Below, in pieces: positions 1 through 64,000 of a stretch of 64,000 nucleotides of DNA (within the stretch, counting starts at the first letter, position 1; every line of letters starts with the position of its first letter). The notes below the pieces were generated by a model. The model had not been told where the DNA came from and made no database searches. It worked only from the letters and a program-made list of their open reading frames with translations. A program made the translations under genes and the position numbers. This DNA comes from an uncultured Veillonellaceae bacterium (GTDB lineage Bacteria; Bacillota; Negativicutes; Veillonellales; Dialisteraceae), in NCBI GenBank assembly GCA_927353735.1, contig CAKMIA010000001.1:1-64000 (forward strand), in the 5' to 3' direction.

Positions 1-26
1 TACATCACGTGCCCGGCAGGGGCGGT

Positions 27-680
27 TCAGCGCTTGTCGTCGTGGCGTGCGAGGCGGCTGCCGATGAACTGAATAGCCTGTACGACCACGACCAGGACCA
101 CGATGGTGGCGATCATGACATCAGCCTGGAAGCGCTGGTACCCGTAGCGGATCGCCAGGTCGCCGAGGCCGCCGCCGCCGATGGTGCCGGCCATGGCGCT
201 GGAGCCGATGAGGGTGACGATGACGACGGTCATCGTTTCAATGATGGAGGGGAGAGCTTCCGGAATGTAGACCTTCCAGATGATCTGTAACGGTGTGGCG
301 CCCATGGATTCCGCGGCCTCGACCAGTCCGAAGGGAATCTCGCGGATGGAGGTCTCCACCATGCGGGCGGTATAGGGGATGGCTGCGATGGTCAGCGGAA
401 CGATGGCAGCTGTCGTCCCGATGGAGGTGCCCGCTACAATGCGGGTGAACGGGATGATGGCGACCATGAGAATGATGAAAGGAATGGAACGGATGACGTT
501 CACAATGAAAGACAACGGCTTATTGATCGCCGGGCAGGAAAGGATGCCGCCTTTTTCCGTGACGACGAGGAGAATGCCCAGCGGGATGCCCACCACGGCA
601 GCGATGAAGGCGGAAACGCCCAGCATGTAGAGCGTTTCGCCGAGACTTTTGAGAAGCAGATTAGTTATGGCTGGAGACAT
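27..680 (-). CDS. metI: Methionine ABC transporter permease MetI
   Basis: Inner-membrane permease of the D/L-methionine importer MetNIQ. About 217 residues, the family's usual length, with five hydrophobic segments and the ABC-permease EAA-type loop (SIREIPFGLVEAAESMGA) that docks on the ATPase, followed by the glycine-rich IGGGGLGDLA stretch typical of MetI. The frame is open to 695, but ATG at 680 gives the normal N-terminus (MSPAITNLL). It overlaps the end of metN by 20 bases, so the two are translationally coupled. A substrate-binding lipoprotein (MetQ) would be expected next, beyond the left edge. Expression should follow the SAM riboswitch upstream of metN. Confidence 0.93.
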   Translation of the reverse strand: MSPAITNLLLKSLGETLYMLGVSAFIAAVVGIPLGILLVVTEKGGILSCPAINKPLSFIVNVIRSIPFIILMVAIIPFTRIVAGTSIGTTAAIVPLTIAAIPYTARMVETSIREIPFGLVEAAESMGATPLQIIWKVYIPEALPSIIETMTVVIVTLIGSSAMAGTIGGGGLGDLAIRYGYQRFQADVMIATIVVLVVVVQAIQFIGSRLARHDDKR

Positions 681-1701
681 AGCCGATGACCTCACTTTCT
701 ATGGGAAGATTGTCCAGGTGAGCAAGCCCTGCCCGGATGTTTTCATCAGAACCGGCGGCGGTGACGATCAGTTTGCCGAAAGGCACGCCGTGGATGTAGT
801 CGATATTGCCGTAAAGAATGCTCACGTCCAGATTGTATTTGCGGATCAGATTGGCCACGATGGGTTCATCCGCCACGTCGCCCCGGAAGGACAGCCGGAT
901 CGCCGTGAGATCATCGGGATGTTCCTTGTTCTGCGTGATATTCATATGAGACAGCGCATCAGGGAGCTCGTTGGAAATGACGGAGCCGATGAATTTTCTG
1001 GAGGTTTCCGTCTTCGGTGCAGTGAAGAGATCCACCACGGAGCTTTCCTCGATGATGCGGCCCTTTTCGATAACGGCCACCCGGTCGGCGATCTGCTTGA
1101 TGACCTCCATCTGATGGGTGATCATGATGATGGTGATGCCCAGCTTTTCATTGATATGCTTCAGCAGCTGGAGGATCGATTTGACGGTTTCCGGATCGAG
1201 AGCGGAAGTGGCTTCGTCGGAGAGGAGGACCTCCGGGTCCGATACGATAGCCCGGGCAATGCCCACGCGCTGCTTCTGGCCGCCGGAGAGCTGTGCCGGA
1301 TATTTATTGCGGTATTCCGTGAGGCCTACCAGATCGAGGATGGCGGAAATTTTCTTTTCCTGCTCCGCCTTCGGCACATTGGCCAGTTCCAGAGGGAAGG
1401 CCACATTCTGGAATACCGTGCGGTTGGAGAGAAGATTGAAATGCTGGAAAATCATGCCGATATGCTTGCGCTTTTCCCGCAGCTCTTTCTTGGAAAGCTT
1501 TGTCATGTCCTGTCCGTTGATGAGAACCTCCCCGGAGGTGGGGGGCTCCAGCATGTTGATGCAGCGGATCAGCGTGGATTTGCCGGCGCCGGACTGGCCG
1601 ATGATACCGAATATCTCGCCGTCATTGATGGTGAGATTGATATCATCGAGCGCGGTGATATGGCCGTCATAGCTTTTGTTGATATGCTTCAGCTCGATCA
1701 T
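661..1701 (-). CDS. metN: Methionine ABC transporter ATP-binding protein MetN
   Basis: ATPase subunit of the methionine importer. The 346 residues show Walker A GQSGAGKS (35-42), Q-loop Q86, signature LSGGQ (138-142) and Walker B VLLSDE (158-163). The C-terminal ~80 residues form the ACT-like NIL domain that binds methionine and inhibits transport in MetN proteins. It is first gene of the minus-strand met operon, with a SAM-I riboswitch and terminator directly upstream. The start ATG at 1701 has a GGAG-type site 11 bases upstream. Confidence 0.96.
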   Translation of the reverse strand: MIELKHINKSYDGHITALDDINLTINDGEIFGIIGQSGAGKSTLIRCINMLEPPTSGEVLINGQDMTKLSKKELREKRKHIGMIFQHFNLLSNRTVFQNVAFPLELANVPKAEQEKKISAILDLVGLTEYRNKYPAQLSGGQKQRVGIARAIVSDPEVLLSDEATSALDPETVKSILQLLKHINEKLGITIIMITHQMEVIKQIADRVAVIEKGRIIEESSVVDLFTAPKTETSRKFIGSVISNELPDALSHMNITQNKEHPDDLTAIRLSFRGDVADEPIVANLIRKYNLDVSILYGNIDYIHGVPFGKLIVTAAGSDENIRAGLAHLDNLPIESEVIGYVSSHN

Positions 1702-1723
1702 CTTGTGTATTACTCCTTACTCA

Positions 1724-1754
1724 ATAAAAAAACTTTCATCCCAAAGATGAAAGT
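1724..1754 (-). terminator. Riboswitch-controlled terminator of metNI
   Basis: On the minus strand ACTTTCATC (1740-1732) cannot be read alone: the arms at 1746-1754 and 1732-1740 are perfectly complementary (9 bp) and are followed by seven T. The arm facing the aptamer can instead pair with the aptamer's 3' side: CCCAAAGATGA at 1740-1750 is complementary, apart from one bulge, to the stretch at 1767-1778. This is the usual SAM-I on/off switch. Confidence 0.88.
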
Positions 1755-1762
1755 AAAAGCAG

Positions 1763-1864
1763 CGCATCATCTTTCGGGAAATCCCGCTGGAATTGGCACC
1801 GGTTCTCTTGCGAGGGGTTGCCGCAGCTTCCCTGGGCCAGTCCCTCCGCTGCTCGTGATGAAAA
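1763..1864 (-). ncRNA. SAM-I (S-box) riboswitch
   Basis: Read on the minus strand, the region carries the conserved S-box core: GGAGGGACTGGCCC, then GCGGCAACC, then GGTGCCAATTCC, in the right order and spacing. It lies between a strong promoter and metN. In this class SAM binding stabilises P1 and lets the downstream terminator form, so metNI is off when SAM (methionine) is plentiful. Confidence 0.95.
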
Positions 1865-1889
1865 GATATGAAATTTTGTGATTGAAGTC

Positions 1890-1918
1890 ATCTTACAGTA
1901 GGATTAGACGAATGTCAA
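1890..1918 (-). promoter_or_regulatory. Promoter of the metNI operon
   Basis: Minus strand TTGACA (1918-1913), 17-base spacer, TAAGAT (1895-1890), placed just before the SAM-I aptamer. A consensus -35 and near-consensus -10. Confidence 0.85.
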
Positions 1919-1958
1919 TAGGGGAAGAGAGAATTGCCGGGAAAGGCCGGTGCCTTCA

Positions 1959-1987
1959 TTGCGATGGAGGAATCAGAATGTTATAAT
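1959..1987 (+). promoter_or_regulatory. Promoter for the TrpR-like regulator and mutase
   Basis: TTGCGA (1959-1964), 17 bases, TATAAT (1982-1987). It lies about 80 bases before the regulator's start and diverges from the met promoter. Confidence 0.65.
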
Positions 1988-2066
1988 TATAGCGAGTTAA
2001 AGAATGAAAGAATCAAAGAAACGATTCTTGTCTGTGTATATCGCCCATGGGGCGGAGGAGGCTTTT

Positions 2067-2384
2067 ATGAGTGTGAATCAGCGTCTGGTCAATCCCCTGA
2101 CGGATCAGCTTTTTGAAGCGATCCTTCATTTGAAATCAAGAGAAGAATGCTATGAATTTTTTGAAGATCTGTGCACCATCAATGAGCTGAGAGACATGTC
2201 GCAGCGGCTGGAGGTGGCCCGCATGCTCCGGAACGGAGAAAAGTATGACAAGATCGAAGGCACCACCGGTGCAAGCACAGCGACGATCTCCCGCGTGAAG
2301 CGGTGTCTGAAATTCGGTGCGGACGGCTACACAAAGGTGCTGGACCGGATGGAACCGAAGCATGAGGATGGCAGCGATGAATGA
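2067..2384 (+). CDS. TrpR-related protein, YerC/YecD family
   Basis: Small DNA-binding protein of about 105 residues. It has the YerC-type helical core (LCTINELRDMSQRLEVARML) and a TrpR-like helix-turn-helix (GASTATISRVKRCL) near the C-terminus. The frame is open from 2004, but GGAGGAGG seven bases before ATG 2067 fixes the start at MSVNQRLVNPL. Its end overlaps the start of the mutase gene (ATGAATGA), so the two are probably co-translated. The family's ligand and targets are not established; nothing nearby shows tryptophan metabolism. Confidence 0.85.
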   Translation: MSVNQRLVNPLTDQLFEAILHLKSREECYEFFEDLCTINELRDMSQRLEVARMLRNGEKYDKIEGTTGASTATISRVKRCLKFGADGYTKVLDRMEPKHEDGSDE

Positions 2385-3750
2385 GCTGCAGATGAGCCAT
2401 TCCGGCTTCAAGGCTTACGACATCCGGGGCGTCATGCCGACGGAGATCAATGAAGAGCTGGCTTACCGGGTGGGACGGGCCTATGCGGCGCTGTATCATC
2501 CGGAGACAGTGGCAGTGGGGCGGGATATCCGTCTCTCCTCGGAGCCGCTGGCCGCTGCGGCGATGCGCGGTCTGTGCGACGGCGGCGCGGATGTGATGGA
2601 TATCGGACTGTGCGGCACGGAAATGATGTATTTTTCCGTATTTCATTACGGACTGTCCGGCGGAATCATGATCACTGCCAGTCACAATCCGAAGGATAAT
2701 AACGGCATGAAGCTCGTCCGTGAGGAAGGCATTCCCATCAGCGCAGACACCGGACTGAAAGAAATTGAGAAAATGGCGTTTGCCGGTGATTTTCCGGAGG
2801 GACAGCAGAAGGGAACCGTGGCACAGCGGGATGTCATGGATGACTATATCCGTCATATTCTGTCCTATGTGGATGTATCCCGCATGAAGCCGCTTCATCT
2901 GGTGGTGGATGCAGGTAACGGGTGCGCCGGTCCTGTATTCCGGAAGCTGGCGGAGCATCTGCCCTTTCAGTTTACGGAGCTGTATATGGAGCCGGACGGC
3001 ACATTCCCGAACGGGGTGCCCAATCCGATGCTGGAGGAATGCCGCCGCCCCCTGATCGAGGCGGTGAAGCGGACCGGCGCGGATATGGGGATCGCCTGGG
3101 ACGGCGATTTTGACCGGTGCTTTTTCGTAGATGAGACGGGAAATTTTGTGGAAGGCTATTATATGGTGGGCCTGCTCGCTTCTTATTTCCTGCATCTGCA
3201 TCCCGGCGAGACCATCGTCCACGATCCGCGGTGCTTCTGGAATACGGAGGCCATCGTGGCGGAGCATCACGGTAAGGCCGTGGAATCCAAGGGCGGGCAT
3301 GCGTTTATGAAGGAAACGCTCCGCCGCGTCCATGGCATCTACGGTGCGGAGATGAGCGCCCATCATTTCTTCCGGGATTTTTCCTACTGCGACAGCGGAA
3401 TGATCCCGTGGCTCATCGTGGCGCAGATCCTCAGCGAGACCGGAAAGAGTCTGTCCGAACTGGTACGGGAACGAGAGGCTGCTTTCCCGTGCAGCGGGGA
3501 AATCAATCTGCCGGCAGGGGATGTACAGGCCGTGCTGGCTGCGGTGGAGCAGGCCTACGGAGCAGAGGCACAGTCCGTCTCTCATCTGGACGGAGTCAGT
3601 CTGGATTTCGGCAGCTGGCGGTTCAATCTGCGGCCGTCCAATACGGAGCCGCTGATCCGCTTCAATATGGAGACCCGGGGAGACCGGGCACTGCTGGAAA
3701 ATAAAAAGGCGGAAGTGATCCGCTTCATTGAACAGGCCAACCGGCCGTAA
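2377..3750 (+). CDS. Phosphomannomutase/phosphoglucomutase (alpha-D-phosphohexomutase)
   Basis: Interconverts hexose 1- and 6-phosphates for sugar-nucleotide synthesis in the cytoplasm. About 457 residues, usual for the family. Hallmarks in order: the phosphoserine loop TASHNPKDNNG (Ser102), the Mg-binding loop DGDFDRC, and the C-terminal phosphate-binding RPSNTEP. The start at 2377 overlaps the upstream regulator's stop; ATG 2392 is an alternative. Whether mannose or glucose phosphate is preferred cannot be read from the sequence. Its product would feed the envelope-sugar genes found elsewhere in the window. Confidence 0.92.
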   Translation: MNELQMSHSGFKAYDIRGVMPTEINEELAYRVGRAYAALYHPETVAVGRDIRLSSEPLAAAAMRGLCDGGADVMDIGLCGTEMMYFSVFHYGLSGGIMITASHNPKDNNGMKLVREEGIPISADTGLKEIEKMAFAGDFPEGQQKGTVAQRDVMDDYIRHILSYVDVSRMKPLHLVVDAGNGCAGPVFRKLAEHLPFQFTELYMEPDGTFPNGVPNPMLEECRRPLIEAVKRTGADMGIAWDGDFDRCFFVDETGNFVEGYYMVGLLASYFLHLHPGETIVHDPRCFWNTEAIVAEHHGKAVESKGGHAFMKETLRRVHGIYGAEMSAHHFFRDFSYCDSGMIPWLIVAQILSETGKSLSELVREREAAFPCSGEINLPAGDVQAVLAAVEQAYGAEAQSVSHLDGVSLDFGSWRFNLRPSNTEPLIRFNMETRGDRALLENKKAEVIRFIEQANRP

Positions 3751-3751
3751 G

Positions 3752-3783
3752 AAAAGAGCCTGACGATTTGTCAGGCTTTTCTT
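3752..3783. terminator. Bidirectional terminator
   Basis: AGCCTGAC and GTCAGGCT form a perfect 8-bp stem with a short loop, flanked by A and T runs. It lies between the convergent mutase and SGNH hydrolase genes. Confidence 0.85.
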
Positions 3784-3795
3784 ATAAGACATCAA

Positions 3796-4377
3796 TTACT
3801 GGCTGATCAGAAGCGGAGAAAAGACGGCTTCTGCGGTCCGGGCCATGAGACGGTGTCCTTCTGCATTGGGATGCACGCCGTCACTGTAGAATGCATTCTG
3901 CTGGGGAATGGCAGTCTGAAAATCAGCAGCAGGGAGGGAAAGGTCTGCGGCAAGGCGGCGCAGAAAATCTCCGTAAAGGCGCAGTTCCTCATTGGTCCGT
4001 TCGTACTGCCAGTCCTGCTGCCAGCCAGCAGCGATACTGTCCGGTGTGGTGAGCGGCGGAATGCCCAGAATAACGGGCAGATGACGGGACAGCGCATTGA
4101 TATCTCTTTCGGCGCGCTGCAGGAGCGAGCCCAGGCGGATGCCGCAGAGGATGTCATTGGTCCCGCCCATGAGGAAGAGCATTGTATGCTTTGCGGGAGG
4201 CGCCGCGGCGGACAGAGCATCCTCGAGGATAGAGGAAAAAAGACAGCCGCAGATCCCGTGATTATAAAAACGGGTGGAAGGAAAGCGGCGCGTCAGCAGG
4301 GAGACCCAGCTGTCTTTCGGTGCGACGCCGTATCCGGCGGTGAGACTGTCGCCGAAGCAGAGAACGGAAAAAGCCAT
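3796..4377 (-). CDS. SGNH/GDSL-family hydrolase
   Basis: Serine esterase/lipase-fold protein of 193 residues with all SGNH blocks: FGDSLTAGYG (nucleophile Ser), the block II Gly region, GGTND (block III Asn) and SDGVHPNAEGH (catalytic Asp and His). There is no signal peptide, so it is probably cytoplasmic. The start at 4377 is chosen because AAGGAG lies eight bases upstream; the frame is open to 4404. Substrate is unknown; relatives deacylate lipids, acyl-sugars or thioesters. Confidence 0.88.
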   Translation of the reverse strand: MAFSVLCFGDSLTAGYGVAPKDSWVSLLTRRFPSTRFYNHGICGCLFSSILEDALSAAAPPAKHTMLFLMGGTNDILCGIRLGSLLQRAERDINALSRHLPVILGIPPLTTPDSIAAGWQQDWQYERTNEELRLYGDFLRRLAADLSLPAADFQTAIPQQNAFYSDGVHPNAEGHRLMARTAEAVFSPLLISQ

Positions 4378-4458
4378 GGCAGCGTCTCCTTTCTTTTTCT
4401 TCATCTTATCGGAATGCCGGATACGCTGTCAATGAGGTGGGACCGGCAAAAGTGTATA

Positions 4459-4487
4459 CTGCAATCTACAGAAAAATATGATACAAT
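4459..4487 (+). promoter_or_regulatory. Possible glpX promoter
   Basis: TACAAT (4482-4487) with a weak -35 CTGCAA 17 bases upstream, about 65 bases before glpX. The -10 is good and the -35 poor. Confidence 0.4.
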
Positions 4488-4553
4488 AAATTAAAAATTC
4501 AGAGAAAAAGACAACACTTGTAATCCGGAAGTTCAGATCAGGGAGGTATACGG

Positions 4554-5516
4554 ATGAACAGACAATTATCTTTGGAATTCGTACGCGTTACGGAACAGGC
4601 CGCTCTCCGCAGCGGCCGGCTCATGGGAAAAGGCGATAAGGAAGGCGCAGATCAGCTGGCTGTTGACGGGATGCACGCCCAGTTTGCGCTGACTCCGATC
4701 TCCGGCACCGTCGTGATCGGCGAAGGGGAAATGGATGAAGCACCGATGCTCTATATCGGCGAACATGTAGGCGCCGGCGGAGAAGAAGTGGATATTGCCG
4801 TCGACCCGGTGGAAGGGACCAATCTGGTGGCAAAAGGACAGGACGGCGCCATTGCCGTACTGGCGATCGCACCGAAAGGCTGCCTGCTTCATGCACCGGA
4901 TATGTATATGGAAAAGATCTGCGTAGGCCCCCGCGGCAAAGGCCGCATCGACATCAATGCCTCTGTGACGGAAAACCTGCGCCGTCTCGCCGAGGGCATG
5001 GAACGGGATGTTTCTGATCTGACTGTTGTCGTTCTGGACCGGGAACGTCATGAAAAGATCATTCGCGAATGCCGGGAAGCAGGAGCGCGCATTCGTCTGA
5101 TCACGGACGGCGATGTGGCACCTGCGGTGGAATGCGGCATCGAAGGCAGCGGCATTCATATGGTCATCGGTTCAGGCGGTGCACCGGAGGGCGTACTGGC
5201 AGCGGTAGGGCTGAAATGCCTCGGCGGCGATATGCAGGCCCGTCTGCTTCCGCACAATCATGAAGAAATCACCAGACTGCACGACATGGGAATCACCGAT
5301 CCGGGCCGCGTACTCAAGCTGGATGATCTGGTCAAGGGGGACGACTGCATTTTCTCCGCGACGGCTATCACAGACTGCAATCTGATGCGCGGCGTCCGGT
5401 ATTTCGGCAATGGCTGCCGCACCAGCACGATGCTCCTCCGGTACAAGACGGGGACGGTGCGCTTCATTGACACGATTCACCGCTTCGGTGAAGAAAAAAC
5501 GCCGGTCAAGCTGTAA
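4554..5516 (+). CDS. glpX: Fructose-1,6-bisphosphatase class II
   Basis: Dephosphorylates fructose 1,6-bisphosphate in gluconeogenesis. The 320 residues have the usual GlpX length. Recognisable motifs are the metal-binding VIGEGEMDEAPML and the following DPVEGTNLVAKG, and GVRYFGNGCRT near the C-terminus. GGGAGG precedes the ATG. It stands alone between its own upstream gap and a downstream terminator. Class II enzymes are the usual FBPase of many Negativicutes. Confidence 0.95.
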   Translation: MNRQLSLEFVRVTEQAALRSGRLMGKGDKEGADQLAVDGMHAQFALTPISGTVVIGEGEMDEAPMLYIGEHVGAGGEEVDIAVDPVEGTNLVAKGQDGAIAVLAIAPKGCLLHAPDMYMEKICVGPRGKGRIDINASVTENLRRLAEGMERDVSDLTVVVLDRERHEKIIRECREAGARIRLITDGDVAPAVECGIEGSGIHMVIGSGGAPEGVLAAVGLKCLGGDMQARLLPHNHEEITRLHDMGITDPGRVLKLDDLVKGDDCIFSATAITDCNLMRGVRYFGNGCRTSTMLLRYKTGTVRFIDTIHRFGEEKTPVKL

Positions 5517-5540
5517 TCGGCGATACCACGCAGCTGTTAT

Positions 5541-5570
5541 AAAAAGGTCCGATGCTGTCGGGCCTTTTTT
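5541..5570 (+). terminator. Terminator after glpX
   Basis: AAAGGTCCGA and TCGGGCCTTT pair with one G-U and run into six T. Confidence 0.85.
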
Positions 5571-5607
5571 GATGGCCGGCAGAGAGTACAACATTTGCAG
5601 GGACTCG

Positions 5608-5616
5608 TGATATAAT
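5608..5616 (+). promoter_or_regulatory. Extended -10 promoter of lepB
   Basis: TGATATAAT, a consensus -10 with the TGn extension, about 50 bases before the lepB start. No convincing -35. Confidence 0.6.
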
Positions 5617-5664
5617 AACGGATAACATTGCATGATATCGCTGGTTTATAGAACGGGAGGCGTC

Positions 5665-6219
5665 ATGAAGGAAGTTTTTGACTGGATTTACTCGATCGTT
5701 GTTGCATTGTTTCTGGCAATGCTGATTCATATTTTCCTGTTTGTGCCGACAAAGGTATCCGGAGAGTCCATGTATCCTACGCTGGACAACGGCCAGTATC
5801 TGATTGTATCCAAGATTTCCCACGTGCTTCGGGAAATGCCGGACTATGGAGATATTGTCATCATCGACAGCCGCACACGCAGGGAGCGCTCCTGGATTGA
5901 TGATTTGACGGAACCGATGAACAATTATATTGCCATTTTCGACAGAACCCGGCAGGAACACAGCGTGTGGGTGAAGCGCGTCATCGGACGGGCCGGGGAC
6001 GTTCTGGAATTTCATGACGGCGCGGTATGGCGCAACGGACAGAAGCTGGACGAGCCCTATATCAATGAGCCGATGGAATTCTCCATGGACGGGTCCTACA
6101 CAGTGCCGGATGGCATGGTGTTCGTGATGGGCGACAACCGCAATCACAGCAGCGACAGCCGGTTCATCGGACCGGTGCCTGTGGATCATGTACTGGGGCA
6201 TGTGGTGCTCGAATTGTAA
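5665..6219 (+). CDS. lepB: Signal peptidase I
   Basis: Membrane-anchored serine protease that removes Sec signal peptides. About 184 residues, the short Firmicute SipS type. One N-terminal membrane segment (IVVALFLAMLIHIFLFV) is followed by box B SGESMYPTL with the nucleophile Ser, box D VKRVIGRAGD with the general-base Lys, and box E MGDNRNHSSDSR. ATG 5665 has GGGAGG five bases upstream; the frame is open from 5632. Confidence 0.95.
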   Translation: MKEVFDWIYSIVVALFLAMLIHIFLFVPTKVSGESMYPTLDNGQYLIVSKISHVLREMPDYGDIVIIDSRTRRERSWIDDLTEPMNNYIAIFDRTRQEHSVWVKRVIGRAGDVLEFHDGAVWRNGQKLDEPYINEPMEFSMDGSYTVPDGMVFVMGDNRNHSSDSRFIGPVPVDHVLGHVVLEL

Positions 6220-6222
6220 AAT

Positions 6223-6257
6223 AAAAAACTCTCCGCCGGAAAAGCAGGAGAGTTTTT
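6223..6257 (+). terminator. Terminator after lepB
   Basis: AAAACTCTCC and GGAGAGTTTT form a 10-bp stem followed by T. Confidence 0.85.
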
Positions 6258-6317
6258 ATTTGCTGATTTTCAGGGAAAGCAGAGGCCTGACTCCTGCTTC
6301 CTATGAAAAGAATCCAA

Positions 6318-6348
6318 TAAAAAAGGCCGCGGTAGGCGGCTCTTTTTT
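6318..6348. terminator. Terminator facing dcuC (probably bidirectional)
   Basis: GCCGC-GGTAG-GCGGC stem-loop flanked by A and T runs on either strand, just past the dcuC stop on the minus strand. Confidence 0.75.
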
Positions 6349-6369
6349 ATTCATAATCACATATCCGGC

Positions 6370-7761
6370 TCAGCCGAAGAGGACGAAGTTTCCGATCACA
6401 ATGAGAAGGCAGGAAACAATCATCGGGATCGCCGTACGTTTGACCAGATCGAAGGAGCTGATGCCTGCCATGCCGCTGGCTACGATGATGACGCCAGTGA
6501 TGGGCGAGATGGCACGGGCAGAGCTGGCGATCAGGTGCATCGGGAGGATCATGAATGCCGCATTGACGCCGGTCCGTGCGGCAATTTCCGGAACCAGATT
6601 GGCAAAGGCAAAGAAGGGCGCATTGCCGGAGCCCATGATGATGCTGCAGGCGGCAATGATTCCGATCATGACCAGTGTCAGTCCGGCAGCACCGAAGCCT
6701 GTATTCTGTGCGCCTTTGATGAGCGCATCGATGGAACCGGTGGTGGTGAGGCCCTTGGCGAAGAATTCACCGGCAATGATGATCGTTACTACATTGGCCA
6801 GCTGGCGGCCCATGCCGTCAAAGAAGATCTGCAGCTCTTCGCAGACCAGCTTGGGCTGGCGCGTGCGGATGAGCTGGGCGACCATACCGATGGCCGTACC
6901 GATGAACATGGCCATGATGATGTTCATTTTGACGGAGGGAATGCACAGCGGGGAGAATATGAGGATAAGTGCCAGCGGAATGATTGGGAGAATGGCAAAA
7001 ATTTTCGGCGGATGACTGGTCATCGCTTCTTTTTCCGCAGCATTTTCCGCATGAACGGTGACATCCTCGGAGCGCATGGGACGAACGACATGGCCGTCTC
7101 TCTTATCCATGATTTTCTGTGTGAAATAGTGAACGACAGCGACGACGGGGATGACAAGGCAGGCGATCGGAATCTGGTAGGTGTGCCAGTATACGACCGG
7201 ATTCAGGCCGCAGATTTCCGCGGCAAGGATCGTGCCGGTATCCGCCGGGCTCCAGTCAAGGCAGAGCGTGGTGGCAATGGCGGCTGTGGCGGCGATGCGG
7301 GATACACCGAGTGCCACGAGGATCGGGAACATGGTCACCATGAGAAGCATGGCCAGACCGGAGGCACTGTTGATGGCCAGACCGAGGAACATGCCCAGAA
7401 CCCAGCAGGCGCTCATGACGATGTAAGGCGATTTCAGTTTCAGGAGCGGGGTGATGGTGAGATTGACCAGCGCATTGCTGGCGCCGATCTTGTCCATGAA
7501 GCGGGCGAATCCTCCGACGGCCATGATGTTGAGCCCGAGGCCGGCCACGCGGTTGGCAAAAAGCGAACGGATGAGTTCAAACAGATCAAATCCCATAAAT
7601 CCGGTGCCTTTGCCTTCCGGCAGAATGGAACCGTATCCCATGATGACCGAACCGGCCAGCAGGATGCCGCCGGCCATGAAAAGTACGGTCTGCGCCTTGT
7701 AGCGCTTGACGATGAGCCAGCCGGCCCATACTGTGACGAGAGCTGCAAAAATCAGATTCAA
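6370..7761 (-). CDS. DcuC-family C4-dicarboxylate transporter
   Basis: Polytopic carrier (about 463 residues, 12 or so hydrophobic segments) resembling DcuC, which exchanges or exports succinate and related C4-dicarboxylates in anaerobes. Family-like stretches are the paired membrane repeats with INSASGLAMLLMVTMFP in the first half and MGSGNAPFFAFANLVPE in the second. The start is TTG at 7761: AGGAGG sits six bases before it and encodes the in-frame RR of a longer reading, while E. coli DcuC aligns from just this point. Substrate specificity is inferred. Its leader is unusually structured. Confidence 0.85.
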   Translation of the reverse strand: MNLIFAALVTVWAGWLIVKRYKAQTVLFMAGGILLAGSVIMGYGSILPEGKGTGFMGFDLFELIRSLFANRVAGLGLNIMAVGGFARFMDKIGASNALVNLTITPLLKLKSPYIVMSACWVLGMFLGLAINSASGLAMLLMVTMFPILVALGVSRIAATAAIATTLCLDWSPADTGTILAAEICGLNPVVYWHTYQIPIACLVIPVVAVVHYFTQKIMDKRDGHVVRPMRSEDVTVHAENAAEKEAMTSHPPKIFAILPIIPLALILIFSPLCIPSVKMNIIMAMFIGTAIGMVAQLIRTRQPKLVCEELQIFFDGMGRQLANVVTIIIAGEFFAKGLTTTGSIDALIKGAQNTGFGAAGLTLVMIGIIAACSIIMGSGNAPFFAFANLVPEIAARTGVNAAFMILPMHLIASSARAISPITGVIIVASGMAGISSFDLVKRTAIPMIVSCLLIVIGNFVLFG

Positions 7762-7923
7762 GATATTCCTCCTGTTCTTTGGGTACATTCCGGACGGTCC
7801 GGGTCCGGAAAAAACGGAATCGGCGCCTTGAGAGAAGCTCAAATGCGCAAAAGGAAACGTTCAAAAACGGCGGGAGCGTAGCTCCGAAATAGTCCGTCTT
7901 TTATCCCCTTTATTTTACAATAA
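7762..7923 (-). promoter_or_regulatory. Structured leader of the dicarboxylate transporter
   Basis: About 160 bases lie between the putative promoter and the TTG start. They contain three inverted repeats: GGAGC-TAC-GCTCC (7872-7884), GCGC/TTGAG...CTCAA/GCGC (7823-7848) and CCGGAC...GTCCGG (7792-7808), with a T run between the last two on the transcript. No known riboswitch core is recognised. Confidence 0.45.
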
Positions 7924-7952
7924 ATTGTATGGGAATCATAGATTTAGCACAA
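7924..7952 (-). promoter_or_regulatory. Possible dcuC promoter
   Basis: On the minus strand TTGTGC (7952-7947), 17 bases, TACAAT (7929-7924). Confidence 0.5.
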
Positions 7953-8101
7953 AAACAGATAACAAAATGAGAAATACGGTAAAACAGAAATAAATTTCCC
8001 GGCATTTTTGCATTTGTCCGTCAGTATTTTCCGGTTAAGCCATAAATGTGATAGAATACAAAATATAAATTTTGACAGAATTTTTGACAGGAGTGAATTT
8101 A

Positions 8102-9340
8102 ATGGCACATTGTAATGAAGCATACCTGAATCTTCAGGGTTCCTATCTGTTTGCAGAAGTGAAAAAAAGAGCGGCGGCGTATCAGGAAAGCCATCCGGAG
8201 GCAAAAATTATTTCCCTCGGCATCGGCGATGTGACGCAGCCTCTGGCACCGGCCGTAATTGAAGCCATGCACAAGGCTGTCGATGAAATGGCGCATCAGG
8301 AAACCTTCCGCGGCTATGGTCCGGAACAGGGCTATCTTTTCCTGCGGCAGGCCATCGTGGATCATGATTACAAAGCCCGCGGCATCGACATTGATCCCTC
8401 GGAAATTTTCGTGAGCGACGGCGCAAAATGCGACGTGGGCAATATCCAGGAGCTCTTTGACGTCAATGATATTGTGGCAGTCACCGACCCGGTATATCCG
8501 GTTTATGTGGACAGCAATGTCATGGCAGGCCGCAGCGGCCGTTTCGTCCGCGGCGCTTTTGAACGGATCGAATATCTGCCGTGCTATGAGGAATGCGGAT
8601 TCCAGCCGAATCTGCCGGTGCATGATCCCGCCATCATCTATCTCTGCTCGCCGAACAACCCCACCGGCGCGGCTATGGACAGGAAAGCACTGACCATGTG
8701 GGTCCGCTATGCACAGCAGACCGGCTCTGTCATCCTCTTCGACGCGGCGTATGAATGCTTCATCAGCGATGAAAACATTCCCCACAGCATTTATGAAATC
8801 GAAGGCGCAAAGGAAGTGGCCATTGAATTCCGGTCCTATTCCAAGACCGCCGGCTTTACGGGTGTACGCTGCGGCTTCTGTGTCGTTCCTCATGAACTGA
8901 TGCTGGAAACGGCAGCTGGCGACAAGGTCGAAGCCAACAAGCTCTGGGACCGCCGTCAGTGCACCAAGTTCAACGGCGTTTCCTACATCGTTCAGCGCGG
9001 TGCGGAAGCGGTCTACAGCGAAGAAGGCCAGAAGCAGATCCGTGCGACCATCGATATCTATAAGAAGAATGCGCAGGTCATGCTGGCCGGTGCGAAGGAA
9101 GCAGGCCTTTCCGCAACGGGCGGCACCAACAGCCCGTATGTATGGCTGGCAGTGCCGGAAGGCATGACCAGCTGGGATTTCTTTGATTTCCTTCTGAACG
9201 AAGCACAGATCATCTGCACGCCCGGCTCCGGATTCGGTCCCTGCGGCGAAGGCTATGTCCGCCTCACCGCATTCAACACGCCGGAACTGACCGTGGAAGC
9301 GGTGGAACGCATGAAAAAGGCGCTTGCCGCACGGAAATAA
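8102..9340 (+). CDS. dapL: LL-diaminopimelate aminotransferase
   Basis: PLP enzyme converting tetrahydrodipicolinate to LL-diaminopimelate in one step, bypassing the acylated intermediates of lysine and peptidoglycan precursor synthesis. The 412 residues match the family length; SYSKTAGFTGVRCG holds the PLP lysine, CSPNNPTGA and the early GIGDVTQPL are typical of DapL. ATG 8102 follows CAGGAG; the frame is open to 8072. A DapF epimerase would still be needed for meso-DAP, and the DapF-fold protein at 51.3 kb looks more like a histidine racemase. Confidence 0.95.
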   Translation: MAHCNEAYLNLQGSYLFAEVKKRAAAYQESHPEAKIISLGIGDVTQPLAPAVIEAMHKAVDEMAHQETFRGYGPEQGYLFLRQAIVDHDYKARGIDIDPSEIFVSDGAKCDVGNIQELFDVNDIVAVTDPVYPVYVDSNVMAGRSGRFVRGAFERIEYLPCYEECGFQPNLPVHDPAIIYLCSPNNPTGAAMDRKALTMWVRYAQQTGSVILFDAAYECFISDENIPHSIYEIEGAKEVAIEFRSYSKTAGFTGVRCGFCVVPHELMLETAAGDKVEANKLWDRRQCTKFNGVSYIVQRGAEAVYSEEGQKQIRATIDIYKKNAQVMLAGAKEAGLSATGGTNSPYVWLAVPEGMTSWDFFDFLLNEAQIICTPGSGFGPCGEGYVRLTAFNTPELTVEAVERMKKALAARK

Positions 9341-9433
9341 GAGAAAGCAGAAACCGGACAGAAGGCGCAGTCCTGATGGGGCTGTGCTTTCTGCTGTCAC
9401 GGGCCGCGCGGGCGCGGCAGAGGAGAAGAATAT

Positions 9434-10540
9434 ATGAGTACGAATTTACAGATTGGCATCGTGGGACTTCCGAATGTAGGGAAATCCACGCTGTTCAATG
9501 CCATTACCAAAGCCGGTGCGGAAGCGGCCAACTTCCCGTTCTGCACCATTGAACCCAATGTGGGCGTCGTGGAGGTGCCGGATCATCGTCTGTATGACCT
9601 GGCGGATATGTTCCACCCGAAAAAAACCACGCCCGCATTTACCCGCTTCGTCGATATCGCCGGTCTGGTAGCCGGTGCCTCCCGCGGGGAAGGTCTGGGC
9701 AACCAGTTCCTCAGCCATATCCGCGAAACAGATGCCATCGCTCATGTGGTGCGCTGCTTTGAAGACGGAAATATCACACACGTGGAAGGCTCTGTCGATC
9801 CGGTGCGTGACATGGACATCATCAATACAGAACTGTGCCTCGCTGATCTGGAGAGCGTGGATAAAAAGAAAACCAAAACGGCCAAGCTGGCTCAGGCAGG
9901 CATCAAGGATGCGAAGGCACAGCTTCCGCTGCTGGAACGGGTCTATGCGGCGCTTTCCGACGGGACGCCGGCCCGTGCGCTGGATTTCACGGAAGATGAC
10001 ATGGAAGTGCTGAAGGAACTAAACCTTCTGACGCTGAAGCCGGTTCTCTATGTGCTGAATACTTCGGAAGAGGATATCGCTGATCCGATGGCCAATCCTC
10101 TTGTGCAGAAGGCAGCGGCCGCGGCAGAAAAGGAAAATGCCAAATGGGTGCCGATCTCCGCGGAAATCGAACAGGAAGTGTCCGAGCTGGATGCAGAAGA
10201 AGCAAAGGCTTTCCTGTCCGATCTGGGAGAAACCGAACCCGGTCTGAACCGGCTGATTCGTTCGGCCTATTCTCTGCTGGGACTGATCAATTTCTTTACG
10301 GTCGGACCGGATGAATGTCGTTCCTGGACCGTACATGCCCACACCAAGGCGCCGAAAGCTGCCGGTAAAATTCATTCCGATATCGAACGCGGCTTTATTC
10401 GTGCGGAAATCGTTCCCTATGAAGATCTCATGGCCTGCGGCTCTTTCAATGCCGTCCGTGAAAAAGGACTTCTCCGCATTGAAGGCAAGGACTATGAAAT
10501 TCAGGACGGGGATGTGGCATATTTCCGCTTCAACGTCTGA
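9434..10540 (+). CDS. ychF: YchF/OLA1-type GTPase/ATPase
   Basis: Conserved ribosome-associated P-loop NTPase. The 368 residues show G1 GLPNVGKST, the YchF signature [12 protein letters not shown] (switch I), G3 [19 protein letters not shown], the atypical NTSEED in place of NKxD that gives the family its ATP preference, and the C-terminal TGS domain ([18 protein letters not shown] onward). GAGGAG precedes the ATG. Confidence 0.96.
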
Positions 10541-10641
10541 TGCTTGGATACAGAAGGGCAGAGCCTGCGGGCTCTGCTTTTTTGGTGCGCGGCACCGGAC
10601 GGGAATGCTACAATAGGAGAAATCTTTCTGAGGAGGAACGT

Positions 10642-11787
10642 ATGGCCATACAGTATCCTGTCATAAAAAAGGGCCGTTTTGTGAGCCGGCCGAATCGCTT
10701 CGTCATTTTTATGGAGATGGACGGTAAGATCGTCAAAGCCCATATGCCCAATCCGGGGCGTATGAGGGAACTGCTTTTCCCGGGGGTCATGCTTTACGCG
10801 GCACCTCATGCCAAAGAAGGTAGCCGCACGCAGTACCGCATTGTCGGTGTCGACCGGGAAGGAGAACCGGTGCCGCTTGATACTTCCCGTGCGAATGACA
10901 CCGCGGAGTGGCTCATCAACCACGGGAAAATTCCCGGCTGGGAGGCGTACCGCGTGCTTCGCCGGGAGGTCACCATGGGAGACAGCCGCTTTGATCTGCT
11001 TCTCGGCAATGAGGCGGTGCAGTTTCCGGTGGAAGTGAAATCCTGTACGCTGTTTGGAAAGAACGGAGCCATGTTTCCCGATGCGGTGACTGCCCGCGGC
11101 AGAAAGCATGTGCTTCATCTGGGAGATATCGGAAAAAACGGCGGCCGGGCAGGCCTGCTCGTTCTGGTTCAGTGGGATCGGGCCCGGTGGTTTCTGCCTG
11201 ATTATCATACAGACCCCGAATTTGCAGAGGCCTTTCGCTCGGTCGCGCCGTATATTGACTGGAAGGCGGCGGCTCTGCAGTGGACACCGGACTTTACCGT
11301 ACCGGCCGGCGTGCGGCTTCTTCCGTCGCCGCTGGAAATTCTGGATCAGGAATCGGGAAACAGGGGCGACTATCTGCTCGTGCTGCATCTGGACACTGCA
11401 CAGGATATAGAAATCGGCAGCCGGGGCATACTCCATTTTCCGGAAGGATATTACGTATATACCGGTTCAGCCAGGAAAAATCTGGACCAGCGCATGGCAC
11501 GGCACCGCCGGCTCAGAAAAGGTATGCACTGGCACATTGACTGGCTCCGGCAGAAAGCGGAATGGGTGGGGTGCATCCCCATCCGCACCGCAGAGGATCT
11601 GGAGCATCAGCTGGCGGCTTCCGTGTCCCGTATCGCCGACTGGGAAATCCCCGGCTTCGGCTGCACGGACTGCCATTGCCCCACGCATCTTTTCGGCTTC
11701 CATGAAAATCCCATGCATCTGCCCGGCTTTGTTCAGATAGAAGAGGATTTTGAAATCAACCGCCTGGACTCTTTGGTGCATGAATAA
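10642..11787 (+). CDS. sfsA: SfsA nuclease-like domain fused to DUF123 (GIY-YIG-like) domain
   Basis: The first ~230 residues are SfsA, a DNA-binding/nuclease-fold protein named for sugar fermentation stimulation; MPNPGRMRELL, DTSRANDTAEWLI and VEVKSCTLF...FPDAVTARGRKHV are its signatures. The last ~140 residues are a DUF123-type domain: YYVYTGSARKNLDQRMARH resembles the GIY-YIG nuclease core, followed by HWHIDWL and the cysteine pair region CTDCHCPTH. TGAGGAGG seven bases before ATG 10642 fixes the start, giving 381 residues. The fusion suggests a nucleic-acid enzyme; no activity is proven for the combination. Confidence 0.88.
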   Translation: MAIQYPVIKKGRFVSRPNRFVIFMEMDGKIVKAHMPNPGRMRELLFPGVMLYAAPHAKEGSRTQYRIVGVDREGEPVPLDTSRANDTAEWLINHGKIPGWEAYRVLRREVTMGDSRFDLLLGNEAVQFPVEVKSCTLFGKNGAMFPDAVTARGRKHVLHLGDIGKNGGRAGLLVLVQWDRARWFLPDYHTDPEFAEAFRSVAPYIDWKAAALQWTPDFTVPAGVRLLPSPLEILDQESGNRGDYLLVLHLDTAQDIEIGSRGILHFPEGYYVYTGSARKNLDQRMARHRRLRKGMHWHIDWLRQKAEWVGCIPIRTAEDLEHQLAASVSRIADWEIPGFGCTDCHCPTHLFGFHENPMHLPGFVQIEEDFEINRLDSLVHE

Positions 11788-11822
11788 AAAATACCGTCTC
11801 GATGATGAGACGGTATTTTTCT
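11784..11822. terminator. Bidirectional terminator
   Basis: AAATACCGTCTC and GAGACGGTATTT make a 12-bp perfect stem with A/T flanks on both sides, between the convergent sfsA fusion and helicase genes. Confidence 0.92.
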
Positions 11823-14800
11823 TATAAAACACCACTGCTGTCAGTAGTAGGAAGGTATTGGGCAGGAATAGGTTCCGTCAATTTATAAATAATCGTCATT
11901 GGCCGGCTGCCGGTGTGTGTTACGTAATGAGCAGGGCCAAGAAAAGTATAGCTCATGGCATTGCGATGGATATCTTGTTTGCATTCCCGAACAAACAGAA
12001 GGACGATATTTCCTGCTTCATTTTGACGGATATACCGCTGTCCGGTTTCAGATTCAGGGCTGGTAGAATTTTGCGATTGCCAATGAAACAGATGATCATT
12101 TATAGAGTAATCTTCATATAAAGTGGTATCTGAAAATTCTTTTGCCGATTTATTTAGTGTAATAAGGAATATATCCGTCTTTTTTTCCGGCAGGTACTTG
12201 ACGCCTTCCCTGATACTTGACGGATTTTTATATCCTAATGCGGCCAAGAGCTGATCTCTGGTATAGTGGCAGTGAACTTCCAAGGCACAGGGGTAGGGAA
12301 GATGCGGAGGCTTGGGTAAAATTTGTATATGATCGTATACATAGGCAAGGATTCCTTGAATTTCCTCAGACAGCGCAGGATGGCTGGAAAATCTTGTGAT
12401 TGCTTCTAAAGGTGTTTTCATCCCGCAGTGTTGATAGTCTTTTCCGTAGATCGTGTATTGCCACATACGAAGATATTGTTTTTCTACTTGCGATGTTGGT
12501 TCATAGGGATTGCCTATTTCTTTTTGAAGAAAACGAATCCATTGGGGAGAATCGATAGAAAGAATGCGGAAACAGTATTTCTGTAACTGTTCTTCCTCCT
12601 TTGTGATAGCGAAGTCTTCGCGAATGCCGGCCTCGGCACACAAGCGTGTATAGAGACGCGTTTTGTTAAAGAATGTTTCCGCGGGAAGTTGAAGGACTTT
12701 CAAAAATTGGGACAAAGTAGGAATACTGTGCGTGGCTTCGTATAAATTTTTAAGTTGTTCTTTATAAAATTCATTCTTGTGAAGCCGGCCACGGATATTT
12801 TCTAAAATACGTTTTTGTGCGATTTTTTCCAATTGAATGCAGCAGCCTTTGGGGACATGAGGAAATCCATTTCTGATTTCATTTTCTATATTTATTTCGG
12901 TACGGCCCAGAAGGGAAGCCAATCGACTGGAAAAATCATAGTTTCTATTGGCTTGCGCAACAAAATCCAATACGGTCAGGCAGTCCTTGTTTGGTGATAA
13001 ACGAAGGCCACGGCCCAATTGTTGTAAAAATATGGTTAGGCTATTGGTAGGACGTAAGAATAGAACCGTATTTACACTGGGAATATCTACACCTTCATTG
13101 AAGAGGTCAACAACAAAAAGAATTTTGATTTCGCCGCTCTCTAATTGTGATTTGGCTGTTTGCCGAACGGAATCCGGGGTATCAGAATCCAAATTTTGAG
13201 AGCGTATCCCATGAGAATTCATGTAGTTTGCCATGTATTCCGCATGGCGTTTTGAGACACAGAATCCAATACATTTTAAGTCACGAATATCGGCAGTATA
13301 TTGATCAATGGCTCGTAAAACGGCGCCGGCACGTTTTGAAGCAGTTGCTTCATTATCCGTATATTTGAATTCCAACTCTTTAATATCATATTTTCCGTTT
13401 TGCCATTTGACTTGAGAAAGATCAATAGGATCTTCCGTGCCAAAATAATGGAATGGGCAAAGCAAGCGACGTTCAATGGCATCTGGAAGCCGTATTTCCG
13501 CGCTAATATGATGATTGAAGTAGGAGAGAATGCTTTTTCCATCCATGCGTTCTGGAGTTGCTGTAAGGCCAAGCAAAATTTTAGGGTGAAAATATGAGAA
13601 TACTTCTTGATAAGAAATAGAAGCCGCATGATGCGTTTCATCTACGATGATCATATCGTAGTAATCTGGGGCCATTCGTTTCCAAAGCTGTTGCTTGTGG
13701 AAAGATTGGATGGACATGAAAAGATGTTCTGCCCGTACAGCATGATATTCGCCAACGCTCAATTCGCCAAAAGATGGATCTTTTAAAATCTGACGAAAAC
13801 AAGAGAGACTTTGTTGCAGGATTTCTTTGCGGTGGGCGAGAAATAAAAGCTTGGCTGACTGCGGATGGCGACTGGCAGCAAAACGTTGATAGTCAAATGC
13901 AGCAATGGCAGTTTTTCCGGTGCCTGTTGCAGCGACAATGAGATTTTGCCAACAGTTTTTGGCCTCCCGCTCTACTTGCAGTTGATCCAGAATTGCTTGC
14001 TGATAGGGGTAAGGACGAATTGTAAAAAAATAGGGCAGTGATGTAACTGAATCTGGATGACGAATTGAATCAATTGCAGAATATAATCGTTCTTTTTGCT
14101 CTGTGGAAAATGTTACAAAGTTGGGAGAATGCCAGTATGTCTCAAAGGTAGCGTGCATTTTTTCCAAGATATGGGGCTGATCTTGGGCAGTAATTTTCAT
14201 ATTCCATTCCAGACCATCGGCAATAGCCGCATGAGAAAGATTAGAAGAGCCAACGTATGCGGTAGAATAACCGCTGTTGCGATAGAACATATAGGCCTTG
14301 GCATGCAGCCGCGTTTCTTTGACATCATAAGAAATACGAATTTGGGTGTTTGGAAGTTTAGCTAATTCTTGTACCGCTTTAGGATCGGTTGCTCCCATGT
14401 AAGTCGTGGTAATTACCCGGAGCTGGCCGCCGCGTTGGGTGAATCGGCGGAGAGAGGGAAGGAGGATAGTTAGACCGGAAAATTTGATGAAAGAAACCAG
14501 CAAGTCAATATGATCTGAAGAGCCAATTTCCTTGGTCAGTTCAACGGCAATATTTACATCTTTTCGACTATTGGTGAATAAAAAACTGCGGGACAAAGAA
14601 GTAGAAGGACGGAGCCATTTTTCTTTTGTGATATGATTCCTTTGATGCTGCAGGGATAAAAGCAAAGAATCATGCATCGCAACAGTTAATTTTTCACCCA
14701 ACTGAGGGGCGGAACGAAATAAAAAACGAATGCATTCATTAGTAAAATCAATTTCTTTGTCTGCGGTTTCTATATCTAATTCATCGGCCAATTCTTTTAA

Positions 14801-14986
14801 ACGGCTTTGAAATAAATGCTGTAAATAAACAGATAATCCGTGCACGGCCTCCTGTGGATCTAAGGCTTCCTGGTCTGTCCAAATTTCTTTTGCGTCGAGG
14901 GCCTCCTGTAATTTTGTTTGAAATTCCTTGCTGAGAATTTTTTCATATAATCCATCTTTGAGGGATGAAATCGCTGGCTCTTTCAT
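11822..14986 (-). CDS. PLD-nuclease/SF2 helicase protein, DUF3427-type
   Basis: A 1,054-residue three-part protein. Residues ~130-290 are a phospholipase D-like (HKD) nuclease domain: HAKAYMF (His228, Lys230) and GSSNLS (246-251). Residues ~320-680 are an SF2 DEAD/DEAH-like helicase: motif I ATGTGKT (353-359), II DETH (449-452), III TATP (475-478), VI QQLGRGLR (655-662). The remaining ~370 residues resemble the DUF3427 C-terminal region of such helicases. The first ~125 residues are helical and unassigned. The gene stands alone, is clearly AT-richer than both neighbours and interrupts a run of housekeeping genes, so horizontal transfer is likely. A role in defence or DNA processing is inference from architecture only. 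Confidence 0.88.
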   Translation of the reverse strand: MKEPAISSLKDGLYEKILSKEFQTKLQEALDAKEIWTDQEALDPQEAVHGLSVYLQHLFQSRLKELADELDIETADKEIDFTNECIRFLFRSAPQLGEKLTVAMHDSLLLSLQHQRNHITKEKWLRPSTSLSRSFLFTNSRKDVNIAVELTKEIGSSDHIDLLVSFIKFSGLTILLPSLRRFTQRGGQLRVITTTYMGATDPKAVQELAKLPNTQIRISYDVKETRLHAKAYMFYRNSGYSTAYVGSSNLSHAAIADGLEWNMKITAQDQPHILEKMHATFETYWHSPNFVTFSTEQKERLYSAIDSIRHPDSVTSLPYFFTIRPYPYQQAILDQLQVEREAKNCWQNLIVAATGTGKTAIAAFDYQRFAASRHPQSAKLLFLAHRKEILQQSLSCFRQILKDPSFGELSVGEYHAVRAEHLFMSIQSFHKQQLWKRMAPDYYDMIIVDETHHAASISYQEVFSYFHPKILLGLTATPERMDGKSILSYFNHHISAEIRLPDAIERRLLCPFHYFGTEDPIDLSQVKWQNGKYDIKELEFKYTDNEATASKRAGAVLRAIDQYTADIRDLKCIGFCVSKRHAEYMANYMNSHGIRSQNLDSDTPDSVRQTAKSQLESGEIKILFVVDLFNEGVDIPSVNTVLFLRPTNSLTIFLQQLGRGLRLSPNKDCLTVLDFVAQANRNYDFSSRLASLLGRTEINIENEIRNGFPHVPKGCCIQLEKIAQKRILENIRGRLHKNEFYKEQLKNLYEATHSIPTLSQFLKVLQLPAETFFNKTRLYTRLCAEAGIREDFAITKEEEQLQKYCFRILSIDSPQWIRFLQKEIGNPYEPTSQVEKQYLRMWQYTIYGKDYQHCGMKTPLEAITRFSSHPALSEEIQGILAYVYDHIQILPKPPHLPYPCALEVHCHYTRDQLLAALGYKNPSSIREGVKYLPEKKTDIFLITLNKSAKEFSDTTLYEDYSINDHLFHWQSQNSTSPESETGQRYIRQNEAGNIVLLFVRECKQDIHRNAMSYTFLGPAHYVTHTGSRPMTIIYKLTEPIPAQYLPTTDSSGVL

Positions 14987-15082
14987 AATGGTCTCCTGTA
15001 AGTTGTTAATAAAATTTATTGATTGTAGTATAGCAGCGAAAAGAGAAAGAGAAAAGAAATCCTAAGGACTACGAATTCCAAA

Positions 15083-15126
15083 TAAAAAATTCCTGCCGAC
15101 TTATACAATCGACAGGAATTTTTTAT
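15083..15126. terminator. Terminator between lgt and the helicase gene
   Basis: AAAAATTCCTGCCGA and TCGACAGGAATTTTT pair with one mismatch and have T runs on either strand. It ends lgt and insulates the helicase gene. Confidence 0.82.
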
Positions 15127-15920
15127 TTCTCTGATGGCGCTTCATCCGGTTCATTTCGATACCGGAAATGGAAATAGAGAAGGGCGCATCCGGCGAGGAG
15201 AAAGGCGCCGAGGCTGGTGAGCTGGGCGCTCTTGAGGCCCCAGAGCAGGGTGCCGTAATCGCCGCGCAGATATTCGAGGAAGAAGCGCAGCACGGAGTAG
15301 AGCATGATGTACAGGCAGAAGACCGTGCCCTTGGCGTGGCGGAAGCAGGAGAACCAGAGCAGGAGAACGAAAATGAGGATGTCTCCCTGACACTCCCATA
15401 CCTCTGCCGGCCACAGGGGCTGTGCGCCGTAGGTACGGAAGGCGAGCGTGGTGTGCGGATAGAGTAGTCCGAAGTCAGCGCCTGTAGGATGGCCGAAGGC
15501 ATCGCCGTTCATAAAATTGGCAATGCGGCCCACCGCCTGTCCGAGAATGATGGCCGGCGCCACGGTATCTGCGAAATGAAGAACAGGGATATGATTGCGC
15601 CGCAGATAAATATACGCGGCGACAAAGGCAAAGACCAGACCGCCCTGAATGGCCATGCCGCCCTGCCATACGAAGGGAATTTCAAGCAGGTGATTGTGGT
15701 AATAGTCCCAGTCAAAAAAGAACACGTCCCACAGCCGTCCGCCGAGAATGCCCGCAAAGGCAATAGTGAGACCCAGATCAAAAATGTGTTGTTCCCAGCC
15801 GCGGCCGTCTTTTTTCAGGAGGAAGTAGGCAGTGATGCATCCGGACAGAATGCCCAGTGAAAAGAAGATGCCGTAGAAGCGAATGGGAAAGTCTCCGATA
15901 AAGGTGAGATACTGATGCAT
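15123..15920 (-). CDS. lgt: Prolipoprotein diacylglyceryl transferase
   Basis: Transfers diacylglycerol from phosphatidylglycerol to the lipobox cysteine of prelipoproteins in the inner membrane. About 265 residues with seven hydrophobic segments; the Lgt signature is GRIANFMNGDAFG, and FPIRFYG and GGRLWDVFF are also family-typical. ATG 15920 has AAAGGA upstream; the frame is open to 16007. It is divergent from the secreted GH18 gene. Confidence 0.95.
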   Translation of the reverse strand: MHQYLTFIGDFPIRFYGIFFSLGILSGCITAYFLLKKDGRGWEQHIFDLGLTIAFAGILGGRLWDVFFFDWDYYHNHLLEIPFVWQGGMAIQGGLVFAFVAAYIYLRRNHIPVLHFADTVAPAIILGQAVGRIANFMNGDAFGHPTGADFGLLYPHTTLAFRTYGAQPLWPAEVWECQGDILIFVLLLWFSCFRHAKGTVFCLYIMLYSVLRFFLEYLRGDYGTLLWGLKSAQLTSLGAFLLAGCALLYFHFRYRNEPDEAPSEK

Positions 15921-16090
15921 GAGATTCCTTTCCTGGCCGGATTCCGTGTGAAGCGGGACAGACCGCAGCCAGTGCGGCATTTCCTGTTTCTTGACGGTCT
16001 CCGGCACATCTTTTATATTATTTACATTATACTCAGGTTGCCAATAGGAAAAAGCCGCGGGAAGCGGTGATAGATAGAAAGGAAAAGAAG

Positions 16091-17464
16091 ATGAAGCGAT
16101 TGCTTACAGGGGCTGCTGTGGTTGTGATGCTTGCTTTGCTGGGGACTGTTGGTGCAGAGGCGGCGGAGGATACAGCCAGTGGTGGTCCGCTCAGAGTCAA
16201 AAATAAGGAATGGAAAAATGAAACGTTTATCCTTCGGGACGGCCGTGTCTACGGGAAACCGGAAGCGCTGGCTCTTGGCGGACGGTGGAAGATTACAGAG
16301 GAGAACGGCGGCTATTTTGTATCGGTCCCGGTCGATGATGGAGAAGACCGGGCCAGTGTCCGCCTTCCTGTGGGAAAGGACGGGCTGGCGGATTTTTCTT
16401 TTTTCGGTGATCAGGCGGGAATGAATTTCAAGCTGAATGAGCGGAAAATGGAAATCAAATTTGAGAAGCCGAAACCGGTAAAGAAGAAAAAGGGCAGAGA
16501 TGATGCAGGGAAGAAGGCAAAGACCGGGGAAGTGCTCCTTGTATGGGACCCTGATATTGACTTTGATCCGGATAAACCTTTTTTCAATGGAAAGGATAAA
16601 GAAATCCGGCGCATCATTTCACCCGGATGGGGAACCTACGACGGCCTGAACAGCGGAAAACGATATTATCCGGTTGACTACATTGAAAAGGCGCAGCAGG
16701 CAGGACTGCTCGTGATGCCGATGATCAATAATGATTTTGATCCGGAGACGACCTCGGATTTTCTGAAGGATCAGAAAAAGCAGGAGCAGTTACGGCATCA
16801 GATGGCGGCTTATACCGAGGTGTATGGCCTCGACGGCTGGAATATTGATTTTGAAAATATGGATCCCGGGGACGCGCGGCGGTTTACTTCATTTGTAGCA
16901 GACACGGCGGAGCTGCTGCATGAGATGGGGAAGGTGGTATCCGTGGATATCACGGCCATCGGGGATCCGAACAGTTACTGGAGCGGCTGCTATGACAGGA
17001 AAGGTCTGGCCGAGCATGTGGATTATGCGGTTCTGATGGGCTATGATCAGACTTCCGGCGGAAGTGACCGGGCCGGCCCGGTTTCTTCCTATAACTGGCT
17101 GGAACGGATTCTGCCTCCGCTTCTGGAGGAAATTCCTGCAGAACGGCTGATTCTCGGTCTGCCGTTTTACACGCGGGTATGGACGGGCGATGACGGCCGT
17201 GCGAGCTCTGATGTGCTTACACTGGAATATACGGAGGATTTTGCGCGCCGGCATAAGATCATGCCAAGGTGGCAGGACACGGAACGGCAGTTTTATGCAG
17301 ACTGGCGTGAAAACGGGATGCGCAAAAGAGTCTGGCTGGAGGAGGACCGTTCTCTGGCGGAAAAGGCGGGCCTCGTAAAAAAATACGGACTGGGAGGCGC
17401 TGCCTTCTGGCGTTACGGTTTTGAATCGCCGGATGTGTACAGCGCACTGGATAAGGTGCTGTAA
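16091..17464 (+). CDS. Secreted glycoside hydrolase family 18 protein
   Basis: About 457 residues. A Sec signal peptide (residues 1-24, ending near GAEA) precedes a ~130-residue N-terminal part rich in lysine (KPKPVKKKKGRDD), then a GH18 barrel. The catalytic DxxxxDxE reads DGWNIDFE (248-255) and the later barrel strands show LMGYDQTSGG and LGLPFYTRVW, as in YaaH/SleL-like chitinase-fold proteins acting on peptidoglycan or chito-oligosaccharides. AAAGGA lies before ATG 16091. It most likely acts at the cell wall; the exact substrate is unknown. Confidence 0.88.
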   Translation: MKRLLTGAAVVVMLALLGTVGAEAAEDTASGGPLRVKNKEWKNETFILRDGRVYGKPEALALGGRWKITEENGGYFVSVPVDDGEDRASVRLPVGKDGLADFSFFGDQAGMNFKLNERKMEIKFEKPKPVKKKKGRDDAGKKAKTGEVLLVWDPDIDFDPDKPFFNGKDKEIRRIISPGWGTYDGLNSGKRYYPVDYIEKAQQAGLLVMPMINNDFDPETTSDFLKDQKKQEQLRHQMAAYTEVYGLDGWNIDFENMDPGDARRFTSFVADTAELLHEMGKVVSVDITAIGDPNSYWSGCYDRKGLAEHVDYAVLMGYDQTSGGSDRAGPVSSYNWLERILPPLLEEIPAERLILGLPFYTRVWTGDDGRASSDVLTLEYTEDFARRHKIMPRWQDTERQFYADWRENGMRKRVWLEEDRSLAEKAGLVKKYGLGGAAFWRYGFESPDVYSALDKVL

Positions 17465-17513
17465 CGAATGGTCCACGCGGGCCAAAACGGCCTCGGGATG
17501 GACGGTTTCCGGT

Positions 17514-17542
17514 TTGACGCTCTGCGGGGCGCATATTATAAT
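17514..17542 (+). promoter_or_regulatory. leuS promoter
   Basis: TTGACG (17514-17519), 17 bases, TATAAT (17537-17542). The leader to leuS is only about 70 bases and carries no T-box, unlike many Firmicute aminoacyl-tRNA synthetase genes. Confidence 0.85.
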
Positions 17543-17616
17543 GGAAACTGATATACTTAAAAATCACAGGGAAATCGGGAGCGGCCGAGATTCCTGACAG
17601 CATGGAAGGTGAGTGT

Positions 17617-20082
17617 ATGGAAAAATACGTTCCTCAGCAGATCGAAAAGAAATGGCAGAAGATCTGGAAGGACACGGATGCCTTCGCAGTGAAGGAAGAT
17701 CCGAACAAAAAGAAATACTATGTGCTGGAAATGTTCCCGTATCCGTCGGGCAATCTGCACATGGGGCATGTGAGAAATTATTCGATCGGCGACGTGATTG
17801 CCCGGTTCAAAAAGATGCAGGGCTACAATGTCATTCATCCGATGGGATTTGATGCTTTCGGGATGCCTGCGGAAAACGCAGCAATCAAGCACGGCATTCC
17901 GCCGGCGAAGTGGACGTATTCCAATATTGACAATATGATCCGTCAGCAGGAAGAGCTGGGGCTTTCCTATGACTGGGACCGGAAGGTGCTCACCTGCCGT
18001 GAGGATTATTACAAGCATACCCAGAAGCTGTTTGAAATTTTCTATAAACGGGGTCTTGCTTACAAGAAGGAAGCCAAGGTCAACTGGTGCGAAAGCTGCC
18101 ATACCGTTCTGGCAAACGAACAGGTAGAGGAAGGCCGCTGCTGGCGCTGCAAAACGCCGGTGGTGAAAAAGGATCTGTCTCAGTGGTTCCTGAAGATCAC
18201 CGCCTATGCAGACCGGCTTCTGGCAGATCTGGATCACATGCCGGGATGGCCGGAACGTGTCAAGACCATGCAGCGCAACTGGATCGGCCGCTCCACAGGG
18301 ACGCAGTTCTCCTTCAAGGTAGAGGGAATGGACGCGGAAATTCCGGTATACACCACCCGCGTGGACACCGTATACGGTGTGACTTACATGGTGCTGGCTC
18401 CGGAGCATCCGCTGGTGCCGAAGCTGATTGAAGGAAATCCGGAAGCAGACAAGATCCGTGAATTCATCAATACCGTTAAAAATGAAAATGATATTGACCG
18501 GACCTCGGAAGCGGCAGAAAAGCTCGGTATGTTTACCGGCAGCTACGCCATTCATCCGCTCACCGGAGAACGGGTGCCGATCTGGATCGCCAATTACGTT
18601 CTGTATGAATACGGGACCGGTGCAGTCATGGCTGTTCCGGTGCATGATGAACGTGACTGGGCCTTCGCGAAGAAATATCATCTTCCGATGAAGTTGGTCG
18701 TACAGAATCAGGAACACAGTCTGGTTCTGGAAGAAATGGACAACGCTTATCATACGGATGGTGTGCTGGTGGATTCCGGTGAATTTACGGGCATGACTTC
18801 GGCAGAAGGCCGGGAAGCCATTACGAAAAAGCTGGAATCCATGGGCATCGGTGAAGGCAAGGTCAATTACCGTCTGCGTGACTGGCTGATTTCCCGTCAG
18901 CGTTACTGGGGCTGCCCGATTCCGATCATCAACTGCCCGCACTGCGGCCCTGTGCTCGTTCCGGAAAAAGATCTGCCGGTACGGCTTCCTGAGGATGTGG
19001 ACTTCGTCGCCGGTGCCACGTCTCCGCTGGAAACGAGCGAAAGCTTCCTGCACTGCAAGTGCCCGAAGTGCGGTGCCGATGCGATCCGTGAGACGGATAC
19101 GATGGATACGTTCATTGATTCGTCCTGGTATTTCCTCCGCTATACGGACCCGAAAAATGAAGAACAGCCTTTCGATAAGGAAAAGGCAGATTACTGGATG
19201 CCGGTCGATCAGTATATCGGCGGGATTGAACATGCCATCCTGCATCTGCTGTATTCCCGCTTCTTTATGAAGGTCCTGCAGGATGAAGGCCTTGTGCGGG
19301 ATTCCGAACCGTTCACGAATCTGCTCTGCCAGGGCATGGTCCTGAAGGACGGCGGAAAGATGAGTAAATCCGTAGGTAATGTTGTCAGTCCGGAAGAGAT
19401 CGTCGGAAAGTACGGGGCAGATACGGCCCGTCTGTTCATTCTCTTCACGGCGCCGCCGGAAAAGGATCTGGCATGGAGCGATCAGGGCGTGGAAGGTTCC
19501 TATCGCTTCCTGAAGCGTGTATGGGCCATTGTCGGACGCTACATGGAGCTGGCAAAGACCTCTGCACCGGATATGAATGAGGATGAAAAGGCACTGCGCC
19601 GCCGTCTGCATCAGACCATCGCCAAAGTGACGGAAGATCTGGATGGGAAGTTCAATTTCAACACTGCCATCAGCTCTATCATGGAACTGGTCAATGCGAT
19701 GTATCTCTATGTGGAAAAGCATGACTCTGTCCATGAAGCCTGCGCTAAGGAACTGGTGCGGAATCTGCTGATTCTGCTGGCTCCGTTTGTTCCGCATATC
19801 ACGGAAGAACTGTGGCAGCATCTGAAGGAACCGGAACAGAGCGTACATTTCGCAAAATGGCCGGAAGTTGATAGAAGTGCACTGACTGTGGATGAAGTGG
19901 AACTGGCCGTGCAGGTCAACGGCAAGGTCCGTGCCACCATCACGGTGCCGGTGGAAATGTCGAAAGAAGACATTGCGGAAAAGGCAAAGGCTCTGCCCGA
20001 GCTGGCGAAGTACACGGAAGGCAAATCCATCGTGAAATGCATCGTCGTGCCGCGCCGCATCGTCAATATCGTCGTGAAATAA
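17617..20082 (+). CDS. leuS: Leucyl-tRNA synthetase
   Basis: Class I synthetase charging tRNA-Leu, 821 residues. The HIGH box reads HMGH in [17 protein letters not shown], the zinc/editing region contains paired cysteines (CESCHTV...CWRCKTP and CPHCG...CPKCG), and the KMSKS box is [14 protein letters not shown] 17617 follows AAGGTGAG; the frame is open from 17602. Monocistronic between its promoter and terminator. Confidence 0.97.
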
Positions 20083-20093
20083 AACGGGAATAT

Positions 20094-20130
20094 AAAAGCC
20101 CGGAACAGCCGAGAGGCCTCCGGGCTTTTT
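20094..20130 (+). terminator. Terminator after leuS
   Basis: AAAGCCCGGA and TCCGGGCTTT form a 10-bp stem followed by T. Confidence 0.9.
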
Positions 20131-20170
20131 CTGTGTCTGCATCTGGGAAAGAATACAATAATCCGGACAT

Positions 20171-20207
20171 AAAAACGCCCGCCTCTTTGAAAAAGGCGGG
20201 CATTTTT
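20171..20207. terminator. Terminator after the BI-1 family gene
   Basis: GCCCGCCT and AGGCGGGC pair around an A/T loop with T runs on both strands; lies just past the minus-strand stop at 20215. Confidence 0.85.
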
Positions 20208-20214
20208 GTGTTGC

Positions 20215-20922
20215 TTATTTTCTGTCGCCGGCGATGCGGAGCAGATACAGGAACAGGTTGATGAAATCAAGATACAGGGACAGGGCACCGATAATGGCAA
20301 TTTTCTGTCCGGCATCTGTGGCACTGGTGTCGTGGGTTTCGGCAATGCGGCGGATCTGCTGTGTGTCATAGGCGGTGAGGCCTGTGAAAATCAGAATGCC
20401 CGCATAGGAAATCAGAAGCTCCAGCATGGAATTGTCAAAGAAGAAATTCACCACGGTCGCAAGAATCAGACCGAAAAGGCCCATCAGACAGAGATTGCCC
20501 ATGCGTGACAGATCTGTTTTGGTAAGCGTTCCATATACAGACATCACGGCGAAGGTACCGGCCGTTACGAAAAACACACTGGCAATGGAGGTCATCGTGT
20601 AGACGATGAAAACGGAGGCCATGGTCAGACCGTTCAATATGGAATACACAATGAATACGGTGGTCGCCGCCCGGAGTGACATGCGGCTCACAGAAGAGGA
20701 CAGATGCCATACCAGTGCCACTGTGGCAATGAGAAGCATCCACATGCTGAGACGGCTGCCGAGAAGCAGGGACATCAGAAACGGGCTCTGGGCAACATTG
20801 TATGCCGTGAAGCCGGTAATGAGAAGCGCAATGGCCATCCAGGCGTATACATCTTTCATGAGACCGGGCATATTGATGGACAGTCCGCGGTTCATGACAT
20901 TAGCATCATCATAAGAATTCAT
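20215..20922 (-). CDS. BI-1/YccA (Bax inhibitor-1) family membrane protein
   Basis: 235 residues, seven hydrophobic segments. The family pattern is clear: an N-terminal VYAWMAIALLITGFTAY, the middle YSILNGLTMASVF, and the C-terminal GLTAYDTQQI followed by the acidic/helical LYLDFINLFLYLLRI. Bacterial members are pH-sensitive calcium leak channels or partners of FtsH (YccA). Which applies here cannot be told. AAGGAG precedes the ATG. Confidence 0.9.
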   Translation of the reverse strand: MNSYDDANVMNRGLSINMPGLMKDVYAWMAIALLITGFTAYNVAQSPFLMSLLLGSRLSMWMLLIATVALVWHLSSSVSRMSLRAATTVFIVYSILNGLTMASVFIVYTMTSIASVFFVTAGTFAVMSVYGTLTKTDLSRMGNLCLMGLFGLILATVVNFFFDNSMLELLISYAGILIFTGLTAYDTQQIRRIAETHDTSATDAGQKIAIIGALSLYLDFINLFLYLLRIAGDRK

Positions 20923-21037
20923 ACCATTCTCCTTTCCGGGAAATACAAAGATTCTGCTTTAGATTCCCTGTAATTCTATTGTATCATACATATAGAGAGA
21001 TTTAAGAATGATTCTGACCGCTCATGGAGGACACATC

Positions 21038-22669
21038 ATGGATATTTTCTGTGAAAATCAAATCTGCCGCCTTCCGGCCGGAAGCAGTGCCGGTGATGTA
21101 TGGCGGTATCTGCATGGAGATACGGTATCTGAAGAGGCGGTACTGGCAGAAAATGAAGGAGCCATACTGGATTTTCAGACACCACTGCCCGACGGAGCCT
21201 CGATCAGCTGGGTTCCGGTGCATTCGAAACACGGGCATCTTGCCTATCAGCGGACACTGATCATGCTTCTGGTATGTGCCGTACGTAGTATTTACGGGCC
21301 GGAAGCGGATATCCAGGTCAAGCATTCTCTCGGGAACGGCTTATACTGCCGTTTTCCGGATGGTCATATTCCTTTGGCCGGTGAACTGGCGCGGCTGGAA
21401 AAGGCAATGCGTGCCATTGCAGAGGAAGGCCGTCCGATCCGTCAGGTTTTTATCCAGTGGGAGGACGCACTGTGTTTTCTGAAAGAAAAAGGACGCACCG
21501 AGGAAGCAGAACTGCTGGCCCGGCATCCCTGTCCCAGCTTCGGAGTCTATCGATGCGGGGATATTACGGATTATTATTTCGGTCCGATGCTGCCGCATAT
21601 GGGATACATCCGCTCCTTTTGTCTTGTGCCGTATGCCCCGGGATTTCTTCTGCGGTTTCCAGCGCTGGGAGAACGGGAAATCGGCCCTTACAAGGAAGAG
21701 CCTCTTTTCGCCAAGGTGTTTCTCGAAGCGGAAGAATGGGGAGAGATCATCGGCTGTCACGATGTAGCGGAATTGAACCGGGCCATAGAAACCGGGGAGA
21801 TCCGGAAGCTGATTGCCATGGCGGAAGCCCGTCATGAAAAAAGTCTCGGGTATCTGGCCGACCGGATCAGCAGCCAGAAACCGAAGATTCGGCTGGTCTG
21901 CATTGCCGGTCCGTCATCAGCCGGCAAGACCACTTTTATGAACCGACTGATCATTCAGCTCTGGGTCAATGGTGTACGGCCTGTCATGGTTTCACTGGAT
22001 GATTTTTATCGGGAAAGAACTGCGGGAGAAAATATCAATTATGAAAATCTGTCAGCGCTGGATGTGGAACTGTTTCAGAAGCTGATGGGGGAACTGCTTG
22101 AAGGACGGCGCATCCGTTTGCCTCGATTTGATTTTCGTACGGGGAAACGAAGCTGGAGTGATGAAGAATTTCAGCTGGGAAAGGATCAGCCGGTCATGGT
22201 GGAGGGGCTGCATGCCCTGAATCCGGAACTGACTCATTTTGTACCGGGCTATCAGTGCATGCATATCTATCTTGGAGCGCTGACACAGCTTTCCATCAAT
22301 TCGCATAACCGGATTTCCACAACGGATACGCGGCTGCTCCGGAGGCTGGTCCGGGATTCCCGCACACGGGGCATGACTGCAGAGGGGACGCTGGCTTCAT
22401 GGAACCGGGTACGCCGTGGGGAAGAAGAGAACATTTTTCTGTTTCAGGGGCGGGCAGAGGAAATTTTCAATACAGCACTGCTGTATGAACTTCCGGTTTT
22501 GAAAAAGAAGGCGGTTCCGCTTCTTCGTCAGATCGATCGATCGAGCAGTCAGTATGCGGAAGCACAGCGCCTTCTGACTTTTCTCATGCCTTTCGGGGAA
22601 CTGGATGACAGCGCTGTGCCGGATCATTCCATTCTGCGGGAATTCATCGGCGGCCGGCATGAAGGATAG
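21038..22669 (+). CDS. Nucleoside kinase with ThrRS-like N-terminal region
   Basis: 543 residues. The N-terminal ~270 resemble the TGS/editing-like part of threonyl-tRNA synthetases seen in this kinase family; the C-terminal half is a uridine kinase-like P-loop domain with Walker A AGPSSAGKTT, the catalytic-region SLDDFYR and FDFRTGKRSW. It likely phosphorylates uridine/cytidine or another nucleoside, with substrate unproven. ATG 21038 follows GGAGGACACATC; the frame is open from 21008. Confidence 0.85.
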   Translation: MDIFCENQICRLPAGSSAGDVWRYLHGDTVSEEAVLAENEGAILDFQTPLPDGASISWVPVHSKHGHLAYQRTLIMLLVCAVRSIYGPEADIQVKHSLGNGLYCRFPDGHIPLAGELARLEKAMRAIAEEGRPIRQVFIQWEDALCFLKEKGRTEEAELLARHPCPSFGVYRCGDITDYYFGPMLPHMGYIRSFCLVPYAPGFLLRFPALGEREIGPYKEEPLFAKVFLEAEEWGEIIGCHDVAELNRAIETGEIRKLIAMAEARHEKSLGYLADRISSQKPKIRLVCIAGPSSAGKTTFMNRLIIQLWVNGVRPVMVSLDDFYRERTAGENINYENLSALDVELFQKLMGELLEGRRIRLPRFDFRTGKRSWSDEEFQLGKDQPVMVEGLHALNPELTHFVPGYQCMHIYLGALTQLSINSHNRISTTDTRLLRRLVRDSRTRGMTAEGTLASWNRVRRGEEENIFLFQGRAEEIFNTALLYELPVLKKKAVPLLRQIDRSSSQYAEAQRLLTFLMPFGELDDSAVPDHSILREFIGGRHEG

Positions 22670-22700
22670 GAAGAATTCATGAATTTACGGGATGACTGCA

Positions 22701-22729
22701 TTGCAGTCTGTCCGGATGTCAGATATAAT
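22701..22729 (+). promoter_or_regulatory. trxB-nth promoter
   Basis: TTGCAG (22701-22706), 17 bases, TATAAT (22724-22729), 45 bases before trxB. Confidence 0.85.
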
Positions 22730-22774
22730 ACAAACAGGTAAAACGAAAAAAATCAATATAGAAGGAGGAACACC

Positions 22775-23692
22775 ATGAAAAACTATGATGTCATTATTAT
22801 CGGCGGCGGGCCGGCCGGTCTGAATGCCGCATTGTATGCAGCACGGAAAGAACTTCGTGCGGTCGTCATTACCACGGACTTCGGCGGCCAGATTCTGCTG
22901 ACCAGTGAAATTGAAAATTATCTGGGCTTTCCTTCCATTACCGGATTTGAGCTGGCAGAAAAAATGGAATCCCATGCCCGTCAGTATCCGGTTGACTTTG
23001 AAATTGCGCAGGTGGAAACTCTGACCAGAGAAGCGGATGGTTCTTTCCATGTACATCTGGATGATGGACAGGATATGTCCGGCCGTGCGTGCATTGTCAC
23101 GGCGGGAAAACGGAGCCGTACACTGGATATTCCCGGGGAAGCGGCGTTTACCGGGCGGGGGATCAGCTACTGTGCGACCTGTGACGGTCCTTTCTACAAG
23201 AACAAGACAGTTGCCGTTGTAGGCGGCGGTGACAGTGCTGTGCAGTCTGCTATTGAACTGGCAGGGATCTGTCCGAAAGTATATCTGCTGGTGCGGAGCC
23301 GTATCCGGGCACAGGAGATCCTGGTCAAGCGCATGCAGGAGCATGATAACATTGAAGTACTGACAGGATGTGTGCCTGAACGCATTGAAGGGGAAAAGCG
23401 GGTACAGACTCTGGCGGTTCGTTATACGGCGACGGGAGAGACCGGTTCTCTGGCTGTAGACGGATGCTTTGTAGAGGCCGGCGGGATTCCCAATAACGGG
23501 TTCCTGCCTGCAGAAGTAAAACAAAATCCGAGAGGAGAAATTGTAACGGATAAAGCAGGACGGACCAATATCCCCGGACTTTTTGCGGCAGGCGATGTGA
23601 CGGATGGTCCGTACAAGCAGGTTATCATCGCAGCAGGAGAGGGCGCTGCTGCGGCGTTGTCGGCTCATGAATATCTGTTGATGAACGAATGA
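22775..23692 (+). CDS. trxB: Thioredoxin reductase
   Basis: FAD/NADPH flavoprotein, 305 residues. It has the FAD-binding GGGPAGLNAALYA, the redox-active CATC (Cys133, Cys136) and the NAD(P)-binding GGGDSAVQSA, and a C-terminal GLFAAGDVTDG. AGGAGG precedes the ATG. It overlaps nth by four bases (ATGA), pairing redox and DNA-repair functions in one operon. Confidence 0.95.
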   Translation: MKNYDVIIIGGGPAGLNAALYAARKELRAVVITTDFGGQILLTSEIENYLGFPSITGFELAEKMESHARQYPVDFEIAQVETLTREADGSFHVHLDDGQDMSGRACIVTAGKRSRTLDIPGEAAFTGRGISYCATCDGPFYKNKTVAVVGGGDSAVQSAIELAGICPKVYLLVRSRIRAQEILVKRMQEHDNIEVLTGCVPERIEGEKRVQTLAVRYTATGETGSLAVDGCFVEAGGIPNNGFLPAEVKQNPRGEIVTDKAGRTNIPGLFAAGDVTDGPYKQVIIAAGEGAAAALSAHEYLLMNE

Positions 23693-24339
23693 GAATCACA
23701 AAAGCAATTCGGAACGAACAGCTGCAACGGCTGAAAGAGGTATATGGGGATACCAGAACCGCATTGAATTACACAAACCCGTTTACCTTTCTGGTAGCGG
23801 TCATGCTTTCGGCACAGTGTACGGATGCACGGGTCAATGTGATTACCAGCAGAATTTTCCCGAGACTGGACAGCCCGGAAAAAATGATCGAGCTGTCTCT
23901 GCCGGAGCTGGAAAATGAAATCCGGGACTGCGGGCTCTACCATGCAAAGGCAAAACATCTGCTGGGAACCTGTCAGATGCTCCTGGATCAATATGGCGGA
24001 GAAGTTCCCCGGGACTTTGACGAACTGACGAAGCTGCCGGGGGTCGGGCGCAAGACGGCCAATGTAGTCCGCAGCGTATTATGGGGATATCCGGCTATTG
24101 CCGTGGATACTCACGTATTCCGGGTATCCAACCGGTTGAAGCTGGCTGTGGGGAAAACGCCGCTGGAGGTGGAGGAAGGACTGCAGAAAGCTATTCCCAT
24201 GGAGGACTGGTCTGCTGCGCATCACTGGCTCATCTGGCATGGAAGAAAAGTCTGCCATGCCAGAAAGCCGGATTGTGACGGCTGTTTTTTGAAAGATATC
24301 TGTCCCAGTGCGGCTGGTACGAAAAAAGCCAACTCCTGA
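23689..24339 (+). CDS. nth: Endonuclease III
   Basis: Bifunctional DNA glycosylase/AP lyase for oxidised pyrimidines, 216 residues. The helix-hairpin-helix LPGVGRKTA carries the catalytic Lys122, Asp140 follows in AVDTHVF, and the 4Fe-4S cluster ligands C189-x6-C196-x2-C199-x5-C205 are complete. Translationally coupled to trxB. Confidence 0.96.
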   Translation: MRITKAIRNEQLQRLKEVYGDTRTALNYTNPFTFLVAVMLSAQCTDARVNVITSRIFPRLDSPEKMIELSLPELENEIRDCGLYHAKAKHLLGTCQMLLDQYGGEVPRDFDELTKLPGVGRKTANVVRSVLWGYPAIAVDTHVFRVSNRLKLAVGKTPLEVEEGLQKAIPMEDWSAAHHWLIWHGRKVCHARKPDCDGCFLKDICPSAAGTKKANS

Positions 24340-24387
24340 GTCTGCTTTTTTATGGATACGAGTATCCGCTTCCAATGGACAAAAATG

Positions 24388-24437
24388 AAAATGTGGTTCA
24401 GAAAATGGACAAGAGTCTTTTTCTGAACCACATTTTA
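24388..24437. terminator. Long perfect hairpin, terminator-like
   Basis: The arms 24388-24405 and 24419-24436 are perfectly complementary over 18 bp (AAAATGTGGTTCAG core), with a 13-base loop and T-rich 3' end. It follows nth; both orientations would end in T runs, since the arms start with A. The stem is longer than usual for the terminators here. Confidence 0.75.
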
Positions 24438-24510
24438 TTTGACAGAAGTGAGGAATTGTATCTTTTTAGGATAAAAAGTGGGGATATAAAGCAAGGGAAT
24501 GGACGATATT

Positions 24511-24539
24511 TTTACAAAAAGGGGAAGGAGTGCTAAAAT
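24511..24539 (+). promoter_or_regulatory. Promoter of the 3D-domain protein
   Basis: TTTACA (24511-24516), 17 bases, TAAAAT (24534-24539), just before the Shine-Dalgarno. Confidence 0.7.
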
Positions 24540-24565
24540 ATGGCCAGATTCAGGAGGTGACTCTT

Positions 24566-25798
24566 TTGCGAAAGAAATTTGTCTGCCTGTGTGCAGCAGC
24601 CTGGCTGCTGGCGATACAGACGGGATCAGCCCAGACGCTTGGCACGGGAATGAGCGGAGAGGCTGTAACAGCGCTGCAGCAGTCCCTGACGGAGGCCGGA
24701 TATTTTGCCAGAACGGCGGATGGAGAATATGGTTCGGCGACAAAAAAGGCGGTAGAGCTTTTCCAGAAAGAACATGGCCTCCCTGTGACAGGAACGGCAG
24801 ATGAGGAAACCCAGCGGCAGATTCAGAAGGAGAAAGGAGAGAAAGGACGGGAAGGCGGCGGCATTCTTTTGTCGGAAGGCAATCACGGCACCGACGTGGA
24901 GGAATGCCAGCGCCTTCTGGCAGTCGGGGGCTATCTTTCCGGGCCGGTGGACGGCATGTATGGGCCGGCTACGACGGAAGCGGTGCAGGTGTTTCAGAGA
25001 AACGAAAAACTTCCTGTTTCAGGATGCATTGATCGAAAGACAATGGACAGACTGAAACAGAATAAAGGTAATTCAGCCAATGGTAGAACGCTCGCCCGGG
25101 GAGACCGCGGGGAAGCGGTCCGGAAAGTTCAGCGGCTTCTGCAGAATGGAGGCTATCTGTCCGGAGAGATTGACGGTGTGTATGGAGGACAGACCGAAGC
25201 AGCGGTGTGCGCTTTTCAGAAAGAACAGGGGCTGACGGTGACGGGCGCCGTTGATCCGCAAACAGAGAACCGGCTGTCGAATCATAAAGAACGGAAAAAT
25301 CTGCTGCAGCAGGGAGATCGTGGCCCTCGTGTGGCGCATTTGCAGAATCTTCTGACCCTTCATGGATTTACTCCGGGAGCCATGGATGGCATCTATGGAA
25401 GCGGTACGGCAGCAAAGGTACGGGAATTTCAGCATTTCTGCGGTATGAAAGCCACAGGGACAGTAGATGAGGACGTCTGGCAGAAGCTGCGCGAAGCGCC
25501 AGTGTTTCAGGGGCGGTATAAAAAGGTACTTCGTATGCAGTCGACTGCCTATACGCCCTATGATGGCAGCGGCACAGGGAGAACCGCCAGCGGGAATGTG
25601 GCCGGGAAGGGACATGCGGCCGTGGACCCGGAGGTGATTCCGCTGGGGAGTCTGCTTTTTATTGAAGGCTATGGCTATGCCCTGGCGGATGATATCGGCG
25701 GCGGCATTAACGGCCAGTTTGTTGATGTAGGAGTCGATACACTGGAACAGGCATATGGCTGGGGAAATCGCCGTGTCAATATTTATATTGTTGAATGA
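24566..25798 (+). CDS. Secreted protein with four PG-binding repeats and a 3D domain
   Basis: Start is TTG at 24566, with AGGAGGTGA ending five bases upstream; ATG 24530 overlaps the promoter. 410 residues: signal peptide (about 1-24, QTGSAQT), then four ~60-residue PG_binding_1 repeats, each with a [LM]xxGxxG...LQ..L...G motif and DGxYGxxT...FQ, and a C-terminal 3D domain (STAYTPYDGSG...DDIGGGINGQFVDVGVD) carrying the conserved aspartates of MltA/YuiC-like lytic transglycosylases. It likely binds and cleaves peptidoglycan in the periplasm. Confidence 0.9.
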   Translation: MRKKFVCLCAAAWLLAIQTGSAQTLGTGMSGEAVTALQQSLTEAGYFARTADGEYGSATKKAVELFQKEHGLPVTGTADEETQRQIQKEKGEKGREGGGILLSEGNHGTDVEECQRLLAVGGYLSGPVDGMYGPATTEAVQVFQRNEKLPVSGCIDRKTMDRLKQNKGNSANGRTLARGDRGEAVRKVQRLLQNGGYLSGEIDGVYGGQTEAAVCAFQKEQGLTVTGAVDPQTENRLSNHKERKNLLQQGDRGPRVAHLQNLLTLHGFTPGAMDGIYGSGTAAKVREFQHFCGMKATGTVDEDVWQKLREAPVFQGRYKKVLRMQSTAYTPYDGSGTGRTASGNVAGKGHAAVDPEVIPLGSLLFIEGYGYALADDIGGGINGQFVDVGVDTLEQAYGWGNRRVNIYIVE

Positions 25799-25805
25799 AT
25801 CCCGG

Positions 25806-25837
25806 GAAAGACCGTTCAAAATGGACGGTCTTTTTTT
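25806..25837 (+). terminator. Terminator after the 3D-domain gene
   Basis: AAAGACCGT and ACGGTCTTT stem followed by a T run. It separates the wall-protein gene from the Panacea pair. Confidence 0.88.
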
Positions 25838-25871
25838 CATGCAGGGCAGCAGCAGAGAGAAAAGGACGTCA

Positions 25872-25880
25872 TGCTATAAT
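25872..25880 (+). promoter_or_regulatory. Extended -10 promoter of the Panacea pair
   Basis: TGCTATAAT, consensus -10 with TGn, 26 bases before the ATG. No clear -35. Confidence 0.6.
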
Positions 25881-25906
25881 ACAGAAAAGGAAGGGAGGCA
25901 GCTCAT

Positions 25907-26338
25907 ATGGTCACAGCGGCGAATGCAGCCCGTTACGTACTATATAGATGTACGGAATCCGGGACGCCCATCAATAACTGGAGGCTGCAGAATATTCTGT
26001 ATTATCTTCAGATCGCATTTTATACAGCATTTCATCGGCCCTGTTTTGAAGAGGATATAGAAGCCTGGGCGTGCGGACCGGTGATTCCGGGAGTCTATTT
26101 CCGGTACTGTGCAGCCGGGGCGGCTTCTATTGCAGTTCAGGATACAGAAGCGGCCTCTGTCTTTACAAAGGATGAACAGAAAATTGCGGACGCAGTCATC
26201 CGGAAGAAAGGAAATCTGCGCTCTTTTTATCTGGAGCAGGATGTAAAGAAAAAGGGCCGGGCCTGGGCACTTACTTATGAAAATGCAGGAGAAAAGCGGA
26301 AAATCATTCCCGGGGAACGGTTGAGAACGGAGGGATGA
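25907..26338 (+). CDS. Panacea-domain (SocA/DUF4065-like) protein
   Basis: 143 residues. The N-terminal two thirds show the Panacea pattern: a basic start (ANAARYVLYRC), WRLQNILYYLQ, and EAWACGPVIPGVYFRY. Panacea domains act as antitoxins for very diverse toxins (PanAT systems) and appear in SocA, where they present a partner for proteolysis. GGGAGG precedes the ATG. The next gene starts three bases after its stop, and the two form a unit closed by terminators on both sides. The antitoxin role is inference from family and context. Confidence 0.8.
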   Translation: MVTAANAARYVLYRCTESGTPINNWRLQNILYYLQIAFYTAFHRPCFEEDIEAWACGPVIPGVYFRYCAAGAASIAVQDTEAASVFTKDEQKIADAVIRKKGNLRSFYLEQDVKKKGRAWALTYENAGEKRKIIPGERLRTEG

Positions 26339-26341
26339 ATC

Positions 26342-27106
26342 ATGCAGATGTCCAATCAGGAATGGAAAATGGAAGCACTGGAGGCGGTGCTGAATGATTT
26401 ATCCGTAAAGGTGCTTCCATTCGATGAAAAGGAGCGGGAACAGTATGACCGGCGCTTTCAGGAGATTTTTCTTGGAAATTTCCGGTTAGAGCCTTCGAGG
26501 ATTTTTTTCCGCCTGACAGAAATTTATCAGAATGAAAAGCAGAGTCTGGATACGGTATCAGAAAATCTGCAGGCCTTCTGTGAAACGCCGGAAGCGGAAA
26601 AGAGCAGTTATATAGAAGATTTGAAAAAACTGGCAGATTTTATTTCACTGGAGGCAGCGCATCTCGGTTATATGGAAATTTCCGCAGAGGCGCAGTCCAG
26701 ACAGGCCGATACGCTGATTCGCCGGGTGGATGCGGCGGCTGAGGCGGCGAGGAATGTAGAGGACAAAATCGGCCGCGTACAGAGAGAATCTGTAGTTGCT
26801 GTCGGAATGATGGCAGCCGTGCTGATCGTATTCTGGGCAGCGGTTGGGTGGTCGTCATCTGTTTTGCAGAATATTGAGAAGGCAACGGTGTACCGGCTGT
26901 CCGGCATGTCTCTGTTGCTCGTAATCGGACTGTTTAATCTGGTCGCATTTCTGATGGCTTTTATACGCAGCATGACCGGAACAGAAGATCGGAAATTTTA
27001 TCGGGTGTACATGTGGGGAAACGGGCTGCTGGTGCTTCTTTTGTTTCTCGTCAGTGTAGCCTGGCTCTTTGATCTTTCGGAGGCCCGTCCGTTCCTGGCG
27101 GAGTGA
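26342..27106 (+). CDS. Three-TM coiled-coil membrane protein paired with Panacea protein
   Basis: 254 residues, not recognised as a named family. Residues 1-110 are charged and helical, 112-148 (AEAQSRQADTLIRRVDAAAE and on) look coiled coil, and three hydrophobic segments follow at about 151-171, 187-209 and 223-245, leaving a short C-terminal tail. It has no signal peptide, so the N-terminal half is probably cytoplasmic. GGAGG lies eight bases before ATG 26342; ATG 26348 is an alternative. Its position directly after a Panacea gene makes it a candidate membrane-acting toxin, but it could equally be a stable partner protein. Confidence 0.75.
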   Translation: MQMSNQEWKMEALEAVLNDLSVKVLPFDEKEREQYDRRFQEIFLGNFRLEPSRIFFRLTEIYQNEKQSLDTVSENLQAFCETPEAEKSSYIEDLKKLADFISLEAAHLGYMEISAEAQSRQADTLIRRVDAAAEAARNVEDKIGRVQRESVVAVGMMAAVLIVFWAAVGWSSSVLQNIEKATVYRLSGMSLLLVIGLFNLVAFLMAFIRSMTGTEDRKFYRVYMWGNGLLVLLLFLVSVAWLFDLSEARPFLAE

Positions 27107-27141
27107 CTGAGAACCATTTTGGGAAACAGCATCTGATACTC

Positions 27142-27174
27142 AAAAAAGCATCTGCTGATGCAGGTGCTTTTTTT
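27142..27174 (+). terminator. Terminator after the Panacea pair
   Basis: GCATCTGC-TGAT-GCAGGTGC, 8 bp with one G-U, flanked by A6 and T7. Confidence 0.9.
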
Positions 27175-27308
27175 AAATGGAATCCTGCACGGAAGATCAT
27201 CCGGAAGAAGGAGAAGTGTTTCTCTGAAATATTTAATTTTAAAGGCGGGTATGTTATCATGGAATTAATAAATATTAGAAGAAACTTTACGCTAATAGGA
27301 TAGACTGT

Positions 27309-27333
27309 GATATATCTTTAAGATTTATATATC
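27309..27333. repeat. Inverted repeat before the orphan response regulator
   Basis: GATATAT and ATATATC, 7-bp arms separated by 11 bases, in the AT-rich 200-base gap before the regulator (27180-27383). Possibly an operator; the AT richness makes chance pairing plausible. Confidence 0.35.
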
Positions 27334-27383
27334 GGAATCTGTCCGGAATCAGCAGATGAAATGATCTCTGTGCGGAGGGAATT

Positions 27384-28064
27384 ATGCGAAATTGTGTATT
27401 GATTATTGAAAGTGATAAAAGTGTGGGACATTTTCTGCAGATGAAGCTGGAGTCCGAAGGCTTCACCTGTCTGCTTGACAATACGGGAGAGTCAGCTGTG
27501 GATCTGGCGGGACAGCGTCAGGTTGATCTGATCATACTGGACCCGGATGCGCCGATGAAAGGTGGTCATGAGATTCTGGAAAAGGTACGGGCGGTCAGTA
27601 CGCTTCCGGTGATTTATCTGTCAGAAAACGGCAGTGTGGATGCTAAGGTGCGGGCGCTGGATGCCGGGGCGGATGACTATCTGTCCAAGCCGTATGCGAC
27701 CAAGGAGCTGGTGGCACGGGTGCGCGCAGCGCTGCGCCGTCATGATGAGCCGGCCATTGTTGTCGATCCTTCGTATACGATTCGTGATTTGTACATCTAT
27801 CCGGACCGTCATGAAGTCCGGGTGGGTGATGAATATATCGATCTGACCAAGAAAGAATTTGATCTTCTGCTGTTCCTGGCTAAAAATAAAAATCGTGTCC
27901 TCACGCGGCAGCAGATTCTGGAAGAGGTATGGGGTTACGGCTATGTGGGGAATACCAATATCGTGGATGTGTATGTGCGGTATCTTCGCAGTAAGATTGA
28001 TGAAAAAATCGGCAGAAAGTACATTCATACCATTCGCGGTATCGGTTATGTGGTGAGAGACTGA
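27384..28064 (+). CDS. OmpR-family response regulator, orphan
   Basis: 226 residues: receiver domain (1-~118) and winged-helix DNA-binding domain (~130-226, ending in the usual IRGIGYVVRD). Asp53 in ILDPDAP is the likely phosphoacceptor and SKPY keeps the switch lysine, but the acidic pocket reads E9-S10 where DD or ED is usual, so phosphorylation chemistry may be altered. No kinase gene is adjacent; instead the stop overlaps the start of rnmV (TGATG). GGAGG precedes the ATG. Confidence 0.88.
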   Translation: MRNCVLIIESDKSVGHFLQMKLESEGFTCLLDNTGESAVDLAGQRQVDLIILDPDAPMKGGHEILEKVRAVSTLPVIYLSENGSVDAKVRALDAGADDYLSKPYATKELVARVRAALRRHDEPAIVVDPSYTIRDLYIYPDRHEVRVGDEYIDLTKKEFDLLLFLAKNKNRVLTRQQILEEVWGYGYVGNTNIVDVYVRYLRSKIDEKIGRKYIHTIRGIGYVVRD

Positions 28065-28612
28065 TGATTCGGCAGGTTATCGTTGCGGAAGGAAAATCTG
28101 ATGCGGCGCGCATCACCCGTGCAGTGGAAGCTGATGTCATTGTAACGGAGGGCTATACGCTGCGTCCGGCCGTTATTGCTGATATCCGCGCGGCGTATGA
28201 AAAACGGGGCATTATCATTCTGACAGACCCGGACGGTCCGGGAGAACGAATTCGTGCGCGGCTGACGACTCTGTTTCCAAATGCCCTTCATGCTTTTGTA
28301 CCGAAAGAGGAAGCTAGTACAGAAGATGATGTAGGCATTGAAAATGCCTCGGCAGAGTCCATCCGGAAGGCACTCAGCAAGGTGCGGGTACAGGAACAGA
28401 AGGATTCCGGTCTCTTCCAGGCACGGGATCTTTTTGCGGCAGGACTGTCCGGAAATCCGGAGGCGGCCCGGCGGAGAGCTGCTGTGGGAGCTGCTCTCGG
28501 GATCGGTTATGGAAACAGCCGGCAGTTTGTGAAACGGCTGAATCATTTCGGAATCACACGGAAGGAATGGGAACAGGCATTGACAGCAGTCCGGGAGGAA
28601 ACACATGATTGA
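28064..28612 (+). CDS. rnmV: Ribonuclease M5
   Basis: Matures 5S rRNA by cutting double-stranded precursor. 182 residues; an N-terminal Toprim domain with VAEGKSDAARI (catalytic Glu) and LTDPDGPGERIR (DxD), then the M5-specific C-terminal half with GIGYGNSRQFVKRLN. Overlaps the regulator upstream by one base and rsmA downstream by eight; rnmV-rsmA is a classic Firmicute pair. Confidence 0.93.
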   Translation: MIRQVIVAEGKSDAARITRAVEADVIVTEGYTLRPAVIADIRAAYEKRGIIILTDPDGPGERIRARLTTLFPNALHAFVPKEEASTEDDVGIENASAESIRKALSKVRVQEQKDSGLFQARDLFAAGLSGNPEAARRRAAVGAALGIGYGNSRQFVKRLNHFGITRKEWEQALTAVREETHD

Positions 28613-29456
28613 GGTCGAACTGGCGAATCGGCAGGCGGTGCAGTATATCGTACGGCGGTTCAATCTTCGCTTGAAACACAAGCTGGGGCAGAATTTCCTG
28701 ATCCGGCCGGATGTGGTGGAGGCGATTGCCCGCGCGGCGGAACTGGATGAAGGGACTCCCGTCATGGAAATTGGTCCGGGGATCGGAACGCTCACGCAGG
28801 CACTGGCCCGGACAGGGGCGGAAGTGACGGCCTTTGAAATTGACGGCAGTCTGGAACGGGTTCTGACGCATACCATGGAACCCTATCCCAATGTACATAT
28901 TGTTTACGAAGATGTATTGAAAGCGGATCTGCCTCACATACTGGGAAACAGGGAGTGGCATGCAGCTGCCAATCTGCCGTACTATATTACAACGCCTATT
29001 TTGCTGTATTTGATTCAGTCGGAGCTACCGATTTCTCTTTTTGTATTCATGATGCAGAAAGAGGTGGCGGACCGCATTATGGCTGACCCGGGAAGCAAGG
29101 CCTATGGCGCGCTGACGATTGCCGTGCAGTATTACTGTACGGTGGAAAAGGTCATGGATATTTCGCCGACCGCATTCATTCCGCGGCCGGCAGTCACCTC
29201 GACTGTATTGAAAATGCGCCGGAGAGAGCAGCCGGCTGTGACCGTGAAGGATGAATCATTATTTTTCAATCTGGTCAAAATGGGCTTCGGCCAGCGGCGG
29301 AAGGTCTTTGCCAATGCCATGAAAATGGGCGGCATCCCGGCTGATCTGGCGGGCCAGATTCTTGAAAAAGCCGGTGTGGACGGCAAACGGAGAGGCGAGA
29401 CCTTTTCTATGGAGGAGTACGGGCGTCTGGCCGATGCCTGGTACGATCTGAAATAA
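28605..29456 (+). CDS. rsmA: 16S rRNA dimethyladenosine transferase
   Basis: KsgA-type methyltransferase modifying A1518 and A1519 in the 30S subunit. 283 residues with KHKLGQNFL at the N-terminus, SAM-binding EIGPGIGTLT, and catalytic NLPYYIT. GGGAGG precedes the ATG. The gene shares eight bases with rnmV (ATGATTGA). Confidence 0.96.
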   Translation: MIEVELANRQAVQYIVRRFNLRLKHKLGQNFLIRPDVVEAIARAAELDEGTPVMEIGPGIGTLTQALARTGAEVTAFEIDGSLERVLTHTMEPYPNVHIVYEDVLKADLPHILGNREWHAAANLPYYITTPILLYLIQSELPISLFVFMMQKEVADRIMADPGSKAYGALTIAVQYYCTVEKVMDISPTAFIPRPAVTSTVLKMRRREQPAVTVKDESLFFNLVKMGFGQRRKVFANAMKMGGIPADLAGQILEKAGVDGKRRGETFSMEEYGRLADAWYDLK

Positions 29457-29491
29457 TAAAATGGACGGACAGGAGAGACAGTTCCCTTTTA

Positions 29492-29520
29492 TTGACAGAA
29501 AAAATGGGGAATGCTATACT
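29492..29520 (+). promoter_or_regulatory. Promoter of the T-box/ECF operon
   Basis: TTGACA (29492-29497), 17 bases, TATACT (29515-29520), immediately before the T-box leader. Confidence 0.88.
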
Positions 29521-29524
29521 TGTC

Positions 29525-29810
29525 GTAACTTCAGAAAACAGACTCAGTGATCGGGAGTAGTAGTCCGGGAAACAGCATCCAAGAGAGTCGGCAATGGTGA
29601 GAGTCCGATATGCTGCAGCGGAGGAATGGACCCGTGAGAGGCAGTCCGAGCCGGTGACGGGGTAGGAACTGACGGAACTTTCTCCGTTACAGGAAAGCAT
29701 ATACTATCATGTATATGAAGAGCCGGGCTCAGATGAGCCAATCGGGGTGGCACCGCGGAAATATGACCTTTCGTCCCTTTGCATATATGCAGGGGATGAA
29801 AGGTTTTTTG
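29525..29810 (+). ncRNA. T-box leader, tryptophan type
   Basis: The T-box sequence GGGGTGGCACCGCGG is at 29744-29758 and is followed by the terminator 29767-29809 (CCTTTCGTCCCT / AGGGGATGAAAGG, then T6). Stem I shows the AG-bulge region GGGAGTAGTA and distal AGAGAGTCGG...GGTG. The specifier loop reads GGAA-TGG-ACC, so the codon at 29627-29629 is UGG, tryptophan. The bulge TGGC would pair with GCCA, fitting the G discriminator base of tRNA-Trp. Uncharged tRNA-Trp should turn on the ECF transporter. Confidence 0.93.
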
Positions 29811-29841
29811 TTGATTGACGGACGGGAAAGGAGAGAATCAT

Positions 29842-31326
29842 ATGGAGCCGGTGAAAGATGTATCACAGCTGGTATTTACGAAAGCAAGAGGAGGACGTTT
29901 TCGCTGGCTGACCGTGTCGACGCTGATGCTGGCCATCGGAATGATTCTTCATCTGGTATCGCCGTCCATTGCGGGATTTACACCAAACTGGATGATCGCC
30001 ACGTACTGTGTGGCCATTCTCCTGACAAAGCCGAATTTCCGGCAGTGCCTCGGCATCTGTATGGTGGCGGCGCTCATGGAGGTATTCACCAGTAAATCAG
30101 CTTTCCCATACGGCGACTTTGCCAGTGAATTCGCCGGCGCCTATGTGGCAGGCTTTTTTGCCCATAAAGTACCGCCGATCCGGGTGGGGAAATTTTCTGT
30201 CCGGCCTATGTTATGCGGATTTGTGACGACCATGGTATCCGGTACGGTCTTTGTGACGATCCTGAAACTGGTCATGGGCATTCCGATGAATGTTTTCCTT
30301 TACGGTATTCTGCCGGCTGTTGTGCTGGTCGCCGTGGGGAATGCCATCATCACGCCTTTCCTGTATTTCCCGGCGCTGCGTCTCTTTGAGTCCATGCATT
30401 ATATGGCGGATACAGAAGAAAAGGACAGCGATCACGGGGATCTGACACTGGTACAGCAGCAGCCGGGGGTCGTGAGTGTGGAGCATTTGACCTATACCTA
30501 TCCCTTTTCGGAAAAGCCCGCCCTTTCTGATGTGTCGCTGCAAATTGAAAATAACGATTTTGTGGTGGTTACAGGGCCGAACGGCGCGGGAAAGACGACA
30601 CTACTCATGTCGATGATCGGTGCCGTACCGCATTATTTCGGCGGGACGATGAATGGCATGGTGTTCACAGACGGGCATGCCACCACGCAGACCAACATTG
30701 CAGATCTGGCGTCCAGCATCGGCGTGATTCTGGCGGATTATGGAGCACAGATCGTTACCATGACTGTGGGGGAGGAAATGGCATTCACTCTGGAAAATCA
30801 TGGATTCCCGCCTGAGGAAATTACAAAACGGTCGAAAGAAGCACTGGCTAAGGTCCATCTGGATGGACTGGAGGAGCGGAAGGTTTCCACTCTGTCCGGC
30901 GGGCAGCGGCAGAGACTGGCCATTGCGGCGGTTCTGGCAGAAGAGCCGAAGGTGCTGGTTTTTGATGAGCCGACGTCTGCGCTGGACCCGGAAGGCATCA
31001 GTGATTTCTATGAACTGGTAGGCCGACTGAATCGGGAATATGGGATGACGGTTGTTGTGGCAGAACACCATCTGGAAGCGGTCCTTCCCTATGCCAAGCG
31101 GTTTGTGCTGCTGGATGGCGGCCGTGTGGTGAGCGAGGGCACACCGGAATCCGTCATGCGTGCCATGTATCAGAATCACATTTATGAAGAGGCCATTCCG
31201 GATCTGTTCCGGGCACAGCTTGCGCTGGAAGCAGACGGCGAAACCTTCGATCAGCCGTTTCTCAGTATGGACCGGGCCATTGCGGCGGTGAAAAAAAATC
31301 TGGGAAAGGAGGAGCACGTATGCTGA
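29842..31326 (+). CDS. ECF transporter S component fused to ATPase, likely tryptophan
   Basis: 494 residues in two parts. Residues ~20-180 form a six-segment membrane domain resembling the TrpP-type S component (substrate-binding). Residues ~205-490 are an ABC ATPase: Walker A GPNGAGKTT, signature LSGGQRQR, Walker B VLVFDEPTSALDP. Usually S and A subunits are separate proteins. ATG 29842 follows AAGGAG; the frame is open from 29815. Tryptophan as substrate is inferred from the T-box specifier and the S-domain resemblance. Overlaps the next gene by seven bases. Confidence 0.85.
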   Translation: MEPVKDVSQLVFTKARGGRFRWLTVSTLMLAIGMILHLVSPSIAGFTPNWMIATYCVAILLTKPNFRQCLGICMVAALMEVFTSKSAFPYGDFASEFAGAYVAGFFAHKVPPIRVGKFSVRPMLCGFVTTMVSGTVFVTILKLVMGIPMNVFLYGILPAVVLVAVGNAIITPFLYFPALRLFESMHYMADTEEKDSDHGDLTLVQQQPGVVSVEHLTYTYPFSEKPALSDVSLQIENNDFVVVTGPNGAGKTTLLMSMIGAVPHYFGGTMNGMVFTDGHATTQTNIADLASSIGVILADYGAQIVTMTVGEEMAFTLENHGFPPEEITKRSKEALAKVHLDGLEERKVSTLSGGQRQRLAIAAVLAEEPKVLVFDEPTSALDPEGISDFYELVGRLNREYGMTVVVAEHHLEAVLPYAKRFVLLDGGRVVSEGTPESVMRAMYQNHIYEEAIPDLFRAQLALEADGETFDQPFLSMDRAIAAVKKNLGKEEHVC

Positions 31327-32129
31327 CCTTGCAGAATGTATCCTTTCATTATGGGGAAAACGGACCGGAGATCCTTCAGAATATTCAGCTGAACTTTGGA
31401 CGGGGAGAATTTGTAGCGGTGACAGGGCGGAACGGCAGCGGAAAAACGACCATTACCCGGCTCCTTACCGGGCTTGAAAAGCCGACCAGCGGCAGGGTCT
31501 GCTATAACGGACAGGATGTAACCCGGGAGGATGCCGCTGCCCGGAGCCGTTTCATCGGCTATGTTTTTCAGCAGCCCGACCGGCAGATGTTTATGTCCAC
31601 CGTGCGGGAAGAAGTGGGGTTTGGCCCTTATCAGCAGGGAAAGCGGGGGGCAGAGCTGGATGCGGTGGTCGATGAAGCGATGCATAAGGCTGATGTATTC
31701 CGTTTTGCCGATGAATATCCGCGTACACTGTCCCGGGGCGATCAGCAGCGCATAGCCATTGCTTCCGCGCTGGCCATGCATACGGAATATATTGTTCTGG
31801 ATGAACCGACAAGCGGTCAGGATGGCCGGGAAAAGAAACGGCTTTCCGCACTGATGTCTCAAATGAGGGAAGCAGGGATCACCGTGATCCTGGTGACGCA
31901 TGATATGGATATCGTGGCAGGCCAGTGTACCCGGGTGATTGTAATTGCTGATCACCATGTGGCCTTTGATGGTACGCCGGATGTATTGTTTTCGGAAGGC
32001 CGGCCGGAAGAATGGGGACTGGCTTATCCGGCGTCTGTGAGAATGGGACGATCGCTGCCGGGGGCTCCCTATTGCAAGGATATGGCAACTTTCTGTGAGA
32101 TGTATAGAAAAGCAAGGGGGATCGGATGA
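31320..32129 (+). CDS. ECF transporter ATPase (second A component)
   Basis: 269 residues, CbiO/EcfA type. Walker A GRNGSGKTT, Q-loop VFQQPDRQMF (typical of ECF ATPases), signature in degenerate form LSRGDQQR, Walker B YIVLDEPTSGQD. It would pair with the ATPase half of the upstream fusion. Overlaps both neighbours by a few bases, so the three genes form one translational unit. The Ser-Arg-Gly-Asp in place of SGGQ suggests an asymmetric ATPase pair. Confidence 0.9.
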   Translation: MLTLQNVSFHYGENGPEILQNIQLNFGRGEFVAVTGRNGSGKTTITRLLTGLEKPTSGRVCYNGQDVTREDAAARSRFIGYVFQQPDRQMFMSTVREEVGFGPYQQGKRGAELDAVVDEAMHKADVFRFADEYPRTLSRGDQQRIAIASALAMHTEYIVLDEPTSGQDGREKKRLSALMSQMREAGITVILVTHDMDIVAGQCTRVIVIADHHVAFDGTPDVLFSEGRPEEWGLAYPASVRMGRSLPGAPYCKDMATFCEMYRKARGIG

Positions 32130-32812
32130 TGAAACAGCTGGTACCGATTACAAAAATACTGCTGACAGGCGGTACTGCCGTGTGGGCTCTGGTCCTTCAC
32201 CGTCCGCTGTCGCTGGTGATTCTGATGGCGGCGGAACTGCTGATCCTGCTTGTATCCGGTCAGCTTCTGAAGAACATAAAAGCCGTACTCATGCTTGGGA
32301 TCTTTGCCTTTTTTCTGGGGCTTATTGAATATATCGGCGGCGGTGAGAAAGAAGAATGTGTCGCGGCAGCCCTGCGCATGATGGATATGACACTTCTGTT
32401 TATTTATCTGCTCGGGACGACGCGTCTGCAGGATCTTACCGCTTCCATGGTGCAGCAGATGAAAATTCCCTATGAATATGCTTTTATGTTTACGGCCGGG
32501 CTGCGGTTTATTCCTGATTTCATTGAGGAAAATAAAGCGGTGGCAGAAGCACAGGCCTGCCGTGGACTGGCCATGGAAGGAAATTTTTTCAAGAAGGTGC
32601 ATCGGTATATGTCCATTGTGCGGCCGCTCATGCTCCGTTCCCTCAGCCGGAGCGAAACCATGGCGCTTTCTCTGGAGCTGCGTGGATTCGGAGGCGCTCA
32701 TCGGACATTTATGGACAGCGTATCGCCCAAAGGCGCGGATTATATCTGTTTCCTTCTTCTGGCACTGATTACAGCGGGTGTCATTTACGGACGGGTGATT
32801 CTGAATTTTTAG
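32126..32812 (+). CDS. ECF transporter T component
   Basis: 228 residues with four to five hydrophobic segments and the two coupling-helix motifs of EcfT: AQACRGL and ELRGFG, which seat on the two ATPases. Shares four bases with the ATPase gene. Completes a full S-A, A, T importer in one operon, so it need not depend on a shared housekeeping EcfAAT. Confidence 0.9.
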   Translation: MMKQLVPITKILLTGGTAVWALVLHRPLSLVILMAAELLILLVSGQLLKNIKAVLMLGIFAFFLGLIEYIGGGEKEECVAAALRMMDMTLLFIYLLGTTRLQDLTASMVQQMKIPYEYAFMFTAGLRFIPDFIEENKAVAEAQACRGLAMEGNFFKKVHRYMSIVRPLMLRSLSRSETMALSLELRGFGGAHRTFMDSVSPKGADYICFLLLALITAGVIYGRVILNF

Positions 32813-32819
32813 AAACGAG

Positions 32820-32847
32820 AACGGCTGCGGCATGGCAGCCGTTTTTT
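32820..32847 (+). terminator. Terminator of the ECF operon
   Basis: AACGGCTGC-GGCAT-GCAGCCGTT type hairpin (9 bp) followed by T6. Confidence 0.88.
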
Positions 32848-32854
32848 CGTGGCC

Positions 32855-32883
32855 TTTTCACGGCAGCGGCCGTACGCTATAAT
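32855..32883 (+). promoter_or_regulatory. queF promoter
   Basis: TTTTCA (32855-32860), 17 bases, TATAAT (32878-32883), 35 bases before queF. Confidence 0.65.
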
Positions 32884-32917
32884 GGACAGTATGCGTTTAA
32901 TGGAAAGGAAGAAATAT

Positions 32918-33409
32918 ATGGAAAAACGGGAAGGGCTGGATGCGCTGACGCTGCTTGGAAGCCAGAAAACAAAATACAGTTTTGATTATGATCCGTCTGT
33001 GCTGGAGGCGGTGCCCAATACGCACAGTGACCGGGATTATTTTGTAAAGTTCAACTGTCCGGAGTTTACGAGTCTCTGTCCGAAAACCGGCCAGCCGGAT
33101 TTTGCGACCATTTATATTTCCTATATTCCGGATAAGCTGATTGTGGAAAGCAAATCGCTGAAGCTGTATCTTTTCAGCTACCGCAATCACGGGGATTTTC
33201 ATGAAGACTGTGTCAATATGATTATGGATGATCTCATTCGCCTGCTGGACCCGAGATATATCGAGGTCTGGGGACGTTTTCTGCCGCGCGGCGGGCTGTC
33301 CATTGATCCGTACTGCAACTACGGGCGGCCCGGCACGGAATGGAAGGATATGGCGAGATATCGGTTGCTGCGGCATGATATGAATCCGGAAACAGTCAAT
33401 AATCGATAA
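32918..33409 (+). CDS. queF: NADPH-dependent preQ0 reductase QueF
   Basis: Reduces 7-cyano-7-deazaguanine to preQ1 for queuosine tRNA modification. 163 residues, the short YkvM-type subunit. The nucleophile Cys lies in [17 protein letters not shown] with the catalytic Asp, and the NADPH-motif region [16 protein letters not shown] is intact. ATG 32918 follows AAAGGAAG; the frame is open from 32849. No other que genes are in the window and no preQ1 riboswitch is seen. Confidence 0.94.
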
Positions 33410-33421
33410 GAGGGGAAAACA

Positions 33422-34663
33422 ATGACGGAAAAAATGGAACAGATTTATCAGGAGGTTATGAAAAAGCTGGAGCCGGTTTTCAGAGAGACAGAAGCCATTT
33501 CCCTGTATAATACAGAAAAAGTGCTGAGTGCTTTTCGGAAACATGCGTTGTCTGCTTTTCACTTTGCGCCTTCCAATGGCTATGGCTATGGAGATCCGGG
33601 GCGGGAAAAGCTGGAGGAGATCTGGGCGGACGTATTCCATGCAGAGGCCGCGCTGGTGCGGCCGCAGTTCGTGTCCGGCACCCATGCGCTGGCTACGGTG
33701 CTGCTGGCGCTGCTGGATCGGGGGGATACGCTGGTTTCCGCGGCGGGGGCTCCTTATGATACGATGCAGAGCGTGATCGGCATTTCCGGGGACGCACCGC
33801 ATAATCTGAAAAGCCGTGGTGTAAACTACAGAGAAGCACCGCTGCGCGGAGAAACCTATGATCTCGATGCCATTCGGGAGGCCGTTGATGAAACGACAAA
33901 ACTCGTTCTGATTCAGCGTTCACGCGGGTATATGGACCGGAAAGCACTGTTTCCGGAAGACATCCGGAAGATCATTGCCGCCGTGAAGGAAAAGAATCCG
34001 GAAACGATCTGCTTCGTGGATAACTGCTATGGAGAATTTACCTGCCGGGAAGAGCCGATCGAACTCGGCGCAGATATCACGGCCGGTTCTCTGATTAAAA
34101 ATGCCGGCGGCGGCATGGCGCCTACCGGCGGATATATCTGCGGCCGGGCGGATCTGGTGGACCGCTGTGCACAGGAGCTGACTGCGCCCGGACTGGGAGG
34201 AGAAATGGGGTCCTATGCTGCCAGCTATCGCCCGTTTTTCCAGGGACTGTTCATGGCGCCTCATATTACCAGACAGGCGGTGATGGGTGCGGAATTTGCC
34301 GCTGAAGTGTTCAGCAGACTGGGCTTCCACGTTTCTCCGGAGCCGGGGCATCTGCGGAGTGATCTGATTACGGCGATTGAACTGGACTCGGAAAAAAATA
34401 TGTGTCTGTTTGCGGAAGCAATTCAGAGCTGGTCCCCGGTGGATTCCAATGCCAAGCCGATCCCCGGTCCGATGCCCGGATACACGGACCCGATCCTTAT
34501 GGCGGCGGGGACGTTTGTTCAGGGGTCTACCATTGAAATTTCGGCAGACGGTCCGGTCCGCCCGCCGTACACCATGTATCTGCAGGGGAGTCTGACCTTT
34601 GAACATGCGGTGCTTGCCGTGATGGGAGCGGCGGAAAAGATTCTGAAGGAAAAGAATGCCTGA
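33422..34663 (+). CDS. Methionine gamma-lyase-like PLP enzyme (YnbB/aluminium-resistance family)
   Basis: 413 residues, fold-type I PLP enzyme. Visible are the substrate/cofactor loop GYGYGDPGREKLEE, RPQFVSGTHAL, VDNCYGEF (Asp binding the pyridine ring) and SLIKNAGGGMAPTGGYI with the Schiff-base lysine. The family is annotated as aluminium resistance or methionine gamma-lyase-like; true activity is uncertain. GAGGGG precedes the ATG 13 bases after queF, so the two are probably co-transcribed. Confidence 0.85.
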   Translation: MTEKMEQIYQEVMKKLEPVFRETEAISLYNTEKVLSAFRKHALSAFHFAPSNGYGYGDPGREKLEEIWADVFHAEAALVRPQFVSGTHALATVLLALLDRGDTLVSAAGAPYDTMQSVIGISGDAPHNLKSRGVNYREAPLRGETYDLDAIREAVDETTKLVLIQRSRGYMDRKALFPEDIRKIIAAVKEKNPETICFVDNCYGEFTCREEPIELGADITAGSLIKNAGGGMAPTGGYICGRADLVDRCAQELTAPGLGGEMGSYAASYRPFFQGLFMAPHITRQAVMGAEFAAEVFSRLGFHVSPEPGHLRSDLITAIELDSEKNMCLFAEAIQSWSPVDSNAKPIPGPMPGYTDPILMAAGTFVQGSTIEISADGPVRPPYTMYLQGSLTFEHAVLAVMGAAEKILKEKNA

Positions 34664-34690
34664 TTGTATCCGGTAAATGAGAAGCAGGAC

Positions 34691-34719
34691 TTTACAGATG
34701 GACTTCTCCATGATAAAAT
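34691..34719 (+). promoter_or_regulatory. tRNA-Ala promoter
   Basis: TTTACA (34691-34696), 17 bases, TAAAAT (34714-34719), 12 bases before the tRNA. Confidence 0.7.
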
Positions 34720-34731
34720 TAAGAGCGTCAT

Positions 34732-34807
34732 GGGGACGTAGCTCAGCTGGGAGAGCGCCTGCTTCGCATGCAGGAGGTCAAGAGTTCGATCCTCTCCGTC
34801 TCCACCA
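34732..34807 (+). tRNA. tRNA-Ala (anticodon CGC)
   Basis: A 76-base cloverleaf: acceptor GGGGACG with CGTCTCC (one G-U), D-arm GCTCAGCTGGGAGAGC, anticodon stem CCTGC/GCAGG with loop TTCGCAT, so anticodon CGC reads GCG alanine codons, T-arm with GTTCGAT, and an encoded CCA end. It is a single tRNA with its own promoter and terminator. Confidence 0.95.
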
Positions 34808-34813
34808 TGAGTA

Positions 34814-34842
34814 GAAAAGATCCGGTTTTCCGGGTCTTTTTG
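34814..34842 (+). terminator. Terminator after tRNA-Ala
   Basis: GATCCGG-TTTT-CCGGGTC hairpin with T5. Confidence 0.82.
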
Positions 34843-34850
34843 TTTTGCCA

Positions 34851-34879
34851 TTCTGAAAGATACGGGCGTTTGGTATAAT
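34851..34879 (+). promoter_or_regulatory. Promoter of the LPS-core gene cluster
   Basis: TATAAT (34874-34879) with TGG extension; weak -35 TTCTGA 17 bases upstream. Confidence 0.65.
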
Positions 34880-34918
34880 ACAAAAAGATGATTCACACGA
34901 TAAAGGGGTGGCAAAATT

Positions 34919-36100
34919 ATGAATGTTTTGCTGGCAGATTTTCATAAATATGTGGGGTACAGCGGAGGCATCGAAAATGTGCTGGCCCGCATGGCGAAGG
35001 CGCTGCAGGAAAGAGGACATACAGTTACGGCGGTCTTTGCGGATGAAAAAGAGGGACGGCCGTTTTTTCCGATTCCGGAAGGGGTAAAGGTATATAACCT
35101 GTATCATGTAAATGGATTGGCAGCGGTGAAACCGGGAATGCTGCATAAAATTTTGAGAGAGGCTGTACGGCCGTTCAGCCGGGCTGCCGCAAGAAATCAG
35201 AATTACCGTATACTGGCCGACGCGGCACCGGCTTTGCAGGAAATTTTGAAAAGGGAACGGCCGGACGTGGTCGTGTCCTTTCGGGAGCCGACGGGACGGC
35301 TGCTTCTGGATGGGATCAGCATAAAGATTCCGGTGATTTCCATGCTGCATAACGATCCGGATGAAATCTTTGCGGGCGCCCCTGCTGCGGAAAAAAAGGC
35401 ACTGTTAAAAAGTGCGTACATTCAGGTCCTGCTTCCGTCATTTATCGGAAAGGCGAAACGACATCTGGAGTATGATCGGTTTGTAGCCATTCCCAATACC
35501 GTAGAGGCACCGGAAGTGCAGGCTGATCCGGGACAGGCAAGAAAAATTCACAGGATTGTCTGTGTGGGGCGTCTGACCGGACGGACCAAGCGGCAGCATC
35601 TCCTGATCGATGCGTTCTCGCTGCTGGCGGAAGAGTTTCCGGACTGGCAGGTAGAGCTGTGGGGAGCGGATTATGACAAGCCGTATGTGGCGTCGCTGAA
35701 GGCCCGGATAAAAAAGGCGCGTCTGGAAAAACAGGTCCGGATTTGCGGTACCACGAAAAACATGGAAAAGGTGTGGGAAATGACTGATATTTTTGCTTTC
35801 CCCAGTCACCATGAAGGGTTTCCTCTGGCATTGACAGAGGCGATGAACTGCGGGATTCCGGCAGTGGGATATCGGGAATGCCCGGCAGTAAATGAACTGA
35901 TAGAAGACGGAAAAAACGGGTTTCTTTGTGAGGAAGGCGTTGTACCTTTGGCAGAGGCACTCCGGACACTCATGAAGGATGGAGAACTGCGCCGGAAAAT
36001 GGGCATGGCCGGACGGCTGGCTATGCGCGCGTACCGGCCGGATGTGGTGTGGAACTCCTGGGAAATGTTGCTTCAGAAAGCAGTGAACGGGGAGAAATAA
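34919..36100 (+). CDS. GT4-family glycosyltransferase
   Basis: 393 residues with the two-Rossmann GT-B fold. The N-terminal glycine loop YSGGIENVLARMAKAL, the mid-protein VGRLTGRTKRQHLLIDAF and the C-terminal EGFPLALTEAMNCGIPAVGY (the E-x7-E donor-binding motif of GT4) are clear. AAGGGG lies ahead of the ATG. First of three genes that continue with hldE and a GT9 enzyme, so it probably adds a sugar to LPS core; donor and acceptor are unknown. Confidence 0.88.
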   Translation: MNVLLADFHKYVGYSGGIENVLARMAKALQERGHTVTAVFADEKEGRPFFPIPEGVKVYNLYHVNGLAAVKPGMLHKILREAVRPFSRAAARNQNYRILADAAPALQEILKRERPDVVVSFREPTGRLLLDGISIKIPVISMLHNDPDEIFAGAPAAEKKALLKSAYIQVLLPSFIGKAKRHLEYDRFVAIPNTVEAPEVQADPGQARKIHRIVCVGRLTGRTKRQHLLIDAFSLLAEEFPDWQVELWGADYDKPYVASLKARIKKARLEKQVRICGTTKNMEKVWEMTDIFAFPSHHEGFPLALTEAMNCGIPAVGYRECPAVNELIEDGKNGFLCEEGVVPLAEALRTLMKDGELRRKMGMAGRLAMRAYRPDVVWNSWEMLLQKAVNGEK

Positions 36101-36119
36101 CAGGCAGGGGAGGAACAGT

Positions 36120-37592
36120 ATGAAGCAGGAAGGCGAAATTTTTCTCAGGGAACAGGTTCAGCATATTCGTGCTGCGGTGATCGGCGATGTCATGGCAGAC
36201 CGGTATATATTTGGCAGTGTAAACCGGATTTCACCGGAAGCCCCGGTGCCGGTCAATCTGGTGCAGTTTGAAAAGTCGGTACTGGGTGGTGCAGCCAATA
36301 CAGCAGCTAATCTGGCGGCTCTGGGATGCCGGGTTTATGCGGCGGGTATGCGCGGGGAAGATGAAAATGGAAAGATTCTGCATGGATTGTTCAGGCAGAT
36401 CGGAATCGATGACAGTGGCATTCTTGTACGAAAAGAGTACAGTACAATCACAAAAATGCGGATTCTCGGAGCCAGACAACAAATGATGCGCCTTGACTTT
36501 GAGAGAAAAGAGCCTCTCGATGAGAAGGGGCTTCAGTCGGTGCTCCAATGGCTGGAAAACCGGCATGATGAAGGACTGGACTGCATTATCCTTTCAGATT
36601 ACGGAAAGGGATTTATCACACCGCAGCTGGCGCAGGAGGTGATCCGCCGAGGGCATCGCTGGAAGCTGCCTGTACTGGTAGACCCGAAGGGAAGCGACTG
36701 GCATAAATATACCGGGGCCTATGGCATTACCCCCAATTTGAAGGAGCTTTCCGACTGCTGCGGACGAGCCATCTGCAATGAGGATGAAGACATTGAACGG
36801 GAAGGCGTGCTGATCCGCGAAAAGTATCATCTGAAGTATCTTTTTGTGACACGTTCAGAAAAGGGGATCACGAGCATCGGAAGCAAGGAAATCATCCACT
36901 GTCCGGCCATGGCAAGGGATGTATTTGATGTGTCCGGCGCCGGTGATACGGTCATGGCGGTACTGGCAGCGGCTCTGGCAGCGGGGCGGGATTCCGAGAC
37001 GGCGCTGAAGCTGGCCAATACGGCAGCCGGCATTGCTGTATCCCGTGTGGGAACCTATCCTGTGCGGAGAGAGGAGGTTCTGGACGCCTGGGAAAATGAA
37101 GAACGGGATCTGCGGAAAAACTACCGTCCGCTCACCTGGGAAGAGGCAGAAGGGAAAGTGGCGCGGTGGAAGGAAAAAGGTGAAACCGTTGTTTTTACCA
37201 ATGGCTGTTTTGACATTCTGCATCGGGGCCATGTGACTTATCTGCAACAAGCGGCTGCGCTGGGGGATCATCTGATTGTCGGGCTAAACTCGGATGACTC
37301 TGTGCGGCGGCTGAAGGGGGCGGAACGACCGGTCAATGGGGAAATGGACCGGGCCTTCATGCTGGCGGCACTGCGTTTTGTGGATGATGTGGTTCTGTTT
37401 ACAGAGGATACGCCGAAAGAGCTGTTGTCTCATCTCCGGCCGGATATCCTGGTCAAGGGCGGTGATTACCGGCCCGAAGAAGTGGCAGGGCGTGAGTATG
37501 CCGGACGGGTGGATATTCTGCCCTTTGTAGACGGGTATTCCACAACGGGAACCATTGAAAAAATTCGGAAGCATGGAGACAAAAAGGCATGA
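36120..37592 (+). CDS. hldE: Bifunctional heptose kinase/adenylyltransferase HldE
   Basis: 490 residues. Residues ~1-325 are a PfkB-type kinase (GGAANTAANLAALG; DVSGAGDTVMAV with the catalytic Asp) phosphorylating heptose 7-phosphate at C1; residues ~345-490 are a nucleotidyltransferase (FTNGCFDILHRGHVTYL) making ADP-heptose. ADP-heptose feeds LPS inner core and marks a diderm envelope. GGGGAGG precedes the ATG. It overlaps the following GT9 gene by four bases. Confidence 0.95.
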   Translation: MKQEGEIFLREQVQHIRAAVIGDVMADRYIFGSVNRISPEAPVPVNLVQFEKSVLGGAANTAANLAALGCRVYAAGMRGEDENGKILHGLFRQIGIDDSGILVRKEYSTITKMRILGARQQMMRLDFERKEPLDEKGLQSVLQWLENRHDEGLDCIILSDYGKGFITPQLAQEVIRRGHRWKLPVLVDPKGSDWHKYTGAYGITPNLKELSDCCGRAICNEDEDIEREGVLIREKYHLKYLFVTRSEKGITSIGSKEIIHCPAMARDVFDVSGAGDTVMAVLAAALAAGRDSETALKLANTAAGIAVSRVGTYPVRREEVLDAWENEERDLRKNYRPLTWEEAEGKVARWKEKGETVVFTNGCFDILHRGHVTYLQQAAALGDHLIVGLNSDDSVRRLKGAERPVNGEMDRAFMLAALRFVDDVVLFTEDTPKELLSHLRPDILVKGGDYRPEEVAGREYAGRVDILPFVDGYSTTGTIEKIRKHGDKKA

Positions 37593-38680
37593 TGCAGAAG
37601 CTGGATCTGAAACAGAAGACGATTGTTGTTTTTTATATGCTTTATTTTGGGGACATGGTCTCCATTACTCCGTTCCTTGAGGTACTCCGGAGAGAAGCGA
37701 AGGGTTCCCGCATCATTCTGGTGATTGATCAGCGGTTTGCGGAATCTGTTCAATATAATCCCAATATTGATGAGCTTGTCCCGGTCGACCGCAGGGCAGG
37801 CGGTCTGAGTGCTTCCTGGAAACTGGGGCGGCAGCTGAGAGACCGGCATCCGGATATTCTCTTTGTCCTTCACGGTACAACGAGGACATTTCTGATGGGG
37901 CTGGCTATGCATCCCAAATGGTGGACCGGCGAAGCGGGAACACGGCTGGACCATTTTTTCATGGATCAGGAGCTGCTGGTCGAGCGAAAAGACTGCCATG
38001 CGGCCGAAAAGTATCTGCGTGTTCTACAAGATATCGGAGTGGAAGATCTGTCTCATCATGGCATGCAAACCTTTACCGGACCTGCATGGGAAACAGCAGC
38101 AGAGGCATTTTTTCATAAGCAGGGAATTCGTCGTGGGGAGAAGCTGGCAGGTTTTTCGGTGGGAAGCTCCACAAAGGAAAAAAACTGGCCGGCGGAAAAT
38201 TATGGAGAAGTAGCGGACTATTTTGCAGAGAAGGGATATATCCCGGTCTTTTTCGGTGTTACAAATGAGCTGCCATTGATTGAGGCAGCTGTTGGACACA
38301 TGAAATGGAAGAAAAAAGCCGTTATAGCGGCCGGGAAATTATCTATGGGAGAATTTATGGCGGCAGCCTCCTGGTGTGATGTCGGATTTACCAATGACAG
38401 CGGCCCCATGTATGTATTTGACAGCCGGGGTGTGCCGACGATCGCCATGTTTGGCCCAAGCAATGCCAGACTGCATCATCCCATAGGACAGCGTTCCTGT
38501 GCATTGTCCTCCAGTGATCTGCCTCTTACGCAGGATCATGTGAGGCATACCATCCGGGATAAGACCTATGTTCCCATTGAACGGATACCCGTAGAAGAAG
38601 TCATTCGGGCGGGGGAATGGGCTCTTGGTCTGAGAGAAGATAAAAGGTATGCCGAACATTACTGTATCATCTCGTCGTAA
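37589..38680 (+). CDS. GT9-family glycosyltransferase (heptosyltransferase-like)
   Basis: 363 residues, LPS heptosyltransferase fold. It has the N-terminal FYMLYFGDMVSITPFL, the GT9 donor region FSVGSSTKEKNWPAENYGEVADYF and FTNDSGPMYVFDSRGVPTIAMFGPSN (the conserved NDSG...H/A loop). Coupled to hldE, so it most likely transfers ADP-heptose to the lipid A-Kdo core. Heptosyltransferase I versus II cannot be told. Confidence 0.9.
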   Translation: MMQKLDLKQKTIVVFYMLYFGDMVSITPFLEVLRREAKGSRIILVIDQRFAESVQYNPNIDELVPVDRRAGGLSASWKLGRQLRDRHPDILFVLHGTTRTFLMGLAMHPKWWTGEAGTRLDHFFMDQELLVERKDCHAAEKYLRVLQDIGVEDLSHHGMQTFTGPAWETAAEAFFHKQGIRRGEKLAGFSVGSSTKEKNWPAENYGEVADYFAEKGYIPVFFGVTNELPLIEAAVGHMKWKKKAVIAAGKLSMGEFMAAASWCDVGFTNDSGPMYVFDSRGVPTIAMFGPSNARLHHPIGQRSCALSSSDLPLTQDHVRHTIRDKTYVPIERIPVEEVIRAGEWALGLREDKRYAEHYCIISS

Positions 38681-38702
38681 CATCAGGGGCTGTACTGAAA
38701 TC

Positions 38703-38731
38703 TTGACAAAATGAGGAAATATCGGTAAAAT
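38703..38731 (+). promoter_or_regulatory. infC operon promoter
   Basis: TTGACA (38703-38708), 17 bases, TAAAAT (38726-38731). Confidence 0.85.
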
Positions 38732-38739
38732 GATTTACG

Positions 38740-38874
38740 TATCAATTGCAAGAAGAAGTCATCCGCTTCTCACCTTACAAGGCACAGGCTACTAAGGTCA
38801 CGTATGAATTCAGAGCGGGCGGCATCAGCTGTCCGTTTTTCCTTGCAATGAAAACTTTTTCGGAGGTGAAAAGA
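38740..38874 (+). promoter_or_regulatory. infC-rpmI-rplT leader with attenuator
   Basis: About 135 bases of untranslated leader. CGGGCGGC-ATCA-GCTGTCCG (38817-38836, 8 bp with G-U pairs) followed by TTTTT is an intrinsic terminator before infC, and the upstream TCCGCTTCTCACC can pair with its AGCGG side, giving a rival structure. This is how L20-controlled infC leaders of Firmicutes work; L20 or another signal as the ligand is inferred. Confidence 0.65.
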
Positions 38875-39384
38875 ATAAGTAAGGAACTCAGTATCAATGA
38901 ACAGATCCGTGCCCGTGAGGTCCGGGTCGTCAGCGATACAAACGAACAGTTGGGGATCATGGCTCTTCGCGATGCGATTCATCTGGCTGAGGAAAAAGGT
39001 CTTGATCTCGTAGAGGTGGCGCCGAATGGCAAGCCTCCGGTATGCCGTATCATGAATTACGGAAAATACAGATATGAGCAGCAGAAGCGTGATAAGGAAG
39101 CTAAGAAAAAGCAGAAAATTTTCCAGATCAAGGAAGTCAAGCTTCGGCCCAATATCGAAGATCATGATTTTTTTGTGAAGCTGAAGCATGCGCAGCGTTT
39201 TCTTGCTGATGGCAATAAGGTCAAAGTAACGATTATGTTCCGCGGCAGAGAGATGACGCATCCTGAGCTGGGCAGAGAGGTCCTGGATCGTGTGATCAAG
39301 GAACTCGGAGACACAATTGTTCGTGAGAAACCGCCGAAAATGGAAGGGCGCAATATGACAATGGTCATTGCACCGAAAGTTTGA
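38875..39384 (+). CDS. infC: Translation initiation factor IF-3 with apparent AUA start
   Basis: 169 residues from ATA at 38875. GGAGGTG ends six bases before this ATA, and the next residues (SKELSINEQIRAREVRVVS) align with the usual IF-3 N-terminus. The in-frame ATG codons at 38746 and 38848 would add leader sequence (with the attenuator inside the first) and have no ribosome binding site. Non-canonical infC starts let IF-3, which rejects such codons, repress its own synthesis; AUU is common, AUA rarer. The C-terminal domain (VKVTIMFRGREMTH) is complete. Confidence 0.93.
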   Translation: MSKELSINEQIRAREVRVVSDTNEQLGIMALRDAIHLAEEKGLDLVEVAPNGKPPVCRIMNYGKYRYEQQKRDKEAKKKQKIFQIKEVKLRPNIEDHDFFVKLKHAQRFLADGNKVKVTIMFRGREMTHPELGREVLDRVIKELGDTIVREKPPKMEGRNMTMVIAPKV

Positions 39385-39402
39385 TGAAGGAGAGATTGCA
39401 TT

Positions 39403-39600
39403 ATGCCGAAAATGAAAACCCGCCGCGCTGCTGCAAAGCGCTTTACTGAAACCGGTTCCGGTCAGTTCAAGAGAAACAAAGCATTCCACAGCCATATTCT
39501 TGAAAAGAAATCCCCGAAGAGAAAGAGAAATTTCAGAAAAGCGGCTATGATTTCCAAATCTGATTACAAGCGCGTAGTTAGAATGCTGCCGAACGGCTAA
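39403..39600 (+). CDS. rpmI: 50S ribosomal protein L35
   Basis: 65 residues, basic, starting [14 protein letters not shown] and with [22 protein letters not shown], unmistakable L35. AAGGAGAG precedes the ATG. Middle gene of the infC-rpmI-rplT operon. Confidence 0.97.
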
Positions 39601-39620
39601 TAGAAGGAGGATTTTAAGAA

Positions 39621-39971
39621 ATGGCAAGAGTAAAAAGCGGACTTACCAATCACGCAAGACATAAAAAGATTCTGAAACTGGCAAAGGGCTACAGAGGAGC
39701 TCGTCATTCCCAGTTCCGCAAAGCCAATGAGCTGGTTATGAAGGCTCTCTATTATGCAAGAAGAGACCGCAGAGCAAAGAAGAGAGAATTCCGCAAGCTT
39801 TGGATCATCCGTATCAATGCTGCAGCTCGTCAGAACGGCCTGACCTACAGCAAGCTGATCGCTGGTCTGAACAAAGCAGGGATTGAAGTCAATCGCAAGA
39901 TGCTGTCTGAACTGGCAATTCATGATCCGGCTGCATTTACGAAGCTGGCAGAAGCTGCAAAGAATGCCTAA
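39621..39971 (+). CDS. rplT: 50S ribosomal protein L20
   Basis: 116 residues with the L20 signatures [19 protein letters not shown] and [26 protein letters not shown] lies upstream. In Firmicutes L20 binds the operon leader and represses the operon, which fits the attenuator seen before infC. Confidence 0.97.
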
Positions 39972-39974
39972 TAT

Positions 39975-40005
39975 AAAAAAGTGTGCCCATGGGCACACTT
40001 TTTTA
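39975..40005 (+). terminator. Terminator after rplT
   Basis: AAGTGTGCC-CATG-GGCACACTT, 9-bp stem plus T run. Confidence 0.92.
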
Positions 40006-40026
40006 TTGGAAAAATAGCGGACTCAT

Positions 40027-40058
40027 AAAAAATCCTGTCGCATTGCAGACAGGATTTT
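40027..40058. terminator. Terminator facing the dehydrogenase gene
   Basis: AAAATCCTGTC and GACAGGATTTT, 11-bp perfect stem; lies just past the minus-strand dehydrogenase stop. Confidence 0.85.
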
Positions 40059-40082
40059 GGATTGATATAAAAGGATAATACG

Positions 40083-41024
40083 TCAGCAGATTATATTTTT
40101 CTGGCATCCAGCCATCCAGGCTTCAATGTTTTCGAAGACAATAGCTGCACGGCGTTTCATGGCTTCTGTACTGAAAAAGCCGAGATGCGGCGTGAGGAGG
40201 CAATGAGGAGCAGAGAGCAGCGGATGATCTGCCGGCAGCGGCGGTTCCTGATCGTATACATCGATGCCTGCGCCTCCGATACGGCCGGCTTTCAGGGCTT
40301 CTGCCAGTGCAGCGCTGTCGACAATGGGGCCGCGGGCGGTATTGATGAGAATGGCGGTGGATTTCATCAAAGCCAGTTCCTGCCCGCTGATAAGATGGCG
40401 CGTTTCTTCTGTCAGGGGCAGATGAATGGAAAGAATATCGCTGGTGGACAGAAGCGTTTTCAGGTCCGTATAGTGGATAGATGAATCTTTGGGCGTTCGG
40501 CTCCATCCCCAGACCTCACAGCCGAAAGCATGAGCCAGAGCAGCCGTTCTGCATCCGATCGCTCCGGTTCCAATAATGCCGAAACGTTTTCCGGCCAGTT
40601 CCGTGCCGAGAAATTCTGCATTACTTTTTCCCTGGCGGACAGCAGAGTCGGCATGAATGAGGTCACGGGACAGAGAAAGAGCCATACCGAAAACGAGTTC
40701 GGCCACCGCTTCGGTAGAATAGCCGGCACAATTGGATACCGCGATATGATGATCACGGCAGTAATCGATATCTGCGTGATCCACTCCCGTAAAAGCGATG
40801 CAGAGGTATTTGAGATTCGCAGCCATTTCAAGTGCTTTCGCGGTACAGGGATAATTGGCAATAACAGCTGCATCGGCAGAAGACAGACGCCGGCCCAATT
40901 CTACCTGGTCCTGGGGGCGGTTGTCATACAGTTCCAGTGTCCATCCTGCTTCCTGGAGAGGCTGGAACAAATGGGAAATAAGCGTTTCAGAGACAGCAAG
41001 TGGTTCAGCAATGACTAATTTCAT
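40083..41024 (-). CDS. D-isomer 2-hydroxyacid dehydrogenase
   Basis: 313 residues. NAD-binding GIIGTGAIGCRTAALAHAFG, catalytic Arg in INTARGPIVD, Glu in DVYDQEPPLP and His in LTPHLGFFS are all present. Substrate (glycerate, lactate, 2-oxoisocaproate and others) cannot be read from sequence. AAAGGAG precedes the ATG. It follows the EamA exporter gene with a 21-base gap, so the two are probably one operon. Confidence 0.9.
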   Translation of the reverse strand: MKLVIAEPLAVSETLISHLFQPLQEAGWTLELYDNRPQDQVELGRRLSSADAAVIANYPCTAKALEMAANLKYLCIAFTGVDHADIDYCRDHHIAVSNCAGYSTEAVAELVFGMALSLSRDLIHADSAVRQGKSNAEFLGTELAGKRFGIIGTGAIGCRTAALAHAFGCEVWGWSRTPKDSSIHYTDLKTLLSTSDILSIHLPLTEETRHLISGQELALMKSTAILINTARGPIVDSAALAEALKAGRIGGAGIDVYDQEPPLPADHPLLSAPHCLLTPHLGFFSTEAMKRRAAIVFENIEAWMAGCQKNIIC

Positions 41025-41045
41025 AATGACTCCTTTGCATAAAAC

Positions 41046-41942
41046 TTAGTGAGAACGGAAAGAAAAAAAGGGACGAATCTGGAACAGCACAGGACTGGGA
41101 AGCTGAGACCAGAAGACACCGATAATCATACAGCAGACTCCGATAAGTTCCCGGGAAGACATGGCTTCATTCAGAAATAAAAATCCGGACAGTCCGCCGA
41201 AGACCATTTCAAGGCTGAGAATCATGGAACACTCTGTGGGAGGCAGATATTTCTGGCCGACGATTTGAAATGTATAGGCTACGCCTGTAGAAAAAAGGCC
41301 GGTATACAGTATCGGCCACCAGGCAGCGAGAAGGGCTTCCGGATGGATGGATTCCAAGGCCAATGCACCGGTCAGACTGATCAGACCGCAGACAAAGAAC
41401 TGTCCGGCGGCGATCTGAATGGGTGCATATCGTTGCGAGGCGTAATCCAGATACAGGATATGCATGGAAAAGCATATGGCGCAGAGAAAAACCAGAATAT
41501 CGCCGGTTTCAATGTGAAATGCTTCTGTTACGGAAAGAAAATAAACGCCGGTCATGGCGAGCAGGGCACCAACAGCATGGTTCCGGCACAGTGCTTTTCC
41601 CAGAAAGATGCCGAAAACAGGAACCATAAGAATATAGGTAGCAGTAATAAAGCTGGCTTTGGAAGCCGTGGTATATAATAATCCGATCTGCTGAAGCAGC
41701 GTTCCGCTGCAGAGAAAAAATCCTGCAATAGCAATGGCAAGCCAGCGGGGGAGGTTCGTCTTTTTAGGGGGCGGATCAGAATGCTTCAAAAGCAGTATGG
41801 GGAGAAGAGAGATTGCACCGATAAAAGAGCGGGCGGCACTGAATGTAAATGGTCCTATGTCATTCATGGCCACGACCTGGGCGACAAAAGCAAATCCCCA
41901 GATGGCAGCCGTAAGCACGAGGAGCAGGCGATATTTTAGCAT
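41046..41942 (-). CDS. EamA/DMT-family transporter
   Basis: 298 residues, ten predicted membrane segments in two EamA repeats (LLLVLTAAIWGFAFVAQ; and the second half GLFSTGVAYTFQIVGQKYLPP). DMT proteins of this type export amino acids, purines or other metabolites; the co-transcribed dehydrogenase hints at an amino- or hydroxy-acid, which is inference. AGGAT-type site precedes the ATG. Confidence 0.88.
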   Translation of the reverse strand: MLKYRLLLVLTAAIWGFAFVAQVVAMNDIGPFTFSAARSFIGAISLLPILLLKHSDPPPKKTNLPRWLAIAIAGFFLCSGTLLQQIGLLYTTASKASFITATYILMVPVFGIFLGKALCRNHAVGALLAMTGVYFLSVTEAFHIETGDILVFLCAICFSMHILYLDYASQRYAPIQIAAGQFFVCGLISLTGALALESIHPEALLAAWWPILYTGLFSTGVAYTFQIVGQKYLPPTECSMILSLEMVFGGLSGFLFLNEAMSSRELIGVCCMIIGVFWSQLPSPVLFQIRPFFSFRSH

Positions 41943-41984
41943 GATTTATATCCTAAAACAAAAAACAGGTAAAACAAATAAAGA

Positions 41985-42013
41985 TACAGATAAAGGATAA
42001 TTTTCATTATAAT
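41985..42013 (+). promoter_or_regulatory. HAD phosphatase promoter
   Basis: TATAAT (42008-42013) with a weak -35 TACAGA 17 bases upstream. Confidence 0.5.
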
Positions 42014-42070
42014 ATAAGCAGAAGAATAAAGAAATGGCCGGATTACGGCCTGATAAGGAGGATTATATTT

Positions 42071-42880
42071 ATGCATATACGGTTGATCGCAGTGGATCTG
42101 GATGGGACGCTGCTGCATGATGATATGACTATATCAGAATATTCCCGAAATGTAATCCGTCGTGCTGCGGAAAAGGTCCGGATTGTAGTTGCAACCGGAC
42201 GAATGTTTGATTCTGCACGGGAAAAGGTACAGAAACTGGGATTGGGGGATATTCCAATTATCTGTTATACGGGAGCCTGGATCGGGCTGGCGGAATCGGG
42301 CAGACTTCTGCATAAAGATGGGATTCCGGCAAACCTGGCAGAAAAAATTCTGGGAGACGGAAGGCGGTTTGGATGGCTCATTCAATCCTATGTAGAGGAT
42401 GAAATTTGTCTGCCTTCGCCGTCGGCTGCGGAAGCAGACTGTCGCAAATATCGTGCGAAGGAGGCAAAATATCTGGGAGAAGCCTTTTATCATCCGGAAA
42501 CAGATCCGACCCGGTTGATAATTGTGGAGGCAGATACAGGAAAGAGAGAGCAGATCCGAATATATCTGGAAAAAAGATACGGTTCACAAGTAGAGATGGT
42601 GTATCCCGGAGATATTTTTCTGGATATTCATCGAAAGGGCGTTTCCAAGGCCAATGCACTTCACGAACTGGGAGAATTATGGGGAATCACACCGCAGGAA
42701 ATGGTCTCCTTTGGCAATACAGAAAATGATGCGTCCATGCTGCGGATGACAGGTTTGTCTTATGCGGTAGCCAATTCGGAAATTGAAGCAAAAAAAGCGG
42801 CAAAGGATATTCTGCCGCTGACCAATAATGAAGATGGTCCTGCCCATAAGATTCAGGAGCTGCTGTCACTTGATATATGA
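42071..42880 (+). CDS. HAD-superfamily Cof-type phosphatase
   Basis: 269 residues. HAD motif I AVDLDGTLL (nucleophile Asp), motif II VVATGR, the Cof-type cap, motif III Lys in HRKGVSKANAL and motif IV FGNTENDASML. Cof proteins dephosphorylate sugar phosphates, flavin precursors or PLP-type phosphates; the specific substrate is unknown. AAGGAGG precedes the ATG. Monocistronic, convergent with the epimerase. Confidence 0.92.
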   Translation: MHIRLIAVDLDGTLLHDDMTISEYSRNVIRRAAEKVRIVVATGRMFDSAREKVQKLGLGDIPIICYTGAWIGLAESGRLLHKDGIPANLAEKILGDGRRFGWLIQSYVEDEICLPSPSAAEADCRKYRAKEAKYLGEAFYHPETDPTRLIIVEADTGKREQIRIYLEKRYGSQVEMVYPGDIFLDIHRKGVSKANALHELGELWGITPQEMVSFGNTENDASMLRMTGLSYAVANSEIEAKKAAKDILPLTNNEDGPAHKIQELLSLDI

Positions 42881-42888
42881 GGCAGCGT

Positions 42889-42929
42889 AAAAAAACAGCG
42901 CACAATTTGGATTGTGTGCTGTTTTTTTT
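42889..42929. terminator. Bidirectional terminator
   Basis: ACAGCGCACAAT-TTGG-ATTGTGTGCTGT, 12 bp with G-U, flanked by A and T runs; between the convergent HAD and epimerase genes. Confidence 0.92.
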
Positions 42930-43848
42930 ATTGCATCGTCCGGGAAAAGAAGGCAATCGTTTCAGACAGGCCTTCATCCAGAGACGTTTGGGGAGCCCAG
43001 CCAAGAAGATGCTCCGCTTTCTGCCGGGACAGGAAGGAACGGTAAATATCACCGGGGCGGACAGGACCATAATGAATCTTTACCGGTTTTCCGGAAAGCT
43101 GAATCATTTTGCGGGCCAGTGTGTTTAATGAAACTTCCGATCCGGTACTGACGTTGCAGATAGAGCCATTTCCTTTTGTAAGAGCTGCCACGTTGGCGGA
43201 AACTACATCATGAACATTGATAAAATCACGGGTTTGTCTGCCGTCGCCGAAAATGGTGAGATCCTTTCCTTCCGCAAGCTGTTTCGCAAAAATATAAATG
43301 ACGCCGCCTTCTCCATGAGCGCCCTGTCTCGGCCCATATACGTTGCTGTACCGAAGAATCGCATAATCCAGTCCGTAGAGCTGGTGATACAGTTCCAGAT
43401 AATTTTCAGTCATCCATTTGGTAAGGCCATAAAAGGAAAGCGGGTGAGGCGGCACTTCCTCGGTCAGTGGAAGTGCAGAATTATCTCCATAGATGGCCGC
43501 CGAAGAAGAAAAAATGATTTTTTTTACGCCGCCCTGGCGGGCTGCTTCCAGAAGAGACAGCAGACCCATAATATTTTCATCTGCATCATGGTAAGGATCC
43601 TTGATGGAGGAAGGAACCATGGTCTGAGCCGCTTCGTGATAAATAACATCAAAATGGCCTTGGCCCAAAAATTGAAGGGACTCACGGCAGCGGATATCTG
43701 CTTCAATAAAACGGGCCTTCGATGGAATAAATGCTTTGCTTCCGGTAGAGAGATTATCAATGATTGTAACAGAATGTCCTTCAGCAAGAAGGGCATCTGC
43801 CAGATGGGAACCGATAAAACCGGCACCTCCGGTAATCAGAATGTTCAT
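42928..43848 (-). CDS. NAD-dependent sugar epimerase/dehydratase
   Basis: 306 residues, extended SDR. GGAGFIGSH binds NAD; the catalytic triad is in FSSSAAIYG and YGLTKW (Tyr-x3-Lys). Resembles UDP-glucose 4-epimerases of the GalE type in Firmicutes. ATG 43848 is the natural start (MNILITGGAG); AAAGG lies ten bases upstream; the frame is open to 43917. It sits 16 bases after the response regulator, so a shared transcript with the two-component pair is likely. Product sugar is unknown. Confidence 0.9.
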   Translation of the reverse strand: MNILITGGAGFIGSHLADALLAEGHSVTIIDNLSTGSKAFIPSKARFIEADIRCRESLQFLGQGHFDVIYHEAAQTMVPSSIKDPYHDADENIMGLLSLLEAARQGGVKKIIFSSSAAIYGDNSALPLTEEVPPHPLSFYGLTKWMTENYLELYHQLYGLDYAILRYSNVYGPRQGAHGEGGVIYIFAKQLAEGKDLTIFGDGRQTRDFINVHDVVSANVAALTKGNGSICNVSTGSEVSLNTLARKMIQLSGKPVKIHYGPVRPGDIYRSFLSRQKAEHLLGWAPQTSLDEGLSETIAFFSRTMQ

Positions 43849-43864
43849 AGAATTGCAGCCTTTC

Positions 43865-44569
43865 TCAGTCCATATGGAAACGGTAGCCTGCTCCCCATAC
43901 GGTTTCAATTCGTTCATAAGGCCGTCCGGCGATGGCTTTCAGCTTATCGCGAAGCCGATTGATATGTACGGTAACGGTCGCCGGTTCACCGATGGGGTCC
44001 AGACTCCAGATTTTTTCAAACAGCTGCTCTTTGGAGAAGACTTCATTGGGATGTTCCACAAGAAAACACAGAAGATCAAATTCCTTGCCTGTGAGAGAGA
44101 CATCCTTCCCGTCCAGAATCACCTGTCTTGCTTTGGGGCGGATTGTCAGGGTATCGATAGTGATGCCTTCTTCCACCGCCGGTGCGGATGCTTCATTTTT
44201 CATCAAGCGCTGATGTGTGGAGATGTGGGCGCGAAGTCTGGCCACCAGTTCCGTCGGGCTGAAGGGTTTTACGATATAGTCATCTGCGCCGAGGCCGAGG
44301 CCGCGGATTTTATCGACCTCTTCCTTTCGGGCGGTGACAAAAAGAATCGGCACATCGGTCTTTTCCCGCATTTTGCGGCAGAGGGAAAAGCCATCATCGC
44401 CAGGAAGCATTACATCGAGAAGAATGGCATCGATTTTTACTTCATCCATAATTTTCAGTGCTTCTTCACCGTTTTCCGCAATGCGGACTACATAGTTGTT
44501 TGGTTCCAGAAAATCCCGTTCCAGTTCGGCGATAAGGGAATCGTCTTCTACAATGAGCACGTTTAGCAT
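43865..44569 (-). CDS. OmpR/PhoB-family response regulator
   Basis: 234 residues. Receiver domain with intact pocket (E8-D9-D10 in VEDDS; Asp52 in LLDVMLP; VTAR; VKPF) and a winged-helix DNA-binding domain ending in VWGAGYRFHMD. The start overlaps the kinase gene's end by seven bases, so they form one operon. It precedes the epimerase. Confidence 0.94.
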   Translation of the reverse strand: MLNVLIVEDDSLIAELERDFLEPNNYVVRIAENGEEALKIMDEVKIDAILLDVMLPGDDGFSLCRKMREKTDVPILFVTARKEEVDKIRGLGLGADDYIVKPFSPTELVARLRAHISTHQRLMKNEASAPAVEEGITIDTLTIRPKARQVILDGKDVSLTGKEFDLLCFLVEHPNEVFSKEQLFEKIWSLDPIGEPATVTVHINRLRDKLKAIAGRPYERIETVWGAGYRFHMD

Positions 44570-45438
44570 GATAAACCTCCTGTCAGTGGCAATGTAATTG
44601 TAATTGTCAGCCCATTTTCATTTTGTGCAGACGCTGTACCATGATGCGCTGAGGCAACCTTTGCAATGATATGCAGGCCAAGCCCTGATCCCGGTTGGTG
44701 TAATGCATTTTTTCCGCGGAATCCCTGTTTAAATACATGGGGAAGTGCATCCGGAGGTACACCTGGGCCATCATCATGATAGGAAAAGAATACCTCTCCA
44801 TTTTTTTTCAGGCAGGTGATCTGTACCACGGAATAGGGTCTCGTTCGATATTTTACTGTGTTTGCAAACAGATTGAGCAATACCCGCTGAAATGACTGGC
44901 GATCCAGTGGAAGCTCCAGTGTCTTATCGAGATCCATCCTGAGCCGGATCTGCTTTTCCTGGATCTTATCCTTTCGGCTTGTAGTGAATTCCTGAATCAG
45001 TGAGGATAGGTTGGTCAGCTCTTTATGACTGGCGTCTTCATTCTTGTTGGCCTCGGATAATTTATCAATGAGAAGGGATAAATCCTTAGCACGAAGCATG
45101 ATGGCAGCCAGATAGGCATCCCTTTTTTCCGGTGTCTGATCAAGATGCTTCTGCAGCGCTTCTGTATAGCCGATAATTGTTGTCAGAGGAATACGAAGAT
45201 CATGCAGAATTTCGGCAATAGCTGTTCGCCGTTTTTGTTCCTTCTGTGTACAGATCCGGGATTTTTGTGAAAGGTGGGATTGCAATACAGAAAAGGCGGA
45301 ACAGAGAAGAGCAATATCGCCTGTTGCATTCTGAGGAAGCGGGGAAGATACATGTCCTTCCGCAGCTGCCTGAATGGCATCAGCAAGCTGTCTGGCCTGT
45401 GGGGAGACAGAAGGTGGGGAGTTTGCGATAGGCAACAT
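44563..45438 (-). CDS. Sensor histidine kinase without membrane segment
   Basis: 291 residues. After an N-terminal stretch with HAMP-like character (AIQAAAEGHV...GDIALLCSAFSVLQSHL) come HisKA with His79 in ILHDLRIPLTTI and HATPase: N-box LLNLFANTVKY, G1 DDGPGVP, G2 GSGLGLHI. There is no transmembrane segment or periplasmic sensor. AAGGGGGT before ATG supports the start at 45438, so a missing N-terminal exon by frameshift is unlikely, though the short gap to xth (72 bases) leaves no room for a sensor domain. It probably senses a cytoplasmic signal or partner. Confidence 0.9.
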   Translation of the reverse strand: MLPIANSPPSVSPQARQLADAIQAAAEGHVSSPLPQNATGDIALLCSAFSVLQSHLSQKSRICTQKEQKRRTAIAEILHDLRIPLTTIIGYTEALQKHLDQTPEKRDAYLAAIMLRAKDLSLLIDKLSEANKNEDASHKELTNLSSLIQEFTTSRKDKIQEKQIRLRMDLDKTLELPLDRQSFQRVLLNLFANTVKYRTRPYSVVQITCLKKNGEVFFSYHDDGPGVPPDALPHVFKQGFRGKNALHQPGSGLGLHIIAKVASAHHGTASAQNENGLTITITLPLTGGLSC

Positions 45439-45511
45439 ACAAATACCCCCTTACATAGTATAAACAGATAAAAATAGTGATTACATAAGAAATCATAAAA
45501 GCTTGTTAAAT

Positions 45512-46273
45512 TCAGCCGAGGCACAATTCAACCGGGCAATGGTCGCTTCCCTGAATTTCCGGATGGATGGAAGCCTTTTTTATATGAGGGGTTAAGCCTT
45601 GCGAAGTAATAAAATAATCAATGCGCCATCCGATGTTTCTGTCTCTGGCTTTGGTAATATAGCTCCACCAGGAATAGGCACCGGTTGTATCCGGATGAAG
45701 CAGCCGGAAGGTATCTGTAAATCCGGAAGTGAGAAGCTCTGTCATTTTTTCACGTTCCTCATCGGTAAATCCTGCATTTTTTCGGTTTTGAGCAGGATTG
45801 GCTAGATCAATTTCGTTATGAGCCACATTCAGATCCCCACAAAGAACAATCGGCTTTTTTCGGGATAAATCAAGCAGATAAGCACGAAAAGCATCTTCCC
45901 AGCGGAGGCGATAGGATAAACGGGCCAGCCCGCGCTGACTGTTGGGCGTATAGCATGTAATGAGATAATGGTCAGAAAATTCGGCAGTAATGAGCCGGCC
46001 TTCCTGATCAAATTCATCCTGATTCATGCCATATGTAACAGAGAGAGGCTCTTTTTTTGTAAATAAGGCGGTACCGCTGTATCCTTTTTTGAAAGCACTG
46101 TTCCAGTACTGGAAATATCCCGGGAGATCCAGTGTTAGCTGGTCGGGCTGAAGTTTTGTTTCCTGTAAACAGAAACAGTCTGCATTTAGCGAGGTAAATG
46201 CTTCCATAAAACCTTTTTTCATACAGGCTCGCAGACCGTTTACATTCCAGGAAATATATTTTAGAGAATCCAT
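45512..46273 (-). CDS. xth: Exodeoxyribonuclease III
   Basis: AP endonuclease/3'-exonuclease, 253 residues of the endonuclease/exonuclease/phosphatase fold. Metal- and catalytic motifs: SWNVNGLRA, LQETKL, YSGTALFT, GDLNVAH, and GSDHCPVEL. AGGAGT precedes the ATG. Together with nth it gives base-excision repair steps in this window. Confidence 0.95.
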   Translation of the reverse strand: MDSLKYISWNVNGLRACMKKGFMEAFTSLNADCFCLQETKLQPDQLTLDLPGYFQYWNSAFKKGYSGTALFTKKEPLSVTYGMNQDEFDQEGRLITAEFSDHYLITCYTPNSQRGLARLSYRLRWEDAFRAYLLDLSRKKPIVLCGDLNVAHNEIDLANPAQNRKNAGFTDEEREKMTELLTSGFTDTFRLLHPDTTGAYSWWSYITKARDRNIGWRIDYFITSQGLTPHIKKASIHPEIQGSDHCPVELCLG

Positions 46274-46676
46274 TTCTGACTCCTAATACAAAAGACTGAA
46301 TAATTTATTTCTTCTTATTATACACTTTCTTTTTTCGAAGTTATAGCTTTTTGAAGGGTATAGATATATTTCATAACCTTTTTATAGATAGACAAGGCCA
46401 AAATAATTTTGGGATTTTTGTTTTTCTTTAAATAAGAAGCAAAGAAAACATCAAAAAATAAGGGGAGAATTTATTGCAAGATAAAGAAGGCTATATATTC
46501 GTGATAAAAAAATGAATTTTTTTAATGAAATTCCCCAAAATATGGGACATGAAGAAGGGCAGGGAAAATTTTATTGTATGGGAAGATGAATATATATCTG
46601 CATGAAGAATGATATAATAAAAAATACACATAACCACAAATGCGGCACTCAGCCGGTTATAGAGGAGGAAATTTAT
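46274..46676. other. AT-rich intergenic region, about 400 bases
   Basis: No credible gene seen on either strand. It carries ATTATA (46317-46322, a minus-strand TATAAT near xth), an A7-TGAA-T7 inverted repeat near 46505-46522, and the extended -10 of the ACT gene at 46610. It is conspicuously AT-rich compared with the other gaps. Confidence 0.6.
46610..46618 (+). promoter_or_regulatory. Extended -10 promoter of the ACT/UPF0210 pair
   Basis: TGATATAAT, consensus with TGn, 59 bases before the ACT gene start. No clear -35. Confidence 0.6.
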
Positions 46677-46949
46677 ATGAAGAAAATTGTTGTAACCGTA
46701 GTGGGAGCTGACCGTGTAGGGATCATTGCCGGAGTTACAGGGGGATTGGCGGAACTTCAGATTAATGTTCTTACGGTGTCACAGGCTATTGTGGATGGGA
46801 TTTTCAATATGGTACTCATGTGTGATATGGAGTCTTCTACCAATTCTCTGGCGGAGATCCAGGAGAAAATGGGACATGTAGGAGAATCTCTCGGCCTGGA
46901 AGTGAGAGTGCAGCTGGCTGATGTATTCTATGCGATGCATCGCATCTGA
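46677..46949 (+). CDS. ACT-domain protein (UPF0237 type)
   Basis: 90 residues, one ACT domain: VVTVVGADRVGIIAGVTGGLAELQINVL. ACT domains bind amino acids. GAGGAGGAA lies seven bases before ATG 46677; the frame is open from 46602. The gap to the UPF0210 gene is 12 bases, and this pair is a conserved gene couple in Firmicutes. Confidence 0.9.
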   Translation: MKKIVVTVVGADRVGIIAGVTGGLAELQINVLTVSQAIVDGIFNMVLMCDMESSTNSLAEIQEKMGHVGESLGLEVRVQLADVFYAMHRI

Positions 46950-46961
46950 GGGGTGACAGTT

Positions 46962-48320
46962 ATGCTGGATATTGAAGATATTCTTGCGACAGAGCGCATG
47001 TTTGATCAGAATAAACTAGATGTTCGGACCATTACCATGGGGATTTCACTTCTGGGATGCGCTGCAGATGATGAAAAGGTACTGTGTACAAAAATCTATG
47101 ACACCATTTGTAAAAAAGCAGAACATTTAACAAAAGTGAGCCATGATATTTCTGCTGAGTATGGAGTGCCGATAGTCAATCGCCGCATTTCTGTGACACC
47201 GATTGCTTTAGTTGCCGGCGGCTGCCATGCTCCAAATTATGTGCAAATCGCGGAGACCATGCAGCGGGCTGCCGATGCGCTCGGCATTGATATCATGGGG
47301 GGCTTTTCAGCGCTGGTAGATCGGGGAATGACAGAATCCGATCGGAGACTGCTGGATTCTATTCCGGAAGCTTTATCCGTGACCAAAAGCATATGCAGTT
47401 CCGTAGCAGTAGGATCCACAAAAGCAGGAATCAATATGGATGCAGTGCGCCGCGTAGGAGAAATTGTAAAGGATCTGGCAGAGAGGACAAAAGAACACGA
47501 TGCAGATGGGTGTACCAAATTCGTGGCATTCTGCAATGCAGTAGAAGATAATCCTTTTATGGCCGGTGCCTTTCATGGAGTGACCAATGGGGATTGCGCC
47601 ATTCATGTAGGTGTGTCCGGTCCCGGCGTGGTAAAACGGGCACTGGAGGATGTGCGGGGAGAACCTTTTGAAGTGGTGGCTAAAACCGTAAAAAATACGG
47701 CTTTTATGATCACCCGTCTGGGTCAGATGGTGGCGCAGGCAGCAACGGAAAGATTGCATGTACCGTTTGGAATTATTGACCTGTCACTGGCTCCGACGGC
47801 GGCAGTGGGAGACAGCGTAGCGGCAGTCCTGGAAGAGATGGGACTGGAAAGCTGTGGTGGCCCGGGAACGACAGCTGCTCTGGCGCTGCTGAATGATGCA
47901 GTAAAGAAGGGCGGTTTGATGGCGTCCTCCAGCGTAGGCGGACTGTCCGGGGCTTTTATACCGGTCAGTGAAGATCTGGGAATGATCGAGGCGGTCGAGC
48001 GTGGAAGCCTCACTTTGGAGAAGCTGGAAGCGATGACCTGTGTCTGCTCTGTGGGGCTTGATATGATTGCTGTTCCTGGAGATACGAGCGCTGCTACCAT
48101 TTCGGCCATCCTGGCAGACGAGGCGGCCATTGGAATGATCAATAACAAAACAACCGCTGTCCGGCTGATTCCGGCACCGGGAAAGAAGCCGGGAGATATG
48201 GTAACATTTGGCGGTCTTATGGGATATGCGCCGGTGATCAATGTGAGCCGCTTTAAAGCGGATCGATTTATTGCCAGGGGAGGACGTATTCCTGCTCCCC
48301 TGCGTTCTCTCACCAATTGA
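46962..48320 (+). CDS. UPF0210/DUF711 (PFL-like) family protein
   Basis: 452 residues. Family-typical stretches: [20 protein letters not shown]..., [21 protein letters not shown] and [16 protein letters not shown]. Its fold is related to glycyl-radical enzymes but no activity is established. Start at ATG 46962 follows GAGGGGTG; GTG 46953 is upstream in frame. The ACT gene directly ahead may encode its regulatory subunit. Confidence 0.88.
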
Positions 48321-48369
48321 AAAAATATAGGAATTTTTTCCTTATGGAGGATGGGGAGAATGACCTGTA

Positions 48370-48418
48370 AAGCCTTTCCATATCAGCAAATTGTTTGCAT
48401 GATGGGGGAGGCTTTTAT
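48370..48418 (+). terminator. Possible terminator after UPF0210
   Basis: AAAGCCT...AGGCTTTT with an inner GCAAA-TTG-TTTGC hairpin. The T run is short (4), so this is tentative. The rest of the 220-base gap up to 48541 shows only a promoter. Confidence 0.45.
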
Positions 48419-48506
48419 AGTGTTTTTAAATCTATGTAAAAACTCATAGAGAATGTTTCAACAGGGGGGAATTTATAATGGACTTCCGCGGGAAAGGTTT
48501 GGGGCA

Positions 48507-48515
48507 TGATATAAT
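48507..48515 (+). promoter_or_regulatory. Extended -10 promoter of nfeD-floA
   Basis: TGATATAAT, TGn plus consensus -10, 27 bases before the nfeD start. Confidence 0.6.
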
Positions 48516-48541
48516 TCAGATATAAGAAGGAGGAAAATTTC

Positions 48542-49177
48542 ATGGAACTCTTGCAGAATCCCGTGATAGAGGGCATCCTGGCTGCCATTATTTTTATATC
48601 CATCCTTATTGAAATAAAAACGGCTGGTTTTTCCGGTGGCGGATTTGTAGCAGCATTGTTTGGAATGCTTTTGCTCTGGAGCCATTGGTATAATACAGAA
48701 TGGCTGTGGGCGGAAACACTGCTTTTCTTTGGCGGCATGGCGCTTATTTTTCTGGACTTGCTGTTTCTTGCCTCCGGAGCGGCAGCTGTAGCAGGTCTGG
48801 TCTCTATGGTGGCGTCGCTGTATTTCCTTTTTGGCGCAGATTTATATGCAATGTATATTCTGACCGCCGGGTTTATTGCTGCTATAGCGGGACTCTGCTT
48901 TCTGGCAGGGAGACTGTCGACGAACAGCGTATGGAAAAGGATATCTCTTACACTCAATTTGACGTCTCAGAAAGGGTATATCTCTTCGGTTGAGGATTTA
49001 TCCCGCTGGAATGGATGGACAGGAAAAGCAAAATCTGTACTTCGCCCGGCCGGAAAAGTGGAAATTGACGGGCAGATTCTGGATGCTGTTTCCCAGGGGG
49101 ATTTTATAGAAGCAGGAAAAACGGTTGTAGTTGTTCGAACAGAAAGCAACCGGATTGTAGTGAAGGAAAAAGTTTAG
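48542..49177 (+). CDS. NfeD-family membrane protein
   Basis: 211 residues: four to five hydrophobic segments in the first ~125 residues (LAAIIFISILIEIKTAGFSG; VAALFGMLLLW; LLFFGGMALIFLDLLFL; AGFIAAIAGLCFLAG), then an OB-fold-like C-terminal domain (GKVEIDGQILDAVSQGDFIEAG...VVVV). NfeD proteins partner flotillins. AAGGAGG before the ATG. Followed 28 bases later by floA. Confidence 0.9.
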   Translation: MELLQNPVIEGILAAIIFISILIEIKTAGFSGGGFVAALFGMLLLWSHWYNTEWLWAETLLFFGGMALIFLDLLFLASGAAAVAGLVSMVASLYFLFGADLYAMYILTAGFIAAIAGLCFLAGRLSTNSVWKRISLTLNLTSQKGYISSVEDLSRWNGWTGKAKSVLRPAGKVEIDGQILDAVSQGDFIEAGKTVVVVRTESNRIVVKEKV

Positions 49178-49205
49178 AAGAACCGAATGTTAGGAGGAGG
49201 TCAGC

Positions 49206-50180
49206 ATGGAATTTGCCGTTCCCGTAATTATTTTTGTTATAGCTATATTGGTTGTATCGATATTCTTTCATTTCGTGCCGGTAGGATTATGGATTTCCGC
49301 TTTGGCGGCGGATGTTCGCATATCTTTGTTCAATCTGGTGGGAATGAGAATTCGTCGTGTGTCACCGCGGATGATTGTTCTGCCGCTGATTAAAGGAACA
49401 AAGGCCGGCCTCATACTGAATGCCAATCAGCTGGAAGCGCATTATCTGGCCGGCGGTAATGTGGATAATGTAGTGGATGCGCTGATTGCTGCCCACCGGG
49501 CACAGATCAATCTGAGCTTTGAACAGGCTGCAGCGATTGATCTGGCCGGCCGTGATGTACTGGAAGCTGTACAGATGAGTGTAAATCCGAAAGTGATTGA
49601 AACTCCGACCATTTCTGCAGTTGCGAAAAACGGCATTGAATTGAAGGTTCGGGCCCGTGTGACCGTACGTGCCAATATTGATCGGCTGGTCGGTGGTGCC
49701 GGTGAGGCAACGATCATTGCCCGTGTTGGAGAAGGTATTGTTACAACGGTAGGGTCATCTGAAAGACATACCGATGTACTGGAGAATCCTGATCATATTT
49801 CCCGGACGGTACTGGGGAAGGGGCTGGATTCCGGGACGGCCTTTGAAATTCTTTCCATTGATATCGCTGATGTAGATGTAGGCAGAAATATCGGAGCTCA
49901 GCTTCAGACGGATCAGGCAGAAGCGGATAAGAAAATTGCGCAGGCCAGAGCGGAAGAACGGCGTGCTATGGCTGTGGCCAAAGAGCAGGAAATGAAAGCC
50001 TATACCCAGGAAATGCAGGCAAAGGTCGTGGAAGCACAGGCGGAGGTACCGCGTGCCATGGCGGAAGCCTTGAAGGATGGGCATCTGGGTGTGATGGATT
50101 ACTATAATCTGCAGAATATTGCAGCGGATACGGATATGCGTCAGACCATTGCGGGCCGGGATGGAGATGCCGGGAAATAA
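49206..50180 (+). CDS. floA: Flotillin-like protein FloA
   Basis: 324 residues. One N-terminal membrane segment ([19 protein letters not shown]), the SPFH domain ([46 protein letters not shown]), and a C-terminal coiled-coil with Ala/Glu repeats. It organises ordered membrane microdomains. AGGAGG before the ATG. nfeD-floA matches the yqeZ-yqfA arrangement of Bacillus. Confidence 0.95.
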
Positions 50181-50203
50181 AATAGAGGAGGGAGGATTGC
50201 TGC

Positions 50204-50770
50204 ATGGATATTATTAATATCTTATTTATTGTGGCACTGATCTATTTCTTTTCCTCACTGCAAAAACGAAAAAAACAAAGGAATAATCGTCCTGAAGAAT
50301 CACCACAGAAGACTGATGTACCGGAGCAGATTCCGGAAAACGCTACGGTACAAAAGCAGAATGGATATGATTACGAGCAGTTTCGAAAAAAACTGCGCCG
50401 TGCCTGGAAGCTTCCTGAAACAGATTCCAGTTCAAAAACGGAAGCGCCCCGTACTGTATCAGCGGAGACAGTACAAAGAACTGGAAAACCAGAGCAGGGA
50501 TATACTGCTCGTCAGACGGAAGAGACGGTTTTATCAGAAAAATCTGAAATGACAGAGCAGGTACGGCGCTGGCAGGAATATGCCCGTCGAAGGAAAGCAC
50601 CCGTTTCTGTACAGGCTATTCAGGAGGCAGCCGGAGGACAGGAAACAGGAACAAATGGCTATCGCTGGAGCGAGCGGGATGCCAGACAGTGGATGGTATA
50701 TGATGCCGTTTTTGGTGAGCCGGCGTGTCGTAGAATTCATTACCGTCTTCGGGAAAGACGCCGTCGATAA
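50204..50770 (+). CDS. Hypothetical membrane-anchored protein after floA
   Basis: 188 residues, unrecognised. One N-terminal hydrophobic segment (IINILFIVALIYFFSSL), then a long polar, Glu/Lys/Gln-rich stretch (disordered-looking), and a conserved-looking tail YRWSERDARQWMVYDAVFGEP. It lies 23 bases after floA with GAGGAGG ahead of the ATG, so it is co-transcribed and may be a FloA-associated protein. Function unknown. Confidence 0.7.
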   Translation: MDIINILFIVALIYFFSSLQKRKKQRNNRPEESPQKTDVPEQIPENATVQKQNGYDYEQFRKKLRRAWKLPETDSSSKTEAPRTVSAETVQRTGKPEQGYTARQTEETVLSEKSEMTEQVRRWQEYARRRKAPVSVQAIQEAAGGQETGTNGYRWSERDARQWMVYDAVFGEPACRRIHYRLRERRRR

Positions 50771-51347
50771 AATGCTGGACTATTTTTCAAAAGATATTTA
50801 TGGAATACCGGAATGGTCCTGTATACCGGCTGCTTCCTGGCGTATAGGCGTCTGTCTGTTCTATGCAGGATTATCCTCTCTTTTGGTTTTGGGAGGACTT
50901 TACGGACAGGGAGCTTTACTTTTTTCCGCTGTGGTGGTCATTTTATTCAGTCTATGGCGGATCTGGTGCTTGCAGATGCCTTCGGTACTGGTTTGTCAGG
51001 AATATCTTCTTGTCCGGGTGTCGGGTATGCTGTCAGGGAATGACATCCGGCAATTTCTGAAACCCCTTTATTTTGTAGCGGAATATCAGGAGATTGCAGG
51101 ATTTTCTCATCAATGGGATGAGATGTATCTCGGGACAGAAACAGCAGGCGGACTGGTCAAGGTCTCTGTCCGGCTGTCTCATATTTCCAGACAAGACCGG
51201 GAACGGATAGCAGATTATATTGAAAAAAGCAGAACTATTTTTGTACGGACAGGAAAAATTAGAAACATCCTTGTTGGTGGGAAGGACATGTATGGAAAAA
51301 CAAGTCATGAAACAGCTTCATTTTGTGAAAACAGATCCTGCTGGTAA
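50703..51347 (+). CDS. Hypothetical membrane protein
   Basis: Unrecognised, 214 residues if started at ATG 50703; ATG 50772 (192 residues, just after the previous stop) is an alternative and neither has a strong ribosome site. Two hydrophobic segments, about 56-75 and 80-98 of the longer form, form a hairpin; the rest is a mixed soluble region (WDEMYLGTETAGGLVKVSVRL). It overlaps the racemase gene at its 3' end by about 56 bases and ends in an odd Cys/Trp-rich tail. Probably co-expressed with floA. Confidence 0.6.
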   Translation: MPFLVSRRVVEFITVFGKDAVDKMLDYFSKDIYGIPEWSCIPAASWRIGVCLFYAGLSSLLVLGGLYGQGALLFSAVVVILFSLWRIWCLQMPSVLVCQEYLLVRVSGMLSGNDIRQFLKPLYFVAEYQEIAGFSHQWDEMYLGTETAGGLVKVSVRLSHISRQDRERIADYIEKSRTIFVRTGKIRNILVGGKDMYGKTSHETASFCENRSCW

Positions 51348-52128
51348 TACAACGATTCTTGTACTGGATCCCATTCCGGCGGAAGAAAGAAGCAGAATGG
51401 CCAGATTGTTGATGGCGCCTGCCAGTGTATCTGCCGAACAGGTCGCTTTTGCCGATGCGGAGCCGCCACGTTTCTGTGATATGGGGATTTGTATGATGGG
51501 TGGCGAGTTTTGTGGAAATGCAGTCCGATCAGCCGCCGCATGGAAACTGTTTGATCGGGAACGATGGCAACCTTCTGTCCCCGGGACGGAGCGGATTTCT
51601 TTTGAGATTTCCTGTACAGGAATCGAACACAATGTGCATTGTACGGTACAACAAACCGGTCGATCCGTTTTTGATGTGACGGCAGAAATGCCGCTGCCTC
51701 TCTCTGTTGAGCGAATAAGAATGGAAATGCAGGAAATCTGGAAGGCCCGCTTTTCCGGAATTACGCACTACTGCTGCTGCGGTACATTTTCTGCAGAAGA
51801 AAAAGCCAATCTTGTGCGAGCCATATTAAACGCCTATCCGGTGGCAAGCAGAGAAGCCGCGGGAGTCTTATTCTGGGATGGTACGGTGCTTGATCCTTTT
51901 GTGTATGTAAAAGATACAGATACATTGGTCAATGAGTCCAGCTGCGGCAGTGGGACGGCCGCTGTTGCAGCCTGCATGGCTTTCCGGACGCAGCAGTCGG
52001 TACATATTGATGCCCGGCAGACGGGGGGCATGATTTCCGGAGAAGCCATCTGGCATAATGGCAAAGTAGAACGATTACAAATCGGAGGCCCCGTGCGAAT
52101 TACTGCGGAAGGAATTGCCTATCTGTAA
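51292..52128 (+). CDS. CntK/histidine racemase-like DapF-fold epimerase
   Basis: 278 residues, pyridoxal-independent two-cysteine racemase fold. The first catalytic cysteine is in MGGEFCGNAVRSA and the second in ESSCGSGTAAVAA. Two features point away from ordinary DapF (which has MCGNGxRC): the N-terminus FVKTDPAGNTTILVLD and the EFCGNA form, both as in the histidine racemase CntK of staphylopine synthesis. No CntL/CntM-like genes are near. ATG 51292 follows GGGAAGG; the start overlaps the previous gene. Substrate unproven: histidine, another amino acid, or DAP. Confidence 0.75.
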   Translation: MEKQVMKQLHFVKTDPAGNTTILVLDPIPAEERSRMARLLMAPASVSAEQVAFADAEPPRFCDMGICMMGGEFCGNAVRSAAAWKLFDRERWQPSVPGTERISFEISCTGIEHNVHCTVQQTGRSVFDVTAEMPLPLSVERIRMEMQEIWKARFSGITHYCCCGTFSAEEKANLVRAILNAYPVASREAAGVLFWDGTVLDPFVYVKDTDTLVNESSCGSGTAAVAACMAFRTQQSVHIDARQTGGMISGEAIWHNGKVERLQIGGPVRITAEGIAYL

Positions 52129-52152
52129 TTGAATAGTAAAGGAGGAATTTGT

Positions 52153-52674
52153 ATGGAATTTTTTGATGTGCTGCATATGCGTCAGTCTGTTCGCCATTAT
52201 ACAGAGGAAAAAGTAGAGGAAAAGGATATTGCCGCCATTGTGGAAGCGGCACAATTGGCTCCCGTCGGCATGCATAACAATAAAGGATATATTCTCACGG
52301 TTATTTCCAGCAAGTCTGTACTGGACCAGATGAAACGGAGTTTTACAGAAGTGACGGGCAAGGAAGGGGATCCGTCGTATGGAGCACCTCTGTTTATTCT
52401 GGTATCTAAAACGCCGGAAGCCATTGTGGAAATTGCAAAATATGATGCGGCCTGCATGATTGAAAACATGCATCTGGCATCGGCCGCTCTTGGACTTGGT
52501 TCCGTGTATATCCATGGCATGATCTTTTCCATTCGTGGAGAAAAAGCCTGGCAGCATGCAGCGGGACTTCCCGATAGAGCGGTTCCGCTTTGCGGCCTGG
52601 CTGTTGGGCACAGTGCGCAGGAACTCCATGCACGGCCGACAAAAGAAACATTTCAGACAATATATGTGGAATGA
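52153..52674 (+). CDS. Nitroreductase-family protein
   Basis: 173 residues, FMN-binding nitroreductase fold. Family motifs: MRQSVRHYTEE (FMN phosphate contact), APVGMHNN, and ALGLGSVYIHG. Physiological substrate unknown. GGAGG lies before ATG 52153. It follows the racemase gene by 24 bases and is closed by a terminator. Confidence 0.88.
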   Translation: MEFFDVLHMRQSVRHYTEEKVEEKDIAAIVEAAQLAPVGMHNNKGYILTVISSKSVLDQMKRSFTEVTGKEGDPSYGAPLFILVSKTPEAIVEIAKYDAACMIENMHLASAALGLGSVYIHGMIFSIRGEKAWQHAAGLPDRAVPLCGLAVGHSAQELHARPTKETFQTIYVE

Positions 52675-52708
52675 AAAACAGGGCAGATTGATTCTGCCCT
52701 GTTTTTTG
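52674..52708 (+). terminator. Terminator after the nitroreductase gene
   Basis: AAAACAGGGCAGA-TTGA-TTCTGCCCTGTTTT, 13-bp stem plus T6. Confidence 0.92.
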
Positions 52709-52782
52709 AGTTATCAGCAGGTACGGAAAATAAATAATTTTTGGACCGGAAAATAGAAATTCCCTGCGGAAGCATTTATAAT

Positions 52783-52810
52783 GAAAACAGAAACCCGGAT
52801 TTCTGTTTTC
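52783..52810. repeat. 11-bp perfect inverted repeat before the glmU promoter
   Basis: GAAAACAGAAA-CCCGGA-TTTCTGTTTTC; arms 52783-52793 and 52800-52810. It abuts the -35 box of the glmU promoter. It lacks a T run, so an operator or protein site is as likely as a terminator. Confidence 0.6.
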
Positions 52811-52839
52811 TTGCGGTGAAATCAAGGGTTTGCTACAAT
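52811..52839 (+). promoter_or_regulatory. glmU promoter
   Basis: TTGCGG (52811-52816), 17 bases, TACAAT (52834-52839), about 55 bases before glmU. Confidence 0.7.
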
Positions 52840-52893
52840 AGAAAACATGCTGATTTTTAGAGGCTGTTTCTATCGTCCAATGGGGGAATGTAT

Positions 52894-54270
52894 ATGAATA
52901 AAGATATAATGGCTGTAATACTGGCAGCAGGAATGGGAACCCGAATGAAATCGGAAATTCCCAAAGTCCTGCATAAGGTAAATGGAATTCCTATGCTTGA
53001 ACAGGTTATTCGTGTGGTGAAGTCGGCTGGATGTGCATCCTGTGTAACGATCACCGGATATAAAGGAGAACTAGTTCGTGAAGCGGTAGAAGGGCAGACC
53101 GAATTTGTTGAACAGAAGGAACAACTGGGAACCGGTCATGCACTGATGCAGGCAGTACCTAAACTGGAAGGAAAAAATGGGTATGTGCTCGTGATCTGTG
53201 GAGATACGCCGCTTCTTCGCAGCGAAACGATTCGTCAGCTGATTGAGACCTGTGAAGAAAAACATGCGGCGGCATCAGTATTAACAGCAATTATGGATAA
53301 TCCGTTCGGTTATGGAAGAGTGCTTCGGGATGGTAAAGGGCACATGACCGGTATTGTGGAACAGAAGGATGGAACACCGGAGCAGTTGCGCGTCCGGGAG
53401 ATCAATACCGGAACGTATTGCTTTGATATTCAGGCACTTCTGCAGGCACTTCCAAAACTGGATTGCAATAATGCGCAGGGAGAATATTACCTTACCGATG
53501 TATTTGGAATCATGATTCAGGAAGGACGCGTTGTTGCTCCCGTGGTGGCAGAGGACGAAGAAGAAACGCTTGGAGTCAATTCAAGAAGTCAGCTGGCAGT
53601 GGCAGATAAGGTGCTCCGCCGGAGAAAAGCAGAAGAGCTGATGAGCGAGGGCGTGTCCATTATCGACCCGGATCAGGTATATATCCAGCAGGATGTTACG
53701 GTAGGAAAAGATACGGTCCTTTATCCGGGGACCATTCTGGAAGGGAAAACGGTAGTGGGTTGTGGATGCCGCATTGGCCCGGATACGGAACTGGACAATG
53801 TGATCTGCGGTGATGACAATCATCTGAATCGTGTATATGCCCATGAATGTACCATCGGAAGTCATAATGAGATGGGACCGTTTGTACATCTCCGGCCCGG
53901 TACGGTGATGCATGATCATATTAAGGTCGGTAATTTTGTAGAGGTCAAAAATTCCGATATCGGGAATGGAACGAAGCTTCCGCATCTGATTTACTGCGGA
54001 GATGCAGATGTGGGTGAGAAGGTCAATTTCGGCTGCGGTACGGTAACGGTCAATTTTGACGGGAAAAAGAAATATCGTACTGTTGTGGAGGATCACGCCT
54101 TTATCGGATGCAATACGAATCTGGTGGCTCCTGTGCATATCGGAAAACGTGCGTTTACGGCTGCAGGTTCCACCATCACAAAGGATGTGCCGGATGAAGC
54201 CTTGTCAGTAGCAAGGGCCAGACAAAAAAATATAGAAAATTGGGTAAAAAACGACACATACAAGGATTGA
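52894..54270 (+). CDS. glmU: Bifunctional GlmU uridyltransferase/acetyltransferase
   Basis: Makes UDP-GlcNAc for peptidoglycan and LPS. 458 residues: N-terminal pyrophosphorylase with LAAGMGTRMKSEIPKVLHKV and GDTPLL, and C-terminal left-handed beta-helix acetyltransferase with hexapeptide repeats and the catalytic-region HEMGPFVHLRP and NFDGKKKYRT. ATG 52894 follows GGGGGAA; ATG 52888 is two codons earlier but too close to that site. Followed by prs and pth, the typical Firmicute order. Confidence 0.96.
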   Translation: MNKDIMAVILAAGMGTRMKSEIPKVLHKVNGIPMLEQVIRVVKSAGCASCVTITGYKGELVREAVEGQTEFVEQKEQLGTGHALMQAVPKLEGKNGYVLVICGDTPLLRSETIRQLIETCEEKHAAASVLTAIMDNPFGYGRVLRDGKGHMTGIVEQKDGTPEQLRVREINTGTYCFDIQALLQALPKLDCNNAQGEYYLTDVFGIMIQEGRVVAPVVAEDEEETLGVNSRSQLAVADKVLRRRKAEELMSEGVSIIDPDQVYIQQDVTVGKDTVLYPGTILEGKTVVGCGCRIGPDTELDNVICGDDNHLNRVYAHECTIGSHNEMGPFVHLRPGTVMHDHIKVGNFVEVKNSDIGNGTKLPHLIYCGDADVGEKVNFGCGTVTVNFDGKKKYRTVVEDHAFIGCNTNLVAPVHIGKRAFTAAGSTITKDVPDEALSVARARQKNIENWVKNDTYKD

Positions 54271-54332
54271 TGTGGTAATATATTTATGTTGTGCATTTTC
54301 ATTGTTCATTTTTGAAGAGGGAGACAGGCAAA

Positions 54333-55292
54333 ATGGAAATGGAAGACGAATCCAAACTGAAGATCTTTAGCGGCACGGCGCATCCCGTACTGGCGAAGGA
54401 AATCTGCGATTACATTGGTATTCCTCTGGGGAAGGCCATGTGCGGACGGTTCAACAATGGTGAAATCCAGGTCATGATCAATGAAAGCGTCCGCGGCAAG
54501 GATGTCTTCGTGATTCAGCCGACCGGAGCTCCTGTAAATGATAATCTGATGGAAATGCTTATCATGGTTGATGCACTGAAAAGAGCTTCTGCCCGGCATA
54601 TTACCGTTGTGGTACCGTATTATGGTTATGCGCGTCAGGATCGCAAAACCCGCGGCAGAGAACCGATCACTTCGAAGCTTGTGGCAGATCTCATGTCCAA
54701 AGCCGGTGTAACCCGGGTTGTCACCATGGATCTTCATGCAGGACAGATTCAGGGCTTCTTTGATGTACCGGTGGATCATCTGATGTCTGCGTCTCTGCTG
54801 GCGAATTACGTACAGAGCAAACACCTGGACGATCTGACCATCGTTTCTCCGGATCTGGGCGGTGTGACCCGTGCCAGAGAACTGGCTGACCGTGTAGGAG
54901 CCCCGATCGCCATTATTGAAAAACGCCGTCCGGAACCGGGGGTAGCCAAGGTCATGAATATTATCGGCACGGTGGAAGGCAGAAACTGCGTCATTGTTGA
55001 TGATATGGTCGACACGGCCGGTTCTCTCTGTGAAGGGGCAAAGGCTCTGGCGGAAGCCGGTGCCAAATCGGTCTATGCTGCAGTTTGCCACCCGGTGCTG
55101 ACAGATCCTGCTACGGAACGGATTCGCAATTCCAATATCAAGGAACTGATTGTAACGAATTCTCTTCCGATTCCGGCTGAAAAAATGCAGCCGAAACTGA
55201 CAGTTCTTTCTGTAGCTCCGCTTCTGGGCGAAGCCATCATGCGTATTTTCCATGAGGTCTCTGTAAGCCAGCTGTTTGATGATAAGGAATAA
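54333..55292 (+). CDS. prs: Ribose-phosphate pyrophosphokinase
   Basis: Makes PRPP from ribose 5-phosphate and ATP. 319 residues; GNMxxx-type signatures read [15 protein letters not shown] (flexible/ATP loop) and [16 protein letters not shown] (PRPP-binding). ATG 54333 follows GAGGGAGA; the frame is open from 54291. The gene lies 62 bases after glmU; no terminator intervenes. Confidence 0.96.
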
Positions 55293-55306
55293 TCACGACT
55301 GCTTGT

Positions 55307-55891
55307 ATGAAACTGATTGTAGGACTGGGAAATCCCGGGGCCGAGTATGCGCATACTCGGCATAATATGGGATTTGATGTCATTGATGAACTGGTGTCCA
55401 GATGGGGGATTTCCCTCTGGAAAGAAGATATGAAAGCGCAGATCGCTTCCTGTGTCCGGGATGGTGAGAAAATTCTTCTGGTGAAGCCGCTTACCTATAT
55501 GAACAACAGCGGGGAGGCTGTTGGAGCCATTGCAAGGTATTACAAAGTAGAGCCGGAAGATATATTTGTCGTGTGCGATGATCTTGATCTTCCTGTGGGG
55601 AAAACACGGATTCGGAAGAAGGGAGCTTCCGGCGGGCACAATGGGATTAAGTCGCTGATTGCTCATTTGGGAACGGAAGAATTCAATCGTTTCCGTATTG
55701 GCGTGGGCCATCCGCGGGACGGGCACACTGTGGTTCAGCATGTACTGGGCCGTCCCTATGGAGAAGAAATTCCGGAAATTGAAGCGGCAAAAATGCATAC
55801 TGCAGATTCGATTGAAGGAGCTCTCAAAATCGGCGTCGATAAGGCGATGAACCAGTTCAATCCGAAAAGACAGAATACAAAAAAGAAGTGA
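55307..55891 (+). CDS. pth: Peptidyl-tRNA hydrolase
   Basis: Recycles dropped-off peptidyl-tRNA. 194 residues; VGLGNPGAEYAHTRHNMGFD (catalytic His within), KPLTYMNNSGEAV and GGHNGIKSLI are the Pth signatures. It starts 14 bases after prs with no clear ribosome site immediately before the ATG, so translation probably follows from prs. The operon ends with the terminator at 55.9 kb. Confidence 0.96.
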   Translation: MKLIVGLGNPGAEYAHTRHNMGFDVIDELVSRWGISLWKEDMKAQIASCVRDGEKILLVKPLTYMNNSGEAVGAIARYYKVEPEDIFVVCDDLDLPVGKTRIRKKGASGGHNGIKSLIAHLGTEEFNRFRIGVGHPRDGHTVVQHVLGRPYGEEIPEIEAAKMHTADSIEGALKIGVDKAMNQFNPKRQNTKKK

Positions 55892-55895
55892 TGAA

Positions 55896-55922
55896 GGGGA
55901 GGCCCGGCCGGGCCTCCTTTTT
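55896..55922. terminator. Terminator after pth
   Basis: GGAGGCCCGG and CCGGGCCTCC are a perfect palindrome followed by T5. Confidence 0.8.
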
Positions 55923-55943
55923 CGGACGAAGGGTGGGCAGCTT

Positions 55944-56633
55944 ATGAAAGGAATGCTGATCGTATTCGAGGGCATTGACGGAAGTGGAAAGGCAACACAG
56001 GCAGCTCTGCTTGAGCAGGAACTGCGCACGGAAGGACGGAATGTGCTGCATATTTCTTTCCCGGATTATAAAAGCGAATCATCAGCACTGGTACGGATGT
56101 ATTTATCCGGTGATTTTGGGGCGGATCCTTCATCGGTCAATCCCTATGCAGCTTCGCTATTTTTTGCTATGGATCGATTTGCTTCTTTCCGGATGCATTG
56201 GAAATCTTTTTACGAAAAAGGCGGGATTGTCATTGCGGACCGGTATACGACCAGCAATATGGTCCATCAGATGACTAAGTATGACAGTGAGGAAGAACGA
56301 AAGGCTTTTCTGAACTGGCTTGAGGATATGGAATATGAAAAACTGGAACTTCCCAGGCCTGATGTTGTGATCCTGCTTGATATGCCTCTTCAACAGTCAG
56401 AAGAACTGGTGAGAAAGCGTGCGGAAGCCGGAGGGTCCATGGATATTCATGAACAGCATATAGAATATCTGCGTCGGTGTCACGATGCGTATCAGATGCT
56501 TGCTGCCCGTTATGGATGGACGCGCATTTCCTGTGTAAAAAATAATGTCCTTTTAACACCGGAAACGATTGCGGAATCTATTAAGGCAGACGTGGAGTCG
56601 TTTCTGGATAAAAATGTCTGTCAGTTCATATGA
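55944..56633 (+). CDS. tmk: Thymidylate kinase
   Basis: Phosphorylates dTMP to dTDP. 229 residues; P-loop FEGIDGSGKATQ, the DR motif ADRYTTSNMVHQ, and a LID-region QSEELVRKRAE. Slightly longer than E. coli Tmk. The start is MKGMLIVFEG at 55944. It follows the pth terminator, so it has its own transcript. Confidence 0.94.
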   Translation: MKGMLIVFEGIDGSGKATQAALLEQELRTEGRNVLHISFPDYKSESSALVRMYLSGDFGADPSSVNPYAASLFFAMDRFASFRMHWKSFYEKGGIVIADRYTTSNMVHQMTKYDSEEERKAFLNWLEDMEYEKLELPRPDVVILLDMPLQQSEELVRKRAEAGGSMDIHEQHIEYLRRCHDAYQMLAARYGWTRISCVKNNVLLTPETIAESIKADVESFLDKNVCQFI

Positions 56634-56639
56634 ATTGGA

Positions 56640-56668
56640 TTGAATTCCGTTTGCATCCTGTGTATAAT
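56640..56668 (+). promoter_or_regulatory. Riboflavin operon promoter
   Basis: TTGAAT (56640-56645), 17 bases, TATAAT (56663-56668), ahead of the FMN riboswitch. Confidence 0.75.
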
Positions 56669-56686
56669 GGCACATAAATGACATAT

Positions 56687-56825
56687 CTCTTCAGGGCAAG
56701 GTGAAATTCCTGACCGGTGGTAATGAAGCCATGCTTCTAGCCCACGAGCCATCTGGCTGATCTGGTGCGATTCCGGAGCCGACAGTACGGAAAGTATTCT
56801 TTCCATAGTCTGGATGAAAGAAGAG
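56687..56825 (+). ncRNA. FMN riboswitch (RFN element)
   Basis: Core elements in order: TTCAGGGCAAGGTGAAATTCC, GACCGGTGGTAATGAAGCC, AGCCCACGAGCC, GATTCCGGAGCCGACAGTA and TAGTCTGGATG, with the P1 stem CTCTTC (56687) closing with GAAGAG (56820). It precedes ribD; FMN should repress the rib operon. Confidence 0.95.
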
Positions 56826-56841
56826 TGGAGAATTCTGCTTT

Positions 56842-56875
56842 AAAGCCGCGTCCTGAAAAAGGAGGTGGCTTTTTG
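56842..56875 (+). promoter_or_regulatory. Hairpin sequestering the ribD ribosome site
   Basis: AAAGCC (56842-56847) and GGCTTT (56867-56872) close a hairpin with an inner CCT/AGG. The 3' arm holds AGGAGG and abuts the TTG start. It may act as terminator (TTTTTG), as a translational block, or both, under FMN control. Confidence 0.65.
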
Positions 56876-57994
56876 TTTTCAGCTGAAGACCATGGATATA
56901 TGGCACGGGCATTAGAACTGGCCCGGCGGGGTATCGGGCATACACGTCCCAATCCGATGGTGGGGGCAGTTCTGGTTAAACACGGACAGATTATCGGAGA
57001 GGGCTGGCATCAGCAATATGGAGGAGCCCATGCAGAGGTCAACGCTTTTGCGTCCTGTAAGGAAGATCCGGAGGGGGCGACACTGTATGTAACACTTGAG
57101 CCGTGCTCTCATTATGGGAAAACTCCGCCCTGTGCGGACCTGATTATCCGAAAAAAAGTAACTCGTGTGGTAACCTCTATGGTGGATCCGAATCCGCTGG
57201 TTGCCGGGCGGGGAATTGAAAAACTGCGGCAGGCAGGAATTTCTGTCTCTGTGGGACTGATGGAAGAAGAATGCCGGCATTTAAATGAAGTATTCCTGAA
57301 ATTTGTAACGGAAAAGCTGCCGTTCATTCTGTATAAGGCGGCCATGTCTCTTGATGGAAAAACGGCCTGCTTTACGGGAGATTCCCAATGGATATCCTCT
57401 GAAGTGTCGCGGAAAGAAGTACATCAGATGCGTGCACAGTATGCGGGGATCATGACCGGCATAGGTACCATTCTGGCAGATGATCCGAGGCTTACGGCAA
57501 GAGTTGATGGCGCGGAAGATCCGGTGCGAATTATTGCTGACAGTCAGCTGCGGATACCACTGAAGGCAAAGGTTCTTCATGAATCGGGGCGGACCATTTT
57601 ACTGACAACATCCCAGGCTTCTGAGGGGAAGAAAAAAGAAGTACAGGCTTTAGGTGCAGAGATCATCGTTGCTGACGGACCGCATAACAAAGTGGATCTA
57701 AAACAGGCCATGACACATCTGGCTTTGATGGGAATTGACGGAATTCTGCTGGAGGGCGGTTCTACACTGGCAGAGGCAGCACTGGAGGCAGGGATTGTGG
57801 ATAAAATCTGTTTCTATGTGGCCCCTTTGCTTATTGGTGGGAAGGTTGCGCCTTCTCCTGTGGGAGGCATCGGAGCAGCTCATTTGCCGGAAGCGGTAAG
57901 AATAAAGAACGCGGCCGTAGAAAGGTGCGGAGCGGATTTTAAAATTACCGGATATATTGAAAAGGAGGATGGATGTGTTTACGGGAATCACTGA
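56873..57994 (+). CDS. ribD: Bifunctional RibD deaminase/reductase
   Basis: Second and third steps of riboflavin synthesis. 373 residues from TTG 56873: AGGAGG lies seven bases before it, and the N-terminus MFSAEDHGYMARALELA then matches RibD; the frame is open from 56765 through the riboswitch. N-terminal deaminase with HAEVNAF and the zinc ligands in EPCSHYGKTPPC; C-terminal reductase with DGKTA and GGSTLAEAAL. Overlaps ribE by 20 bases. Confidence 0.92.
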   Translation: MFSAEDHGYMARALELARRGIGHTRPNPMVGAVLVKHGQIIGEGWHQQYGGAHAEVNAFASCKEDPEGATLYVTLEPCSHYGKTPPCADLIIRKKVTRVVTSMVDPNPLVAGRGIEKLRQAGISVSVGLMEEECRHLNEVFLKFVTEKLPFILYKAAMSLDGKTACFTGDSQWISSEVSRKEVHQMRAQYAGIMTGIGTILADDPRLTARVDGAEDPVRIIADSQLRIPLKAKVLHESGRTILLTTSQASEGKKKEVQALGAEIIVADGPHNKVDLKQAMTHLALMGIDGILLEGGSTLAEAALEAGIVDKICFYVAPLLIGGKVAPSPVGGIGAAHLPEAVRIKNAAVERCGADFKITGYIEKEDGCVYGNH

Positions 57995-58631
57995 GGAAGT
58001 GGGCACTATCCGACAGATCAGCCGGACAAGCCGGAGTGCAACATTATTCATCGCCTGTCGTACGGTACTGGAGGGAACACGGGAAGGGGACAGCATTGCA
58101 GTCAATGGGGCCTGCCTGACAGTAACCCGATTATGGAAGGATGCATTTGCCGCAGATGCGACTCCGGAAACAATGGCCCGTACGGCGTTTTCGATGCTGC
58201 ATCCTGGCAGTCCCGTAAATTTAGAAAGGGCGCTTCGCGTAGGTGACCGGTTGGGCGGTCATATGGTGTCCGGTCATATTGATGGCACCGGGAAACTGGA
58301 GGTCGTTACACGGGATGAGAACGCGGTGAATCTCCGGATTTCCTTTATTCCGGAAAAAATGCGGTATATTCTGGAAAAGGGATCTGTGGCAGTGGATGGT
58401 ATCAGTCTGACAGTAACAGAGCGGGACGATCGGGGATTTTCAGTTTCCATCATTCCGCATACGGGAATGAAAACGGCATTGCTGGACAAACATCCGGGAG
58501 ATCCTGTGAATATAGAATGTGATATGCTGGGTAAATATGTAGAACAGCTGATGAAAAAGCCTGATGCCCAGGGGCTGACTATGGACGCCCTGCGTTCCTA
58601 TCATGTGACGGGAGGTCATTATGGAATATAA
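57975..58631 (+). CDS. ribE: Riboflavin synthase alpha chain
   Basis: Dismutates two lumazines to riboflavin. 218 residues with the family's duplicated barrel: [12 protein letters not shown] and [11 protein letters not shown]-like [13 protein letters not shown], then [21 protein letters not shown]. Start is GTG 57975, since AAGGAGG ends six bases upstream and other members begin MFTGI. Overlaps the ribD end, and ribBA begins inside its last ten bases. Confidence 0.92.
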
Positions 58632-59838
58632 ATTTGATTCTATCGAAGAAATTGTGGAGGAGATCCGCAAAGGTCACTGCGTGATCATGCAGGATGCCGA
58701 AAATCGGGAAAATGAGGGAGACTATATTTGTGCCGCAGAATTTGCCACGCCGGAAAATGTCAATCTCATGGCCTCTGAAGCCAAGGGGGTTATTTGCATG
58801 CCCATGGATGGGGAAATCGCAGACCGCCTTTTTCTGGGGCCGATGATTCGAAGAAATACGGATAATCATCATACGGCTTTTTTGGAATCCATTGATTATG
58901 TAGGAACCGGCACAGGCGTTTCTGCCAGTGACCGCTCCATGACGGCACTGAAAGCGGTAGCGGATGACGCGCGTCCGGAAGAATTTCGCCGGCCCGGGCA
59001 TCTGTTTCCGCTCCGGGCAAAGAAATGGGGCGTCCTGGAACGGGCCGGGCATACAGAGGCGACAGTGGATCTGGCACGCATGGCCGGGCTGAAGCCGGCC
59101 GGACTCTGTTGCGAAATCATGAATCCCGATGGGACCATGGCCCGCAGGGAAGAGCTGTTCCAGCTCGCGAAGGAAAAGGGGATGAAAATCGGGAACATTC
59201 AGGACCTGATTCAGTATCGGAAGAAGCATGAAAAACTGGTGGACCGGGTGGCGGAAGCGCGCATGCCTACCCGGTATGGAGAATTCAGAATTATCGGATA
59301 TATCAATAAGCTGAATGGGGAACATCATGTGGCACTGGTCATGGGAGATGTAACAGACGGACGTCCTGTATTGTGCCGTGTCCATTCGGAATGTCTTACA
59401 GGAGACTGCTTCGGTTCCCTGCGCTGTGACTGCGGACAGCAGTTTGATGCAGCTATGAAAATGATTGCAGCAGAAGGACGGGGCGTCATGCTGTATCTCC
59501 GGCAGGAAGGCCGGGGAATCGGCCTGATCAATAAAATTCGTGCCTATGCGCTGCAGGATCAGGGGTATGATACGGTGGAAGCCAATCTGAAACTGGGCTT
59601 TGCTGCTGATCTGCGGGAATACATGGTAGGTGCACAGATGCTTCATGATCTGGGCGTGGATACGATCCGTCTTCTCACCAATAATCCGGAAAAAATTGAA
59701 GAAGTATCCGATTATGGCATCCACATTACCGAGCGTGTGCCGATTCAGATGGCGGCCGGGAAGGAAGATGAATTTTATCTGAAAACGAAACAGGAAAAAA
59801 TGGGGCATTTGCTCCAGTTTGATGAGGAGGAAAAATAA
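58621..59838 (+). CDS. ribBA: Bifunctional RibBA: DHBP synthase/GTP cyclohydrolase II
   Basis: 405 residues. N-terminal DHBP synthase with [13 protein letters not shown] and [13 protein letters not shown]-terminal GTP cyclohydrolase II with zinc cysteines [15 protein letters not shown] and [16 protein letters not shown] before the ATG. The DDE part of DHBP synthases reads [11 protein letters not shown] here; the Glu and Asp that matter are kept. Together with ribD, ribE and ribH it completes the pathway from GTP and ribulose 5-phosphate. Confidence 0.95.
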
Positions 59839-60302
59839 TGCGTATCATTTCCGGCACCTTTGAGGAAAGTCAGATTCGTGTAGGGATTCTAGCATCCCGT
59901 TTTAATGAGGTGATTGTATCGAAACTGATTGACGGCGCGGCTGATGCATTGAGCCGCCACGGGGTCAATCTGGATACGGTGGATCTTGCCTGGGTACCCG
60001 GTGCTTTTGAAATTCCATCTGCAGCCAAGAAGCTGGCAGAATCCGGACGTTATGATGCCCTGATCTGTCTGGGGGCTGTGATTCGCGGGGAAACGGATCA
60101 TTATGAGCACGTGGCAACGGAAGTGACCAAGGGAATTGCGCAGGTTTCGCTTTCCGCAGGAATTCCGGTTCTGTATGGAGTTCTCACCACGGATACGGTG
60201 GAACAGGCGCTGAATCGTGCAGGGCTCAAGGCTGGCAATAAAGGCTTTGAATGTGCTATGGATGCCCTGGAAATGGTCAGTCTGTTTAAAAATTTGTCCT
60301 GA
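59838..60302 (+). CDS. ribH: 6,7-dimethyl-8-ribityllumazine synthase
   Basis: 154 residues, the icosahedral lumazine synthase. [35 protein letters not shown] (catalytic His) and [12 protein letters not shown] are typical. Begins at the ribBA stop (overlap of one base), ends the operon before the terminator. Confidence 0.96.
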
Positions 60303-60303
60303 T

Positions 60304-60333
60304 GCAAGAGCTCCCGGATCGGGGGCTCTTTTC
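60304..60333 (+). terminator. Terminator of the rib operon
   Basis: AGAGCTCCCG-GAT-CGGGGGCTCT, 10 bp with one G-U, then T4. Confidence 0.85.
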
Positions 60334-60399
60334 TATTGACAGGAGCCTTGCTATAATACAGGCGTCTGTAAGGAAAATTTGGATAGAATAAGAGGAAAC

Positions 60400-61014
60400 A
60401 TGAGCGGGAAAGAAGAAAAATTTTGGGAGAAATTTTGTGAAAGTCTGATCCGTCTCCGGAATGCCGGAGAAATGCTGCAGCAATTGGTGCATGGCACGGT
60501 GGCAGAACAGGAGGGGCAGAATGAAATCCATAAGCTGGCGCTGGCGGAGCGGAGTGCCCGTCCACTGTTGTATGAAAGAATGTATCGCGCATTTCACGGA
60601 CAGGCGGAGAGCGAAACGGTACGTCTGCTTGTAGAAAAGGCAGAAAGCCTGATCGCAGAAACCGATGAAGTGGCACTGCTTCCATTGCTTTATGCGTCTT
60701 CGGAAGATCAGAAAATGGCAATGCTGGCAGAACTTGTACAACATGCTCTGCAGGAACTGGAACGGATGGCCGGATACAGCAGCACATTGGAAGAAAATTA
60801 TATGAAAGCGGAAGCTCGGGCCCAGAAAATTCTGAATTATGAAATCCGTGGGATAAACTGCTATCGGGAGGCACTTCGTCAGCTGATGGAAGAAACGAGG
60901 GGGCCCGCTTCATTGGTTTGGCAAAAAGAAATATATGAGAGACTTCGGCATATGCTTGTTGAAGCGGCTGATTGTGCCGTGCTGTATCGCGAGACCTGCG
61001 GCATTTCCGGATAA
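60400..61014 (+). CDS. Hypothetical all-helical protein
   Basis: 204 residues from ATG 60400 (AGAGGAAAC upstream); the frame is open from 60379. Nearly all helix, rich in Leu, Glu and Ala, with no membrane segment or signal. The pattern FWEKFCESLIRLRNAGEML...ALQELERMAG...ALRQLMEE is loosely like DUF47/PhoU helical bundles, but I do not claim the family. It stands alone between the rib and fol operons. Confidence 0.6.
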   Translation: MSGKEEKFWEKFCESLIRLRNAGEMLQQLVHGTVAEQEGQNEIHKLALAERSARPLLYERMYRAFHGQAESETVRLLVEKAESLIAETDEVALLPLLYASSEDQKMAMLAELVQHALQELERMAGYSSTLEENYMKAEARAQKILNYEIRGINCYREALRQLMEETRGPASLVWQKEIYERLRHMLVEAADCAVLYRETCGISG

Positions 61015-61058
61015 AAGGGAAGCATGAATATTTGCTATACATGAAGAAGCTGTATTTC

Positions 61059-61086
61059 TTGACTTTGCCTCTTTTATAAGTATAAT
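61059..61086 (+). promoter_or_regulatory. Promoter of the small unit before folP
   Basis: TTGACT (61059-61064), 16 bases, TATAAT (61081-61086). Confidence 0.7.
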
Positions 61087-61091
61087 GGAAT

Positions 61092-61233
61092 CATATGGAG
61101 GAAATGCCATAACAAAGGAGGTATCCTTTGGGCCTGATTGATGATTATTTCCCTGATTATCAATTTTGCTGCGGTGCAGCTCATACTCCTCAATGAGCGC
61201 ACAGCCAGAAAAGCGGCGAAAGCCGCTTTTTTT
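61092..61233 (+). ncRNA. Candidate structured small RNA / leader before folP
   Basis: A unit of about 140 bases between a good promoter and an intrinsic terminator. Inverted repeats in order: AAAGGA-GGTA-TCCTTT (61114-61129), ATTGATGAT...ATTATCAAT (61137-61163), GCTGC-GGT-GCAGC (61169-61181), terminator AAAAGCGGC-GAAA-GCCGCTTTT (61209-61230) and T. No known riboswitch core recognised. The terminator ends before folP, so it could be an attenuated leader or a free small RNA. Confidence 0.5.
61128..61196 (+). CDS. Possible 22-residue small ORF
   Basis: TTG 61128 follows AAAGGAGG with seven bases between; the frame reads MGLIDDYFPDYQFCCGAAHT then PQ and stop. Strong ribosome site and own promoter/terminator, but very short, with its ribosome site inside a hairpin. 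It may be a leader peptide or simply coincidence in a structured RNA. Confidence 0.35.
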   Translation: MGLIDDYFPDYQFCCGAAHTPQ

Positions 61234-61302
61234 GTGCTGTTTTTGGCAGATGGCCATATAGTATAATAAGAGGCATCTTTGAAGAATCGGAGGAAATGCG
61301 GA

Positions 61303-62139
61303 ATGATTCGGCAGTATCGGTGGAACGACGGGCAGAGACTGACTTTGGATGACTCCATGAAAATTATGGGGATTCTGAATGTAACACCGGATTCTTTTTC
61401 AGACGGCGGATGCTGGAATACAGCAAAAAAAGCGGCGCAGCATGCGATGGAGCTTGTCCGGGAAGGCGCAGATGTAATTGATGTCGGAGCAGAATCGACA
61501 AGGCCGGGGAGCATCGCGCTTACATCCGGGGAGGAGTCGGAACGTCTTATGCAATTTCTGCCGGCTGTCCTTCAGGTGTCTTCTGTGCCGGTATCGGTCG
61601 ATACGTATCACTGGCAGACCGCAGAGAAGGCATTTCAGGCAGGCGCTCATATTTTGAATGATATCTGGGGGCTGCAATACGATGATGGAGAAATGGCAGA
61701 GGTAGCGGCAAGCTGGCAGGTGCCTGTCATTCTGATGCATAATCAGGTGGGAGCTCAGTATGACGACGATATCATTGAATGTATGAAAGCGTTTTTTTCC
61801 CGCTCCATTGAAATTGCGCTGTCACATGGGATAAAGGAAGAAAACATATGGCTGGACCCGGGGATTGGATTTGGAAAAAACGGAGAACAAAATCTGGAAA
61901 TTCTGCGGCGCATTCAGGAATTGACTGCATTGCCGTATCCGCTTCTTCTGGCGCCGAGCAGAAAACGTTTTATCGGGACGATTCTGAACGGACTTCCGGC
62001 AGAAGAGAGAGATGAAGGGACAGGAACCGTATGCCTATGGGGACAGGAGCGGGGCTGTGCCATGGTGCGGGTTCATAATGTCCGGATGATAGCCCGTATG
62101 GTGAAAATGATGAATGTGCTGATGCAGCGGAAAATATGA
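61303..62139 (+). CDS. folP: Dihydropteroate synthase
   Basis: Condenses pABA with DHPPP in folate synthesis, the target of sulfonamides. 278 residues; GILNVTPDSFSDGG, EDVG-type VGAESTRPG and IWLDPGIGFGK are the family signatures. ATG 61303 follows GGAGGAAATGCGGA; the frame is open from 61279. Heads folP-folB-folK. Confidence 0.95.
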   Translation: MIRQYRWNDGQRLTLDDSMKIMGILNVTPDSFSDGGCWNTAKKAAQHAMELVREGADVIDVGAESTRPGSIALTSGEESERLMQFLPAVLQVSSVPVSVDTYHWQTAEKAFQAGAHILNDIWGLQYDDGEMAEVAASWQVPVILMHNQVGAQYDDDIIECMKAFFSRSIEIALSHGIKEENIWLDPGIGFGKNGEQNLEILRRIQELTALPYPLLLAPSRKRFIGTILNGLPAEERDEGTGTVCLWGQERGCAMVRVHNVRMIARMVKMMNVLMQRKI

Positions 62140-62146
62140 GGCGGAA

Positions 62147-62515
62147 ATGGATACAATTACTCTGACAGGAATGTCGTTTTACGGATATCACGGAGTCATG
62201 CCGGAAGAACAGCGCATGGGACAGCGGTTTTACATTGACCTGGAACTTCATCTTCCACTGGAAAAAGCAGGAATGACAGACAGACTGGAAGATACGGTCA
62301 ATTATGCTGAAGTATACGAAGTCGTCCGGAAAATTACAGAAGAACAACGATATGCGCTGATCGAGAAGTTAGCCGGTGAGATCGGGCGGCAGATGCTTTC
62401 GGGATTTCCGGTGATAGATAGCGTATCTGTGACGGTACATAAGCCGTCAGCACCGGTATGTGGTACAATTCGTGATATTTCCGTAACTGTGGAGACAAAA
62501 AGGGATCATGAATGA
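62147..62515 (+). CDS. folB: Dihydroneopterin aldolase
   Basis: 122 residues; GMSFYGYHGVMPEEQRMGQRF and the catalytic Glu region of the octameric aldolase fold, with the later LIEKLAGEIG typical. Seven bases after folP; overlaps folK by eight (ATGAATGA). Second of the three late folate-pterin steps. Confidence 0.93.
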   Translation: MDTITLTGMSFYGYHGVMPEEQRMGQRFYIDLELHLPLEKAGMTDRLEDTVNYAEVYEVVRKITEEQRYALIEKLAGEIGRQMLSGFPVIDSVSVTVHKPSAPVCGTIRDISVTVETKRDHE

Positions 62516-63017
62516 ATATTATGTGTCTCTCGGTTCCAACTTGGGACAGCGGGGAGATCTTCTGAGAAGTGCTGTGTGTGCGATGAGCCGGTATGGAATT
62601 CAAGTGCAAAAAAAATCCGGCATATATGAAACTCTGCCCTGGGGGAAAGAGGATCAGGAGCTTTTTTTCAATGCAGTAATACTTGTATATTGGGAAGGAG
62701 AGCCGGAAGAATTGCTGCGCCGGCTGCTGATGATTGAGCAGGAGCACGGCCGGAAGCGGATGATTCACTGGGGGCCGCGTACACTGGATCTTGATTTGAT
62801 TTACGGAAAAAATATCACGCGGGACAGCGAATTTCTCAGGCTGCCGCATCCCTTTTTCTGGGAGCGGGCCTTTGTACTGGTTCCTTTGGCAGATATTGAT
62901 CCGGATTTCACCTTTCAGGGGCAGCCTGTTTTGGAACGAATTGGGGAACTTCATGGCCTGGATTGTGTAAGGCGGACAGATGAACGATGGGAGGTCACCA
63001 ATCATGACGGAAACTGA
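62508..63017 (+). CDS. folK: Hydroxymethyldihydropterin pyrophosphokinase
   Basis: 169 residues; SLGSNLGQRGDLLR and WGPRTLDLDLIYG are the HPPK signatures (Mg-binding aspartates in DLDL). Pyrophosphorylates the pterin product of FolB for use by FolP. mfd begins inside its 3' end. Confidence 0.95.
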   Translation: MNEYYVSLGSNLGQRGDLLRSAVCAMSRYGIQVQKKSGIYETLPWGKEDQELFFNAVILVYWEGEPEELLRRLLMIEQEHGRKRMIHWGPRTLDLDLIYGKNITRDSEFLRLPHPFFWERAFVLVPLADIDPDFTFQGQPVLERIGELHGLDCVRRTDERWEVTNHDGN

Positions 63018-64000
63018 GCAGCTGCCGACGGGACAGACTGGACGGCAGCTGATTGCGATATTGCGTAAGTCCGGGTTGACGCAATCCATTTCTGATGCTT
63101 TATCACAAGACAGGACGATTATGGTATGCGGTGCTGACGGGGCACAAAAAACATGGATTGAAGAAACCGTCCGGGATGCGGATAAACCTGCCATTATCAT
63201 TGTGCCGGAACATAAGGATGTGCAGCGGTGGGAAGAGGATCTTCAATTTTTCTGTCCGGAGCTTGAAATTTTTCCTTTTCCTGTTGTGGAAAAGGCGGAT
63301 TTTGCGGTCACTTTTACCGGTACGGAAGCACTGCGCGGAAGAATGCAGGCTTTATCTGCTCTTCTGAATGGAAAACATTGCATTGTTCTGGCAACGGCTG
63401 TAGAGGCAGCACAGAAACTGCCTGTGCCTTCAGCACTTCTGCGCCATAAAATTGATATTCATGTCGGGGATATCCTGGAGCGGGAACCTTTCCTGGCACA
63501 GCTTATAGCTTATGGATATGAACGGGTCGATCAGGTGGAACGGTGTGGTCATTTTTCGGTCCGTGGGGATATTATTGATATTTTTGCTGTCAATGAGGCA
63601 CATCCTTACCGCATTGAATTTTTTGATGATGAAGTGGATGGCATCCGACAGTTCAATGAGGACGATCAGCGCTCAATTCTGTCAGCCGACAGTTTTTCCC
63701 TGTTTCCGCTCAGAATGGAAAATGATGATGCGGCCAGTCTGTCCACCTATGCGTCCCAGGGGCTTTTGATATATGATGAGCCGCAGCGCGGTGGAGAAAA
63801 GCTCAGAGAATATCTGAGTGAGGAGAAGGAAAACCGTGCGCACTGCGTGGATTGGAGGGAAGTAACATCCCATCGGGGAAAGACACTTGTTTTTTTCCTA
63901 TTGAATCGTGGTCTGCCGGGAATGAATATCCGGCAGACTATGATGTGGAAAGGGCAGCCCGTCACAAATTTTCAGCGTCAGCTTCCTTTGTTTTGTGATG
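63004..64000 (+). CDS. mfd: Transcription-repair coupling factor Mfd, partial (5' part)
   Basis: The frame from ATG 63004 is open to the window's end (332 codons and one base). Its start overlaps folK by 14 bases, with GGGAGG ahead. The 332 residues match the UvrB-homology module of Mfd: YGYERVDQVERCGHFSVRGD, then GDIIDIF and HPYRIEFFDDEVDGIRQF. Mfd removes stalled RNA polymerase and recruits UvrA to template-strand damage. The RNAP-binding and RecG-like helicase parts lie beyond the right edge. Confidence 0.9.
   Translation, partial: MTETEQLPTGQTGRQLIAILRKSGLTQSISDALSQDRTIMVCGADGAQKTWIEETVRDADKPAIIIVPEHKDVQRWEEDLQFFCPELEIFPFPVVEKADFAVTFTGTEALRGRMQALSALLNGKHCIVLATAVEAAQKLPVPSALLRHKIDIHVGDILEREPFLAQLIAYGYERVDQVERCGHFSVRGDIIDIFAVNEAHPYRIEFFDDEVDGIRQFNEDDQRSILSADSFSLFPLRMENDDAASLSTYASQGLLIYDEPQRGGEKLREYLSEEKENRAHCVDWREVTSHRGKTLVFFLLNRGLPGMNIRQTMMWKGQPVTNFQRQLPLFCD

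Follow-up and report, generated by a model that had tools for sequence, protein, structure and literature searches.

A probable type IV restriction enzyme gene of the SauUSI family, acquired horizontally, at the sfsA-lgt site of an uncultured Veillonellaceae bacterium

The gene and its insertion site

The stretch of DNA analysed here (64,000 nucleotides, hereafter the window) carries, at positions 11822-14986 of the minus strand, a gene for a protein of 1,054 amino acids that domain, PADLOC and fold matches assign to the SauUSI family of type IV restriction enzymes. With an ATG start, an AGGAG ribosome-binding site and no internal stops, the open reading frame is intact. The encoded protein contains the Pfam domains PLDc_2 (residues 154-285), ResIII (323-480), Helicase_C (566-663) and DUF3427 (899-1042), that is, the combination of a PLD nuclease, an SF2 helicase and a DUF3427 tail in a single chain that the first-pass annotation had described.

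The gene is flanked by two core genes, an sfsA-DUF123 fusion on the left (10540-11787, plus strand), which adjoins lgt in related genomes, and lgt on the right (15123-16007, minus strand), both pointing toward the inserted gene. It stands alone between them, without an adjacent methyltransferase gene, as expected of a type IV enzyme of the SauUSI kind. The terminators previously suspected on either side are present in the form of hairpins followed by T-runs, one at 11788-11822 (-17.8 kcal/mol, z -6.6), common to the convergent sfsA and SauUSI-like genes, and the other at 15080-15130 (z about -10), between the upstream region of the SauUSI-like gene and the 3' end of lgt. A simple terminator scan of the window listed neither hairpin, probably because the stems extend into the T-tract.

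Comparison of codon usage and GC3 with those of the other window ORFs supports the earlier view of the locus as an AT-rich island: the GC content of the gene is 41.5% and its GC3 36.9%, against means of 51.3% and 54.2%, respectively, for the 56 long ORFs of the window, among which it has the lowest GC3. Another AT-richer stretch of the window, at 44563-46273, encompasses a gene of the endonuclease/exonuclease/phosphatase family and a histidine kinase gene, both on the minus strand.

The gene is patchily distributed among relatives. No full-length copy was detected in the two genomes of the same genus that were searched; such copies are present in four other genomes of the family (G005, G006, G008 and G009) and in three more of the class. 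The copies of G006 and G008 are located far from the sfsA-lgt site, which is empty in these two genomes as well as in G004, G010 and G011, with sfsA adjoining lgt across gaps of about 60-380 bp. In G002, which belongs to the same genus, a YadA-like autotransporter gene (L053:1651-2682) lies between sfsA and lgt, so that this site is possibly an insertion hotspot; in G001, the two genes are on separate contigs. In the phylogenetic tree, the window protein groups with homologues from Allisonella, other genomes of its family and an Acidaminococcus. Homologues are also found on plasmids and viral contigs: a viral-contig search with an alignment as the query yielded eight loci, three of them strong, and the same search with the window protein alone yielded none. 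Some homologues adjoin defence genes, for example McrBC (G259:C61) and, on a plasmid, SIR2/SLATT. Because the gene is missing in both same-genus genomes searched, and five relatives have an empty site and another a different gene at it, we conclude that it is a horizontally moved gene inserted between two convergent core genes. The first-pass annotation would have been refuted by a copy of matching composition at this position in all relatives; neither the site nor the composition shows this pattern.

A sister subfamily of SauUSI with a changed base pocket

Among solved structures, SauUSI (7clg) is the nearest in both sequence and fold. A profile built from eight homologues aligns, over residues 135-1023, with residues 34-918 of SauUSI (E 1.5e-132), covering the PLD domain, the motor, the coupler and the target recognition domain in unchanged order. 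The structure points the same way: an AlphaFold model computed from 100 sequences (pLDDT 83.6), which replaced an earlier, poor prediction from eight sequences (pLDDT 62), has SauUSI (7clg) as its best Foldseek match, with an E-value of 9.6e-48 over 937 columns. PADLOC identifies the protein as mREase_IV (E 2.7e-219). Of the two PADLOC models under this name, PDLC03658 is SauUSI itself (953/953 aa), and PDLC03659 represents the subfamily of the window protein, matching it from residue 125 to 1043 along nearly the entire model (728 bits). The two subfamilies are separated in the tree, where that of the window protein (109 rows) and the SauUSI clade (23 rows) each occupy one side of a branch, and the window protein is only 24-31% identical to members of the SauUSI clade.

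The domains, all on the minus strand, can be delineated in detail. The chain begins with a helical extension of about 125 residues (1 to about 130; 14597-14986) that is typical of this long subfamily and missing in SauUSI; the structure model predicts helices at 20-31, 44-67 and 74-92, and a Pfam search of this extension matched no family. The PLD nuclease domain (about 153-286; 14129-14530) contains H228-x-K230 and G246-S-S-N249, and H228, K230, G246, S247 and N249 are invariant in an alignment of 100 homologues. The glutamate of the SauUSI HxK(x)4E motif, E126, is replaced by tyrosine in the window protein, a position that varies within the SauUSI clade, too. In the SF2 helicase-like ATPase (about 322-674; 12965-14023), the motifs GTGKT (355-359), DExH (here DETH, 449-452) and QQLGRGLR (655-662) are invariant or nearly so among the 100 homologues. 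An alpha-helical coupler, delineated in the structure model (about 675-898; 12293-12964) and collinear with SauUSI 618-805, connects the motor to the DUF3427 or SRA-like target recognition domain (about 899-1054; 11825-12292).

Given this homology, the collinearity and the conservation of the catalytic residues, we assign the protein to the SauUSI family and consider it highly probable that its gene was gained horizontally and that it acts as a type IV restriction enzyme, ATP-dependent and composed of a single chain. Of the two claims on its activity, the type IV assignment is the firmer one. The specificity for m5C is held loosely because the base pocket is altered and the placement of a key tyrosine differs between alignments. 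The pocket residues of SauUSI, Y831, D858 and W868, are themselves modelled assignments (PMC7913695). Two of these are retained, D858 as D959 (80/80 in the subfamily) and W868 as W969 (79/80). Y831, the methyl contact, aligns with V929, and M829, which is inserted upon base flipping, with E927, and these replacements span nearly the whole subfamily. The two sequence alignments place the SauUSI tyrosine at different positions of the subfamily. Position 931 is aromatic in 77/80 members (Y or W), and this residue may stand in for Y831 in a shifted register. A search of the accessible literature found no biochemistry for this subfamily.

Thus, the modification targeted by this subfamily may differ from that of SauUSI. 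In its strong form, this reading holds that the enzyme is modification-dependent but is triggered by another base or backbone modification, neither m5C nor hm5C, the changed pocket marking a new specificity. The nearly subfamily-wide replacements by V929 and E927 favour it, as do the new invariant residues of the recognition domain (Y960 and Q970, with H968 in 79/80) and the low identity to the SauUSI clade; retention of the flipped-base aspartate and the stacking tryptophan speaks against it, as does the fact that part of the subfamily shares its NUDIX partner family with SauUSI (see below), and on balance we regard it as somewhat unlikely. The host also has m5C restriction-modification genes of its own, which again favours a different trigger: an m5C methyltransferase gene and a Vsr gene lie beside a FokI-type nuclease gene (G000:C10, L059), and a second PF00145 protein is encoded near a gene that, by eye, is ParB-like. 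Therefore, an active m5C-directed enzyme must either ignore the sites methylated by these enzymes or have another trigger.

The first-pass annotation had drawn a comparison with Mokosh-like proteins while noting their different helicase family. An abortive defence protein of this or another PLD/helicase type, acting independently of DNA modification, would likewise join PLD and helicase in one chain; furthermore, one homologue (L008) weakly matches the PADLOC model PLD_Helicase (E 1.4e-4). However, no Mokosh model is among the PADLOC matches of the window protein, and both its helicase, of the SF2 type, and the SRA-like domain at its C-terminus correspond to those of SauUSI, so that this identity is very unlikely. 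A chromosomal repair helicase-nuclease of the RadD type, suggested by the resemblance of the helicase core (NCBIfam E 2.9e-26; Foldseek rank 3 on), is less credible still, given that the NCBIfam score is 91.9 bits against a RadD cut-off of 720 bits, the match is confined to the helicase core whereas that to SauUSI is full-length and far stronger, and the patchy presence, empty site, foreign composition and homologues on plasmids and viral contigs do not fit such a role. Both identities were rejected on model scores and architecture. What had been offered as a possible defence gene is, with its SauUSI-type and mREase_IV matches, a probable one, but of a known kind, from a sister subfamily already filed by PADLOC, and neither Mokosh-like nor of unknown architecture.

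A recurrent NUDIX partner in the SauUSI family

SauUSI, which is treated as a one-gene system, has been portrayed as a major obstacle to gene transfer in S. aureus. Clustering of the neighbours of 80 homologues revealed a single outstanding recurrent gene, which encodes a NUDIX hydrolase. This result concerns the SauUSI family and not the window locus, where the neighbours are sfsA and lgt and no NUDIX gene adjoins the enzyme gene. In an HMM search of all loci, 17/20 genes of the SauUSI clade, SauUSI itself included, had a NUDIX gene no more than 100 bp away. For the window subfamily, counting the genes flanked by sufficient sequence on each side, the figure was 30/96, and it was 7/24 in a phylum sample drawn evenly. 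As background, 1.91 Mb of flanking sequence contained 10 such genes at distances greater than 300 bp. The same phylum provided two comparisons. The absence of the gene from all 20 HsdR loci disfavours the notion that it is a mere defence-island marker, and its absence from all 20 McrBC loci counts against a general form of the cleaning model discussed below, in which every m5C-dependent enzyme would need it.

The partner can be located upstream or downstream of the enzyme gene, in either orientation. Its distribution requires no fewer than 20 changes on the tree, so that the link was formed or lost repeatedly; such counts do not distinguish gains from losses. In S. aureus, the NUDIX gene is immediately upstream of the SauUSI gene, on the same strand, and ends one base before its start (L226:4382-7646); the record is filed as a Staphylococcus phage and looks like S. 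aureus chromosome. A mobilizable Lactiplantibacillus plasmid (L228:3454-7089) has three consecutive genes, for a NUDIX protein, a SauUSI-like enzyme and a MazG-like protein. In L080 and L090, the enzyme gene is followed by NUDIX ORFs that extend into further domains, acetyltransferase-like and methyltransferase-like as judged by eye. The adjacency has been noticed before: a figure legend mentions MutT homologues beside SauUSI homologues in Streptococcus (PMC7641849, 2020), and PDC-S07, the phage defence candidate under which PADLOC models this NUDIX family, was co-localised with type IV RM in 23/23 S. suis cases (PMC12813430, 2026). We found no published mechanism for it in a search of mainly open-access literature.

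All 38 aligned partners keep the core Nudix-box residues as well as an aspartate, D116 in alignment numbering, that matches in position the aspartate of the NudG 'PAD' motif. Their profile matches the CTP pyrophosphohydrolases 3gwy (5e-44) and 2rrk (4e-35), the latter being E. coli NudG (Orf135), better than E. coli MutT (1e-26). PDB entry 5x1x, whose title reads simply 'Mutator mutT protein', is a near-identical match to the S. aureus partner. The preferred substrate of E. coli NudG is 5-methyl-dCTP (PMC5158307; PMC10742078).

We tentatively suggest, as a possibility rather than an expectation, that SauUSI-family systems often consist of two genes, the NudG-like hydrolase (PDC-S07) averting self-restriction. 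Shredded modified DNA or scavenged modified nucleosides would yield 5-methyl- or hydroxymethyl-dCMP, which, once rephosphorylated, would enter the chromosome and mark it for the restriction enzyme; by cleaving 5-methyl- and 5-hydroxymethyl-dCTP, the hydrolase would block such incorporation. Members without the NUDIX gene, that of the window included, would recognise another target, rely on another cleaner or not salvage modified dC. Several observations speak against the cleaning model, namely the absence of such a partner from the McrBC loci, the lack of the NUDIX gene near most members of the window subfamily, and the host itself, in whose 94%-complete genome no NudG-like gene was found. The three NUDIX proteins that are encoded elsewhere in this genome were rejected as NudG-like, resembling, when their sequences were read by eye, ADP-ribose pyrophosphatase, MTH1-like and NADH pyrophosphatase-like enzymes. 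The recurrence of the partner suggests that modification-dependent restriction may need cleaning of the nucleotide pool; if so, PDC-S07 would gain a function, and the activity of NudG-like enzymes on 5-methyl-dCTP would have a possible role.

Proposed mode of action and comparison with known systems

SauUSI dimerises via its PLD domains, recognises m5C with an SRA-like domain, and translocates along and shreds DNA in an ATP-driven manner (PMC7913695; PMC3874153). By analogy, we infer that the window enzyme would act as a homodimer held together by the PLD domains, in which binding of the C-terminal SRA-like domain to DNA with a modified cytosine, perhaps 5-methyl- or 5-hydroxymethylcytosine, would activate the SF2 motor; the enzyme would then translocate and, on meeting another bound copy, would cut both strands with the HxK nuclease, shredding the DNA. 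The gene probably provides a barrier to modified DNA of foreign origin, and it draws attention to a subfamily that has been little studied and whose base pocket is altered.

The window protein shares with S. aureus SauUSI (PDB 7clg, PMC7913695) the order PLD, SF2 ATPase, coupler and SRA-like target recognition domain as well as the HxK, GSSN and helicase motifs and the equivalents of D858 and W868. It differs in the N-terminal extension, which the PDLC03659 model also lacks, in the Y831 to V and M829 to E changes of the base pocket, and in having no NUDIX gene beside it. A third clade of shorter PLD-helicase proteins, of about 800 aa (L206-L225), has the same PLD and SF2 core and a similarly patchy presence but a different neighbourhood: in 14/20 loci, a small gene close by is MazG-like, although this label is weak (Pfam E 0.005, below the cut-off), and a NUDIX gene is present in 0/20; DUF3427 was not detected in the one member scanned. 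NgoAVII and CglI likewise combine a PLD nuclease with an SF2 motor (PMC7913695), but they are built from two subunits and recognise their targets with a B3 domain, whereas the window protein is a single chain with an SRA-like target recognition domain.
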